Of a stretch of DNA of 42,399 bases, positions 1 to 42,399 are shown piece by piece. This stretch comes from a virus. The notes under the pieces were generated by a model. The model was not told where the DNA came from, searched no databases, and worked only from the letters and a program-made list of their open reading frames with translations. Position 1 is the first letter of the stretch, and each line of letters starts with the position of its first letter. A program made the position numbers and the translations under genes. The stretch spans positions 1 through 42,399 of IMG/VR virus record IMGVR_UViG_3300042923_000974; one strand, 5' to 3'.

Positions 1-127
1 ACTTTGGAGTAAAAGAAGATGGCGAGTTTGTAGACCCTACTGTTTTAGTTCCCAGATTAAAAAGCATTACTGGAGAAATTGATGCAGAAAAGGAAGCAGC
101 TTGGTATGACATTGAGGGAAGAATGGA
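1..127. repeat. Terminal direct repeat, left copy (circular overlap)
   Basis: These 127 bases are identical to the last 127 bases (42273-42399). The M23 peptidase frame entering the right end continues without a break when the two copies are merged. This is the sign of a circular molecule linearised at an arbitrary point, not of true terminal repeats. The unique circle is 42,272 bp. Confidence 0.95.
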
Positions 128-365
128 ACTGGCCATGGAGAACGCAAAAGAGGATATGAAGGAAGAGTTTAAAGAAATGATGTATGACTTTTTAAGAGCT
201 CTTAGAGATGTTGTTATTGATTTAGCTGACGCTTTTACCCTTATCGGTGGTGGAGCTTTCATTATTCTAGGCGCTTGGAAGCTTAAGAATGCGAATAGAT
301 GGGTGAGTATCTTGTTTGTTTCTCGAATCTTAATCAAAGCCTTACTGGGAGGTTATATAGGATGA
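1..365 (+). CDS. M23 peptidase / membrane protein, C-terminal part (continues from 41969 across the join)
   Basis: Codons run in frame from base 3 and are the continuation of the gene starting at 41969; the merged protein has 222 residues. This part begins at the end of the LytM zinc site (FGV after HLH). It then has a charged helical linker rich in Glu and Lys and two hydrophobic stretches near the C-terminus, around LADAFTLIGGGAFIILGAW and WVSILFVSRILIKALLGG. The gene ends in an ATGA overlap with the ATPase gene at 362, so the two are probably translationally coupled. An internal ATG at 123 could be mistaken for a start, but the frame is open upstream and carries catalytic-domain sequence. 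Confidence 0.9.
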   Translation, partial: FGVKEDGEFVDPTVLVPRLKSITGEIDAEKEAAWYDIEGRMELAMENAKEDMKEEFKEMMYDFLRALRDVVIDLADAFTLIGGGAFIILGAWKLKNANRWVSILFVSRILIKALLGGYIG

Positions 366-2716
366 AATTTAGCCAGGTAGTAAGTGTTATTAAGCCACAA
401 TATGTTTTCCTCAAGCTTAAACCTAACAATTCAATCCGCAATCAATCCACTCATTTCATAGCAAGAACTATCTCAACTCTATATAGAAGTGTATTTCAGT
501 CCATTGTAGCTGAGGAAAAGAAAATTATTAAATTACTAGGTAGGGAGTTTTTGATCGGTACGAAATACAATTTTCAAGTCCAGGGGAAAATCGGTTATTA
601 CATTTATATTGAGAAGAAAAAAATTGAGTTTTATTTCATCATTCCTAAGCAATACCTAAGCATCATCCAGGAGAAAATCAGTGATGTTTGGAAGAACATC
701 ACAATCGAAGAGATTACAGATTTACCTCAGTTTGGAGAAAAGGCTACAAAGTATCAATTAGTGTATGAAAAAGAGGATGCCTTGAGTTTAAAAGTGGATA
801 GAAGAGACAATGATCTACTCCAATCCAACTTAAATATCGTGGATGTATTAGAGGAAGGCGATAAAGTGGCAATTTTTTATAACTTTATGCCAGCTTCTCA
901 AGAAAGTTTTAAATACAGCTATAAAACGACATTGGAGAAAGTGAAAAAAGGCTTACCAGTTGACAGAAATAAGATGGGGTTAGCGTATCTTTTCAAATTA
1001 AGTGTGGGAATAATCGATGGTCTAGTGAAAGATGTGAGTGAAATCCTAGCAGGTGATAAGAAAAAGGAAGGTGAGACATGGCTCGAAACGATTGTCGATA
1101 GGCTTCAAGGTGGTCAGAAACAATTAAAAGAAGGTACAGAAAATAAGATTAAAAATCAAATCGTTCCTACTCAAATCGTAATTTTAAGTGAAAGTGCTAG
1201 TAAATTACGTGAGCTGAATAACAGTCGCAGTTTGGCAAATAGCTTTGATGTGATAAGTGAAGATAACAAATTAGTACCTAAAAGAATGGGCGGTAAGCTG
1301 AATTTATTTAAGTATAATTTAGGTGCTGAAGTGAACAAAGTAAGTGACCTGGAGTGTCAAAACTTTTTATCCCTAGCTGGGAGAGAGTTATTAGAAAGGC
1401 ACAACTTTATTGAAAAAGTTGAAACTCAAGAAACCGAAGTACCAGAGGACTTAAGAAAAGGCGTACTGAGGATTGGTGAAAACATTTTTAGAGGCATGAA
1501 ACAACAGGCTTATCTATCTACAGATAAAGAGTATAAACAATTAACCTTAGTGTTAATTGGTCCTACACGCGCTGGAAAGTCTACTCTTATTGGTAATCTT
1601 TCTTATGATGCCATCAAAAACGGTGAGTGTGTAGTGCTTTTCGATTTCATAAAAAATTGTGAGCTAAGCGATGAAGTAGCTGCATTGTTTCCGCCAGATA
1701 AAAGACTATTCATTGAATGTCATGATTTTAAATCGTTACAGGGTTTAGGATATAACGAAATACCTTCAAGCGCAGATCCATTCATTCGGTACGCTAATGC
1801 AAAGAAAATGACTACCCAGTTAATCACTCTGGTTGATTCAATCAATTCCGATGATACCACGTTTTCCGCACGTATGAATCGTTATATGACTAGCGCAGCT
1901 CTAACTGTTTTCCTTAGTGGAGGAAACGTAAAAGAAGTTTTTTCCGTATTACAAAATCACAACAAAAGAGCTGATTATATCAGCAAAGTTCCTTCCAGTC
2001 AGTTAGAAAACATGGAAGAGTACATTGGGTATCTTAGAGAGCTGGATGAAAAAGACAAAAAAGGTGTCATTACTGGCACTAAATTGCACCTAGTAGAGGG
2101 TATTATTAGCCGTTTAAACAGGTTGAAAGATAACCCTTATATGGAACTAATGTTGAAAAAAGGAACTGAAAATAATATTAACTTAGTAGAAGAAGTACAA
2201 AAGAATCAGCTTATTTGCATAAAGATGCCTGAAACCATGTTCTCGACAGATAATGAACGCGATGTGTATACAACCTACTGGATGACCAAAATCTATTTAG
2301 CGCTTCAAGTGAGAAGTGAAAACATTCCTGATCGGAATGACCAAAGAAAAGTAAACTTAATCATCGATGAATTATATCAAGTACAAAACACAGAACAGCT
2401 TTTAAAACAACGTTTGTCACGTATGGCTAAGTTTGGGATGAAGCCTATTATTAGCTGTCATTACTTGAATCAAATTAAACATATTCGTGATGAACTGCGC
2501 TCAGCTAATGCTAGTTATATGCTAATCAGTGGATGTGATAAAGAGAACTTCAAAGAGTTGAAAAGTGAATTATATCCATTTACCGAAGAGGATCTGTTGA
2601 AGCTTCCTCGATATCACTCTATGAATTTAATTAAGTGTAAGGACGGCTATGGAAAGTTCATTACAAAATTACCTGCTCCAGTAGACCAAATGGAGGTCAT
2701 GGCATGCGAAAACTAA
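362..2716 (+). CDS. VirD4/VirB4/HerA-like DNA-pump ATPase
   Basis: A 784-residue P-loop ATPase. Walker A is GPTRAGKST at residues 400-408. Walker B is LIIDELYQ with D669 and E670. It is followed by a segment (LSRMAKFGMKPIISCHYLNQI) typical of the sensor region of FtsK/HerA/VirD4/VirB4 motors. The first 390 residues form a separate domain with no motif I can name; residues about 200-235 are partly hydrophobic (MGLAYLFKLSVGII) but are not a convincing membrane segment. The chosen ATG overlaps the stop of the M23 gene (ATGA) and has GGAGG upstream; an in-frame start at 299 lacks a good site and would overlap more. Family knowledge: these hexamers move DNA or protein through membranes in conjugation, type IV secretion and segregation. 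Placing it in one subfamily (coupling protein, VirB4 or FtsK-like) is not possible by eye. Confidence 0.85.
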   Translation: MKFSQVVSVIKPQYVFLKLKPNNSIRNQSTHFIARTISTLYRSVFQSIVAEEKKIIKLLGREFLIGTKYNFQVQGKIGYYIYIEKKKIEFYFIIPKQYLSIIQEKISDVWKNITIEEITDLPQFGEKATKYQLVYEKEDALSLKVDRRDNDLLQSNLNIVDVLEEGDKVAIFYNFMPASQESFKYSYKTTLEKVKKGLPVDRNKMGLAYLFKLSVGIIDGLVKDVSEILAGDKKKEGETWLETIVDRLQGGQKQLKEGTENKIKNQIVPTQIVILSESASKLRELNNSRSLANSFDVISEDNKLVPKRMGGKLNLFKYNLGAEVNKVSDLECQNFLSLAGRELLERHNFIEKVETQETEVPEDLRKGVLRIGENIFRGMKQQAYLSTDKEYKQLTLVLIGPTRAGKSTLIGNLSYDAIKNGECVVLFDFIKNCELSDEVAALFPPDKRLFIECHDFKSLQGLGYNEIPSSADPFIRYANAKKMTTQLITLVDSINSDDTTFSARMNRYMTSAALTVFLSGGNVKEVFSVLQNHNKRADYISKVPSSQLENMEEYIGYLRELDEKDKKGVITGTKLHLVEGIISRLNRLKDNPYMELMLKKGTENNINLVEEVQKNQLICIKMPETMFSTDNERDVYTTYWMTKIYLALQVRSENIPDRNDQRKVNLIIDELYQVQNTEQLLKQRLSRMAKFGMKPIISCHYLNQIKHIRDELRSANASYMLISGCDKENFKELKSELYPFTEEDLLKLPRYHSMNLIKCKDGYGKFITKLPAPVDQMEVMACEN

Positions 2717-2850
2717 TCATATATCATTGTTTCTTTTGCGGATTTGATTTTGGTTTATTCAACTTCCCTATCGATGTATCACCTAGCTGTCCCTGCTGTA
2801 GAAATGAAGATGATATTTTATTCATAAGTGAAGTTAAAACTGGCTCATAG
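2704..2850 (+). CDS. Small zinc-ribbon peptide
   Basis: A 48-residue protein overlapping the end of the ATPase gene by 13 nt, with GGAGG at 2692-2696 placed 7 nt before the ATG. It has two cysteine pairs, HCFFCG (C9, C12) and CPCC (C29, C31/C32), spaced like a treble-clef or rubredoxin-type zinc knuckle. The tight overlap suggests it is made with the ATPase. It could be a small DNA- or protein-binding partner; no specific function can be given. Confidence 0.7.
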   Translation: MRKLIIYHCFFCGFDFGLFNFPIDVSPSCPCCRNEDDILFISEVKTGS

Positions 2851-2874
2851 TCGAAATAGACTACGAGCCTTTCC
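2842..2874 (+). terminator. Stem-loop after the ATPase operon
   Basis: An 11-bp stem, GGCTCATAGTC with GACTACGAGCC and one G-T wobble, has loop GAAATA. It is followed only by TTTCC, so the U-tract is short. It is probably a partial terminator or an mRNA 3' end, with read-through to the small gene at 2896. Confidence 0.5.
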
Positions 2875-2895
2875 TGGTAAAAGGAGGAATGCTAC

Positions 2896-3054
2896 ATGCG
2901 TCCAGTAGTCATCGAAATGGTAAAAGGCAAGCCTATTGTGGTCAGCTGCCCTAAGAAGATTCAGGTCATCATAAGAGAGCCTAAAAAGCGAGGGATGAAA
3001 AAGCGACTAAAAACGGCTTTTTACCACATTAAGTCCTTTTGGAGAACAGTGTAA
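2896..3054 (+). CDS. Small basic protein of unknown function
   Basis: A 52-residue, Lys/Arg-rich peptide preceded by a strong AAGGAGG (2881-2887) 8 nt before the ATG. The N-terminal half looks like beta strands (RPVVIEMVKGKPIVV); the C-terminal half is a basic helix. It is the last rightward gene before the proposed attP, so in an integrated prophage it would sit at the extreme end. I do not recognise the family. Confidence 0.65.
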   Translation: MRPVVIEMVKGKPIVVSCPKKIQVIIREPKKRGMKKRLKTAFYHIKSFWRTV

Positions 3055-3057
3055 AAT

Positions 3058-3109
3058 TTTTATGTGTACCATTACTTATAAAGGTTCATAGTTAATGGTA
3101 CACATAAAA
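3058..3109. other. Candidate attP site for the serine integrase
   Basis: A perfect 17-bp inverted repeat (3058-3074 and 3093-3109; arms contain GTGTACCATTA) surrounds an 18-nt spacer. The total is 52 bp and the exact centre is a non-palindromic GG at 3083-3084. It lies 11 bp from the 3' end of the serine integrase gene. Family knowledge: large serine integrases use attP sites of about 50 bp with inverted arms and a 2-bp non-palindromic crossover. Low-GC siphoviruses commonly carry attP just downstream of a leftward int gene. The loop is too long and the flanks too poor in T for a good terminator. The site is inferred, not proven. Confidence 0.7.
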
Positions 3110-3110
3110 G

Positions 3111-3132
3111 AAAAAGACTTTAAAAAAAGTCT
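3111..3132 (-). terminator. Intrinsic terminator of the integrase gene
   Basis: Read on the minus strand, AGACTTT and AAAGTCT form a 7-bp stem around TTTT, followed by a T-rich tail. The integrase stop codon lies inside the stem-loop. Confidence 0.65.
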
Positions 3133-4547
3133 ATGGTATCAATGCCTATTCTCTTTTTATCCTCATAAACAACCTTCATTTCTTTAATAAACCTCTGAAC
3201 AAAATTCTTCTTTTCTTCTTTCGTAAGCTTATACCAGTTATCTCCAATGTTTTTCAAAATAGCATATAGCTCACTTTTATCTACTGGAATTTCCTCTACT
3301 GGAGCTTCTATGATTTGAGCCTTTATTTCCTCTTCTAAACTTCGTTCTTCAGACATTCTTTTATCAAAGTCTTCATCGGAAAGTTTATCGTTCGCCCAGG
3401 CATACTGCCATTTCTTTTTCCGGCTCTCTAATTTCTCAAGTTCTTTTTTCAAATCTGCCTGTTGGTCCTCATCTTTTTTCTCATTGATTTCATGCTCACC
3501 TGTTGCTGCCACTTCATCGAAAGGGAAGTCAAAGAGTTGAAGGTGTTCCACCAATGCTTTTTCAATTCTTGTTTCTGAAAAGGCTCCAGATTGAGTACAT
3601 ATGCCCGACGCTAAGTGGTGGCACCTATAGTATCGATAAACCTTTTTCTCACCTTTTGCTGACACTCGATGGCTCCCACCGCCTACCATTGATCTTCCAC
3701 AATTTCTGCATTTGATTACACCTGAGAAGATGTAGGTACTAGCAACCTGTTTAGGAGATAGCCCTCTTCTATTATCTATTGTTGTTTGTACCATTTCAAA
3801 AGATGCTTGATCAATAATAGGAGGGACTGCATTTTCTGTGAGCTCATCTCCCCAGCGAATGGTCCCAGTATAGATTGGGTTTTTTAATATTTTCATTAAA
3901 GGGTTATCAGTCCATAGATTACCTGATTTGGTTAATATGTTACGTTCGTTTAAATACTGGCAGATACGACTTGCACCTAACCCTTTAAGATAGAGATCCA
4001 CAATTAATCGGATGGTTTTAGCCTCATCTTCCTTAATGGTAAGTGTTCCTTTAGAGTGGTCAAGGTCATATCCCATAGGGCGAATATTATTTGCATACTT
4101 TCCTTGCCTTACCTTTTCAGCCATCCCCATTTTGACGCGTTCTCCTAGGTTCTCACGTTCCCACTGAGCCATAGCTGCAACCATAGTAATAAACATTCTA
4201 CCCATTGCAGTTGTCGTTTCGAATACCTCTGTAACTGATTTGAATTTACAATCATGTTTATCAAAAGTTTGAAGCATCTTATATAAATCTAGGACGGATC
4301 TTGTTAAACGGTCGAGACGATAAACGAGAACACAATCAATTTTTCCTTCTTTTATATCCGTTATCATTCTTTGTAATTCTGGTCGATTCATATCCTTTGC
4401 AGATATCCCCTCATCTACATATAAATCAACCACTTGCCAATCCTGAGCTATACAAAACGCTTTTAATCTTTGTTTTTGTGCAGAGATAGAATAGCCCTCT
4501 TTTGCTTGCTCCTCTGTAGAAACACGAATGTATATTGCAACCTTCAT
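3120..4547 (-). CDS. int: Large serine recombinase (phage integrase)
   Basis: A 475-residue site-specific recombinase. The N-terminal resolvase domain starts YIRVSTEEQ with nucleophile S10, and has the conserved YRLDRLTR (76-83) and the QWERE helix (128-132). The recombinase domain spans about 155-260. The zinc ribbon uses C280, C283, C309 and C317. A long charged coiled coil spans about 370-420. Length and domain order match integrases of Bacillus and Listeria phages. The enzyme joins attP to a host attB; excision would need a recombination directionality factor, which I cannot identify here. The gene follows the repressor gene by 16 nt on the same strand, so the two are probably co-transcribed, which would favour lysogeny. 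GAGG lies shortly before the ATG. Confidence 0.96.
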   Translation of the reverse strand: MKVAIYIRVSTEEQAKEGYSISAQKQRLKAFCIAQDWQVVDLYVDEGISAKDMNRPELQRMITDIKEGKIDCVLVYRLDRLTRSVLDLYKMLQTFDKHDCKFKSVTEVFETTTAMGRMFITMVAAMAQWERENLGERVKMGMAEKVRQGKYANNIRPMGYDLDHSKGTLTIKEDEAKTIRLIVDLYLKGLGASRICQYLNERNILTKSGNLWTDNPLMKILKNPIYTGTIRWGDELTENAVPPIIDQASFEMVQTTIDNRRGLSPKQVASTYIFSGVIKCRNCGRSMVGGGSHRVSAKGEKKVYRYYRCHHLASGICTQSGAFSETRIEKALVEHLQLFDFPFDEVAATGEHEINEKKDEDQQADLKKELEKLESRKKKWQYAWANDKLSDEDFDKRMSEERSLEEEIKAQIIEAPVEEIPVDKSELYAILKNIGDNWYKLTKEEKKNFVQRFIKEMKVVYEDKKRIGIDTIDFF

Positions 4548-4563
4548 CTAACCTCAACCCCCA

Positions 4564-5556
4564 TTAATAAGCTTTTTTGGGTTCAAATAACACCTGAATT
4601 ACTTTCCCAATAATGCGTGCATTTTCATGGGTGATAAAGATTGGACCGTACTTTGGATTGTCAGGATATAAGACCACTTGTCCATCGTCCATCTTTTTTA
4701 CTCTTTTTAAGGTAGCCTCTTCACCATTAACGTTAACGGCTGCTATCTCACCAGATTCTACATCTTGTTGGATTTTGACTACCACCATATCGCCCTCATA
4801 AATTCTACTACCAATCATTGAATCGCCTTTTACCTTAAGAATGAACACTTCATTATCTTTTAGGTTCCACATGTTTGGGATTTCAGTCCAATCCTCTATG
4901 TGATCATTTGCCAGTATAGGGCACCCAGCGGCAATATACCCGAGAATAGGAACTGAAATGGTCGGAAGAGCTTTAGCCTGATTTTTACGTTTTTTCTTTT
5001 TTAGGACATCTTTTTCAAATGTTAGTCCAAGAGCGTCGAATTCTTTAATAGTCATATTGAGGAATTCAATTTGTTCATTAATTGTCATCTTTTCAAAAAG
5101 CTGTTCAAAGAACTCTTCACCATAAACTACGCTACGAATATCCTCTTGGGTCATTTCTGGGTCAGATTGTTTAATGGATTCGATAAAGTAGTGGGCAATA
5201 TCTTCATTAATCACCCCGTTGTTGTCAGTAAAACTTGTTTTAACCGATTCAGCCATCGCTTCTATTAATTCTTCTAACGTCTTAGATTCGATAAGTTTTA
5301 AAGTCTCATCTTCGATTTCAGGAGTAATGTAACCGGCTTTCTCCATTAATTCCTGATACTCCACGCCTAAAGGTTTGTGTAACTTCTTTAATATCTCTGG
5401 TTTAGGTATTCCCCTTTTGCCTGTTTCCACTTGAGAAAGGTATGTATGTGATACACCAGTTAGTTCTGCCAAGCCTCGAACAGAATAGCCTTTTTCTTCT
5501 CTATGGGCTTTTAAAAATTCTTGAAATTCCTTTTTAATTTGTTCATTAGAATTCAC
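4564..5556 (-). CDS. LexA/CI-type phage repressor (HTH plus S24 peptidase)
   Basis: A 330-residue repressor. An XRE helix-turn-helix spans about residues 12-65. A helical linker of about 120 residues, unusually long, ends in a Lys-rich patch (186-192). The C-terminal S24 domain has cleavage-site sequence IAAGCP (A210-G211), catalytic S246 in KGDSM and K284 in ATLKRV. These residues imply RecA-stimulated self-cleavage and SOS induction of the prophage. I chose the GTG at 5556 because GAGGTGG precedes it; the frame is open 38 codons further upstream, but that part is AT-rich promoter sequence and has no ribosome site. The gene is divergent from the Cro-like gene. Confidence 0.93.
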   Translation of the reverse strand: MNSNEQIKKEFQEFLKAHREEKGYSVRGLAELTGVSHTYLSQVETGKRGIPKPEILKKLHKPLGVEYQELMEKAGYITPEIEDETLKLIESKTLEELIEAMAESVKTSFTDNNGVINEDIAHYFIESIKQSDPEMTQEDIRSVVYGEEFFEQLFEKMTINEQIEFLNMTIKEFDALGLTFEKDVLKKKKRKNQAKALPTISVPILGYIAAGCPILANDHIEDWTEIPNMWNLKDNEVFILKVKGDSMIGSRIYEGDMVVVKIQQDVESGEIAAVNVNGEEATLKRVKKMDDGQVVLYPDNPKYGPIFITHENARIIGKVIQVLFEPKKAY

Positions 5557-5703
5557 TGTTTTCCACCTCACTAAAACAATTATATAACAATTGAAAACTT
5601 TTTTGTTTATTTTAATAAAAAAACGGTTGCAAATGATTACAAAGTGAGATAATATAAAAAATGTAAACAAAAGCTTACAGAAAAACGAAAGGAGGTCAAC
5701 TAG
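5557..5703. promoter_or_regulatory. Divergent lysis-lysogeny control region
   Basis: The rightward promoter candidate has -35 TTGCAA (5627-5632), a 17-nt spacer and -10 TAATAT (5650-5655). The leftward promoter for the repressor has -10 TATAAT on the minus strand (5584-5579) with a weak -35. Three half-sites of the form TGTAANC surround the rightward promoter: 5634-5640 and 5673-5679 on the minus strand, and 5662-5668 on the plus strand. The last two form an inverted pair (TGTAA, 8 nt, TTACA) just after the -10. They are good operator candidates for the repressor or Cro. Confidence 0.6.
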
Positions 5704-5958
5704 TTGGTAATCGTATTTAAGAATCCCGAAGATTTCCGTAAAAAGCTACTAACTAATGGGCATTCGTTGAGATCATTCGCAAGCCTGGTAGGTTTATCAT
5801 CTCCATATTTTAGCCAAATCATAAACAACAAACGTAATCCTAGTGGTAAAGTAGCAAAAAAAATTGTAGATGAATTGTCCTTAGCATTTGATGATATTTT
5901 TTTTATCCAAGATGTAAGCAAAAGTGACCGTTATTCAGGTGATATTCATGAAAGATAA
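5704..5958 (+). CDS. Cro-like XRE-family regulator
   Basis: An 84-residue helix-turn-helix protein. Residues about 18-60 give the motif (SLRSFASLVGLSSPYFSQI, then NNKRNPSGKVAKKI). It is read divergently from the repressor, the usual place for Cro. The start is TTG, 7 nt after GGAGGT (5691-5696) in a strong site. It is expected to bind operators in the control region and turn off the repressor during lytic growth. Confidence 0.85.
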   Translation: MVIVFKNPEDFRKKLLTNGHSLRSFASLVGLSSPYFSQIINNKRNPSGKVAKKIVDELSLAFDDIFFIQDVSKSDRYSGDIHER

Positions 5959-6073
5959 AAAAATAAAGCAAGCCTCGGACCAAACCAAAAAAAATATGCT
6001 CCAGTTTTTCTTAAAAACCTCAGTCCCTCGCATTATTGCTGAAAAGAAAAAAGCTAATGAAAGGAGTGATTAA
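5948..6073 (+). CDS. Small early protein, unknown
   Basis: A 41-residue, strongly basic peptide. Its ATG lies inside the end of the Cro-like gene (11-nt overlap), with only a weak AGGTGA site, so it probably depends on coupling. The middle, LQFFLKTSVPRIIAEKK, could form one amphipathic helix. An anti-repressor or excision role is conceivable from position alone but has no sequence support. Confidence 0.5.
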   Translation: MKDKKIKQASDQTKKNMLQFFLKTSVPRIIAEKKKANERSD

Positions 6074-6088
6074 GAGTTTAATAATTCT

Positions 6089-6111
6089 GCTCCAGTGGAG
6101 CTTCTCTTTTT
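6089..6111 (+). terminator. Weak terminator-like hairpin
   Basis: A short stem, GCTCC-AGT-GGAGC (6089-6101), is followed by TTCTCTTTTT. The 5-bp stem is short but GC-rich. It could reduce early transcription between the Cro-like gene and the replication genes. Confidence 0.4.
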
Positions 6112-6184
6112 GACTAATTTTTGTCGATATAAAACGAACGATTTTTGGAATAAAAGCTTAGTAGTTGAATAGGAGGCTGAATAG

Positions 6185-6271
6185 ATGGGGTACATCATAA
6201 CTGCTCTAATAATAATGGGTATTATGACTATCGGCACAATCGTAGGGTTAGCTACAGGGATAGCAGATTAG
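6185..6271 (+). CDS. Single-pass membrane microprotein (28 aa)
   Basis: A 28-residue, almost wholly hydrophobic peptide (starts MGYIITALIIMGIMTIG) preceded by AGGAGG (6171-6176) at 8 nt spacing. The strong ribosome site argues for real translation. It would form one membrane helix. Function unknown. Confidence 0.5.
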   Translation: MGYIITALIIMGIMTIGTIVGLATGIAD

Positions 6272-6400
6272 GTGTTTAGTAGCTTTGAAGGGAGTGATGT
6301 TTATCGCAAATGGACAAAGAAAAAACCACCAGCGCCAACTGGTGATCTAGGTAAAACGTTTCACAGTCAATATAACACATTTAGAAACAGAAGAGAATGA
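6272..6400 (+). CDS. Possible small basic protein (42 aa)
   Basis: An open frame of 42 residues starting at a GTG directly after the stop of the membrane microprotein. It contains KKKPPAPTGDLGK and a basic tail. The nearest ribosome-site-like sequence (AGGGA, 6256-6260) is rather far, so expression would rely on coupling. The start and the reality of the gene are uncertain. Confidence 0.35.
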   Translation: MFSSFEGSDVYRKWTKKKPPAPTGDLGKTFHSQYNTFRNRRE

Positions 6401-6412
6401 GAGGAGAAACAA

Positions 6413-6808
6413 ATGAATATTACAGTTAACATTCAAGCGCCTGAATTGGTAAAAGCAATTCTTACTCTTGCAACGGCTTTAGAACAAAAACCTGTGATTC
6501 AAACGAACCCGTCAATGGTTGTAGAAATGAAGGAAATGCTTAAGGAAGAAAAGGCTCAAGTTCCTACTGAAGAGCCTAAACAAGAAAAGCAACAAGAACA
6601 GAAAGAAGAAAAGGCTCCAGAGGAAAAGGGATCTAGTGAATCACTTGTATCTCTAGAATCTGTACGTTCAGTATTAGCAACTCTATCTCAAAATGGTAAG
6701 CAATTGCAGGTCAAAGGATTAATCGCTGAATTTGGAGCTAAGAAATTAACTGACATTCCTGTTGAAAAGTATGCGGAACTACTTGCTGCCGCAGAGGCAA
6801 TTGCATGA
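6413..6808 (+). CDS. Conserved-type phage early protein, unknown function
   Basis: A 131-residue protein with a short N-terminal domain (about 1-50), a highly charged low-complexity linker of Glu, Lys and Gln (50-75), and a C-terminal helical domain (80-131, SLESVRSVLATLSQNGK). The C-terminal part resembles the short domain of many phage proteins that sit just before DUF2800 genes. GAGGAG precedes the ATG; the stop overlaps the next start (ATGA). Probably an accessory replication or recombination protein. Confidence 0.75.
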   Translation: MNITVNIQAPELVKAILTLATALEQKPVIQTNPSMVVEMKEMLKEEKAQVPTEEPKQEKQQEQKEEKAPEEKGSSESLVSLESVRSVLATLSQNGKQLQVKGLIAEFGAKKLTDIPVEKYAELLAAAEAIA

Positions 6809-7983
6809 GTGTAGCACACGCTGATCGTGCCCATGCCATACTTTCTGCATCGGGGTCCAAAAGATGGTTGACGTGTACTCCTAGCGCAAAATTAGAACAA
6901 GATTTTCCTGATCAAACAAGTGAATTTGCCCAAGAAGGAACGGCAGCACATGAACTTTCAGAAATCTACCTGCAGTTACATACAGGTCAGATAAGTAAAA
7001 CAGCCTTTTCACGTCGATTAAACAAGTTTAAAAAAGAAAACACCTTTTATTCACAAGAAATGGACGATTACGTTCAATCTTATGTAGATTTTGTTATTGA
7101 ACGTATCAATGAAGCTACTGCCATATCAGCTGATGCTGTTATTCTCCTGGAACAAAGATTGGATTTCAGCCATTGGGTGCCTCATGGGTTTGGTACTGGA
7201 GACGTGGTACTCATTGCTGATAGTGTGATGGAAATTATCGATTTGAAGTATGGGAAAGGTGTTCCTGTTTCTGCTGAAGAGAATACTCAAATGCGATTAT
7301 ATGCACTTGGAGCCATTAATCAGTTTGGAATGCTTTATGAATTTGAAACGGTCCGTATGACTATCGTACAGCCTCGCCTAGATTCGATTTCTACGGATGA
7401 AATGAATGCAGATGACCTTTTACGTTGGGCAGATGATTACGTGAAGCCTAAGGCCGATATGGCGATGTCAGGGGAAGGGGAATTTGTTTCAGGTGTCCAT
7501 TGTCGATTCTGTAAAGCAAGATTCACTTGTCGAAAAAGGGCTGAAGATAACCTCGAAATGGCAAAGTATGAGTTTCAAGTGCCTAACCTTCTTTCTCATG
7601 AGGAAATAGGCGAGATTTTAGCTCAAGCTGATGAGTTACAAAAATGGGCGAAAGAGGTTCAAAGCTATGCCCTAGAACAAGCTGAAAATCATGGAGTGAA
7701 GTTCCCAGGGTGGAAGCTAGTAGAAGGTAGAAGCACCCGTAAATATTCGGATGAAGAGGCAGTCGCTCAAACCTTAATGTCTGAGGGGTATGGGGAAGAC
7801 GTGATTTATTCGAAATCGCTTCTAGGAATCACCAATATGGAAAAAGCAATTGGTAAAAAGGTATTCGCTGAAGTATTGGATGGCTATGTGATTAAACCTT
7901 CTGGTAAACCAACCCTTGTCGTTGAATCGGACAAGCGTCCTGAATTAAATTCTACTGCTTCAGCTGTAGCTGACTTTACTTAG
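6805..7983 (+). CDS. DUF2800 protein, Cas4/RecB-like PD-(D/E)XK nuclease with likely Fe-S cluster
   Basis: A 392-residue protein of the DUF2800 type. Features: SGSKRWLTC near the start (C24), GTAAHELSE (45-53), nuclease core D133 (GTGDVV) and D146-L-K148 (IIDLKYGKG), QMRLY (162-166), and a C-terminal cysteine triad C233, C236 and C242. One N-terminal plus three C-terminal cysteines is the layout that binds a 4Fe-4S cluster in Cas4 and AddB. A DNA end-processing role in phage replication or recombination is likely. It is coupled to the preceding gene (ATGA) and upstream of the DUF2815 and polymerase genes, as in many Firmicutes prophages. Confidence 0.9.
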   Translation: MSVAHADRAHAILSASGSKRWLTCTPSAKLEQDFPDQTSEFAQEGTAAHELSEIYLQLHTGQISKTAFSRRLNKFKKENTFYSQEMDDYVQSYVDFVIERINEATAISADAVILLEQRLDFSHWVPHGFGTGDVVLIADSVMEIIDLKYGKGVPVSAEENTQMRLYALGAINQFGMLYEFETVRMTIVQPRLDSISTDEMNADDLLRWADDYVKPKADMAMSGEGEFVSGVHCRFCKARFTCRKRAEDNLEMAKYEFQVPNLLSHEEIGEILAQADELQKWAKEVQSYALEQAENHGVKFPGWKLVEGRSTRKYSDEEAVAQTLMSEGYGEDVIYSKSLLGITNMEKAIGKKVFAEVLDGYVIKPSGKPTLVVESDKRPELNSTASAVADFT

Positions 7984-7998
7984 AAAGGGGGTCTAGCA

Positions 7999-8160
7999 TT
8001 GGAAGTTAAAACAACGGTTGTATTAGAGCGAAAAGAAATTGAGGAAGCCCTTTCTGATTACCTTGCGGCTAAAGGCTACAAAACAGAAAAAATGAATTTT
8101 CTCAAAAACATCATGACTAACAAGGTTTATGCGGTTGAAGTAGAAGTTTCAAAAAACTAA
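7999..8160 (+). CDS. Small acidic protein, unknown
   Basis: A 53-residue protein with a TTG start after AAAGGGGGTC. It begins with a likely beta strand (VKTTVVLERK), has a helix and ends with another strand (YAVEVEVS). Small proteins of this kind often lie between DUF2800 and DUF2815 genes, but I cannot assign a role. Confidence 0.65.
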   Translation: MEVKTTVVLERKEIEEALSDYLAAKGYKTEKMNFLKNIMTNKVYAVEVEVSKN

Positions 8161-8181
8161 TTATAGAGGAGAAATGAAAAC

Positions 8182-8742
8182 ATGACAGTTACTAAAAACA
8201 CAGACACTAAAGTTGTTACAGGAAAATGCCGTTTATCTTATGTTCACGTATTCGAGCCACATGCAATTGAGGATGGTCAGGAACCAAAGTACTCTGTTTG
8301 TCTATTAATCCCTAAATCTGATAAAGAAACACTTAAGAAAATCAAAGCTGCTACTGAAGCAGCAAAGCAAGCTGGTTCAGCAAAATGGGGAGGTAAAATT
8401 CCTGCCAATCTTAAAACGCCTTTACGTGATGGTGATGAAGAGCGTCCAGATCAACCGGAATATGCTGGTCATTATTTCTTAAATTGTTCAAGTAAAACAA
8501 AGCCTGGTGTGGTAAATGCCAATGTTCAACCAATCTTGGATTCTACTGAAATTTACAGTGGTTGCTATGGTCGTGCTTCCATTAATTTCTATGCTTTCAA
8601 TACTGCTGGGAACAAAGGGATTGCTTGCGGATTAAATAACTTACAAAAGCTTGCAGATGGTGATTACTTAGGTGGGCGTTCACGTGCTGAAGATGATTTT
8701 GATGCTGTTGATTCAGGTGACGATGAGGATTTCCTAGGTTAA
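8182..8742 (+). CDS. DUF2815 protein, SSB-like
   Basis: A 186-residue protein with the DUF2815 pattern: an N-terminal GKCRLSYVHVFEP, then EPKYSVCLLIPK, and near the end SINFYAFNTAGNKGI. The C-terminus is acidic (DDFDAVDSGDDEDFLG), like the tails by which single-stranded DNA-binding proteins recruit partners. It is expected to coat single-stranded DNA during replication, and it neighbours the nuclease and polymerase. GAGGAGAAATG-type site upstream. Confidence 0.88.
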   Translation: MTVTKNTDTKVVTGKCRLSYVHVFEPHAIEDGQEPKYSVCLLIPKSDKETLKKIKAATEAAKQAGSAKWGGKIPANLKTPLRDGDEERPDQPEYAGHYFLNCSSKTKPGVVNANVQPILDSTEIYSGCYGRASINFYAFNTAGNKGIACGLNNLQKLADGDYLGGRSRAEDDFDAVDSGDDEDFLG

Positions 8743-8751
8743 GAGACAACT

Positions 8752-8785
8752 AGAAGAGGAGACTTAGAGTTTCCTCTTCTTTTAT
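8752..8785 (+). terminator. Hairpin terminator after the SSB-like gene
   Basis: A perfect 9-bp stem (AGAAGAGGA with TCCTCTTCT) around an 11-nt loop is followed by TTTTAT. It probably reduces transcription into the polymerase gene so that the SSB-like protein is made in excess. Confidence 0.6.
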
Positions 8786-8804
8786 AGAAATGGAGGTTAG
8801 TAGA

Positions 8805-8981
8805 TTGAAAGACGGATTTGTCATTATGTTTCAAAACGATGGAGTAATTTACCCTATCGCATTAACTCAAGATCAATATGATACGGCTCATTTCTTTTTA
8901 AGTGCATTAATTTCTCCTGTAAGGATTATTAAGGATCAACCTCAGGGAAAAGCGGTTAACCTATTTGGTAAAAAGAAATGA
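8805..8981 (+). CDS. Small protein upstream of the polymerase
   Basis: A 58-residue protein. TTG at 8805 is chosen because GGAGG (8792-8796) lies 8 nt before it; the upstream in-frame ATG at 8790 overlaps that ribosome site. It has beta-type sequence (GFVIMFQNDGVIYPIAL) and a C-terminal GKAVNLFGKKK, which resembles a sliding-clamp or SSB-binding tail, though that is only a guess. The stop overlaps the polymerase start (ATGA). Confidence 0.65.
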   Translation: MKDGFVIMFQNDGVIYPIALTQDQYDTAHFFLSALISPVRIIKDQPQGKAVNLFGKKK

Positions 8982-10966
8982 GAACCTTATCAATCGATAT
9001 TGAGACCTATTCCAGTGTAGACCTTATCAAGTCAGGAGTATATGCCTATGCTGAGGCTCCAGACTTTGAAATCTTACTTTTTGCATATGCTTGGGATGAT
9101 GAACCTGTACAAATTGTTGATTTATACAAAGATGAATTACCAAAAGAAGTGTTCCAAGCACTATACGATCCAAATGTAATAAAGACTGCCTTCAATGCAA
9201 ATTTCGAAAGAACGTGTATCGCTAGACAGATTTATATAAATGAATCCGTTATTGGAATTAATGAAGTCGAACCAGAAGATTTTACTCTTCCTGCTGAGCA
9301 ATGGAGGTGTACAGCGGTTCATGCTTTGACATTAGGGTTGCCAGGTAACTTAGCTGGAGTAGCTAATTCTTTAAATCTAGATGTCCAAAAAGATGCTGCA
9401 GGTAAAAACCTTATTAAGTATTTTTCCGTACCCTGTAAACCTACAAAGGTGAACGGTGGAAGGACTAGAAACTTCCCTGAACATGATGTGGAAAAATGGG
9501 AACAATTCAAAGCTTACTGTATTCAGGACGTTGAGGTCGAACGTGCCATTAAGAAGAAAATAATGAAGTTTGAACCGTCCAAGTTTGAACAAAAACTTTG
9601 GGCGCTTGACCAACGGATTAATGATAGAGGTGTTCAGTTAGATCCTGAATTGGTCCAACATGCTATAGCTTGTGATAACCAGTACCAAGAAAAGCTTTTA
9701 TTAGAAGCTAGTAGATTGACAGGTTTAGAGAATCCAAACAGTGTCGCACAATTAAAAGCCTGGTTAGAAGAACAGGGTTTAGAGGATGTAGACAGTCTTA
9801 CGAAAGAATCCATTCCTATCCTAATCTCAAAAGCTAATAGTGAAATCGTTAAGCGAGTGCTGAGATTACGACAAGAGATGGCAAAGACCTCTGTAAAGAA
9901 GTACCAAGCTATGGAAAGAGCTCTATGTAAAGACGAGAGAGTGAGAGGTTTACTCCAATTCTATGGTGCCAATCGCACAGGCAGATGGGCAGGTCGTTTA
10001 GTCCAAGTACAAAACCTTCCACAAAATAAGCTTATTGATTTAGACGTAGCCAGACAGTTACTCAAATCTGGAGAATATGAAATGTTAGAAATGTTATTCG
10101 AAAAAGTACCATTTGTTCTATCCCAATTAATCCGAACAGCCTTTATTCCTTCACCTGGTCATCGACTAATAGTATCGGATTTCTCAGCGATTGAAGCGAG
10201 AGTTATTGCCTGGTTTGCAGGTGAGAAGTGGAGAATTGATGTTTTTAACACACATGGAAAAATCTATGAAGCTTCAGCAGCTCAAATGTTTAATGTACCT
10301 GTTGAATCGATTACCAAAGGTGATCCATTAAGACAAAAAGGTAAAGTCGCTGAATTAGCCCTTGGTTATCAGGGTGGACCAGGTGCACTGATTCAAATGG
10401 GCGCCTTAGACATGGGGTTAGAGGAAGAGGAACTACCAGGACTAGTGAGGGCATGGAGAAACGCTAATCCAAGTATTGTTCAGTTTTGGTGGGATGTAGA
10501 AAAGGCAGCTGTTAAAGCGGTAAGAGAAAAAACATCGGTACAACTACAACATGGTTTAACGTTCTTTTATGAATCAGGTGTTCTTTTCGTCCAATTACCT
10601 TCAGGAAGACGTTTAGCCTATGCGAGACCGAAACTTAGCAGTGATAACAAATTCGGTAAACAATCTCTCAGTTATGAAGGCTCTGAAAACAATAAATGGG
10701 GACGGTTACACACATACGGTGGAAAACTTGTGGAAAACATTGTTCAAGCTACTGCCAGAGACTGTTTAGCTGAATCATTAGTTCGATTAGATGAGGCTGG
10801 ATATCAAACAATTATGCACGTACACGATGAGGCTGTCATGGATGTTCCAAACGATAAAGGGTCATTAGAAGAAATTGAAAAAATTATGGGTCAATCGATT
10901 TCATGGGCGAAGGGGTTACCACTTTGCGCTGATGGATATGAGACCGCTTATTACAAGAAGGATTGA
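8978..10966 (+). CDS. Family A DNA polymerase with 3'-5' exonuclease domain
   Basis: A 662-residue phage replicative polymerase. The N-terminal DnaQ/DEDD exonuclease has SIDIETYSS (D7, E9). The polymerase domain has motif A DFSAIEARVIAWFAG (D401), motif B RQKGKVAELALGYQGG and motif C HVHDEAVMDVP (D617, E618). There is no 5'-3' exonuclease domain, consistent with a phage enzyme rather than host Pol I. It copies phage DNA with proofreading and works with the VapE-type primase-helicase and the SSB-like protein. Confidence 0.96.
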   Translation: MRTLSIDIETYSSVDLIKSGVYAYAEAPDFEILLFAYAWDDEPVQIVDLYKDELPKEVFQALYDPNVIKTAFNANFERTCIARQIYINESVIGINEVEPEDFTLPAEQWRCTAVHALTLGLPGNLAGVANSLNLDVQKDAAGKNLIKYFSVPCKPTKVNGGRTRNFPEHDVEKWEQFKAYCIQDVEVERAIKKKIMKFEPSKFEQKLWALDQRINDRGVQLDPELVQHAIACDNQYQEKLLLEASRLTGLENPNSVAQLKAWLEEQGLEDVDSLTKESIPILISKANSEIVKRVLRLRQEMAKTSVKKYQAMERALCKDERVRGLLQFYGANRTGRWAGRLVQVQNLPQNKLIDLDVARQLLKSGEYEMLEMLFEKVPFVLSQLIRTAFIPSPGHRLIVSDFSAIEARVIAWFAGEKWRIDVFNTHGKIYEASAAQMFNVPVESITKGDPLRQKGKVAELALGYQGGPGALIQMGALDMGLEEEELPGLVRAWRNANPSIVQFWWDVEKAAVKAVREKTSVQLQHGLTFFYESGVLFVQLPSGRRLAYARPKLSSDNKFGKQSLSYEGSENNKWGRLHTYGGKLVENIVQATARDCLAESLVRLDEAGYQTIMHVHDEAVMDVPNDKGSLEEIEKIMGQSISWAKGLPLCADGYETAYYKKD

Positions 10967-10975
10967 GGTGTTTAC

Positions 10976-11407
10976 GTGATTATCGTACTTACTGAATTTG
11001 TTGAAAAAGTGAAGAGTGAAATGAAACAAGCTAGTAAATCTACCTCAGAAATCATTTCAAATATGAAAAAACCCTATAGAAGAGTATCGATGCCTTCTCA
11101 CGTTAAACGAAAATTGGATGAGCTTGAATTCAAGGTAGATATGTATTCTGTCTCAAAAGTAATTCCCGTACGAATTGAGGGCGTAATCATCAATTATAAA
11201 ATTTATTCAGCTTTCATTAAAAAGTTAAAAGGGTTCAATACCAATCTTACGGTTACTTCAGAGGGAATTGCCCTTTCTTACTGGAAAGAAGGTATTCGGA
11301 ATCAGGGAAAAGGTGTACTGCAACTTTATAACATTTCAGAGTACTTCGAAGGGTTTGAACATATTCCAGAAGCTAAAAGAGTAGATCCGTATGAGCAAGA
11401 AGCGTAA
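10976..11407 (+). CDS. Replication-module protein, unknown
   Basis: A 143-residue protein with a GTG start 5 nt after GAGGTG. The N-terminal third is helical and basic. The rest looks beta-rich (RIEGVIINYKIYSAFIKK, LTVTSEGIALSYWKEG). I do not recognise the family. It lies between the polymerase and a run of small genes and overlaps the next gene by 17 nt. Confidence 0.7.
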   Translation: MIIVLTEFVEKVKSEMKQASKSTSEIISNMKKPYRRVSMPSHVKRKLDELEFKVDMYSVSKVIPVRIEGVIINYKIYSAFIKKLKGFNTNLTVTSEGIALSYWKEGIRNQGKGVLQLYNISEYFEGFEHIPEAKRVDPYEQEA

Positions 11408-11531
11408 ACGTCAGCCTAAGTGGACACTTCTTTATCGTCGTGAAGAAGGACAAGCCGTTTACCTTTATGAGCCACTGAAAAAACATGAGCTCAAATCTAG
11501 GTTAAGAAATGGCTGGAAGCAAATTTATTGA
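11391..11531 (+). CDS. Small basic protein
   Basis: A 46-residue protein starting inside the end of the previous gene. It is rich in Lys, Arg and aromatic residues (SKKRKRQPKWTLLYRR) and could bind nucleic acid. Overlap suggests translational coupling. Function unknown. Confidence 0.55.
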   Translation: MSKKRKRQPKWTLLYRREEGQAVYLYEPLKKHELKSRLRNGWKQIY

Positions 11532-11544
11532 AAGGGTGAATTAA

Positions 11545-12108
11545 ATGCAGTATTACGTTACTCCTCAAGATTATGAATCCGCTGAGAAGCTTGGCATCAG
11601 TAAAGAAAATGTTTATCAAAGGGTACATGTCTATAACTGGCCAGTTGAACGAGCCATCTCTCAGCCGTTATGTAAAGTGAATGCTTATGGGTGGAAAGAG
11701 CATAAGCACATAGCAAAAGAAAATGGGATTCCTTATCGGACTTATCTAAATCGTGTAACAGCAGGGTGGAGCCAGGAGGCGGCAGCAAGTACTCCGTCTT
11801 TGTCTTATAAAGAACGAGGCCTACGAATGGCAAAAGCTAAGGAAAATAAACGTACATTTACCGATGAACAAATAGCCCGGGCTAAAGCGAACGGGGTTTG
11901 CCATCGCAAGCTATGGGCTCGAGTAAAGATATTGGGATGGGATATAGAAGTTGCCATTAATACTCCTAAGTTATCCCCGGAAGAAACTCAAAGGCGAGCC
12001 CATTTAGCTAATCATACGTTCCGAAACCTTCAAGATGCGTATTGGGCAGAAGCTAAGAATAAAGGGATGCAAAAGGGTAGGAGGACGAATAGTGCTTTGC
12101 CTTTATGA
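11545..12108 (+). CDS. Protein with three tandem HTH-like repeats
   Basis: A 187-residue protein with three imperfect repeats, each ending in a similar motif: RVHVYNWPVERAISQP, RVTAGWSQEAAASTP and RVKILGWDIEVAINTP. Each is preceded by a helix beginning A..xGI/V. The shared pattern is GI-x7-R-V-x3-G-W-x2-E-x-A-I-x-T-P at about 45-55 residue spacing. Similar repeats occur in phage DNA-binding proteins and beside homing endonucleases, so a DNA-binding role is likely. AAAGGGTG lies upstream of the ATG. The next gene (HNH) starts inside its last codons. Confidence 0.7.
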   Translation: MQYYVTPQDYESAEKLGISKENVYQRVHVYNWPVERAISQPLCKVNAYGWKEHKHIAKENGIPYRTYLNRVTAGWSQEAAASTPSLSYKERGLRMAKAKENKRTFTDEQIARAKANGVCHRKLWARVKILGWDIEVAINTPKLSPEETQRRAHLANHTFRNLQDAYWAEAKNKGMQKGRRTNSALPL

Positions 12109-12823
12109 CCCAAGAACAAATATTTTAACAGAAACAAATTACATGTATCTTGTGGATTTAACAGGTATGAAAAGGTCGCATTTAGCTACCAACAAAGCTA
12201 AAAAATCGAAGATAACCAAAATTAATTGCTATCTCACTGATAACGAGGTGACGCTAAAACAAAGAAAAATCTGGTACGAATTACAGTCTTATCATAATGA
12301 GACTTGGAAAACGATTCACGGATCGAACGGGAGATTCCTAGTCTCGAATTATGGTCGATTCAAAAGAGTTTACAAAAAGCACACAGGTTATTTACTTCCT
12401 TTTCTTAGGAAAGAAAGCGGTTATCTTCAAATTAAAGTAATGTTTAACGGTAAATATGGTACCTATAAAATATCAAATTTAGTGGCTTTACATTTTGTTG
12501 GTGGCCCAAAGCCTGGTGAAGTGGTTTTTCATAAAAATGGAATTATTACAGATGATTTTTCAGGTAACCTAGAATACATTTCTAAATCGTCCTTAGGTAA
12601 AAAAACTGGATTTAAATCAAAAAGTAAAGCTGTTGTTCAGTTAGATATCCACACGTTAGATGTACTGGAGGAGTACCGTTCAGCTAGGGAAGCCGGTAGA
12701 AAAAACTACATTTCATACCAAGCTGTTTTAGATAATTGCAACCACAAAACGAAAGTCTGTTGTGGAAATTTCCTCTTCATGTTCGCCGATGAATATGAAG
12801 AGATAGAGGGGGCAGTCAATTGA
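12092..12823 (+). CDS. HNH homing endonuclease (NUMOD4 - HNH - NUMOD1)
   Basis: A 243-residue protein. The NUMOD4 motif (WKTIHGSNGRFLVSNYGRFK) starts near residue 70. An HNH core follows (LVALHFVGGPKPGEVVFHKNG, then NLEYIS), and a NUMOD1-type DNA-binding repeat lies near the C-terminus (SAREAGRKNYIS, then NFLFMF). I chose the GTG at 12092 because AGGAGG precedes it; the open frame upstream lies inside the repeat-protein gene. It is a free-standing homing endonuclease, a selfish gene that spreads by cutting related phage genomes. The second histidine region (VFHKNG) is typical, so it may be active. Confidence 0.85.
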   Translation: MLCLYDPRTNILTETNYMYLVDLTGMKRSHLATNKAKKSKITKINCYLTDNEVTLKQRKIWYELQSYHNETWKTIHGSNGRFLVSNYGRFKRVYKKHTGYLLPFLRKESGYLQIKVMFNGKYGTYKISNLVALHFVGGPKPGEVVFHKNGIITDDFSGNLEYISKSSLGKKTGFKSKSKAVVQLDIHTLDVLEEYRSAREAGRKNYISYQAVLDNCNHKTKVCCGNFLFMFADEYEEIEGAVN

Positions 12824-13293
12824 GAATTATTAAAAAGATAATCAACGATCTCTTAGACCGACAAGAGGAAAAAGGGGTTAAGACATACGGACACACTTTA
12901 GAAGATTGCCCAGATGGAGATTTTGACTGGCAACAAATGACGATTGAAGAGTTAATCGATGCGCTTCAATACCAGGTGAAATTGAACCTAATGTTAAAGA
13001 AAAACCTATTAGCGAATCAAACAGATACAAATAACGTCCTAATCGATGTCGGTAGAGAACGAAATCGGCAGAATGAAAAATGGGGTCTACAAAGGCACCC
13101 TCATGGTGATTGGTTAATGATTTTAGGGGAAGAGTTCGGTGAAGTTTGCCAGGCATTGCAGAAACATAAAGGTTGGGGTAAAGGATCAGATGCAGATGAC
13201 CTATACACTGAATTACTTCACTTAGCTGCCGTTTCAGTAGCCATAGCTGAACAAGTAAAGGAAGAGCGTGCCAATGCGTTGTCCAGAGTGTAA
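12820..13293 (+). CDS. MazG-like nucleotide pyrophosphohydrolase
   Basis: A 157-residue protein whose C-terminal half has the MazG-like pattern: DVGRERNRQNEKWG, then GEEFGEV (EExxE) and a second helix with TELLHLAAVSVA. The final metal-binding Asp of classical MazG is not obvious. The N-terminal half (1-70) is an additional acidic domain. Such phage enzymes hydrolyse unusual or excess dNTPs, or alarmone-like nucleotides. Start TTG overlaps the HNH stop (TTGA). Confidence 0.75.
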   Translation: MRIIKKIINDLLDRQEEKGVKTYGHTLEDCPDGDFDWQQMTIEELIDALQYQVKLNLMLKKNLLANQTDTNNVLIDVGRERNRQNEKWGLQRHPHGDWLMILGEEFGEVCQALQKHKGWGKGSDADDLYTELLHLAAVSVAIAEQVKEERANALSRV

Positions 13294-13615
13294 CAGTGAC
13301 AAATTGAAAGTCACTGACAGCCGTTACTATGATTCTGGGATATTGCAAAACACTAAGAAGCGAAAAAGAATATGTAAAGATTGCAACCATTCCTTTTATT
13401 CTTTTGAAATTTGTTATTCGAAGGAAGAAATTGAAAAAGTCATCGTGGCTTTGGATCAGAAACGTTATAAAGCCCACTGGACCAATGATGAAGATAAACA
13501 ACTAGTTCAAATGTATAAGGAAAGATATAGCAGAGCTTCCATAGCTGCTAACTTAGGAAGAACCTATGAAGCTGTTAGAAAAAGAATACTTATCTTAGGG
13601 TTAGTTAAGGAGTAG
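13274..13615 (+). CDS. NrdR-like zinc ribbon plus Myb/HTH DNA-binding protein
   Basis: A 113-residue protein. The N-terminal zinc ribbon (C3, C6, C34, C37; MRCPECNSDKLKVTDSR) is close to that of NrdR. The C-terminal domain is a SANT/Myb-type helix-turn-helix (HWTNDEDKQLVQMY, then SRASIAANLGRTYEAVRKRI). The ATP-cone of NrdR is absent, so it is not NrdR itself but probably a phage transcription regulator. ATG 13274 fits AAGGAAGAG better than the GTG at 13268. It overlaps the MazG-like gene by 20 nt. Confidence 0.8.
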   Translation: MRCPECNSDKLKVTDSRYYDSGILQNTKKRKRICKDCNHSFYSFEICYSKEEIEKVIVALDQKRYKAHWTNDEDKQLVQMYKERYSRASIAANLGRTYEAVRKRILILGLVKE

Positions 13616-13624
13616 GAGGGTAAT

Positions 13625-13783
13625 ATGTCCAAACAAGAACGTTTACAGTATCTCTTAAGCTATCATCACAATTTATGTTTGCAAATGGGCGCTGCTCGTA
13701 CACATGAAGAATATGAAAAAATCAATCATCACCTTGGTGTTTTGGAGGAAGAAATCGATTCATTACTTTGGTATCAAGATTAA
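13625..13783 (+). CDS. Small helical protein, unknown
   Basis: A 52-residue, mostly helical protein (SKQERLQYLLSYHHNL, then LGVLEEEIDSLLWYQD) with AGGAGGG upstream. It lies directly before the VapE-type gene and may be a partner of it, but there is no direct evidence. Confidence 0.65.
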   Translation: MSKQERLQYLLSYHHNLCLQMGAARTHEEYEKINHHLGVLEEEIDSLLWYQD

Positions 13784-13804
13784 AAAAGAAAGAAGTGATC
13801 AAGT

Positions 13805-16216
13805 TTGAGCACCCAGCAACAAATGAAACCCATTCCAAAATTAAAATATGATGGCTCGATCACTATTGCAACAGGACGGAATCGGAAAGAAACTCACTGG
13901 AAAAATAAAGAGATGCTTTGGTCGGATTTCACCAAACGTCTTTCCCAAACCACTCGTACAGGTGAAACCTACAGCGAGTACAAGAAGTTTAGTAAAAGTC
14001 AGCAGGACCAGATAAAAGATGTTGGTGGTTTTGTCGGGGGCTCCCTTAAAGGGGGGCGTCGAAAAACCGAAGCTGTAGCATGGCGACAGCTATTAACCTT
14101 AGACGCAGATTTTGTAAAAGGTGACTTATGGTCATCTGTGGAGATGATGTTTGACTTTGCTTGTTTGGCTTATTCCACTCATAAGCACCATCCAGAAAAT
14201 CCGCGTTTACGGTTAGTTATTCCCTTAAGTCGACCGATTACTCCTGATGAGTATCAAGCCGTTTCTCGTAGAATTGCTGCAGATATTGGGATTGATTTTT
14301 TCGATGATACCACCTACCAACCTCACCGATTAATGTACTGGCCGTCAACGTCTCAAGATGGGGAGTATGAATTCCAATATCAAGATGAGCCTTGGTTAGA
14401 TCCTGACACCGTATTAGCAAGATACACTGATTGGACAGACCCATCATATTGGCCAGAATCATCAAGAGTACAGCAGGCGCGTCAAAAGATGGCAGATAAA
14501 CAGGGTGACCCACATGAGAAGCCTGGTATGGTCGGTGCCTTTTGTCGTACGTATTCCATCACGGAAGCGATTGAAACCTTTTTAGAAGATGTTTATGAAC
14601 CTGCAGACAATGGTCGTTATACGTTCTTAGGTGGTTCAACTACAGGCGGTTTAATCCTTTATGACCATGAGAAATTTGCTTTTTCTCATCACGGTACAGA
14701 CCCGATTAGCGGTCATTTGGTAAACGCCTTTGACTTAATACGAATTCATAAGTTTGGGTTACAAGACGATGAAGCTGAGCCAGGAACACCGGTCGTGAAA
14801 TTACCATCTTATACAGCCATGATGGAGTTTTCCTCAAAGGATAAACGGGTGAAAAAAGTTTTAGGGGAGGAACGAGTAGCCTCTATTCATGAAGATTTTG
14901 AAGTTGAAAAGGACTGGTTAGAAGAACTCGAGTATAACAAAAACGGAACTAAGCTTTTATCTACTCGAGAAAATATTCTATTAATCTTAGAAAATGACCC
15001 GAATTTGGCAGGGAAAATAGCCATTAATGAGTTTTCCCATCGAGCCGTTATTAAAGAAAAATTGCCGTGGGCGAATACAAGTGCAAACAGTCCGTGGAGT
15101 GATCAGGACGATTCAGCTCTCAAGCATTACTTAGAAAAAATCTATGAAATTAATTCACCAACAAAAGTACATGATTCGTTTCAAGTGCTATTGAAGAAAC
15201 ATCGTTTCCATCCTGTTCGCGATTATCTGGAAGGTTTAGTGTGGGATGGCGTACCTCGTTTAGATACTGTTTTTATTGATTACTTAGGCGCAGATGATAC
15301 CAAATACACTCGAGCTGTTACACGTAAATCACTAACAGCAGCCGTTGCACGAATTATGGTGCCTGGTATCAAATTCGACTACATGTTAACCATGGTCGGT
15401 ACTCAGGGACTTGGTAAAAGTTACATCTTAACTAAGCTTGGTCAAGGTTGGTTTAGTGATTCCTTAACCACGGTACAGGGAAAGGAAGCCTATGAACAAC
15501 TTCAGGGAGTTTGGCTCATGGAAATGGGCGAGTTATCCGCAGCACGTAAAGCTGATGTTGAGGCTATAAAGCATTTCCTATCTAAACAAGAGGACATTTA
15601 TCGAGTGGCTTATGGTCGCCAGTTATCCGTTTTCCCTCGACAATGTGTGTTTTTCGGTACGACAAACGACCGTGAATTCCTAAAAGATAGAACGGGTAAT
15701 AGACGTTTTTGGCCCATTACTGTTGGCATTCACCCACGTAAAAAAAGCATATGGAGTGATTTAAGCCAACAGGAAATTGACCAGATATGGGCTGAGGCTG
15801 TTGAAGTGTGGAAAGGAAAAGAGCCTCTCCATTTAAGTGGTGAATTAGAAGTAGAAGCTCAAATGGTACAAGCAGCTCATACGGAAGAAAGTCCACTGTT
15901 CGGACCTGTTCAAGAATACCTTAATAAGCTGTTACCTGAGGATTGGAATGAACGGGATGTAGGCTCCAGAAGAATGTTCCTAAGTGGAGATTTTGGAGAG
16001 AATGTCGGGACAGTAAAACGCGATAAGATTTGCGCTCTTGAAGTGTGGGTCGAAATGTTAGGTGGAGACTTGAAGCGTTTTCCTGCTATGGATCGGAGAG
16101 AAATCAACGATATCTTAAGACGAATGCCAGGATGGGAATCCTATAACGGCGGGGCAGCTTTACGGTTTGGAGATATCTATGGTCGTCAAAGGGCTTATGT
16201 AAGAGTAGAAGAGTAG
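13805..16216 (+). CDS. VapE-type primase-helicase
   Basis: An 803-residue two-part replication protein. The N-terminal region (about 1-230) has a primase-like core with LTLDADF (D-x-D) and PRLRLVIPL. The C-terminal virulence-associated-E ATPase has Walker A GTQGLGKS (532-539), the LMEMGELSAARKADVEAIKHF region and FFGTTNDREFLKDRTGNRRFW. It is expected to prime and unwind phage DNA and probably to recognise the origin. Start TTG after a weak GAAGTGA site. The TGTCAACA repeat array lies about 1.2 kb downstream, comparable to the relation of Rep and ori in some satellite phages. Confidence 0.92.
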   Translation: MSTQQQMKPIPKLKYDGSITIATGRNRKETHWKNKEMLWSDFTKRLSQTTRTGETYSEYKKFSKSQQDQIKDVGGFVGGSLKGGRRKTEAVAWRQLLTLDADFVKGDLWSSVEMMFDFACLAYSTHKHHPENPRLRLVIPLSRPITPDEYQAVSRRIAADIGIDFFDDTTYQPHRLMYWPSTSQDGEYEFQYQDEPWLDPDTVLARYTDWTDPSYWPESSRVQQARQKMADKQGDPHEKPGMVGAFCRTYSITEAIETFLEDVYEPADNGRYTFLGGSTTGGLILYDHEKFAFSHHGTDPISGHLVNAFDLIRIHKFGLQDDEAEPGTPVVKLPSYTAMMEFSSKDKRVKKVLGEERVASIHEDFEVEKDWLEELEYNKNGTKLLSTRENILLILENDPNLAGKIAINEFSHRAVIKEKLPWANTSANSPWSDQDDSALKHYLEKIYEINSPTKVHDSFQVLLKKHRFHPVRDYLEGLVWDGVPRLDTVFIDYLGADDTKYTRAVTRKSLTAAVARIMVPGIKFDYMLTMVGTQGLGKSYILTKLGQGWFSDSLTTVQGKEAYEQLQGVWLMEMGELSAARKADVEAIKHFLSKQEDIYRVAYGRQLSVFPRQCVFFGTTNDREFLKDRTGNRRFWPITVGIHPRKKSIWSDLSQQEIDQIWAEAVEVWKGKEPLHLSGELEVEAQMVQAAHTEESPLFGPVQEYLNKLLPEDWNERDVGSRRMFLSGDFGENVGTVKRDKICALEVWVEMLGGDLKRFPAMDRREINDILRRMPGWESYNGGAALRFGDIYGRQRAYVRVEE

Positions 16217-16278
16217 TTAACTATTCCAGGAGCGTTAAAAGCGCTCTTGGTAACTTGTTAGAGTGGGAGGTTATTAGG

Positions 16279-16449
16279 TTGTTAGACAAACGTAATTTAG
16301 TTTTGATTGAAAAAACAACAAACATTTTAGGTAAAAACACGAAGCATATGCCTTTGATTGCTGTTATCGAAGGATTAGTTGAAGTGATTGAAAAGAACAG
16401 TTTGCCGGAAGGTAAAAAGGCTAATTACTTGGATCTGGATGACGAATAA
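16279..16449 (+). CDS. Small protein, unknown
   Basis: A 56-residue protein. TTG 16279 lies 8 nt after GGGAGG (16265-16270). An earlier in-frame TTG at 16255 precedes the ribosome site and is less likely. One amphipathic helix (MPLIAVIEGLVEVIEKN) and an acidic tail are visible. Unknown function. Confidence 0.6.
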   Translation: MLDKRNLVLIEKTTNILGKNTKHMPLIAVIEGLVEVIEKNSLPEGKKANYLDLDDE

Positions 16450-16482
16450 TCGACCGAAATGACGACATAAGGAGGTTTGAAA

Positions 16483-16701
16483 ATGGGTGACGAAACATTT
16501 GAATCGGTAGTGCAAAAATTAGCTGACTTAGATGTGCAGTATCTAAATTTACATCGTGCTTGGAGAAAAGAAAAAGCCGATAGAATCCGTATGGAAAACA
16601 CTTTGAAAAATATTCAAGAATTGATAGATGGGAATAACCACACTCCGTTATTAGAGGATATTTACAGAGCCGTTAATAGAGGTTTAGGTGTTGGTGAGTA
16701 G
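16483..16701 (+). CDS. Small coiled-coil protein, unknown
   Basis: A 72-residue charged helical protein (ESVVQKLADLDVQYLNLHRAW). The ATG lies 7 nt after AAGGAGG. Probably a short coiled coil. No family recognised. Confidence 0.65.
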   Translation: MGDETFESVVQKLADLDVQYLNLHRAWRKEKADRIRMENTLKNIQELIDGNNHTPLLEDIYRAVNRGLGVGE

Positions 16702-16744
16702 TGAACAATTCGAGAAAATTATGAAGTAAAAGGAGTTGTATTTA

Positions 16745-17239
16745 ATGGCATATCAACCTAAAAGTTATAGGAAATTTGTTGCAAAATCTGCCGTATCAAG
16801 ATGTGATTTCGCTGGATGTACTGATTATGCAACTACAAAAGGCATTGTTTTCGCAAGAAATGAATCTGGAGGTAACGATATACCTACACCTGTTAGTGCA
16901 TGTGATAAACATAAGAAAATGTCTAGTTTCTTTGAAGATGTTAATTCAGTGGTTATTGAATACCGCACTCGTAAAGATTATTGCCATTGTTGTGACCAAA
17001 AGCTATCTAATCCAAAAATAAGTGAAATTAGAGAATTTGAATTCAACAAAGATAACCTATTGAGTTGGGGAGATTGGAAAGATATAGCAGAGTTTGAGGA
17101 AGATTTAAGGGAATGTGTTAGAGATTATGTTTGTGAAACGATTAGTTTTTTCGCAACTAATTCATCCGAAAAACTTATTATTAGTCCTAGTGAGTTTGGT
17201 AAAGTGCAACAATTTGTTTTAAACACCATAAAAAGTTAA
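16745..17239 (+). CDS. Cysteine-rich protein, possible zinc binding
   Basis: A 164-residue protein. Its N-terminal half has Cys/His clusters: CDFAGCTDYATTKG, SACDKHKK and YCHCCDQKL, which suggests one or two zinc fingers. The C-terminal half is acidic and helical. ATG 16745 lies 9 nt after AAAGGAG; a TTG at 16736 would be too close. I do not recognise the family. Its slightly more AT-rich codon use than the neighbouring replication genes may reflect separate acquisition. Confidence 0.7.
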   Translation: MAYQPKSYRKFVAKSAVSRCDFAGCTDYATTKGIVFARNESGGNDIPTPVSACDKHKKMSSFFEDVNSVVIEYRTRKDYCHCCDQKLSNPKISEIREFEFNKDNLLSWGDWKDIAEFEEDLRECVRDYVCETISFFATNSSEKLIISPSEFGKVQQFVLNTIKS

Positions 17240-17260
17240 TGGCAAAGAGGGAGAATGAAA

Positions 17261-17359
17261 ATGCTTTACACACTTTTGTTAGCGATAGCCTTCGTTTCAG
17301 GAATAATAGTAGGAATGATCATCATGTTTCTTACTTTTTTAAAGCAGTGGAGACTTTAG
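17261..17359 (+). CDS. Single-pass membrane microprotein (32 aa)
   Basis: A 32-residue hydrophobic peptide (LYTLLLAIAFVSGIIVGM, ends LKQWRL). AGAGGGAG (17246-17253) lies 7 nt before the ATG. The competing 108-codon frame starting at 17239 reads straight into the repeat array, and its sequence is only a translation of the repeats. One membrane helix with a basic C-terminal end. Function unknown. Confidence 0.55.
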   Translation: MLYTLLLAIAFVSGIIVGMIIMFLTFLKQWRL

Positions 17360-17377
17360 AAAAAAGAAAGATATGGG

Positions 17378-17733
17378 TGTCAACAAAGTCTGTTTTAGTG
17401 TCAACAAAGTACCCCAAAGTGTCAACAAAGTCGGCAAAATGTCAACAGAACAGGTGTCAACAATGTCAACAGAAAAAGGGCGATTTTTTGCAACGGTTAG
17501 CGTTTATAGAATTTAGTGTCAACAATGTCAACAGAAAAAAAGGCTTTGTTGACACCCTTTGTTGACGGGTTAAACCTTAGAGCCACAAGGGATTGAGGGT
17601 TAGTGTCAACAATGTCAACAGAAAATCTATATAGATATATGAATTATAGAAAATATACACATACGTATATAGGGAAATTCTATAATGCGCACACACGTAA
17701 GGGAAACAAGAAATTTCGTTGACACTGTTGACA
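17378..17733. repeat. TGTCAACA repeat array; candidate replication origin
   Basis: TGTCAACA occurs on the plus strand at 17378, 17399, 17420, 17440, 17455, 17464, 17517, 17526, 17604 and 17613. It occurs inverted (TGTTGACA) at 17547 and 17726, with one-mismatch copies at 17560 and 17717. The first four are 20-21 bp apart (two helical turns); three pairs are 9 bp apart (TGTCAACAATGTCAACAG). Between 17622 and 17690 lies a very AT-rich stretch suited to strand opening. The region has no credible gene. Iterons beside an AT-rich tract in the middle of replication genes are the classical look of an initiator-bound origin. Alternative: operators for a repressor. The array occupies the 17360-17757 gap. 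Confidence 0.75.
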
Positions 17734-17757
17734 GGCTCTATCGGAGGGATGCCAAAG

Positions 17758-18066
17758 ATGAAGGAAGGCCCATTGGAACGGCGATTGAAAAAAGAGGTTG
17801 AGAGGTTGGGAGGTAAGGCACTTAAATTCACGTCACCTGGTTTATCTGGAGTGCCTGATAGGCTTGTATTGATTCCATGTGGGCGGTTAGTGTTTGTGGA
17901 GATGAAAGCCCCAGGTGAACCTCTTAGACCCTTACAAGAAAAACGGAAAAGAGAATTAGAGGCTTTGGGTTTCAAAGTCTATAAGATTGATTCTCTAGCA
18001 ACCATTGAAGAATTTATTAGGGAAGTGAGCATATGGAGTTTAAACCTCACAAATATCAGAAAATAG
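17758..18066 (+). CDS. VRR-NUC domain nuclease
   Basis: A 102-residue stand-alone VRR-NUC protein: E-x-x-L-x-x-x-V start (GPLERRLKKEVERLGG), then SPGLSGVPDRLVL, VFVEMKAPG (E-x-K of the PD-(D/E)XK fold) and PLQEKRKRELEALGFKVY. The single domain is the usual phage length. Family members act as structure-specific nucleases or resolvases. ATG 17758 is chosen because GGAGGG (17743-17748) is too close to the ATG at 17749. It overlaps the SNF2 helicase gene by 34 nt. Confidence 0.92.
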   Translation: MKEGPLERRLKKEVERLGGKALKFTSPGLSGVPDRLVLIPCGRLVFVEMKAPGEPLRPLQEKRKRELEALGFKVYKIDSLATIEEFIREVSIWSLNLTNIRK

Positions 18067-19394
18067 CCATTGATCATGTACTAGAACATCCAGCAGCAGG
18101 ATTGTTTTTGGATATGGGTTTAGGTAAAACGGTCACCACACTAACGGTTATATCCGACCTGCTTCACGATTACTTTGAGGTCTCAAAGGTTTTAGTTATC
18201 GCACCTTTACGAGTAGCTGAGGACACCTGGAGCCGAGAAACGGAGAAATGGAACCACACCCAGTACTTAAAAGTTTCAAAGGTTTTAGGTCCAGTAAAAA
18301 AAAGAATCGAAGCCCTGACCGAAAAAGCTGACCTTTACGTCATTAATCGGGAGAACATCGAGTGGTTAGTAGAACACTATAAAACGAAATGGCCGTTTGA
18401 CATGGTAGTCATCGATGAGCTTTCCAGTTTTAAATCATCGAAAGCCAAACGGTTTAGATCCTTAAAAAAAGTACGACCTTTTATCAAACGAATCGTAGGC
18501 TTAACCGGAACACCAGCACCTAATAGTTTAATTGATTTATGGCCACAGCTTTATCTACTAGATCAGGGTGAACGATTAGGAAAGACCGTTTCAGGTTATA
18601 AAGAACGATATTTCCAACCTGATCAACGAGACCGACACATTGTCTACAGTTGGAAATTGAAACCTGAAGCTGAAAAAGTCATCCATGAAAAGGTATCAGA
18701 TATTTGCCTCAGTATGCAAGCAAAGGATTGGTTAAACCTTCCGAAACGAATCGATAACATCGTGAATGTCAAGATGGATTCGAAATCGAGAGATAAATAC
18801 AAACAACTAGAAAAGGATTTACTGCTTCCGTTTACTGACAGTGATGTGGTGGCTGATACCGCAGCTGTCTTATCCAATAAGCTATTACAAATGGCAAATG
18901 GAGCTGTTTATGACGAAAACAAAGAAGTTCAAGTCATTCACGATTCTAAGCTTTTAGCCTTAGAGGATATTTTAGAAGCTTCAAACGGTAAACCGATTTT
19001 AGTTTTTTACACCTATCAACATGATTTATCCAGGATCCAATCTCAATTTAATTTTGCAAGAAAACTTGAAACGGGTGAAGATATCAGGGCCTGGAACCGA
19101 AAAGAGATTGATATGCTACTAGCCCATCCTGCTTCAGCAGGACATGGACTGAACCTTCAAGACGGTGGAAATATCATCGTCTGGTTTGGATTACCATGGA
19201 GCCTTGAGCTGTATCAGCAAGCGAATGCAAGACTAGACAGACAAGGACAAAAACATAGCGTCATTGTTCACCACTTAGTCGCAGAGAATACAGTCGATGA
19301 AGATGTCATGAAAGCTTTGAAAAACAAAACAGTAGGACAGGATGCCTTATTAGAAGCAGTAAAAGCACGATTGGAGAGGGTGAGCCCGTGTTAG
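18033..19394 (+). CDS. SNF2-family helicase/translocase
   Basis: A 453-residue superfamily 2 ATPase. Walker A is DMGLGKT (27-33). Motif II is DELS (128-131) in place of DEAH. Motif III is GLTGTPAPN. The C-terminal SNF2 helicase part has ASAGHGLNLQ and ANARLDRQGQ (motif VI). It is short, as usual for phage SNF2 proteins that pair with VRR-NUC. It probably remodels or unwinds replication or recombination intermediates. The gene starts within the VRR-NUC gene, indicating tight co-expression. Confidence 0.94.
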   Translation: MEFKPHKYQKIAIDHVLEHPAAGLFLDMGLGKTVTTLTVISDLLHDYFEVSKVLVIAPLRVAEDTWSRETEKWNHTQYLKVSKVLGPVKKRIEALTEKADLYVINRENIEWLVEHYKTKWPFDMVVIDELSSFKSSKAKRFRSLKKVRPFIKRIVGLTGTPAPNSLIDLWPQLYLLDQGERLGKTVSGYKERYFQPDQRDRHIVYSWKLKPEAEKVIHEKVSDICLSMQAKDWLNLPKRIDNIVNVKMDSKSRDKYKQLEKDLLLPFTDSDVVADTAAVLSNKLLQMANGAVYDENKEVQVIHDSKLLALEDILEASNGKPILVFYTYQHDLSRIQSQFNFARKLETGEDIRAWNRKEIDMLLAHPASAGHGLNLQDGGNIIVWFGLPWSLELYQQANARLDRQGQKHSVIVHHLVAENTVDEDVMKALKNKTVGQDALLEAVKARLERVSPC

Positions 19395-19765
19395 ATACAT
19401 TTATCCTTTACAATGACTTATGTTTAGAAATCGATGTGATTGAGGAGCAAATCAAGTTGGCTGAAGCTGAAAGAGAACAATGGTGGATCGGTGGAAGATT
19501 GTTTGATAGCGTGCCCATGAATAATGCAGCTGAACGATTTGACAAACTGACCGATAAAATTGAGCGAATGGAAACCTTAGTCAAAAAGAAAAAAGAGGTT
19601 AAGGCTAAGATTGAGAAGCTGATGAACCAGTATGAAGAGATGCCTAGAAAGGTAGCCTACATGAAATTTGTACAAGGGAAAACGTTAAAAGAAATCGCCA
19701 TCGAATTGAATTACAATTACGATTATGTCAGAGAAATCTTCAGCAAAATGAAGAGGGCTATCTAA
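19388..19765 (+). CDS. ArpU/RinA-like late transcription regulator
   Basis: A 125-residue protein. The N-terminal half is a coiled coil (EEQIKLAEAEREQW, then IERMETLVKKKKEVKAKIEKL). The C-terminal half is a sigma-region-4-like HTH (MKFVQGKTLKEIAIELNYNYDYVREIFSKMKRA). Length and position (last early gene before the terminase) match ArpU/RinA-type activators of late genes. GTG start overlaps the helicase by 7 nt. Confidence 0.8.
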   Translation: MLDTFILYNDLCLEIDVIEEQIKLAEAEREQWWIGGRLFDSVPMNNAAERFDKLTDKIERMETLVKKKKEVKAKIEKLMNQYEEMPRKVAYMKFVQGKTLKEIAIELNYNYDYVREIFSKMKRAI

Positions 19766-19768
19766 AAA

Positions 19769-19818
19769 CCCACAATTACCCCACAGACATCTTGATTCCT
19801 AATGTGATAGATTGGTAG
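19769..19818 (+). promoter_or_regulatory. Candidate late-gene control site
   Basis: Two CCCACA boxes (19769-19774 and 19780-19785) are spaced 11 bp, one helical turn, directly after the regulator gene. They are followed at about 20 nt by TGTGATAGATTGG, a possible -10 region. Its place between the ArpU-like gene and the packaging genes suggests that it is the target of that regulator. The exact -10 is uncertain. Confidence 0.4.
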
Positions 19819-19845
19819 CATGAGAAAACTGTAAATACGTAGGAG

Positions 19846-19880
19846 GCACCCGTTTATTTTAACGAGGTGCTTTTCTTATT
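19846..19880 (+). terminator. Terminator or attenuator before the packaging genes
   Basis: GCACCCGTT pairs with AACGAGGTGC (one bulged A), loop TATTTT, followed by TTTTCTTATT. It would stop early transcription and could be overcome when the late promoter is active. Confidence 0.6.
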
Positions 19881-19901
19881 CCCTAGAAAAAGGGTGATCA
19901 T

Positions 19902-20093
19902 ATGAAAATAGCTGATGTAATACCACGTAAACAAAAACAGCAATTAGAAAAAATGAAATCACCTAAGAAAAAACATAAAAAGAAACCTAAGCCACCGAAA
20001 AAGGAAGTGCTTAGTCAGAAAGACATAGAGGACTTAATGGGCATACATCGTGACACCTACAAGCGAAATAATGGGGCGATTAGAAGAAAATGA
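19902..20093 (+). CDS. Small Lys/Pro-rich protein
   Basis: A 63-residue basic protein with a KKKHKKKPKPPKK linker and a C-terminal helical part (SQKDIEDLMGIHRDTYKR) that resembles a single HTH. Possibly a DNA-binding packaging or late-expression factor. AAAGGGTGATC precedes the ATG. Confidence 0.65.
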   Translation: MKIADVIPRKQKQQLEKMKSPKKKHKKKPKPPKKEVLSQKDIEDLMGIHRDTYKRNNGAIRRK

Positions 20094-20158
20094 ACATCGT
20101 TTACCTAGTTATAAATGTCGTGTTGATTATTGCCATTAGTGGATTAAGTACAAAGTAG
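20090..20158 (+). CDS. Possible membrane microprotein (22 aa)
   Basis: A 22-residue hydrophobic peptide (MNIVYLVINVVLIIAISGL) whose ATG overlaps the previous stop (ATGA). There is no strong ribosome site, so expression would be by coupling. Reality uncertain. Confidence 0.35.
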   Translation: MNIVYLVINVVLIIAISGLSTK

Positions 20159-20161
20159 GTT

Positions 20162-20353
20162 ATGAAGATGGACGAGCTAATAAGTAAACAAAAAATATTA
20201 GACTTTATGACCAAACGATTTCAATCTCTCCAGGATGAGATTAATCGGGATTTTGGTGGCGGGCTTTCTGACCGTTTAGCCAAATGGCAGGAATGTAAGT
20301 TTTGGAAAGAAGCCATTGAACGTGGTGAGTTTGATCCAGACGAAAAGGTCTAA
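20162..20353 (+). CDS. Small charged protein before terminase
   Basis: A 63-residue helical protein (SKQKILDFMTKRFQSLQDEI, then LAKWQECKFWKEAIERGEF). A second ATG at 20168 fits the upstream AGG slightly better and would give 61 residues. Unknown function. Small proteins of this type are common upstream of terS. Confidence 0.65.
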   Translation: MKMDELISKQKILDFMTKRFQSLQDEINRDFGGGLSDRLAKWQECKFWKEAIERGEFDPDEKV

Positions 20354-20376
20354 TTGGAGGTAGGTGCGATTGTAAC

Positions 20377-20814
20377 ATGAGTAAGTTAACCGAAAAACAA
20401 AAACGTTTTGCTGACTATTATATTCAAACAGGTAATGCAACGGAATCAGCACGACGAGCAGGATATAAACAAGCACACGTTCAAGGAAGTCAGAACTTAG
20501 ACAAACTTAGCGTGAAAAACTATATCGACGAACGGCTCAGAGAACTGGAAGACAAACGTATTGCGAAAGCCGATGAAGTTCTCCAGATGCTAACCAGGAT
20601 CCTTCGCGATGAGGAAGAGGAAGAGGTTGTTGTCGTTGAAGGTGACGGAGAGGGACGTAGCAGCGCGACCACCATTACAAAAAAGGTTTCTGCTAAGGAC
20701 AGAATCAAAGCAGCTGAACTTTTAGGAAAACGATATGGAACGTGGCTGGATCGTCAAGAAATCAGTGGGAATGTTGGTGTCCAAATCGTAGATGATTTAG
20801 GAGACGATGAATAG
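20377..20814 (+). CDS. terS: Terminase small subunit
   Basis: A 145-residue terminase_2-type protein. The N-terminal HTH reads LTEKQKRFADYYIQTGNATESARRAGY. It has a central acidic/Val stretch (EEEEEVVVVEGDGEG) and a C-terminal oligomerisation segment (DRIKAAELLGKRYG). It recognises phage DNA for packaging and hands it to the large subunit. In headful phages the pac site often lies in or near this gene; no pac or cos sequence can be identified by eye. Confidence 0.93.
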   Translation: MSKLTEKQKRFADYYIQTGNATESARRAGYKQAHVQGSQNLDKLSVKNYIDERLRELEDKRIAKADEVLQMLTRILRDEEEEEVVVVEGDGEGRSSATTITKKVSAKDRIKAAELLGKRYGTWLDRQEISGNVGVQIVDDLGDDE

Positions 20815-20857
20815 AGTATGCAAACCTTGTTAACATAATCATACTTTCAGGAAGTCG

Positions 20858-20983
20858 ATATTTTTTAAACCTCAACAACAGCAATGGTTGGAGGAGCACT
20901 GGAAATTATCGAATATACGTGTTTTTATACATCGTTGTGAAATCAACGTTTTTCCTAAACAGGGAAGTAAAAAACATGAATAA
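20858..20983 (+). other. Possible small gene with a non-standard start
   Basis: Between terS and terL an open frame of about 41 codons has protein-like composition (KPQQQQWLEEHWKLSNIRVF, then HRCEINVFPKQ) but no ATG, GTG or TTG at its upstream end. Translation could begin at AUA 20858, which has AGGAAG 3 nt before it, or at an internal TTG. It may be a decayed gene. The rest of 20815-21010 shows no other feature I can support. Confidence 0.3.
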
Positions 20984-21010
20984 GAAACTGCATAAAATCG
21001 AGGTGGAAAC

Positions 21011-22267
21011 GTGATTGTAAAACGAATATCAGATATCGTCATACCTCACTTCCATCCTTTCTGGAAAGCCTCGAATGGTAAAAAATATTTAAAGCACGTA
21101 TGTAAGGGTGGACGTGGTTCAGCTAAGTCTACTCACATTGCAATTAAACTGATCAAAGACACGATGAAATATCCTGTAACCACTCTATGTGTAAGAAAAG
21201 TCGCTAACACCATTGAAGGCTCAGTATTTGAACAGCTCAAAGAGGCTATCGACATTTTAGGTGTAGAAGCCTACTGGAAAGTAAATAAGTCTCCAATGAG
21301 CCTCACTTATTTACCAAGAGGGAATAAGATTATTTTTCGTGGAGCTGACGATCCAAACAAAATCAAGTCCATCAAAATGAGTAAGTACCCAGTAGCATTT
21401 TTGTGGATTGAGGAATTAGCAGAGTTTAAAACAGAGGATGAAGTATCGACCATCGAAAATTCAGTATTACGTGCTGAATTACCGGATGGCCTTTTTTATG
21501 CGTTTTATTACTCTTACAACCCTCCAAAAAGGAAACAGTCCTGGGTAAATAAGAAGTATGAGACCAAAATAGATTTACCTAAGAACACATACGTCCACCA
21601 TTCAACGTATCTGGATAACCCATTCATTTCAGCAGCCTTTACGGAAGAGGCTGAAGAGGTAAAGCGAAAGCGACCCCTCAAATATGATTGGGAGTACATG
21701 GGTAAAGCAATTGGATCAGGTGTAGTTCCGTTCGCTAATTTGGTTTATCGAAAGATTCCAGATAGCGAGTTTAAGAAATTTGATAATATCATTCAAGGCC
21801 TTGACTGGGGATATGGACCGGATCCGTTATCTTTCGTCCGTATGCACTACGATAGCCGAAAACGAATCCTATACTTCATGGATGAATTGTACGGCTCAAA
21901 AATCAGTAACAGGGAAGCTGCGGAATGGATTCTGAAAATGAAATACCAGGACGTGATGACCATAGCTGATTCAGCTGAACCTAAAAGTATATCTGAATTG
22001 AAAAGCTATGGGGTGCGGATAAAAGGAGCTAGGAAAGGTCCTGGAAGTGTAGAGTTTGGTGAAAAATGGTTAGATGACTTAGAGGAAATCGTCATTGATC
22101 CAGAGCGCACACCAAACGTTGCTAAGGAATTTGAAGACATTGATTACCAAATCGACGCAGACGGCAACCAAAAAGCACGATTAGAAGATAAGAACAACCA
22201 CACCATTGATGCAACCCGATATGGTACAGAGTCATTAAGAAGAGTAACTGTGGGAGTCTTAAAGTAG
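21011..22267 (+). CDS. terL: Terminase large subunit
   Basis: A 418-residue packaging motor of the PBSX/SPP1 type (Terminase_3). The ATPase has Walker A GGRGSAKST (about 33-41) and Walker B FLWIEE (E134/E135). The nuclease has QGLDWGYGPDP (D265), IADSAEPKSI and NHTIDATRYGTESL. It pumps DNA through the portal and cuts it. The SPP1-like relatives use headful packaging, which would give circularly permuted virion DNA. Start GTG with GAGGTGG upstream. Confidence 0.96.
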   Translation: MIVKRISDIVIPHFHPFWKASNGKKYLKHVCKGGRGSAKSTHIAIKLIKDTMKYPVTTLCVRKVANTIEGSVFEQLKEAIDILGVEAYWKVNKSPMSLTYLPRGNKIIFRGADDPNKIKSIKMSKYPVAFLWIEELAEFKTEDEVSTIENSVLRAELPDGLFYAFYYSYNPPKRKQSWVNKKYETKIDLPKNTYVHHSTYLDNPFISAAFTEEAEEVKRKRPLKYDWEYMGKAIGSGVVPFANLVYRKIPDSEFKKFDNIIQGLDWGYGPDPLSFVRMHYDSRKRILYFMDELYGSKISNREAAEWILKMKYQDVMTIADSAEPKSISELKSYGVRIKGARKGPGSVEFGEKWLDDLEEIVIDPERTPNVAKEFEDIDYQIDADGNQKARLEDKNNHTIDATRYGTESLRRVTVGVLK

Positions 22268-22278
22268 GAGGTGCTCAA

Positions 22279-23664
22279 GTGTACCCAAACACAGAAACAG
22301 AAACAGAAATACTGAATAAATTTATTAAAGATAATGCTCCAACTGATACCTCAATCATTCAAAAATTGATTGAATCTCACGACACTTCAAAAATGACGGA
22401 AGGTGTTCGGTATTATGAGAATGACGGAGACATCAAACGTAGGACTATTACGTTTTATAAAGACGGTGAAAAGGTTGTAGACGAAACGAAGCCAAACAAC
22501 AAAGTCGCACATGGCTGGCATAAGCTTTTAGTTGACCAGAAACAGGCTTATTTAGTCGGGAACCCTATTGTATTCCAGACTGAGGATAAAGGTCTCAGCG
22601 AAGCCATTGATGAGATTTTAGGGGAAGATTGGGATGATACCGCAAATGAATTAGTACTCAATGCCTCAAATAAAGGTCGAGAGTGGCTACACCCGTACAT
22701 CGATGAAGAGGGCAATTTTGATTATGTCATTATTCCTGCAGAGCAAGTAATTCCGATTTACGATGAATCTAAAAAGAAAAAGATATTAGGTGCTATTCGA
22801 TACTACATGGTGGGCGATGTGTTAAAAGTCGAATACTGGGACAGTAAAACAGTTATCTATTACGAGAAAACACCTCATAGTGAATTGGTAATGGATGTCA
22901 CAGTAGAGAACAATCCAGACAGTCATTTTTATTACGGTGAACAGGGTTATGGGTGGGAAAAGGTTCCGTTCATCGAGTTTAAGAACAATGAAAAATGCAA
23001 AGGTGACCTTCACTATTACAAGGATCTTATCGATGACTATGATAAAACTGTCTCCAATGTCTCTAATAACCTAGAAGAAATTCAATCTCTTATTTACGTT
23101 CTAAAAGGGTATGAGGGAACTGGTTTATCAGAATTCATGGAAAACCTTAGATACTATAAAGCGATTGCGGTTGACGGTGACGGCTCAGGGGTAGATACCA
23201 TTCAAGCTGAAATGCCAATTGCGACAGTGGACAGCCATCTGAACCGACAGGAAGACAATATCTATACATTCGGCCAAGGCGTTAACGTCAAAACGGATGC
23301 TTTCGGGAATTCTCCAAGTGGAATTGCTTTGAAGTTCTTATTTTCGTTACTGGATATGAAATCATCAGTTCTAGAACGTAAATTCAAAAAGTCATTAGAA
23401 CAGCTCATGTGGTTCTTGTGTGAGTACTTACGGATGGCAGGCAAAGGTGATTTCGACTATAAAACGGTGAAATTCCTGTTTGATAAATCAACGTTACTGA
23501 ATGAGTTAGAACAGGCAGATATTGCGATGAAGTCAAAAGGTATTATTTCTGATAAGACGATAATAGCAAATCACCCCTGGGTTACCGATATACAACAGGA
23601 GACTGACGAAGTGGAGAAAGAAAGAGAAGCCTATGCTGCCTTATTACCTCCAATAGAGGAATAG
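22279..23664 (+). CDS. Portal protein (SPP1 gp6-like)
   Basis: A 461-residue portal protein. Typical features are the N-terminal HKLLVDQKQAYLVGNP, a central VPFIEFKNNEKCKGDLHYYKDLIDDYDK and a late GIALKFLFSLLDMKSSVLERKFKKSL stem region. It forms the ring at the capsid vertex through which DNA passes. Start GTG after AGGAGGTG, 11 nt after terL. Confidence 0.95.
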   Translation: MYPNTETETEILNKFIKDNAPTDTSIIQKLIESHDTSKMTEGVRYYENDGDIKRRTITFYKDGEKVVDETKPNNKVAHGWHKLLVDQKQAYLVGNPIVFQTEDKGLSEAIDEILGEDWDDTANELVLNASNKGREWLHPYIDEEGNFDYVIIPAEQVIPIYDESKKKKILGAIRYYMVGDVLKVEYWDSKTVIYYEKTPHSELVMDVTVENNPDSHFYYGEQGYGWEKVPFIEFKNNEKCKGDLHYYKDLIDDYDKTVSNVSNNLEEIQSLIYVLKGYEGTGLSEFMENLRYYKAIAVDGDGSGVDTIQAEMPIATVDSHLNRQEDNIYTFGQGVNVKTDAFGNSPSGIALKFLFSLLDMKSSVLERKFKKSLEQLMWFLCEYLRMAGKGDFDYKTVKFLFDKSTLLNELEQADIAMKSKGIISDKTIIANHPWVTDIQQETDEVEKEREAYAALLPPIEE

Positions 23665-23668
23665 GACG

Positions 23669-24586
23669 ATGACAAATAATTTTGATGATCTTGAAGAGTA
23701 TTTAGATAATCTCATTAGCAAGTCTGAAAATAGAACCGTTAAAACCTATGCAGCTGCCATTAAAAGCATACGTGCACAGATGGCAGGAGTATACGAGAAA
23801 TATGCTGTAGATGGAGTATTAACTCTAGCTGATATGACCGTTTTTAATCGATTACGAAAACAATTAGATTCCATTAATTCGATTATGGTTGGAGTGTACA
23901 AAGAAACTCACGAGCTAACAAAGATGACCATGAAAGAACAGTTTATGGAGAATTACTTCCGAACGGCTTTTCTCCTAGAATATGAAACTCAATTGATGCT
24001 AGGCTTTAATGCTATTAACCCAACAGTAATCAATGAAATGCTTAATAACACTATTGGAAAATTGAAACTTAAAGATGTTTTAGAAAAAAATCGTAAAGCT
24101 GTGATCTATAAGCTCCAACAGGAAATAACAAATGGATTGGTACATGGAGAATCTTACTCCAGAATGATGAACAGGATTGTAGGTGTTTTGAATGGCGATG
24201 TTTCAAAGGCTCGAAGGGTGGTTCGTACGGAAGCTGGTAGAGCTCAATCGCTCGCTCGCAACCAATCAATTGAGCAAGCTCAGAAATACTCGAGTAACAT
24301 CACGAAAGTATGGGACGCGACACTAGACACGCATACAAGAGAAACCCATCAAAAATTAGATGGTAAAAAGGCTGATAAAGAAGGCTTTTTCACCTGTGAA
24401 GGACATAAAGCCAAAGCACCTCGACTTTTTGGTGTAGCGAGTTTAGATATAAACTGTCGATGTTCAGCAAGACCACAGGTAAACGGTAGGCAACCAAGTG
24501 TCAGGAAGGCTAGAGACACTACTGGGAAGTCTTCCATAATCCCATGGACCAATTATGAAGATTGGTACAATAATCGAATAAAGTAA
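23669..24586 (+). CDS. Minor head protein (SPP1 gp7 / Mu gpF family)
   Basis: A 305-residue protein. The C-terminal half has the gpF-like pattern: ARRVVRTEAGRAQSLARNQS, TKVWDATLDTHTRETHQKLDGK and a Cys/His cluster ending DINCRCSARP. Associated with the portal and needed for DNA exit or head assembly in relatives. The ATG lies 2 nt after the portal stop. Confidence 0.92.
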   Translation: MTNNFDDLEEYLDNLISKSENRTVKTYAAAIKSIRAQMAGVYEKYAVDGVLTLADMTVFNRLRKQLDSINSIMVGVYKETHELTKMTMKEQFMENYFRTAFLLEYETQLMLGFNAINPTVINEMLNNTIGKLKLKDVLEKNRKAVIYKLQQEITNGLVHGESYSRMMNRIVGVLNGDVSKARRVVRTEAGRAQSLARNQSIEQAQKYSSNITKVWDATLDTHTRETHQKLDGKKADKEGFFTCEGHKAKAPRLFGVASLDINCRCSARPQVNGRQPSVRKARDTTGKSSIIPWTNYEDWYNNRIK

Positions 24587-24596
24587 GGGTGGTAAC

Positions 24597-24758
24597 ATGG
24601 CAGTCGGAAGCGTAACTGTTGATATTAAGATGTCTCAGTCTTTAATAAAATTATTGGATGTAGTTCGAGAAATTCCGAAAGATGAACGGATTCCAATAAA
24701 TGTGCGAGAAGAATTCATGGATAAGGTAAATAAAATACTTGAGGATCGTAATGAGTAA
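24597..24758 (+). CDS. Small head-module protein, unknown
   Basis: A 53-residue acidic protein (VDIKMSQSLIKLLDVVREIPKDERI) after GGGTGG. Overlaps the next gene by 8 nt. Function unknown. Confidence 0.65.
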   Translation: MAVGSVTVDIKMSQSLIKLLDVVREIPKDERIPINVREEFMDKVNKILEDRNE

Positions 24759-24984
24759 GGTAAAAAGAGTATACCCTGAAGCGAAAACAGGCTTAATCAA
24801 TTGGATTGAAGAAAACTTTCATGAAATTGATTCATTTGTTGTCACATTTACCTTAAAAGATAATACGACATTGACAGTTTATGATTGTCATACATTCGTA
24901 GAGGCTATGGGCATAGTGGGAGTAACACAATCGACTATTACCAATCTAGTTTATGATAATGAATTTATAGCTAAACCGAAATAA
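24751..24984 (+). CDS. Small head-module protein, unknown
   Basis: A 77-residue protein with mixed alpha/beta sequence (FVVTFTLKDNTTLTVYDCHTF). ATG 24751 has GAGG upstream; the earlier TTG at 24739 would increase the overlap. Not recognised. The gap 24985-25067 that follows holds only the ribosome site of the scaffold gene; I see nothing else there. Confidence 0.65.
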   Translation: MSKVKRVYPEAKTGLINWIEENFHEIDSFVVTFTLKDNTTLTVYDCHTFVEAMGIVGVTQSTITNLVYDNEFIAKPK

Positions 24985-25067
24985 AACCTTCAACCTGTCC
25001 GGATGTTGTAAAAAGACGAAACAAACCTATCGAGCCGTTACTCGTTAAAAACGAATAGGAGGACATT

Positions 25068-25661
25068 ATGAAAGCATTATTAGAGAAGTTTTTAAAAGGT
25101 GAATCAACGATTGATGATGTTTTAGCTGCCATAGACAATGATAAAAAGGATTATGTCCCTAGAGCCCGTCTTAACGATAAAAACGTTGAGATAAAGGATT
25201 TAAAGGATGAGATTAAAAACCGTGATGATCAGATTACCGAACTTCAAAAAGCCACAAAGGGGAATGAGGAGCTTGAAAAGAAACTCAAAACCTTGGAAAA
25301 AGCTAACGGAGATTGGGAAACAAAATTTAAACAAACACAGATTGATACCGCCATAAAGTTAGCTGCTAAAGATGCTAAGGATCCAGCAGACGTTTTAGCC
25401 TTCATCAAAAAGGAAGGGCTTGAATTGAATGAGGACGGAACTATCAAAGGTTTGGATGACGCACTTAAAGGCTTGCGTGAATCTAAACCTTATTTATTTG
25501 GTGAAAAGCCGGGATTAAACGGGAGACAGCCTAACAATCCTCCTGGTACACATCAAACAGTTAAAAACCCATTCAGCACCGAACATTTCAACTTAACAGA
25601 ACAGGCGCGCTTATTCAAAGAGGATCCTGAACTGTACAAACAATTAAAGGCGCAAGCCTAA
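25068..25661 (+). CDS. Capsid scaffolding protein (GP20-like)
   Basis: A 197-residue protein dominated by a charged coiled coil (about 35-95: KDLKDEIKNRDDQITELQK), followed by DTAIKLAAKDAKDPADVLAFI and a flexible tail. This is the phage minor structural GP20 scaffold pattern, and it lies just before the capsid gene. It guides assembly of the prohead and is then lost. Confidence 0.9.
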   Translation: MKALLEKFLKGESTIDDVLAAIDNDKKDYVPRARLNDKNVEIKDLKDEIKNRDDQITELQKATKGNEELEKKLKTLEKANGDWETKFKQTQIDTAIKLAAKDAKDPADVLAFIKKEGLELNEDGTIKGLDDALKGLRESKPYLFGEKPGLNGRQPNNPPGTHQTVKNPFSTEHFNLTEQARLFKEDPELYKQLKAQA

Positions 25662-25675
25662 GGAGGAATTTTTAA

Positions 25676-26647
25676 ATGACAGTACGTATTGCTGATATCA
25701 TCCAACCTGAAATTTTTACAGATTATGTTGTTCAACGAACAATGGACATTTCTAACGTCTTAAATAGTGGTATTGCTACAAACAGCTCTGAGTTTAACTC
25801 ATTAGCTTCTGGTCCAAACACTTTAGTGAATATGCCATATTTCAATGATTTAACTGGTGATTCTGAAATCATGTCCGATACAGGCGCTCTTACTCCTGGC
25901 AAAATCGGAACAAACAAAGACGTGGCACGTAAACAAGGTCGTGCGCGTGCATGGGGAGCAAATGGACTTTCTGCTTTACTTTCTGGTGCTGATCCATTAG
26001 GAGCAATCGGAAATCTAGTGACAAATTACTGGGCTCGTGACCGTCAAAAAATCTTACTTGCTACCTTATCAGGTGTATTTGCTTCAGCTTCTATGGCTGA
26101 TAAAATCCATGACATTTCTGCTTTAACAGGTGGAGCTGAATTAATCAATGGAAATACGTTCATTGATGCAGCACAAAAAATGGGAGATGCAAAAGACGCT
26201 TTAACTGCTGTCACTATGCACTCTGCTGTTGAAGCGTACCTAGCAAAACAACAATTAATCGAATACGTCCAAGAAGCTGGCCAGTCTATGCGAGTGCCTT
26301 ACTTCTTAGGAAAACGTGTTATTGTTGATGATGCTATGGGCTTTACTACTGGAACTGGTGTGGCAGAAGCATATCTTTTCGGTCAAGGTGCCTTAGCTTG
26401 GGGTAACGGGAAACACCCTAATATCATTGGGACTGAAGTAGACCGTGATTCTCTAGCTTCATCTGGTGAAGATTTCTTAATTAACCGTAATATCTTTATC
26501 CTTCATCCTCGTGGAGTGAAGTTCACTGAAGCTTCAGTAGCAAGTGATTTCCCTACAAATGCTGAATTATCTACAGGAACAAACTGGGAGCTAGTGTACG
26601 AGCCAAAAGCCGTTCGTATGGTTAAATTCAAATTTAAAATTGCTTAA
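25676..26647 (+). CDS. Major capsid protein
   Basis: A 323-residue coat protein. Features are the N-terminal DIIQPEIFTDYVVQRTMDIS, a GPNTLVNMPYFNDLTGDSEIM segment and the late VPYFLGKRVIVDDAMG, found in HK97-fold coat proteins next to GP20 scaffolds. Codon use is highly optimised and AGGAGGAA precedes the ATG, as expected for the most abundant protein. A strong terminator follows. Confidence 0.93.
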   Translation: MTVRIADIIQPEIFTDYVVQRTMDISNVLNSGIATNSSEFNSLASGPNTLVNMPYFNDLTGDSEIMSDTGALTPGKIGTNKDVARKQGRARAWGANGLSALLSGADPLGAIGNLVTNYWARDRQKILLATLSGVFASASMADKIHDISALTGGAELINGNTFIDAAQKMGDAKDALTAVTMHSAVEAYLAKQQLIEYVQEAGQSMRVPYFLGKRVIVDDAMGFTTGTGVAEAYLFGQGALAWGNGKHPNIIGTEVDRDSLASSGEDFLINRNIFILHPRGVKFTEASVASDFPTNAELSTGTNWELVYEPKAVRMVKFKFKIA

Positions 26648-26652
26648 TTAGG

Positions 26653-26683
26653 AAAGAGGGTGGCTTAGTGCCATCCTCTTTTT
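26653..26683 (+). terminator. Terminator after the capsid gene
   Basis: A 12-bp stem, AAAGAGGGTGGC with GCCATCCTCTTT (one G-T wobble), loop TTAGT, followed by T residues. It probably gives partial termination so that capsid mRNA exceeds connector mRNA. Confidence 0.75.
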
Positions 26684-26704
26684 ACTAGGTTAGGAGGTAA
26701 TACT

Positions 26705-26845
26705 GTGAGCCTTTCAAGTTTTCAGCGTAGACGTAGAGAGCTATCCGCACAGGTAAAGCAAGTAAAAAAAGAAGAACCGAAAGTGAGTGGTTCTAGTGAT
26801 AACAACAGAAAGCGTAAAAGCGATTCTACAAATAAAAACAAGTAA
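26705..26845 (+). CDS. Small basic head-tail joining protein, unknown
   Basis: A 46-residue, very basic protein with GTG start 8 nt after AGGAGG. The N-terminal FQRRRRELSAQVKQVKK and the Asn/Ser/Lys tail look disordered. Small proteins in this place are common in SPP1-like phages. It overlaps the connector gene. Confidence 0.6.
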   Translation: MSLSSFQRRRRELSAQVKQVKKEEPKVSGSSDNNRKRKSDSTNKNK

Positions 26846-27110
26846 TCATGATCCGTACATCGAGGTAATGGTTCCTCTACTTGTGGAGTTTACAAAAGAG
26901 TGGTGCAATAACTCTTTTAAAAATGAACAAGACAAAGAAGAAATTCCTAGCGGTGTACAAATTTTCGTTGCTAAATCTATTGAGTATCTGATGAACAAAT
27001 CAGGCGTAGCTAGCCGAACAATGGGAAGTGTTTCGTACTCTTATGACTTAGATTTTCCACCTTCCGTCATGAAGTTCTTAAAGCCTTATCGAAAGGTTCG
27101 ATTCTCATGA
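26796..27110 (+). CDS. Head-tail connector protein (gp6/gp15-like)
   Basis: A 104-residue helical protein (SVKAILQIKTSNHDPYIEVM, then VKIFVAK-type helix and KFLKPYRKVRF) of the phage head-tail connector type (SPP1 gp15/HK97 gp6). Start GTG 26796 is preferred to GTG 26787 for spacing, but both are possible. Overlaps its neighbour by 50 nt and is followed by an ATGA overlap. Confidence 0.8.
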   Translation: MITTESVKAILQIKTSNHDPYIEVMVPLLVEFTKEWCNNSFKNEQDKEEIPSGVQIFVAKSIEYLMNKSGVASRTMGSVSYSYDLDFPPSVMKFLKPYRKVRFS

Positions 27111-27415
27111 GTGATTATCCACATACCCTAACCGTCCAGAACTTTAACCCATCAGACGATGGAGCAGGAGGGCATACGAAGGAATGGTACGATTTAAAGT
27201 CCATAGAAGCCCATATTCAGCCGATAAGTGGAAATGAGTACTATCAAGCACAAAGATTACAAAACCCTGTAGAAATCGACGTATACACGCCATACGACAT
27301 TGAAATAAAACCGACTATGCGTTTAAAAGTTGATGACGAGGTATTGAATATCAAAGCCGTATTAGATCAAGGCGGTATGAATGAAGTTTTACTATTAAAA
27401 TGTTCACGCACCTAA
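27107..27415 (+). CDS. Head closure protein (SPP1 gp16-like)
   Basis: A 102-residue beta-rich protein (HTLTVQNFNPSDDGAGGHT, then YQAQRLQNPVEIDVYTPY) of the head-tail adaptor family. It plugs or joins the portal channel to the tail. ATG overlaps the previous stop. Confidence 0.88.
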   Translation: MSDYPHTLTVQNFNPSDDGAGGHTKEWYDLKSIEAHIQPISGNEYYQAQRLQNPVEIDVYTPYDIEIKPTMRLKVDDEVLNIKAVLDQGGMNEVLLLKCSRT

Positions 27416-27430
27416 ACAGGCGGTGATGTA

Positions 27431-27871
27431 GTGAAGATTAACATAGACTTAGCAGGCTTTAATAAAGCAGCTAAACAAATACAGGGCTATGCTGAAAACA
27501 AAGTCCAGGGCATTAAACAAGTAGTTGCCGAATCGACAATGGCCATTGAAGGTGGAGCAATTACCAGGGCTCCAGTATCAGAAATTGATGGAGGAGACTT
27601 GAAAAACTCAATCACATCACTTTTTCTAGATAATGGACTTACAGGCCAGATAAGTGTTATGGCCCATTATGCTATGTACGTCGAATTTGGAACAGGTATA
27701 CATGCAGCAGAGGGGAAAGGTCGTCAAACTCCATGGGTGTATTTTGATGAAAAGTTAAAAAGGTATGTATTTACAAGAGGGATGAAACCTCAACCTTTTT
27801 TAGTACCTAGCTGGGAAGAGGAAAACCCTCACTTCATAAGGAATTTAGAAAAAGAGTTGAATACATTATGA
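27431..27871 (+). CDS. HK97 gp10-like tail completion protein
   Basis: A 146-residue protein with the gp10 pattern: IDLAGFNKAAKQIQ, ITRAPVSEIDGGDLKNSI, and VMAHYAMYVEFGTGIHA, then QPFLVPSWEE near the end. It joins the tail to the head. GTG start. Confidence 0.9.
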   Translation: MKINIDLAGFNKAAKQIQGYAENKVQGIKQVVAESTMAIEGGAITRAPVSEIDGGDLKNSITSLFLDNGLTGQISVMAHYAMYVEFGTGIHAAEGKGRQTPWVYFDEKLKRYVFTRGMKPQPFLVPSWEEENPHFIRNLEKELNTL

Positions 27872-28269
27872 AATCATCTTTATTCCCTTTACAAGAAACG
27901 TTATTTCAAAGGCTGACCAATGATTCAATGTTAATAGCAAAGAACATTAAGACTTATGACGATGTTCCTTCCAGTCCGTCTTTTCCATACATTTCATTGG
28001 GAGACGATACCGTCAATAATTGGAGCACTAAGACAAGTAAAGGCGAGGAAATCACTCACACCTTACATGTTTGGAGCCGATACAACGGGAAAAAGGAAGC
28101 CAAGGAAATTATGGACCTAGTCCTCCAAAGTATAACAAGTACACCACTTTCAATCGGAAGTGGTTTTTCTATGGACTTTTCTCGTATGGAGTTCATGGAA
28201 GTTATAACAGATCCAGACGGAATTACCCGTCACGGAATCATGCGTTTACGCTTTAAAATTTCTCAATAG
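27868..28269 (+). CDS. Tail terminator/completion protein (DUF3168)
   Basis: A 133-residue protein with the DUF3168 pattern: FPLQETLFQRLTND, VPSSPSFPYISLGDDTV and THTLHVWSRYNGKKEAKEIM. It probably caps the tail tube. ATGA overlap with the previous gene. Confidence 0.9.
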   Translation: MKSSLFPLQETLFQRLTNDSMLIAKNIKTYDDVPSSPSFPYISLGDDTVNNWSTKTSKGEEITHTLHVWSRYNGKKEAKEIMDLVLQSITSTPLSIGSGFSMDFSRMEFMEVITDPDGITRHGIMRLRFKISQ

Positions 28270-28280
28270 GAGTGATACGA

Positions 28281-28712
28281 TTGGCAAAAGTAAGAGGTGT
28301 CGATATCTTAGTAATGATAGACATGGATGAATTCGCTACAACGCCTACCGGTGTCCCAGATTGGGAGGCTGTAGGAGGTCAGCAAAATGCTACATTTTCA
28401 GATGAAATTGAAGCTGTGGACACTACGACCAAAGATAATAACGATGGAGGGTATGACTACGAGTACGGCTTATATGGCTGGACTGTAAGTTGTGACGGAT
28501 TATATGTAAAAAATAATGCAGCTTATGGCGCTTTAAAAACGGCTATGCGAACACATAAAAAAGTAAAGATTCGTATTCAAGAAGAGGGGCAACCCGTTGA
28601 GGAAGGAACAGCTCTTGTTATTTCAAGAGAGTTGGAATCTCCATATGAAGAGAATGCGACTTATTCTGTTGAGTTTCAAGGGACTGGCATTCCAACCACA
28701 CCAGTAAGCTAA
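28281..28712 (+). CDS. Major tail (tube) protein
   Basis: A 143-residue beta-rich protein (VRGVDILVMIDMDEF, ATFSDEIEAVDTTTKDNNDG, GWTVSCDGLYV) of the TP901-1-like tail tube family. TTG start 5 nt after AGGAGTGA; a GTG at 28272 would overlap the ribosome site. It assembles into the non-contractile tail tube, consistent with a siphovirus, as no sheath gene is present. Confidence 0.9.
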   Translation: MAKVRGVDILVMIDMDEFATTPTGVPDWEAVGGQQNATFSDEIEAVDTTTKDNNDGGYDYEYGLYGWTVSCDGLYVKNNAAYGALKTAMRTHKKVKIRIQEEGQPVEEGTALVISRELESPYEENATYSVEFQGTGIPTTPVS

Positions 28713-28717
28713 TATCT

Positions 28718-28741
28718 AGTCCATGAGAAGCCTCATGGACT
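28718..28741 (+). terminator. Hairpin after the tail tube gene
   Basis: A perfect 10-bp stem, AGTCCATGAG with CTCATGGACT, loop AAGC, has no U-tract. It may be an mRNA stabiliser or processing site, or a weak terminator, and would set the excess of tube protein over chaperones. Confidence 0.45.
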
Positions 28742-28771
28742 ATCCTAATACAAACTAATCGAGGTGCCAAT

Positions 28772-29146
28772 ATGAGCGAAGCAACCTTTAAAAAGGTGAA
28801 AATTAACGGTGAAGATCACATCTTAAAATTCGATTTTAACGCTATCTCTGAACTTGAAGAGTATTTCGATAAAGGGATTCACGCCATTGTATCGGAGGAG
28901 ACAGCTGGATTTAATACAATTCGTACGATCTTTTGGGCAGGCATGTTGTGGAAAAACCCTAATCTAAAAGTTCACCATGTTGGGAGAATGCTAGAACAAG
29001 ACATTGAAGAAAATGACGAGTTTGACTTTGATGTCATGATGGAGACGGCTATTAAAGCGCTATTCGATTCAAAAGCGTTTAAATTGCTTAGTAAAAGAGT
29101 AGAACAAAAACCTGCGAAAAAAGATAAAAAAGAAAAAAACGTATAG
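28772..29146 (+). CDS. Tail assembly chaperone, short form (gpG-like)
   Basis: A 124-residue acidic helical protein (KFDFNAISELEEYFDKG, TIRTIFWAGMLWKN) of the tail-chaperone family. It ends in a Lys-rich stretch that contains the in-frame slippery heptamer. Binds the tape measure protein during tail assembly, with the frameshifted longer form. Confidence 0.88.
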   Translation: MSEATFKKVKINGEDHILKFDFNAISELEEYFDKGIHAIVSEETAGFNTIRTIFWAGMLWKNPNLKVHHVGRMLEQDIEENDEFDFDVMMETAIKALFDSKAFKLLSKRVEQKPAKKDKKEKNV

Positions 29147-29487
29147 GTGGCTTGGATTGGGAGTTTGTCAAAGAGATATCCTTTGGTGCTCTTAATCTAA
29201 GCCATGATACTTTTTGGAGACTTACCCCTTCAGAATTCCTCGATTTATACGATGGGTGGCAATGGAGAGAAGACAGACGTTTAGAAGAAATTAAAGCCTC
29301 TCATGAATTGAGGATAAGAGAGTTTTCTGTCCTGGCTAGTTGGTTAACGGCCCCACACGTCAAAAAACCACCGAAGCCTACAGATTTTTACGATCCTGAA
29401 AGAAGACCAGAAAACAGACGAAAAACTACCCCAGAAGAGAGTAAGAGAATGATAGATCAACTTGAAAAACAAATGGGGGTGAAATGA
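28772..29487 (+). CDS. Tail assembly chaperone, frameshifted long form (gpGT-like)
   Basis: A predicted -1 ribosomal frameshift at 29134-29140 joins the first 123 codons to the overlapping frame, which runs from 29140 to 29487 and gives about 238 residues. The downstream part (DWEFVKEISFGALNLSHDTFW, FLDLYDGWQWREDRRLEE) is the usual T part. It has no ribosome site of its own: the only start, TTG 29152, is directly behind AGGTGG. The layout is as in lambda G/GT and many siphoviruses. Confidence 0.8.
29134..29140 (+). promoter_or_regulatory. Programmed -1 frameshift site A AAA AAC
   Basis: The heptamer A-AAA-AAC is in the right register (GAA AAA AAC GTA TAG in the zero frame), 3 nt before the zero-frame stop codon. 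After slipping, CGT ATA GGT GGC leads openly into the downstream frame. Confidence 0.8.
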
Positions 29488-29488
29488 T

Positions 29489-31492
29489 ATGGCAACCATT
29501 GCTGAAATGGCTGTACGAATTGGAGCTGATACCAGTCAGTTTGAAAGTAGTATGGGTGACGCTCAGCGAGAAGTGAATAATCTCAGCAAAGAGATTAGAC
29601 AATCATCTACTGTTATCACATCAGGCTTGAGTGGGATTAGTGACGAGACACGCACCATGGCTCAAAATATGCAAGATGCTTATCAGGAACAAAGAGCTGC
29701 ATTAGCAGGGTTTAAAGCAGAACAAATGGCGGTTAAATATCAGTATTTTGAACTGGCAAAAGGTGCTAAAACCTATGCAGGTACGACAAGCGACTTTATG
29801 GGTGAAGTACTCAAAGCAGGTAAAGCCCAAAAAGCAGTCACAGAAAACATGATGAAGAATAACGAAATGTTGAAAACTAGCTTCTTTCAAACAGTGGGAA
29901 CCCTGCTTGCTAGGAGTACTCAGTCCGAGAAGATTGCCCAGAACTTTGAGCGAATGAACAACCCTCTTTATAAGGTCAATAATGGATTGTTAAAAATCTC
30001 AGGTGGTTTAGAAAAAATAGCAAAACAAGGTCAGCCAGCCGTAATGGCATTAAAGTTGTTAGGCCCTACAGCTAACATGAAAGAACTAAACGATATGACG
30101 AGATTAATCACTACTGGTTTAATGAGGTTCCAAATGATTGCCTTAATTGCTGGGGTTGCTGCTGTTGCTTTTTATGCCAATTTAAACAGTGCTGCCATAG
30201 AAGCCGTTCCTGCTTACAAAGAAGCGACCGAACAATTGGGTAAATCGACCGAAGGAATCTTTAAACCGATGGCTGAATTGTTTGGGATTATAATGACGCC
30301 AATCGTAAACTTCATTACAAAGATATTCGAGATGATCCAAGGGTTTAATGAAGCGCATCCAGTTTTAGCGAAAATCATTCAAGGGTTTTTAATGCTAATA
30401 CCTGCCTTAACATTTATACTAGCTCCATTAGCGATTGGGATAGGGTATTTTGGAGGGTTACAAGCGGCCTTAGCGAGTGTATGGATGATAATCGGTCCAG
30501 TCGTAACAGGGTTTGCCGCCATGATGGGTACAGTCTTATTAGTGGCAGGTATCATTACCATACTAGCAGTTGCTCTATGGGCGCTATGGACGAAAACAGA
30601 CTGGTTCAAAGCCGCAGTTATCAAAGCCTGGGAGAGTATCAAGCAAGCTACGATTAAAATATGGAATTTCATCTATCTAAATGGAGTTAAACCAGCTATT
30701 GATGCTATCGTGAAATTTGCACAGCAGATGTTAGGGAAGTTATCTGGCTTTTGGCAACAAAACGGAGACACTATTATGAAAATTGTAGGCATTGCTTGGT
30801 CAGTATTAAAAACGATTTTCACTGTTCACCTAGCTTGGGTGACCATGGTGTTTCAGGTAGCCTTTACAGCAGTGAAAGTGGCAGTATCTGTCGCTTTTCA
30901 AGCTATTAAATTAATAATAACCGTTGTAATCAATACCATTACTGGCATATTTACTGCATTTTTTGCTCTTTTAAGAGGGGACTGGAAAGGTGCATTAGAA
31001 GCCGTAAAGGGAATTGTGAAAGGAAACTTTAACGCAGTTATTTCCTACATTAAAGGCTTAGGAAGTACTTTCCTCAATGCAGGTAAGGGATTAATTGAAA
31101 TGATGGCTAAAGGGATAAAACAAGCAGCAGGTAAAGTCTTGAGTAATGTTAAGGAATTAGCTGGAAAAGTACGTGATTTCTTACCGTTCTCCCCAGCGAA
31201 AGAAGGACCTTTGTCAGACCTAGATCATCTTGATTTTGGAGGGCCAATCTCTGACAGTATCGGTAAAGCTAAGCCTAAAGTTCAAATGTTAATGGGTGAC
31301 ATGTTGAACATGCCTCAGATTAAGCCTGGTGTCATTGAAAAAGATACCGCTAGTGGATCTCCAGTAACCATCGAACTTAACTACAATGGGAATAATCCAG
31401 ATGATGCTTACAGCATGATGGATATTCTTGAATCTGAGTTTAATAAACGATTTTCAGGAAGATTGAGAGTTTCGGGGGTGAGACCTACTTGA
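29489..31492 (+). CDS. Tape measure protein
   Basis: A 667-residue protein. The N-terminal part is a helical coiled coil (IGADTSQFESSMGDAQREVNN), followed by several hydrophobic segments between about residues 205 and 370 and 430-500 (GVAAVAFYANL, FIAPLAIGIGYFGG-type), and a glycine-rich C-terminal region (DFLPFSPAKEGPLSDL). By the usual rule of about 0.15 nm per residue, the tail would be near 100 nm long. The membrane-like segments may help DNA cross the host membrane. GGGGGTGA upstream. Confidence 0.93.
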   Translation: MATIAEMAVRIGADTSQFESSMGDAQREVNNLSKEIRQSSTVITSGLSGISDETRTMAQNMQDAYQEQRAALAGFKAEQMAVKYQYFELAKGAKTYAGTTSDFMGEVLKAGKAQKAVTENMMKNNEMLKTSFFQTVGTLLARSTQSEKIAQNFERMNNPLYKVNNGLLKISGGLEKIAKQGQPAVMALKLLGPTANMKELNDMTRLITTGLMRFQMIALIAGVAAVAFYANLNSAAIEAVPAYKEATEQLGKSTEGIFKPMAELFGIIMTPIVNFITKIFEMIQGFNEAHPVLAKIIQGFLMLIPALTFILAPLAIGIGYFGGLQAALASVWMIIGPVVTGFAAMMGTVLLVAGIITILAVALWALWTKTDWFKAAVIKAWESIKQATIKIWNFIYLNGVKPAIDAIVKFAQQMLGKLSGFWQQNGDTIMKIVGIAWSVLKTIFTVHLAWVTMVFQVAFTAVKVAVSVAFQAIKLIITVVINTITGIFTAFFALLRGDWKGALEAVKGIVKGNFNAVISYIKGLGSTFLNAGKGLIEMMAKGIKQAAGKVLSNVKELAGKVRDFLPFSPAKEGPLSDLDHLDFGGPISDSIGKAKPKVQMLMGDMLNMPQIKPGVIEKDTASGSPVTIELNYNGNNPDDAYSMMDILESEFNKRFSGRLRVSGVRPT

Positions 31493-32304
31493 GCATTATC
31501 ATAGAAGCATTGGATGGAACTCCATATGATTTAGGGGGTATGGGTTTAATACCTTTAGCTTTACGAGTAGAATCACTTTCACCTCGTACAATCTCAGAAC
31601 TTATAGACGGTAGAGACGGACATGTTGACCTTGAAACCACCTTTGAAGGACGTTCATTAAAAGCGTTTTTTAAACTTCAAGGAAACGATTCAACAGACTA
31701 TACCCTCATTAGAAATTTGGTGTACAAGTTATTTGATGGGAAGACATACTTTTATGTGATTGATGAAAAAGAGAAGGGTAAAAGATGGAAAGTGAAGTCC
31801 GCCGCTAAATATGATTTGGAAAGAATCAATCCAAACACAGGTAGATTTGAAATAGATTTCATTTCTCCTTCCCCTTATGCTGAATCAATAGGAACAACCT
31901 TAGATTCACTTACTTTTGATGAGGAAAAATGGCAAATAGGTCAGGGCTTAAATGAGGAGCCGTTAGTTTATATTCATAACTCCTCAACATTTAGCGTTTT
32001 TAATGCTGGCGATATCGCTATTGATCCAAGAAAAGCACCTTTAAAAATCACTTATAAAGGTGCTTCCAATAATTTGGCCATAAAAAATAATACAACAGGT
32101 GATGAGTGGTCTTACACAGGACTTTCCGTTGTAGAGGATGCCGTAGAATTAGATGGAATCCGTTCACTAAAAAATGGTCAATCCATTTTCGGCCAGACCA
32201 ATTATAAACTTATTACGATTGCTCCAGGTTGGAATGATTTTATCATAACTGGTGCAAGTGATCCGTTTGAGGTTACGTTTGATTTCCGTTTTTACTACAT
32301 TTAA
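31489..32304 (+). CDS. Distal tail protein (Dit)
   Basis: A 271-residue protein. The N-terminal Dit domain has ELIDGRDGHVDLETTFEGRSL, RNLVYKLFDGKTYFYVIDE and FISPSPYAE. The C-terminal half is a beta domain (LEVTFDFRFYY-type end). It forms the hexameric hub under the tape measure. TTGA overlap with the tape measure gene. Confidence 0.92.
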   Translation: MSIIIEALDGTPYDLGGMGLIPLALRVESLSPRTISELIDGRDGHVDLETTFEGRSLKAFFKLQGNDSTDYTLIRNLVYKLFDGKTYFYVIDEKEKGKRWKVKSAAKYDLERINPNTGRFEIDFISPSPYAESIGTTLDSLTFDEEKWQIGQGLNEEPLVYIHNSSTFSVFNAGDIAIDPRKAPLKITYKGASNNLAIKNNTTGDEWSYTGLSVVEDAVELDGIRSLKNGQSIFGQTNYKLITIAPGWNDFIITGASDPFEVTFDFRFYYI

Positions 32305-32316
32305 GGAGGCGAGCCT

Positions 32317-34665
32317 ATGGGGAAATATCGCTCTCTAGGTACATGGATTAACCGTGTTTTTAGAAATGATTTGAACTCTAATTTTGATGATGTGGATCAA
32401 GATATAAAATATATACAAACCCAATTGGACCAAGTTGTCATTGAGGGTGATTCCTCTGTTGAAGCAGCTCAAGCTAGAGTGAATAAAAGTGGCACTGTTT
32501 ATGCAACTTTAAAAGAGCGCTTGGACGATGAAAATGAGAACATTACGTCATCATTGGCGGAAATGTCGTCAGAGAAAGCAGATAAAACAGAGGTTAATTC
32601 ACTTGCTACCTCTAAGGCTGAAAAGTCTTACGTTGATACCAATTTAACTGCATTAGACACAAAAATTAATAGTCAAGCGAGTGGTTCTCCAAAGGGTGTC
32701 TACGCTACGTTATCAGCGTTACAAACTGCTTTTCCTACTGGTAATACAAACACTTATGTTGTTGCCGCTGATGGATATTCGTATTATTGGAACGGCTCTA
32801 TTTGGAATCAATTGACACAATATCAAAGCACTGGATTAGCTAATAAATCTGTAACACCCGAAAAAGCTACGTTTTTTAGCGCAGAAACCAAAAATATTTA
32901 TAGTGGTGACATGTATATAAGTCAATTATTTTTAGACTATTCGTCAGCAGAAAGTAGAACAACAACAGGAATTTCAACAGGTGTAGCTTCTGTAGTCATT
33001 CCGCTTGAAGTTGGTGTGACTTATTTAATTAAGAAAAGTTCTGCGCTACGTTTTCGAGTAGCTGTTTTTGATCAATCTCCAACAGCAGCAGGTATTAATG
33101 CAGTTACAACATTGACAAATGAAATCATTGCGCCATCCGTTACAGAAGTTACGTATACAGCTCAAAGTAGTGGTTTATATATAGTTGTGTATTCGTCTAA
33201 CAATGGTACGTTTTATCCAATTGATATTTTAGTGGATTCTTACACATTATCAACAGATATTTCGGTTGATGAAGCGAGTATTAAACCAAGAAGTATTAGC
33301 GTGGAGAAAACTGATTTTCTAGTGAACGCAATTGATTTATTAGACGGCACTTATGTAAATCGGTACATTGACACCACAACTAATAAGATTGCCGACAATG
33401 CTACCACTAGATCAGTCATTGCATCTATACTTCCAAATGTGGAATATACAATTAAGACATTTGGAACTCATAACCGTTTCGTTGTGGGGTTGACCAATTC
33501 TTTATTAACTGACACAGTAATTTCTACTTTTCCTGTAAAGAAAACAACAACTGCTGGTAATGAGGAGATCACATTCACAAACAGTGGTGGATTTTCTTAT
33601 TGCATGATTTATATTTCAAACGCTTCGCATCAACCTGAAATTACGATGACAAAAGGTGCTTATCCAGTACAACCAAACGAGCAACTTTACACGTTGAATG
33701 GTAAAAAAATAGTTATGGAAAACGACCTAACTGTAAGTGTTGATGATATTAGTAAAACTATAAAAAAGTATAACGGTCATTATTGGGAACCTGAAATGCA
33801 ACCTGATGCACTTGGCGGTGTGAACAGTTTTGCGAATGTGGCATGGACGAGTGAACAGTTTATTAATAACGTATACGAACCACTTAGAGCAAAATATCCA
33901 TATTACATCACAAGAGAAAACATAGGTAAGGATGCTAGTGGACTTTATGATATGTGGATGTATATTTTCGAACCTAAGTTTTATACCCAAACTGCATTTT
34001 TACAAGCAGGAGCACACGCTTGGGAAGAAGAAGGGTATCTTGGTTTAGGTAGGTTCATGCAAATCCTTTGCGAGGAACATGAAACACATCGAGATTTAAG
34101 TTATTTACGATGGAATGTCCGTTTTGTTGTGATTCCTTTAATAAATGTATGGGGAGTTTCAGCCCAAACAGAAGGGCAAAGAACATCTAATAACATTAAC
34201 GGTGTAAACTTAAATAGAGATACAGTTAATAAATCCCAACAAGAAACATTAAATGTTATTGCTCAAATAGATCGATTTGCCGATGATATCAGCTACTTCC
34301 TAGATTTCCACACAACAGGTAGACAAACCACTTGGGGCGATTACATGTACGAATATTATAATGCTGCCCCAAATGCCCGTGTATCCCTTAGAACCATACA
34401 TTATTTAAGCGATAAGAATATTAGAGAGGGTATGAATCGAGAACCTGATTTGCATGAAGTAAGGTATCTTGACAATGATTCAAGGGTAGGGAAATGGGTA
34501 GAATATCCGTGGCATATTCATGGGATTCCAACAGCTACAGTTGAACATTCGGATATGATTTTTGATAACGCAGAACATACTTCAAAGGCTATAACGGCCA
34601 CGGTTGAGTGTTTCGGAAATCATATCATTCAACACGCTTTAAAGAAGTTTAAAACAGTCGATTAA
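32317..34665 (+). CDS. Tail fibre/spike with C-terminal M14-type metallopeptidase
   Basis: A 782-residue protein. The N-terminal about 110 residues (tail anchor and coiled coil: NSNFDDVDQDIKYIQTQLDQV) are followed by a short beta domain (YVVAADGYSYYWNGSIWNQL, about 145-165) and a long beta-rich middle. The C-terminal peptidase has zinc ligands H567 and E570 (AHAWE), H665 (DFHTTG) and catalytic E743 (TVEHSD), with NNINGVNLNRD between them: the full M14 carboxypeptidase set. M14 members in bacilli can cut gamma-D-glutamyl bonds of peptidoglycan stems or polyglutamate capsule, so a wall- or capsule-penetrating enzyme is a reasonable inference. AAGGAGG upstream. Confidence 0.88.
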   Translation: MGKYRSLGTWINRVFRNDLNSNFDDVDQDIKYIQTQLDQVVIEGDSSVEAAQARVNKSGTVYATLKERLDDENENITSSLAEMSSEKADKTEVNSLATSKAEKSYVDTNLTALDTKINSQASGSPKGVYATLSALQTAFPTGNTNTYVVAADGYSYYWNGSIWNQLTQYQSTGLANKSVTPEKATFFSAETKNIYSGDMYISQLFLDYSSAESRTTTGISTGVASVVIPLEVGVTYLIKKSSALRFRVAVFDQSPTAAGINAVTTLTNEIIAPSVTEVTYTAQSSGLYIVVYSSNNGTFYPIDILVDSYTLSTDISVDEASIKPRSISVEKTDFLVNAIDLLDGTYVNRYIDTTTNKIADNATTRSVIASILPNVEYTIKTFGTHNRFVVGLTNSLLTDTVISTFPVKKTTTAGNEEITFTNSGGFSYCMIYISNASHQPEITMTKGAYPVQPNEQLYTLNGKKIVMENDLTVSVDDISKTIKKYNGHYWEPEMQPDALGGVNSFANVAWTSEQFINNVYEPLRAKYPYYITRENIGKDASGLYDMWMYIFEPKFYTQTAFLQAGAHAWEEEGYLGLGRFMQILCEEHETHRDLSYLRWNVRFVVIPLINVWGVSAQTEGQRTSNNINGVNLNRDTVNKSQQETLNVIAQIDRFADDISYFLDFHTTGRQTTWGDYMYEYYNAAPNARVSLRTIHYLSDKNIREGMNREPDLHEVRYLDNDSRVGKWVEYPWHIHGIPTATVEHSDMIFDNAEHTSKAITATVECFGNHIIQHALKKFKTVD

Positions 34666-34671
34666 TGCGTA

Positions 34672-34684
34672 ATCGGACGAAATG
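34672..34684 (+). repeat. 13-bp direct repeat, copy 1
   Basis: ATCGGACGAAATG occurs here and again at 35700-35712, just after the M14 gene and just after the third small tail gene. The two copies flank a 1,015-bp segment with three genes. Confidence 0.6.
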
Positions 34685-34721
34685 ATGAAACAGTAAAATT
34701 TTTAGTTAGGAGGGTATACTT

Positions 34722-35009
34722 ATGCAAAGCTATATTGTAGATTCAAAGGGTAGAGGGTTTGATACTAAAAATCCCCTTCAAGTTCAAAGTAATGCGACAC
34801 AAGCAGTTGCGGTTGTTCCTAATGATGCAACAATATTGACGGCAACAAAAGGATTGTATATAGGTATAAGCGGTGATGTAGTGGTTACAATGGCAAACGG
34901 TCAAGATGCAACATTTAAATCATTAGCGGTGGGCATGATTCATCCTATTAGCGTAACGAAGGTAAAAGCAACAGGTACGACGGCAACTAATATTCTGGCG
35001 GTATATTAA
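34722..35009 (+). CDS. Spike-base-like tail protein
   Basis: A 95-residue protein whose C-terminal half (PNDATILTATKGLYIGISGD, TFKSLAVGMIHPISVTKV, GTTATNILAVY) resembles the spike base proteins of the Rcc01079 type found in gene transfer agents and phages. Probably a small trimeric fibre base or decorating protein. AGGAGGGT upstream. Confidence 0.7.
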   Translation: MQSYIVDSKGRGFDTKNPLQVQSNATQAVAVVPNDATILTATKGLYIGISGDVVVTMANGQDATFKSLAVGMIHPISVTKVKATGTTATNILAVY

Positions 35010-35010
35010 C

Positions 35011-35505
35011 ATGAATATCGGAATAGCTATGGGAATTCCGTTTAATGTGTTGGCAAAAACAGGACCTGTGAGCGTACCTTACTATACATCAGGCGTTGAA
35101 AATGTAGGATGGGTGGATGGAGCAACGTTAGGGAATCCATCTATAAAAAGCAAAAACGTTGACCATTTGTATATTAAATCTGAAAACACAGGTTCGCTGA
35201 CAGTAGGTACTTATGTTACAGATTTGGTAGTTGATTTAACGAATATCAAAACTCTTTTCGTTGAATGGGAAAACATAGGTCATGCTTCCAACAATAACCT
35301 TAGTTATCTTGTCGCATCAACCGTTAAAGCAGGGGCATACGGAACTTTTAATGCTCAAATTGAAGTAGCTAATGTTTTCGCTAAGAATATTCGGCAATTA
35401 AATGTAACAGCATTAACAGGTAATTTTTACATTCGAGCACACACTAGAGCTAATGCAACTGGTGTGGTATCAGAACTTAAAGTGTATCGAGTGTGGGGGG
35501 AATAA
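35011..35505 (+). CDS. Beta-rich tail accessory protein, unknown
   Basis: A 164-residue protein starting 1 nt after the previous stop. It is rich in Val, Thr and Asn with beta-sandwich-like sequence (HLYIKSENTGSLTVGTYV, NFYIRAHTRANATGVV). It could be a carbohydrate-binding fibre tip used in host recognition. Not recognised at family level. Confidence 0.6.
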   Translation: MNIGIAMGIPFNVLAKTGPVSVPYYTSGVENVGWVDGATLGNPSIKSKNVDHLYIKSENTGSLTVGTYVTDLVVDLTNIKTLFVEWENIGHASNNNLSYLVASTVKAGAYGTFNAQIEVANVFAKNIRQLNVTALTGNFYIRAHTRANATGVVSELKVYRVWGE

Positions 35506-35506
35506 C

Positions 35507-35686
35507 ATGTTACTAGGGGTAAATGAAAACAATGAGATTATTGCTGTAAATGATATTCCTGAAGGTTTAACAATTATCGAAATTGAGGATGATACATTCG
35601 GTGAAAATGATCCTACTAATTTTAAAATTAGGGTAGCCGAGAATTGGATGGAGCTAACACCGAGATTTCCAATTGATGGACTTTAG
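35507..35686 (+). CDS. Small acidic tail-region protein
   Basis: A 59-residue acidic protein (MLLGVNENNEIIAVNDIPEG). ATG 35507 lies 1 nt after the preceding stop, with GGGGGG upstream. Small proteins of this kind often follow fibre genes and may be fibre chaperones; not proven. Confidence 0.6.
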   Translation: MLLGVNENNEIIAVNDIPEGLTIIEIEDDTFGENDPTNFKIRVAENWMELTPRFPIDGL

Positions 35687-35699
35687 CTAATGTCACAAT

Positions 35700-35712
35700 A
35701 TCGGACGAAATG
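35700..35712 (+). repeat. 13-bp direct repeat, copy 2
   Basis: Second copy of ATCGGACGAAATG (first at 34672-34684). The final ATG of this copy is the start of the short frame at 35710. Confidence 0.6.
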
Positions 35713-35778
35713 TGGACGGCAATTCAGTTTTATTTAATGCTTATTAATAAAGATGATAGAAAAATCCCGACTGCTTAA
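35710..35778 (+). CDS. Possible 22-aa peptide
   Basis: A 22-codon frame (MWTAIQFYLMLINKDDRKIP) whose beginning resembles the start of XkdX-type small tail proteins. Its end lies in the terminator hairpin. It may be a truncated remnant created by recombination at the 13-bp repeat. Weak evidence. Confidence 0.25.
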   Translation: MWTAIQFYLMLINKDDRKIPTA

Positions 35779-35798
35779 CAGTCGGGATCATCTTTTTT
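35764..35798. terminator. Strong terminator after the fibre cassette
   Basis: A perfect 10-bp stem, ATCCCGACTG with CAGTCGGGAT, loop CTTAA, is followed by seven T residues on the plus strand. The stop codon of the minus-strand gene lies in the loop. Confidence 0.85.
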
Positions 35799-35882
35799 TA
35801 ATCCTATTTGAATAAGTTCACGTATTGCTTCGTTCCTGTTTTTAAGTTTGTTTTCATGCCAGTAAGCTTCAATATGCTCCAT
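35775..35882 (-). CDS. Short ribbon-helix-helix-like protein, possibly truncated
   Basis: A 35-residue protein. The helix KNRNEAIRELIQIGLKK is like the second half of an RHH DNA-binding domain, but the first beta strand is missing and no ribosome site precedes the ATG. It may be a remnant or a short antisense-strand regulator of the adjacent recombinase. The open frame goes 37 codons further upstream, but that part is not protein-like. Confidence 0.4.
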   Translation of the reverse strand: MEHIEAYWHENKLKNRNEAIRELIQIGLKKDDPDC

Positions 35883-35883
35883 T

Positions 35884-35904
35884 AAGTTATATAAGTTATA
35901 TAAC
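35884..35904. repeat. Tandem AAGTTATAT repeat with palindrome
   Basis: AAGTTATAT occurs twice back to back (35884-35892 and 35893-35901), and GTTATATAAC (35895-35904) is a perfect palindrome. It lies between the minus-strand RHH-like frame and the recombinase gene, where an operator or a recombinase site is plausible. Confidence 0.45.
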
Positions 35905-35929
35905 CATATAATATTAGGGAGTGAGGAAA

Positions 35930-36922
35930 ATGAACAATGCTGGAGAACAAATACTATCAGATGTCGTAGCGATGGTTTATGAAATGGTTCCAAATCTAGA
36001 CGTAGAAATGACTAAGAGCAAGTTTTCAAGCATTCTCTCAAAATATCATGTGAAAATTGTAGAATCTAATGAACCTCATCCAGATCTATTTGAAAAAATC
36101 GATTTGTTTATCGCATCCAAGAAACTAGAAGGATTAAGTCCAGGCACATTATATAACTACAGACTAGATTTAAACAAATTTGCTAATAAAGTGAAAAAGA
36201 AAGCTCAGGACATTAACTCAGCCGATATAAGAGTGTACATGGGCGAGTTTTCACATTTAAAAATGAGTTCTTTAGGTAGAAAATTAACGGTATTTAAAAG
36301 CTTCTTTGCCTGGCTCACATCTGAGGAAATCATTCATCGTGATCCAACAGCCAAACTAAAGCCACCTAGGTTAGAGAAAAGACTTCCTAAAGCTTTGAGT
36401 ATTGAAGAACTCGAAATGCTGAGAGAATCATGTGAGACAGTTAGACAGAGAGCTTTCATCGAAGTGCTATATGCGACAGGGTGTCGGTTGTCAGAGGTAC
36501 AAGCTTTAAACCTTAATGATATTAATTACCAGACTATGAGTTGCAGAGTTGTAGGAAAGGGGAATAAAGAAAGAGAAGTTTATTTTTCTTTTAAAGCTCT
36601 GTATCATTTAAAGAAATATTTAAAGTCACGTACTGATGAAAATGAAGCTCTGTTGGTATCTGTAAGAAAACCTCATGGAAGATTATCAAAAAGAGGCATT
36701 CAACGAGAAATCGCGGCTATTGCTAAGCTTGCAGGTTTAGAGAAGAAGGTAAGCCCACACGTCATGAGACACACTTTCGCTACCCTTACCTTAAACAACG
36801 GAGCTGAGTTGGTAGCAGTTCAAGAACTACTTGGGCATACATCACCAGAAACCACATTGAGATATGCCCGTATCACTGAAGAGCGCAAGCGTGAACAGCA
36901 TAAGAAATTCTTAGTTCAGTAG
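35930..36922 (+). CDS. XerC/D-like tyrosine recombinase in the tail module
   Basis: A 330-residue tyrosine recombinase. The N-terminal 50 residues are an extra helical part. The SAM-like core-binding domain spans about 50-135. The catalytic domain has the full set R186 (GCRLSE), K210 (VGKGNK), H277 and R280 (PHVMRH), H303 (LLGHTS) and Y312 (LRYARI), so it should be active. ATG 35930 follows AGGGAG by 7 nt. The genome already has a serine integrase, so this enzyme probably does something else: resolving multimers of the circular form, or shuffling the neighbouring fibre genes. Similar recombinases occur near lysis or fibre genes in other Bacillales phages. Confidence 0.92.
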   Translation: MNNAGEQILSDVVAMVYEMVPNLDVEMTKSKFSSILSKYHVKIVESNEPHPDLFEKIDLFIASKKLEGLSPGTLYNYRLDLNKFANKVKKKAQDINSADIRVYMGEFSHLKMSSLGRKLTVFKSFFAWLTSEEIIHRDPTAKLKPPRLEKRLPKALSIEELEMLRESCETVRQRAFIEVLYATGCRLSEVQALNLNDINYQTMSCRVVGKGNKEREVYFSFKALYHLKKYLKSRTDENEALLVSVRKPHGRLSKRGIQREIAAIAKLAGLEKKVSPHVMRHTFATLTLNNGAELVAVQELLGHTSPETTLRYARITEERKREQHKKFLVQ

Positions 36923-36964
36923 GGTCCTAGTTTTAGGGCTCTTTTTATGTGGAGAAAGGATGTG

Positions 36965-38410
36965 ATGCTTTTGTTAGTTGTCACAGATTTATTTGGAAAT
37001 ACGGAAGCCTTAACTGATTTTCAAAACGTTGAAATAAATGAGGAAGTGAACGGCGACTTTTCGCTATCATTCCTTTGTTTTTATACGGAAAAAAATGAAC
37101 ACTCCTACCCATTAGTTCAGGAAGAATCGATTGTGGAATGGAATGAACATGAATTTGTTATTAAGAAATTGACCGAATCACGAAACAGAAAAGAAGTAGC
37201 CGCACAACACGTTTTCTTTGAAACAATTGATAATCAAATCTATACCATTAATGAAGGAACGCTTAGCTTAGACGATGCAGTGACATTCGCCCTAAATGGC
37301 TCCGGATGGACATTTGAAAACGTAGGTGTTACAGCATCAAAATTCATTCCTAATTTTGGTGAGGATAACACCCTTTCGCTCATTAGAAAGATATGCGCTG
37401 AGTTTCAATGTGAAGTGAAAATTGAACCAGGCAGGCATTTGAAGTTTGTTAAAGAAATTGGCGAAAATCAAGACTTTCAGTTTCGATATAAGCACAATAT
37501 CAAAGCCATAAAACGCACGGTTGATACATCGAATTTTGCTACAGTCGTAAAAGGTTTTGGAGCTGATGGCTTAGTTGTTGAATATCGTTCTCCCAATATA
37601 GCAATTTATGGGGAAAAACATGGTGAGCCTATTCGAGATGAACGCTTTACAAGTGCAGAAAACCTACTCGCAAAATGCCAACAGGAAATTCGAGATGTCC
37701 CAGAGGTTTCCATTGAATTAGAAGTATCTCAATTAGGCTTTGAAGCTGGCTTAGGCGATAAGGTTTGGTTAATCTACGAACCCTTAAAAATCGAATTTCA
37801 AACCCGTGTCCTAGCGATTAAGTCTTATCCGTTTGTTAAGCTTAGTCCTGCTGTTGTGTTATCAAATCAAAAACGGACCTTCACGGATCTGCTTACTCAG
37901 ACATCCATTGAGGTAAAAGAAAACAAAAAAGAAACTCGATCAAAAATAGAACAAACAAATGAAAGTATCACATTAGCTGTTGAACGTATTGGTGAGGCTG
38001 AGGCACAAATATTAGTTCAGGCAGATCAGATTACGACTAAAGTTAGTCAAACAGATTATAACGGGAATACCATTGCGTCCCTAATCAATCAAACTGCCAC
38101 AACAGTATTAATACAAGCCGAAAATATAGAGTTAGATGGAATTGTACGAGTAAACAAAAGTTTGTATATCGGTAGTGAAAGCGAGTACGATACCAAAACG
38201 CTCTGGTTTAACAATGCTGCTAATTTATCTGCAACAGGTTTCGGTTATGGAGGGGTATCTGAAATGAAATTTGGAACGAGTAACATCAACTTCGAATACG
38301 TGGATGATATCTTTTTTCGTAACTTTGGAATTACTACTCGAGTAAACGGAAATTTAGACTTTCAATATGCTAATGTTACAGGACTAAATGTTATTGCGTC
38401 ATTCGGGTAG
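36965..38410 (+). CDS. Tail-associated lysin/endopeptidase-like tail tip protein (Tal)
   Basis: A 481-residue protein. The N-terminal part is the prophage tail (gp27/Tal) hub fold: VVTDLFGNTEALTDFQNVEI, NGDFSLSFLCF, FVIKKLTESRNRKEVAAQHVF and the later FATVVKGFGADGL. A coiled coil spans about 325-360, then a beta-rich end (TTVLIQAENIELDGIVRVNKS). No clear catalytic motif, so it is a structural hub. Tal normally follows Dit directly; here 4.6 kb separate them. ATG 36965 follows AAAGGA; ATG 36947 lacks a site. Confidence 0.88.
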   Translation: MLLLVVTDLFGNTEALTDFQNVEINEEVNGDFSLSFLCFYTEKNEHSYPLVQEESIVEWNEHEFVIKKLTESRNRKEVAAQHVFFETIDNQIYTINEGTLSLDDAVTFALNGSGWTFENVGVTASKFIPNFGEDNTLSLIRKICAEFQCEVKIEPGRHLKFVKEIGENQDFQFRYKHNIKAIKRTVDTSNFATVVKGFGADGLVVEYRSPNIAIYGEKHGEPIRDERFTSAENLLAKCQQEIRDVPEVSIELEVSQLGFEAGLGDKVWLIYEPLKIEFQTRVLAIKSYPFVKLSPAVVLSNQKRTFTDLLTQTSIEVKENKKETRSKIEQTNESITLAVERIGEAEAQILVQADQITTKVSQTDYNGNTIASLINQTATTVLIQAENIELDGIVRVNKSLYIGSESEYDTKTLWFNNAANLSATGFGYGGVSEMKFGTSNINFEYVDDIFFRNFGITTRVNGNLDFQYANVTGLNVIASFG

Positions 38411-38419
38411 GTGATATAA

Positions 38420-39028
38420 ATGCCTAGTATTCGTGCCACAAATATTAATCAAACGTCAGCAAGAGGGGTAATTGAAGGTTTATTTTTTACGGCTGATTAC
38501 TATAATCTGTTTGAAATAGAGTTATGGGATTATAGTTTAACAACCTATTATTACACAGTTAGTTGGATAGATTCTTCCAGTGTAAACAAGTATTCATATT
38601 ATGATATTTCAGGACTTTCTGCGGGTACAGGTTACGGATTTAAAGGCTTTGTGAGAAATGCAAGCGGTAGGACCCATGTTGGTAATACAAGCTTTTATAC
38701 TGAAAGCCCTCCTAATCCTAGACCCTCTAATTGGGCTTGGAGCACATTGGTATCAAACGCTTATGTCTATTCTTTAAACTGGATATTAAGAGCCAACCTA
38801 GTCAATGCAGCAGAATGGAATAGTTTTTGCGCTAGAATCAATGAGTTTAGATCGTATAAAAACCTATCAACCTACAACTTTACCTCTGCTATTCCTGGTG
38901 AAAGTGTCACCTTAGCGATGGTAAATGAAGCGATAAGCGCGATTTCTCCAATGACATCTGTTTTAGGTGGATTTGGACCGTATTCTACATTAGTTAATCT
39001 AAGTAATGATCTAAATGCGATTCAATAG
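38420..39028 (+). CDS. Tail tip/baseplate protein with FN3-like domain
   Basis: A 202-residue protein. The first about 95 residues look like a fibronectin type III domain (YYYTVSWIDSSSVNKYSY, YDISGLSAGTGYGFKGFVRN). The rest is helical with aromatic residues. It probably decorates the tail tip and binds the host surface. 9 nt after Tal. Confidence 0.65.
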   Translation: MPSIRATNINQTSARGVIEGLFFTADYYNLFEIELWDYSLTTYYYTVSWIDSSSVNKYSYYDISGLSAGTGYGFKGFVRNASGRTHVGNTSFYTESPPNPRPSNWAWSTLVSNAYVYSLNWILRANLVNAAEWNSFCARINEFRSYKNLSTYNFTSAIPGESVTLAMVNEAISAISPMTSVLGGFGPYSTLVNLSNDLNAIQ

Positions 39029-39040
39029 GAGGTATATACA

Positions 39041-39214
39041 ATGACAACAATACAAGTATATCTACAAGACGGGAATACTATAACGGTACAACTAGAGGGG
39101 TATAATGCTGAAGAGCTTGCTGTTAAAATGAATGACCAAAAAACATTCATGATCTCATTAGGGGATCTAATCGTAAACAAAACGATTGTAAAATACATCG
39201 CACCAGTACAATAG
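39041..39214 (+). CDS. Small tail-region protein, unknown
   Basis: A 57-residue beta-rich protein (TIQVYLQDGNTITVQLEGYN, ends VKYIAPVQ) with AGGAGGT upstream. Similar small proteins lie between tail and lysis genes in Bacillus phages. Role unknown. Confidence 0.65.
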   Translation: MTTIQVYLQDGNTITVQLEGYNAEELAVKMNDQKTFMISLGDLIVNKTIVKYIAPVQ

Positions 39215-39234
39215 CTTAATGCTCATGTTTCAGT

Positions 39235-39268
39235 TTGGCTCCGAACCGATCGGGGCTAATTTTATTTT
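39235..39268 (+). terminator. Terminator between tail and lysis genes
   Basis: A 10-bp stem, TTGGCTCCGA with TCGGGGCTAA (two G-T wobbles), loop ACCGA, followed by TTTTATTTT. Confidence 0.65.
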
Positions 39269-39286
39269 AAAGGGGAAGATACCTAC

Positions 39287-39652
39287 ATGTTCGATGTCCA
39301 TTTGCTTGAATTATTACCTAAACCAATTCAATATGCCGTTCTTTTTTATTTTCTTGTTAAGGTCTTAGATTTTATTACAGGGTTGCTGAAAACTTGGAAA
39401 GGAGTAAAAAAGTACGAATCACGGATAATGCGAGATGGTATCATACGATGGATTGGTGAGCTTGTAGGTATTGTCTTTGTATTCGCCATAGATTTATTTC
39501 TTGGCCTTAATTATTACTTAACAGGTTTTACTTTAGCCTTATTCATTTACAAAGAAGGCGGCAGCATTATGGAAAACTTAAAAGCTATCGATGTAGATTT
39601 ACCAGGAGAAGTAAAAGCAAAGTTTAAAGCATTTGATAAGGGTGATAAATAA
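39287..39652 (+). CDS. Holin (phage_holin_4/Cph1 type)
   Basis: A 121-residue membrane protein with three hydrophobic segments: IQYAVLFYFLVKVLDFITGL, WIGELVGIVFVFAIDLFLGL and YLTGFTLALFIYKEGG, then the ENLKAIDVDLPGEVKAKF tail typical of this holin family. It makes the membrane holes that start lysis. AAGGGGA upstream. Its stop overlaps the amidase ATG. Confidence 0.92.
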   Translation: MFDVHLLELLPKPIQYAVLFYFLVKVLDFITGLLKTWKGVKKYESRIMRDGIIRWIGELVGIVFVFAIDLFLGLNYYLTGFTLALFIYKEGGSIMENLKAIDVDLPGEVKAKFKAFDKGDK

Positions 39653-40350
39653 TGACTACATTCGGTTTTGATGCTGGCCATGCAGGATTTGGTGTCACGC
39701 CAGGCAAACGTACTATCGACGGAACCATGTACGAATGGGATTTTAATAATGCAGTGGCTCTGTTGGTTGAGGAAAAACTAAAAGCTTATGAAGATACTAA
39801 AATAGTACGCCTTGATGATAGAACAGGTAAAAGAGATATCCCCCTAGCTGAAAGAGTTGCAAAGGCTAAACGTGAAGAGGTAGATGCAGTTGTCTCTATT
39901 CATGCAAATGCCTATGGGGATGACTGGAATGAAGCAAACGGAATCGAGACTTTTATCTCTGAGGACCGTATGCCTTTCACAGAATTAGAGTTAGCATCAC
40001 ACATCCAGAATCATATGATCAGAGAGACTGGGCGTAGAAACAGAGGGGTCAAACGAGGCAATCTTTATATGACAAAGGTGTCTAATATGATTCCTTCAGT
40101 TATTGTTGAGTGCGGCTTCATGACCAATAAAGAAGAGGCTGCCTTGCTAAAGACTGCTTCATATCGAGAGAAGTGTGCTCGGGGGATTTTGAACGGCTTA
40201 GTGGAACAGTATAAATTAAAGCCTAAGAAACAATCTAAAAAAGAACTAGCGTACATTAAAACGGGGTCCATGCCCTTAGATGTTGCTGAAAAGCGCGCCA
40301 TTGAAATAGAGAAAAAATACGGTGGTATTGTACACGTGATGAAGGTATAA
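39652..40350 (+). CDS. N-acetylmuramoyl-L-alanine amidase (endolysin)
   Basis: A 232-residue Amidase_3 enzyme. Zinc and catalytic residues are H10 (DAGHAG), E28 (YEWDF), H84 (SIHANA) and E153 (VECGFM). The C-terminal about 50 residues (KQSKKELAYIKTGSMPLDVA, then KKYGGIVHVMKV) form a small cell-wall-binding (SPOR-like) domain. No signal peptide, so release is through the holin. It cuts the bond between MurNAc and the stem peptide. Confidence 0.95.
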   Translation: MTTFGFDAGHAGFGVTPGKRTIDGTMYEWDFNNAVALLVEEKLKAYEDTKIVRLDDRTGKRDIPLAERVAKAKREEVDAVVSIHANAYGDDWNEANGIETFISEDRMPFTELELASHIQNHMIRETGRRNRGVKRGNLYMTKVSNMIPSVIVECGFMTNKEEAALLKTASYREKCARGILNGLVEQYKLKPKKQSKKELAYIKTGSMPLDVAEKRAIEIEKKYGGIVHVMKV

Positions 40351-40389
40351 TGTTATAATTTAAGTATTCGGGCTAGTTTTAGCTAGGAA

Positions 40390-40425
40390 AAGACCTCTAA
40401 CTTAACGGTTAGGGGTCTTTTTTTT
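40390..40425 (+). terminator. Strong terminator of the late operon
   Basis: A 12-bp stem, AAGACCTCTAAC with GTTAGGGGTCTT (one G-T wobble), loop TTAACG, and eight T residues. It separates late genes from the accessory block. Confidence 0.9.
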
Positions 40426-40498
40426 ATTTTCTGGAACTTTTTAGAGGGTATTCCGTATTAACGTATGGAGTTATATTTCTTATAGGGAGAGATGTTAC

Positions 40499-40789
40499 AT
40501 GTTCGGATCGAAAGAAAAAGGAATAACCATTACAGAAAATGAATTTTCATGGAAAAAGAACAAAATATCCATTCAAAATGGTTTTTTAGTGTCCGAGGGA
40601 TTAATTAACGTAGTGAGAGTGCCTGTGAGGCATATTGAAACGGTCACCTACAGCATTGAAGGGATGAAGGAAGTTCTTACCCCAGAGTTAAAACTTATTG
40701 GTAAAGGGGCTGTTTTAGGCACTCTAAAAGTGGGTGTAGATTTGAGAGATGATATCCAGGACTGGATTCTTGAAAAACTAGAACTATAG
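40499..40789 (+). CDS. PH-like domain protein, unknown
   Basis: A 96-residue beta-rich protein (GITITENEFSWKKNKISIQN, VVRVPVRHIETVTYSIE) ending in one amphipathic helix (DLRDDIQDWILEKLEL): the outline of a bacterial pleckstrin-homology (bPH/DUF304-like) fold. It is expressed separately from the late operon (terminators on both sides, AGGGAGAG before the ATG), as expected for a lysogenic-conversion gene. Confidence 0.6.
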   Translation: MFGSKEKGITITENEFSWKKNKISIQNGFLVSEGLINVVRVPVRHIETVTYSIEGMKEVLTPELKLIGKGAVLGTLKVGVDLRDDIQDWILEKLEL

Positions 40790-40798
40790 GTCATAAAA

Positions 40799-40832
40799 AA
40801 TAAGCCTACCTTATTCGGTGGGCTTATTTTTG
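40799..40832. terminator. Bidirectional terminator between convergent genes
   Basis: A 12-bp stem, AATAAGCCTACC with GGTGGGCTTATT (one G-T wobble), loop TTATTC, has T-tracts in both directions. It serves the PH-like gene and the minus-strand XRE gene. Confidence 0.85.
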
Positions 40833-41039
40833 TTTTACCGTAACTGGCCATATCTCTTCAGCAGGTAGCCCGATTTCTCTAGATATAATGACTGAATACG
40901 GGTAAGTAGGTACAGATTCACCTCTATAAAGCGCACTCATAGTGGATGGGTTTATCCCGAATTTCTTCACAAAATGACTTTGCTTTAGGCCTCGTTCGTC
41001 CATAACTTCTTTTAATCGCTTCTCTACGATATATTCCAT
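40824..41039 (-). CDS. XRE-family HTH regulator
   Basis: A 71-residue helix-turn-helix protein (LKEVMDERGLKQSHFVKKFG, INPSTMSALYRGESVP). The ATG at 41039 lies 6 nt after GAGGTG. It is divergent from the ribbon-helix-helix gene and could control the accessory operon. Confidence 0.85.
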   Translation of the reverse strand: MEYIVEKRLKEVMDERGLKQSHFVKKFGINPSTMSALYRGESVPTYPYSVIISREIGLPAEEIWPVTVKQK

Positions 41040-41069
41040 CGTTAACACCTCAATAAATAATTCTCTAAA

Positions 41070-41197
41070 AAATTTATTTTTCCTTTATTGTTAGTGGACA
41101 CGCATTTTTTTAGGTGTATGCCCATAAGATGTATTACAAAGGTCGCACCACTGATATACGGTATGACAGAGGTACTACCGTATGACCGATGTAATAC
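41070..41197. promoter_or_regulatory. Repeat-rich control region upstream of the RHH gene
   Basis: Contains GTATTAC (41131-41137) and its inverse GTAATAC (41191-41197), GTATGAC twice (41161-41167, 41180-41186), and the inverted pair TACGGTA/TACCGTA around 41157-41183. AAATTTATTTTTC (41070-41082) and GACACGCATTTTTT (41097-41110) recur downstream of the RHH gene, the second inverted. Ribbon-helix-helix proteins bind such short repeats, so operators or a centromere-like site are likely. Confidence 0.6.
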
Positions 41198-41217
41198 GAA
41201 AAGGAGGACCCCCAAAA

Positions 41218-41439
41218 ATGCGAAAAGTTCAGCCTGTCTCTTTTAGTCTTTCGGATCCATTCGAAACTGCGCTTTTTAACCACGCTCAAAGTAATGGTGC
41301 TTTTTCAAAATATATTAAACGCTTAATTCAACGTGATATGGAGCGCAGGACACCAGTCGTACCAACAAAAAAAGCGCCTGACCAGCCAAATGTAATACAT
41401 GGCGGAAAGAACGCTTTTAATGGTTTTAAATTAGAGTAG
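41218..41439 (+). CDS. Ribbon-helix-helix DNA-binding protein
   Basis: A 73-residue protein. The strand VQPVSFSLSD and helices FETALFNHAQSNG and FSKYIKRLIQRDMERR form an RHH domain like those of plasmid and phage CopG/ParR-type proteins. A basic tail with GGKNAFNGF follows. ATG 41218 follows AAAGGAGG; the upstream ATG at 41182 lies in the repeat region. It is probably an autoregulator of the accessory operon; a partition role is conceivable, but no partition ATPase of ParA or ParM type is present. Confidence 0.8.
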   Translation: MRKVQPVSFSLSDPFETALFNHAQSNGAFSKYIKRLIQRDMERRTPVVPTKKAPDQPNVIHGGKNAFNGFKLE

Positions 41440-41491
41440 ACGGTGGCTAGGTAGCCGACGCGCTTTACGTCAGCTTATGCAGGGGTTTTTG

Positions 41492-41534
41492 AAAAAATGC
41501 GTGTCTAGGTGGTATTACATTAAATTTATTTTTC
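41492..41534. promoter_or_regulatory. Second repeat cluster, before the pilin-like gene
   Basis: AAAAAATGCGTGTC (41492-41505) is the inverse of 41097-41110. GTATTAC (41512-41518) and AAATTTATTTTTC (41522-41534, direct copy of 41070-41082) follow. A single GTAATAC also lies in the RHH gene end (41392-41398). The copies suggest that the same regulator controls the downstream membrane-protein operon. Confidence 0.55.
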
Positions 41535-41549
41535 TGGAGGTATGTCTAA

Positions 41550-41963
41550 ATGAGAAAAACGGAATCCATGACCATTAGTGAATTTTTAAGAAAAGAGCCT
41601 GAATCGTTTTCTACAAAAGTTAAGAAGCATTTAGAAAAGTACGGAATCGTTTATAGAATTGTAGGTGCTACGGTTGTGATTTATTTTACTGGAGGCTTTG
41701 ATTTTGCTTTTGCTGCAGGTGGCGGATATACGGATGGCCTTATTGATAAAGAAGCGCGAATTATTTACAACGATTTAACCGATATAGGGAGATGGTTAAT
41801 CGTAGGAAGAGGCGGATGGGAAATTATCACCAAAGTGATCAGTCAGGATATTGAAGGAGTTAAAAAGAATTTCATTGGATATTTAGTCGCCTATGTTCTA
41901 TTGATGGCTTTCCCTCACTTAATGGATAAGGTTGATACTATTTTTGACCGATTTGGGGCGTGA
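41550..41963 (+). CDS. Small membrane protein with VirB2/TrbC pilin-like layout
   Basis: A 137-residue protein. A charged N-terminus (1-32) is followed by a hydrophobic segment (34-55, VYRIVGATVVIYFTGGF) ending in AFA-AGGG, a likely signal-peptidase site after A55. The rest (about 80 residues) has two hydrophobic helices (about 78-97 and 108-125) separated by a short charged loop (SQDIEGVKKN). A long leader, an A-x-A site and a two-helix mature protein are the layout of type IV secretion pilins. No sequence motif proves it; a holin- or channel-like protein is the alternative. GGAGGT upstream; its stop is 5 nt before the M23 gene. Confidence 0.6.
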   Translation: MRKTESMTISEFLRKEPESFSTKVKKHLEKYGIVYRIVGATVVIYFTGGFDFAFAAGGGYTDGLIDKEARIIYNDLTDIGRWLIVGRGGWEIITKVISQDIEGVKKNFIGYLVAYVLLMAFPHLMDKVDTIFDRFGA

Positions 41964-41968
41964 GGATT

Positions 41969-42399
41969 ATGAAATTTAGAGTAAGCAGCGCTTATGGTGC
42001 GTTGGAGGAAGTACGGGAGGGGAAGCACACTGGAGTTGATATAGCTTTACCAGAAGGGACGGAGCTAAGAAGTATTGTAGAGGGGTTTGTTACCAATGTA
42101 TATGATGGCTCAGGGAATATCGGTAAAGGTGTGAAAATTATGGGTAACGATGACAGAGAATACATCTATGGTCACATGGATGAGGTAGACGTCTCTGTTG
42201 GTCAAAAAGTGAATTTTGGAGATATGTTAGGAGAAAGTGGAAACACGGGGAACTCAACTGGACCACATTTGCACTTTGGAGTAAAAGAAGATGGCGAGTT
42301 TGTAGACCCTACTGTTTTAGTTCCCAGATTAAAAAGCATTACTGGAGAAATTGATGCAGAAAAGGAAGCAGCTTGGTATGACATTGAGGGAAGAATGGA
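41969..42399 (+). CDS. M23 peptidase / membrane protein, N-terminal part (continues at 128-365)
   Basis: The first 143 codons of a 222-residue protein that crosses the circular join. LytM-type zinc endopeptidase residues are all present: H20 and D24 (HTGVD), H69 (YIYGHM), and H100 and H102 (GPHLHFG). The enzyme would cut peptide cross-links of the wall. There is no N-terminal signal peptide, whereas the C-terminal part (1-365 in this window) has two hydrophobic segments that could hold it in the membrane. GAGG is only 3 nt before the ATG, so translation is probably coupled to the pilin-like gene. Type IV secretion systems of Gram-positive bacteria need such a wall hydrolase. A phage entry or release role is an alternative. 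Confidence 0.9.
   Translation, partial: MKFRVSSAYGALEEVREGKHTGVDIALPEGTELRSIVEGFVTNVYDGSGNIGKGVKIMGNDDREYIYGHMDEVDVSVGQKVNFGDMLGESGNTGNSTGPHLHFGVKEDGEFVDPTVLVPRLKSITGEIDAEKEAAWYDIEGRM
42273..42399. repeat. Terminal direct repeat, right copy (circular overlap)
   Basis: Identical to bases 1-127. It should be counted once when the molecule is closed. Confidence 0.95.

Follow-up and report, generated by a model that had tools for sequence, protein, structure and literature searches.

A phage gene block with features of a minimal type IV secretion-derived DNA translocation module

The gene block analyzed here is carried by a tailed phage and is found again in diverse phages that infect spore formers, among them the classic phages SPO1 and G. 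The block is conserved, its motor is homologous to the ATPases of type IV secretion systems (T4SS), sister pilins match VirB2, and DNA-segregation genes are linked to it. The recurrence suggests an undescribed phage route for DNA through the cell envelope. A first-pass annotation of the sequence had proposed a minimal T4SS-like module; the gene linkage, the sister pilins, the motor profiles and a structural match to VirB4 support that reading, and we give about an even chance to the block being a minimal T4SS-derived module that spans the envelope and would translocate DNA. We infer the assembly of such a machine, DNA as its cargo, its direction and its benefit to the phage, and slightly favor export or cell-to-cell transfer over import.

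An exact 127-nt terminal repeat (42273-42399 are identical to 1-127) marks the 42,399-nt window as the complete circular record of a phage, with a circle of 42,272 bp. Genes for a ribbon-helix-helix (RHH) protein, a pilin-like protein, an M23 protein and the ATPase form one operon-like block on the + strand that spans the circular join. The pilin-like ORF ends at 41963 and is followed, after a 5-nt gap, by the M23 ATG at 41969; the ATPase ATG at 362 lies within the M23 stop region (stop at 365) in an ATGA overlap. The arrangement of pilin-like, M23, ATPase and zinc-ribbon genes over the join is thus as first described. The block ORFs are under purifying constraint, with a pS of 0.78 and a pN of 0.17 for the ATPase relative to a 75%-identical relative. 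The exact end repeat upheld the closed circle as a sign of genome completeness, but an episomal form was not demonstrated, since the window terminase belongs to Pfam Terminase_3 and circular permutation could alone account for the closed circle. As permutation can explain the circle and virulent phages also carry the module, we do not favor episomal segregation, one of the purposes initially suggested. Nor is the module restricted to temperate phages; with family members in SPO1, TP-84 and phage G, neither a temperate lifestyle nor an episome goes with it by necessity.

The motor gene (362..2716, + strand) encodes a 784-aa HerA/FtsK-superfamily, T4SS-type ATPase; ORF calling offers an earlier in-frame ATG at 299, and alignments favor 362. 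The protein matches PHROG 5156 (3e-86) and, barely past the cut-off, Pfam TrwB_AAD_bind (1.5e-4). Consistent with its original description as VirD4/VirB4-like, profile comparison linked the motor domain to VirD4 (P=1.6e-18) and VirB4 (P=3.9e-12). T4SS coupling proteins are the best profile match of the motor, and VirB4 is the best structural match of the full-length model (pLDDT 86.5), for which Foldseek returned R388 VirB4 (E=5e-13), TrwB (E=2e-11) and the HerA helicase family (E=3e-10), all with low TM-scores of about 0.33. The Walker A (GPTRAGKS, residues 400-407) and Walker B (LIIDE, D669/E670) motifs are intact, as reported at first, and although the relatives are highly diverged (~21% identity), G405, K406, D669 and E670 are invariant and G400 nearly so among 41 of them. 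The window ATPase is a VirB4/VirD4-type hexameric motor of the kind by which a T4SS is recognized. Its N-domain of ~360 aa, soluble in the model, has no profile match to VirB4 or VirD4; no replication-protein match was found that would place this domain in an unrelated replication family. ATPases of the related loci examined lack an N-terminal transmembrane (TM) segment of the VirD4/T4CP anchor type.

Upstream of the M23 gene, a VirB2-like pilin candidate (41550..41963, + strand) has a signal peptide, an AFA|A site and a two-helix hairpin; its AF2 model comprises a helix at residues 20-46, a disordered stretch at 48-61 and helices at 64-97 and 101-134. Direct matches of this protein to VirB2 are not significant (T4SS_pilin E=0.22 with Pfam, and no significant hhalign match to Bacillota T4SS pilins), and the VirB2 assignment therefore rests on the sister pilins. 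Foldseek found no structural match for the window pilin. The window family (A) and the sister pilins (B) are linked by profile (P=2.7e-5) and share an N-terminal K..(T/S)xSIxxF motif. Within the sister clade, T4SS_pilin is matched by 10/11 pilins and TrbC/VirB2 by 6/11 (Pfam, best 6e-7), with matches to these two families among the pilins of phages TP-84, D6E, BpsM-61 and 035JT001, and TrbC matches recur among pilins of further subfamilies.

The next ORF, of 222 aa, runs from 41969 through the join to 365 (+ strand): its first part occupies 41969..42399 and continues at window position 128, since 42273-42399 duplicates 1-127, while 1..365 contains the end of the M23 domain, a linker and a C-terminal two-TM segment. 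The protein matches Peptidase_M23 (Pfam, 1.5e-25) and PHROG 7767 (1e-45). In relatives without M23, the two-TM tail is a free-standing protein of 76-119 aa; the conserved subunit is this second two-TM protein, and the M23 domain is an optional fusion. The two-TM protein occupies the VirB3/PrgI position before the motor, an identity that we rejected as unproven given no match to PrgI or VirB3 profiles. Descent as a pilin paralogue was likewise set aside, with a weak link to pilin B (P=4e-4) and none to pilin A.

We surveyed the 51 clade-A loci having upstream DNA, some of them near-identical. In 49/51 the ATPase is preceded by a small protein that combines a signal peptide and an AxA site with a two-helix hairpin, and in 48/51 a gene for a second two-TM protein comes after the pilin-like gene; further pilin and two-TM genes were found manually at loci L044 and L045 and at diverse clade-B loci. 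The same gene order is present in TP-84, D6E, GBK2, 000TH010, Ray17, Stahl and BboS-125. Constant linkage therefore holds for the pilin-like and two-TM genes but not for the M23 domain, and ATPase homologues were not found standing alone. Plasmid homologues were limited to two matches, both weak and partial. These data bear on the quite improbable alternative that the ATPase is an intracellular HerA/FtsK motor for replication or repair, its linkage to membrane genes being unrelated and its VirB likeness generic to the superfamily. The strength of the HerA match in Foldseek and the ERF/RecT or replication genes that adjoin the module in several phages would fit such a motor, whereas the near-constant linkage to a signal-peptide pilin-like gene despite ~21% ATPase identity, and the TrbC/T4SS_pilin matches of the pilins, argue against it.

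Correcting the first reading, we include in the block a gene for a RHH-type protein (ParR/CopG-like; 41182..41439, + strand; PHROG 8966, 3e-15) whose probable start is at 41218, downstream of a AAAGGAGGA-type RBS. A RHH-type gene lies upstream of the module at about half of clade-A loci and most clade-B loci. In the window it is flanked (41097..41535) by a 14-nt perfect inverted repeat, a shared 13-nt direct repeat and GTATTACA motifs; the repeat length was reached by 0/100 shuffles, and these repeats are possible binding sites for the RHH protein. As a conserved feature the repeats were rejected, being strong in the window only and inconsistent across relatives. At the other end of the block, a small CxxC zinc-ribbon-like peptide (2704..2850, + strand; 48 aa by translation) is encoded by an ORF that overlaps the ATPase end; it has no family match and is not consistently conserved. 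It is followed by a small basic protein (2896..3054, + strand; 52 aa), a homologous ORF of which lies 3´ of the ATPase at locus L010.

Segregation genes extend beyond the RHH protein. A ParM-like actin (ALP_N) is encoded by 15/54 module phages, in 13 of them ~3 kb or less upstream of the module, and is absent from the window and most relatives. Known hosts of module phages in the collection nearly all belong to genera that contain endospore formers, and no ATPase homologue was found in SPO1-portal relatives among Staphylococcus (342), Enterococcus (69) and Listeria (54) phages. Both the adjoining actin and this host pattern could point to a partition machine for spore formers, in which RHH/ParM would position phage DNA and the channel and motor would pump it through the septum, whether of division or of the forespore, thereby retaining the phage genome in daughter cells or spores. 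We consider this quite unlikely: the window and most relatives have no actin, the host pattern may reflect phage phylogeny, and one Microcystis phage also matches. A test of the spore-former association through Spo0A was uninformative because 345/398 sampled genomes have this gene.

The module lies between the lysis genes and the integrase of this prophage-type genome, an interval that is a common site of accessory genes. This location, the occurrence of the module in virulent and temperate phages alike and an M23 domain that acts on the wall are in line with superinfection exclusion or envelope guarding, with T4SS-type parts blocking or expelling incoming phage or plasmid DNA or remodeling the wall. 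We judge this unlikely, given that linked DNA-segregation genes and Replic_Relax better suit cargo handling and that a motor with a pilin would be an elaborate means to exclude. PADLOC identified no known anti-phage defense system, only partial motor-domain matches to mad8 (2.7e-7, generic to the motor domain) and Leo proteins.

Among the window proteins scanned with Pfam, none matched a relaxase family, VirB6, VirB8, VirD4 or a second T4SS ATPase, and Replic_Relax is absent as well. The lack of a relaxase, presented originally as real, holds in the window, but SPO1 and phage G have nearby Replic_Relax genes. Since only 3/54 module phages carry Replic_Relax, ssDNA of the conjugation type is not the substrate in general. 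Relaxase-less T4SS relatives can be co-opted to other functions, and Patescibacteria T4SSs are mostly without relaxase (PMC12102498), which would fit the secretion of protein effectors rather than DNA. Such secretion is nevertheless very unlikely, as no constant candidate effector gene was found alongside the module and its constant neighbors are DNA-binding or DNA-segregating.

For the preferred reading, a DNA translocation module, we propose that the VirB2-like pilin would be exported, processed and oligomerize in the membrane, possibly as a pore or a short filament. The base would consist of the second two-TM protein, whose M23 fusion would lie outside the membrane and open peptidoglycan, a role that in T4SS belongs to VirB1. 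The hexameric cytoplasmic ATPase might dock on both membrane proteins and pump DNA, most likely that of the phage, through the envelope, while the RHH protein, in many relatives with the ParM-like actin, may bind and position DNA or control the operon. A bolder version, which we think rather unlikely, is a miniature conjugation-like machine in many tailed phages of endospore-forming Bacillota that delivers phage DNA to neighbors or the forespore without a virion. If DNA is translocated, phage genomes would have a second, virion-independent route, and viruses would join the known cases of T4SS reduction of the Ced kind. A classic model, SPO1 in B. subtilis 168, offers a direct test, and PHROG 5156 and SPO1 gp27.3-27.9 gain a starting hypothesis.

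PHROG 5156 (unknown function) and PHROG 7767 (metallo-endopeptidase) match the ATPase and M23 protein directly and carry no mechanism. Existing phage annotations include 'VirD4 component-like' (SP8), 'TrwB-like' (PJN02) and 'VirB-like' (phage G gp155), and we found no paper in the open-access literature on a conserved pilin/motor module of phages. The ATPase family includes SPO1 gp27.4 and Bacillus phage G gp156. In the SPO1 gp27.9-gp27.3 cluster small TM proteins precede the ATPase as in the window, and a ParM-like actin and a small gene at the ParR position lie upstream; unlike the window, M23 is absent and a Replic_Relax gene lies directly 3´ of gp27.4. The phage G gp150-gp156 cluster also places the family member close to a pilin (gp150, T4SS_pilin 3.7e-6, past the cut-off) but is a fuller system, with gp153 (TrbL_4/VirB6-like, 1.8e-11; the sole VirB6-like polytopic protein among module phages), a true VirB4 (gp155, 1.6e-15), a PrgI-like protein and the nearby Replic_Relax. 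With conjugative T4SSs (VirB/D4; in R388, TrwK/VirB4 and TrwB/VirD4) the window module shares a HerA/FtsK-superfamily motor, a candidate VirB2-type pilin, a wall hydrolase and the order of small membrane protein gene then motor gene; in contrast, it lacks VirB6, VirB8, a core complex and a relaxase, does not have VirB4 and VirD4 as two separate proteins, and is carried on a tailed phage. The archaeal Ced and Ted systems, which are encoded by host genes and import DNA through a VirB6-like CedA/TedA channel, resemble the proposed module as reduced T4SS derivatives in which the pilin is VirB2-like and the ATPase VirB4/HerA-like (PMC9905601). No such polytopic channel protein was found among the window proteins scanned. 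The ParA-like gene near Ted (PMC9905601) is comparable to the ParM-like actin beside the module in some phages.

The window is a viral entry in IMG/VR. Because its first and last 127 bases are identical, the genome was taken to be a closed circle of 42,272 bp. It is of temperate, siphophage-like type, encoding a serine integrase (3120-4547, Resolvase/Recombinase domains), a repressor (S24 match), a terminase (Terminase_3), an SPP1-type portal, tail proteins, a holin and an amidase. Besides the serine integrase, a tyrosine recombinase (Phage_integrase, 4e-38) is encoded within the tail/late region (35921-36922), and a related tyrosine recombinase lies 5´ of the lysis genes in another module locus (L014, 746-1738). 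A tail-region protein (32317-34665) carries a zinc carboxypeptidase domain (Peptidase_M14).

All coordinates in the first-pass annotation proved correct on rechecking: the pilin-like ORF (41550-41963), the M23 ORF (41969 across the join to 365), the ATPase gene (362-2716, with an ATGA overlap) and the zinc-ribbon ORF starting at 2704. The RHH gene (41182-41439, likely start 41218) also belongs to this block. It is flanked by a perfect 14-nt inverted repeat, GACACGCATTTTTT (41097-41110 and 41492-41505), and by a 13-nt direct repeat common to both sides, a layout that would suit a single regulator acting on its own promoter as well as on that of the pilin operon. Membership of ORF 2896-3054, which has a counterpart 3´ of the ATPase gene in locus L010, is less certain than that of the RHH gene.

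Related loci were collected from phage records, IMG/VR and genomes, and iterated profiles were used to tally the genes next to window-type (clade A) ATPases with at least 1.2 kb of upstream DNA. Among these 51 loci, some of them near-identical, 49 carried the pilin-like gene and 48 a gene for a second small membrane protein with two TM segments. As for the loci missed in the tally, inspection revealed both genes in L045 and additional small TM proteins in L044, while the ATPase in L051, a short contig, is truncated. In the sister clade (clade B, with TP-84, D6E, 035JT001 and BpsM-61), the clade's own pilin profile matched in 15 of 23 loci, and all six of the remaining eight that were inspected (L059, L060, L061, L063, L064 and L066) had a small signal-peptide plus two-TM gene at the same position. 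Given these partner genes in both clades, the ATPase is not a gene found alone. The constant linkage of pilin-like, M23 and ATPase genes, which the first-pass annotation named as a check, was borne out for the pilin-like and two-TM genes but not for the M23 domain, which is missing in about 20 loci.

The two-TM protein is the conserved second subunit and the M23 domain an optional add-on, N-terminal to the TM part in most loci and C-terminal in L039, L043, L046, L048 and L049. This domain swap suggests that M23 was fused on at least two occasions. The loop between the two helices carries positive charge, which would place the M23 domain probably outside the membrane. Any correspondence of the two-TM protein to VirB3/PrgI is positional only.

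The ATPase consists of a soluble N-domain of ~360 residues followed by a HerA/FtsK-type motor. TrwB_AAD_bind was detected in 18 of 41 family members, and in profile-profile comparisons with Bacillota T4SS ATPases the motor domain matched VirD4 (P=1.6e-18) and VirB4 (P=3.9e-12), while the N-domain matched neither. The top Foldseek match for the full model (pLDDT 86.5) was R388 VirB4 (E=5e-13), with an alignment covering almost the entire protein at a TM score of only about 0.33, followed by TrwB, HerA and Thermoanaerobacter VirB4. Taken together, the profile and Foldseek results point to a predicted T4SS-type ATPase, which may be of either the VirB4 or the VirD4 kind. That it serves as a cytosolic DNA motor seems decidedly improbable.

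Common to the pilin-like proteins are the N-terminal motif K..T/S..SI.(E/D/K)F, a hydrophobic signal that includes an AxA site, and two helices that make up the mature part. AlphaFold2 modeled the window protein with a helix (20-46), a disordered stretch (48-61) and a helical hairpin (64-97/101-134). Clade-B pilins matched T4SS_pilin (10/11) and TrbC/VirB2 (6/11), and such matches recur among the pilins of further subfamilies. The clade-A and clade-B pilin profiles align (P=2.7e-5). Direct VirB2-type tests of the window pilin, including Foldseek, were negative, so its putative VirB2 status is indirect.

Bacillus phage G (L117, 85-93 kb) encodes, in order, gp150 (a pilin, T4SS_pilin above the curated cut-off), gp153 (TrbL_4/VirB6-like), gp154 (PrgI-like by reading of the sequence, without a Pfam match), gp155 (VirB4) and gp156 (a member of the window ATPase family); a Replic_Relax gene lies 5´ of gp149 at a distance of about 1 kb. 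In SPO1 (L116), the family member gp27.4 is clustered with small TM proteins, a ParM-like actin (gp27.9, ALP_N 2e-27), gp27.8, which occupies the place of ParR, and gp27.3 (Replic_Relax, 2.9e-12). ALP_N actins are encoded in 15 of 54 module phages, and coordinate comparison puts 13 of them upstream of the module at no more than about 3 kb. In Alicyclobacillus phage MMB025 (L120), the ParM-like gene is apparently split by an in-frame TGA, with a 134-aa open frame and one TGA within the match. Chiefly because these neighbors handle DNA, DNA is favored as the cargo. Protein secretion appears very improbable.

A search of 50,697 phage records found the ATPase family in phages of Bacillus, Geobacillus, Lysinibacillus, Alicyclobacillus, Brevibacillus and Terrisporobacter; the sole non-Bacillota match, Microcystis phage MaeS (MT362618.1), which aligns in two pieces at 25% identity, may be a genuine outlier or have been assigned the wrong host. 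Genome matches add Neobacillus, Sutcliffiella, Sporosarcina, Paenibacillus and Paraclostridium, with the ATPase in about 1% of Bacillota genomes sampled (5/398, counting the centre genome). SPO1-type portal homologues occur in 342 Staphylococcus, 69 Enterococcus and 54 Listeria phage records, none of which gave an ATPase match. Confinement to genera with spore-formers is suggestive, with phage ancestry a confounder. Spo0A, used as a marker of spore-formers, is present in 345 of 398 genomes sampled, too large a share to discriminate. A role in septum or forespore partition, to which this distribution and the actin neighbors are relevant, is quite unlikely.

We give about an even chance to the module being an envelope-spanning DNA translocation machine, which would have been derived by reduction from a T4SS. 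Superinfection exclusion as its role is unlikely. Neither VirB6 nor a relaxase, the latter already noted as missing in the first-pass annotation, was found among the window proteins scanned with Pfam, and we therefore file the block as a phage-borne reduced T4SS-like module rather than a full T4SS. The kinds of component are already known, and single genes have been annotated previously; in the open-access literature we found no description of the conserved phage module, of its occurrence in SPO1 and phage G as well as in temperate siphophages, or of its optional M23 domain and actin linkage. The pilin-motor pair is unexpected in phages of Gram-positive hosts, since a published survey describes Gram-positive T4SS classes as lacking virB2 pilin genes (PMC12102498), despite T4SS_pilin matches in 25 of 149 sampled Bacillota genomes. 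The phage G cluster is fuller than the window block, adding VirB6-like, PrgI-like and VirB4 genes and the nearby Replic_Relax gene. As a reduced system, the phage module would resemble the archaeal Ced/Ted importers, which are likewise reduced from T4SSs (PMC9905601).

Follow-up and report, generated by a model that had tools for sequence, protein, structure and literature searches.

A candidate precursor of a VirB2-type subunit encoded beside a wall peptidase and a VirB4-like ATPase in a temperate tailed phage

P137, a protein of 137 amino acids encoded at 41550..41963 (+ strand) of the window (the whole stretch of viral DNA analyzed here, 42,399 nucleotides, IMG/VR record IMGVR_UViG_3300042923_000974), is probably the precursor form of a pilin-like subunit of the VirB2 type, which would belong to a minimal type IV secretion-like machine encoded by a temperate tailed phage. 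The computed evidence comprises the gene and its conserved cassette, a leader homologous to that of TrbC-like phage proteins, the prediction of a prepilin-like two-helix hairpin with a signal peptide, and the VirB4-type fold of the neighboring ATPase. There is good support for P137 working in the manner of a VirB2-type subunit, in a minimal machine driven by a VirB4-type ATPase, whereas its membership of the VirB2/TrbC family is not supported.

Conservation and predicted precursor architecture of P137

The P137 gene starts with ATG, with the Shine-Dalgarno sequence GGAGG located 9 bases upstream. Used as the sole query, P137 gave no match in phages, plasmids, IMG/VR, or GTDB contigs, and for this reason its relatives were gathered with the ATPase as bait. 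This yielded 48 loci that could be used, drawn from IMG/VR and GTDB genomes, partly duplicates and about 40 of them distinct, belonging to Bacillus, Neobacillus, Sutcliffiella, Sporosarcina, Paenibacillus, and Paraclostridium. Of these related phage or prophage loci, 47 have a match to the P137 profile upstream of the ATPase; the match is strong in most of them and weak in the clostridial ones (1e-4 to 1e-5, in a small database). Moreover, closely related pairs of homologues have dN/dS values of about 0.05-0.18, so P137 is under purifying selection, and the open reading frame proposed in the initial annotation is a real gene. The family is uncommon: among 397 genomes of the order to which Neobacillus sp. 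DY30 belongs, 5 have it. A Pfam scan of 42 close homologues revealed no shared family, and a PDB sequence search with alignments gave no match. Also, a 76-residue homologue lacking the leader is encoded in one locus (L060:5259-5489); it matches only the mature hairpin and is comparable to the unprocessed CedA1 pilins.

The leader of P137 (residues 1-55; 41550..41714, + strand) consists of a charged stretch (residues 1-36) followed by a hydrophobic segment (residues 37-55, Kyte-Doolittle value of 1.62) that ends in A-F-A at positions 53-55, as the initial annotation had described. Its conserved motif is K-x-E-S-M-T-I-x-E-F-L, then the charged stretch, the hydrophobic core, and A-F-A. All eight of the closest relatives keep Ala-55, and the leader ends in small-x-Ala across the family, a count that is partly circular because the position was picked by rule. 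Since the A-x-A site is conserved, P137 would be cut by signal peptidase I after Ala-55, leaving a predicted mature part of 82 residues (56-137; 41715..41960, + strand).

The AlphaFold2 model of P137, built on 42 homologues, shows the leader helix plus two helices (64-97 and 101-136) that form a hairpin with a tight turn. The mean pLDDT is 75.7, with values of about 80-90 for the hairpin, and the pTM is 0.43; confidence is low at residues 47-61, the zone of the expected cleavage. The model thus agrees with the mature two-helix hairpin of about 80 residues claimed before, and with the hairpin of about 70-80 residues of VirB2/TrbC pilins, although this fold is generic and non-specific. The earlier description of both helices as hydrophobic stands for helix 2 (107-125, Kyte-Doolittle value of 1.57) but not for helix 1, which is charged and weakly hydrophobic (0.75, with a family mean of 1.11).

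The cassette and its phage

The first and last 127 bp of the window (1-127 and 42273-42399) are an identical direct repeat; the virus genome is circular or circularly permuted, with 42272 bp, and the cassette therefore crosses the contig ends. The cassette runs from a ribbon-helix-helix (RHH)-like protein through P137 and an M23 peptidase with a C-terminal membrane hairpin to a 784-residue ATPase. In its surroundings the gene order is holin, amidase, phrog_32788, HTH (- strand), the RHH-like gene at 41182, P137, M23, ATPase, and serine integrase (- strand). Thus, the wall hydrolase and the ATPase do follow P137 directly, as had been noted, once the contig ends are joined. The holin and amidase endolysin genes (39287..40350, + strand) match Pfam families at 2.1e-17 and 4e-37, and the serine integrase directly beyond the cassette (3120..4547, - strand) matches Pfam Resolvase at 1e-45. 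The virus is a tailed phage, as seen from its genes for a terminase, portal, major head, and tape measure protein and for a primase-helicase and DNA polymerase; it is temperate and infects Gram-positive bacteria. Among the four cassette genes and the neighboring genes examined, no VirB6, VirB8, or VirD4 was recognized, and no relaxase was recognized in the cassette, so that a complete type IV secretion system (T4SS) is absent from it. Elsewhere in the genome, a 782-residue tail-region protein (32317-34665) matches the zinc carboxypeptidase phrog_4722 (9.5e-34).

The first cassette gene (41182..41439, + strand) matches phrog_8966 at 3.3e-15; it has no Pfam match, and its RHH label was read from its own sequence and its relatives. 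An RHH-like gene is located upstream in 12 of 42 loci. Around the RHH-like gene of the window lie a 19-bp tandem repeat (41157-41194) and an inverted repeat (41131-41197; GTATTACA...TGTAATAC, also at 41389 and 41512); these repeats are possible operators of an RHH or HTH regulator. ParM-like actin genes are found near the cassette in several loci (L006, L017, L027, L028, L037, L048, L051, and L060), and the RHH-like gene of the window may be a left-over ParR-type partner.

The M23 protein and the VirB4-like ATPase

The M23 protein is encoded on the + strand across the circular junction, by 41969..42272 joined to 1..365, giving 223 residues in all. Its first part (41969..42399, ending with the terminal repeat) matches Pfam Peptidase_M23 at 5e-26, and the remainder (128..365) holds a two-helix hairpin at about 210-359. 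The turn of this hairpin is rich in lysine and arginine (KLKNANR), which, according to the positive-inside rule, would place both of its ends outside the membrane and would suit a wall-facing peptidase on either end. The C-terminal hairpin is the constant part of the protein among relatives. For example, the M23 domain precedes the hairpin in the window and follows it in L064, in L050 M23 is a separate gene downstream of the ATPase, and other relatives have only a bare hairpin protein of 76-113 residues. Both the hairpin domain and the bare proteins correspond in size and position to VirB3, a small protein with two transmembrane segments encoded beside virB4, although neither matches the VirB3 profile.

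The ATPase (362..2716, + strand; phrog_5156, 2.7e-86) has a Walker A motif GPTRAGKS (residues 400-407) and a Walker B motif IIDE (667-670), and about 390 residues devoid of membrane helices precede the Walker A motif, as in the N-terminal domain of VirB4. The best match of its model (pLDDT of 84.9) is VirB4 (PDB code: 4ag5), with a VIA Z of 27.5 and 3.4 Å over 341 residues, followed by DndH (25.5), TrwB (25.1), and HerA (24.4). Also, the top Foldseek matches are to the full-length R388 TrwK/VirB4 (E 4.9e-13), which aligns over residues 10-776, loosely (rmsd above 10 Å). These comparisons of models point to a RecA-type motor nearest in fold to VirB4, in line with the secretion-type ATPase initially suggested; VirB4-like is the best supported name for it, with HerA and VirD4 not far off. 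In conjugation, VirB4 is the ATPase partner of VirB2.

Sequence relationship to TrbC/VirB2 proteins

P137 itself does not match the Pfam TrbC model and does not reach the curated cut-off for the VirB2/TrbC family, its one signal being a sub-threshold match to T4SS_pilin (E 0.22), and none of its close family members matches TrbC. However, a distant version of the ATPase is found in the phages TP-84, PK2.1, D6E, 035JT001, BpsM-61, MRSA107, and LysYB1, where a protein with a leader and a hairpin is encoded directly before the ATPase or one gene further up. These positional homologues match Pfam TrbC/VIRB2 (PF04956) at 4.4e-6 and 7.9e-5 and T4SS_pilin at 1.5e-5 to 2.6e-5, in both cases just below the cut-off (27.3 bits for the best phage relative against PF04956, with a cut-off of 27.9). 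The ATPases linked to P137 and to these TrbC-like proteins are homologous (E 1.5e-66).

When the whole P137 family was compared with a set of six TrbC-like proteins, the profile signal was weak, and with more members added it was confined to the leader. A direct HMM cross-match was marginal in its decoy test and was set aside, the decoys containing unmarked homologues. The matter was settled by comparing the leader separately from the mature part. With hhalign, the leaders alone match with a probability of 96 and an E of 1.5e-9, and none of 200 column shuffles is as good, whereas the mature hairpins give no signal, 33 of 200 shuffles being as good. Moreover, the hairpin family of the neighboring M23 protein resembles the mature TrbC-like phage hairpin (E 1.2e-4), and none of 200 shuffles scores as well. 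By these profile comparisons, P137 shares the TrbC-like leader, and the TrbC-like hairpin that is recognizable by sequence in this phage sits in the M23 protein. It may be that the hairpins of P137 and the M23 protein are both diverged pilin-type hairpins or that the leader was re-used.

The structure comparison with VirB2/TrbC pilins advised in the initial annotation proved uninformative, as Foldseek and VIA returned only generic helical hairpins for P137, with no VirB2 among the matches listed, and the hairpin fold does not discriminate. Of the reading given there, the leader with its small-x-Ala site, the hairpin, the hydrolase, and the VirB4-type ATPase are supported, whereas a match of P137 itself to the TrbC/VirB2 model is not.

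In the Bacillus phages read, members of the TrbC-like family also occur after FtsK and Replic_Relax genes; relatives are present in 50 phage records and only two plasmids. A trio of FtsK/SpoIIIE, Replic_Relax, and TrbC-like genes is conserved in lytic and temperate Bacillus phages (L082-L089: PK5.2, 268TH008, Silence, 276BB001, MVC_VPHSA1, PM1, vB_BpsS-36, and Jayan), the same pilin-like family being paired there with a different DNA motor. Two phage records, Novomoskovsk and Bolokhovo, carry the label 'TrbC/VIRB2 family protein', read by their authors as a plasmid trait (PMC9658697).

Proposed mechanism and alternative explanations

From these elements we infer the cleavage, topology, assembly, substrate, and direction of the machine. 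P137 would be exported by Sec via its leader and cut by the host signal peptidase I, and the 82-residue hairpin would then remain in the membrane with both ends outside. The M23 protein would insert its own hairpin in the same orientation and open the wall locally; in VirB3's place beside the ATPase, it would be a VirB1/VirB3 hybrid. Finally, the VirB4-like ATPase would drive the hairpin proteins into a ring, a channel, or a short filament. DNA is the probable substrate, since every ATPase paired with the gene family in phages is of a DNA-translocase type, either VirB4/HerA or FtsK with Replic_Relax; DNA transport is thus read from the partner motors.

Mass spectrometry detected TP84_47, a relative of P137, as one of 14 proteins in purified TP-84 particles (PMC5889276), showing that a member of the family is produced and accompanies extracellular particles, whether as part of the virion or as co-purified filament or membrane. 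LC-MS of other Geobacillus phages includes no family protein among those named in the text (PMC10459684). The TP-84 result would fit a membrane channel carried by the virion, in which the pilin-like protein would be a genome-entry pore and the ATPase, an early product in lytic phages, would draw in the DNA, and in the lytic phages read the gene pair does lie near replication and recombination genes. Nonetheless, co-purified filaments or membrane would give an identical proteomic result, a Sec-export leader is odd for a virion protein, and the cassette lies between the lysis genes and the integrase in the window, TPDSL_ph2, and D6E, making an entry pore unlikely. This same moron-like position would suit a superinfection-exclusion or anti-phage complex, where a HerA/VirB4-type ATPase and membrane partners block or extrude incoming DNA; HerA-type defense ATPases are also near in fold (Z about 20), and the ATPase weakly matches PADLOC mad8 (2.7e-7). 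However, VirB4 is the better fold match and shares the N-terminal domain, P137 and the M23 domain have no PADLOC match, and lytic phages, for which exclusion would be less useful, have the cassette as well, so that such a complex seems quite unlikely.

A plasmid-maintenance remnant, in which the RHH, FtsK/Replic_Relax, and TrbC-like genes would descend from plasmid prophages, an origin suggested for related phages by the Novomoskovsk and Bolokhovo authors, would account for the upstream RHH gene, the ParM-like genes in 7 of 42 loci, and the relatives in two plasmid records. This origin is improbable, since the low dN/dS argues for a present-day function and segregation leaves the signal peptide, the wall peptidase, and the VirB4-type ATPase unexplained. 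As a small membrane protein near lysis genes, P137 might also be an ordinary holin or lysis accessory protein, the homology named beforehand as counting against a pilin. Holin identity was rejected because the phage has a separate holin (Phage_holin_4_1) and amidase, P137 and its relatives have no holin family match, and P137 is constantly paired with the ATPase; an accessory role in lysis is thus scarcely credible.

Returning to the pilin-like subunit, its gene belongs to a conserved set that also encodes a wall-cutting enzyme and a VirB4-type ATPase, and this suggests that many phages of this kind build a reduced form of the machinery for DNA transfer between cells. A bolder and doubtful extension is that a large group of Bacillota tailed phages encodes a minimal conjugation-like conduit, made of pilin-type hairpin proteins, a wall peptidase, and a VirB4- or FtsK-type motor, for passing phage DNA through the envelope, with a pilin that can travel with the virion; if true, it could serve cell-to-cell spread independent of the virion or genome uptake. 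With the pilin-like reading, dozens of phage genes labeled 'hypothetical', some of them in well-known lytic phages, would gain a proposed function, and a small, tractable gene set would become available for finding out how much the simplest VirB4-driven machine is capable of.

Comparison with known systems

Like P137, the VirB2/TrbC pilins (PF04956, PF18895) have a long leader, a signal peptidase-type site, and a two-helix hairpin of about 80 residues and are encoded shortly upstream of a VirB4-type ATPase; in contrast to them, P137 lacks a model match, has a weakly hydrophobic helix 1, and is encoded by a tailed phage of Gram-positive bacteria. The TrbC-like proteins of Bacillus and Geobacillus phages (phrog_5422; TP84_47) have a leader homologous to that of P137 and, in TP-84, D6E, and 035JT001, occupy the same slot before a homologous ATPase. 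However, their mature hairpin is not detectably related, and their partner is often FtsK plus Replic_Relax rather than the VirB4-like ATPase.

The T4SSs of Gram-positive bacteria (pCF10, pIP501, Tn916, and pCW3) share with the phage cassette a VirB1-like wall hydrolase and a VirB3 with two transmembrane segments beside VirB4, but they lack VirB2 and have VirB6, VirB8, and a coupling protein, the reverse of what is seen here (PMC12857230). VirB2 is reported to be missing from Gram-positive T4SSs except in Patescibacteria (PMC12857230), which speaks against the VirB2-type reading. A conserved leader and hairpin protein accompanied by a VirB4-type ATPase and a wall peptidase in many phages of Bacillota, one relative of which is reported in virions, would link phages to the conjugation machinery. 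A search of one literature collection found no paper on a phage-encoded T4SS of this kind. The conjugative prophage phi1207.3 was considered as a user of the system and rejected, with no profile match in the 50 kb examined.

Among known systems, archaeal DNA import by Ced/Ted, with the CedA1/TedC pilin and the CedB/TedB ATPase, is the best precedent for such a reduced set (PMC9905601). As in the phage, a minimal set of a VirB2-type pilin and a VirB4-type ATPase lies there outside classical conjugation. The Ced/Ted systems are cellular and have the polytopic CedA/TedA channel, none being recognized in the phage cassette, whereas the phage adds a wall peptidase.
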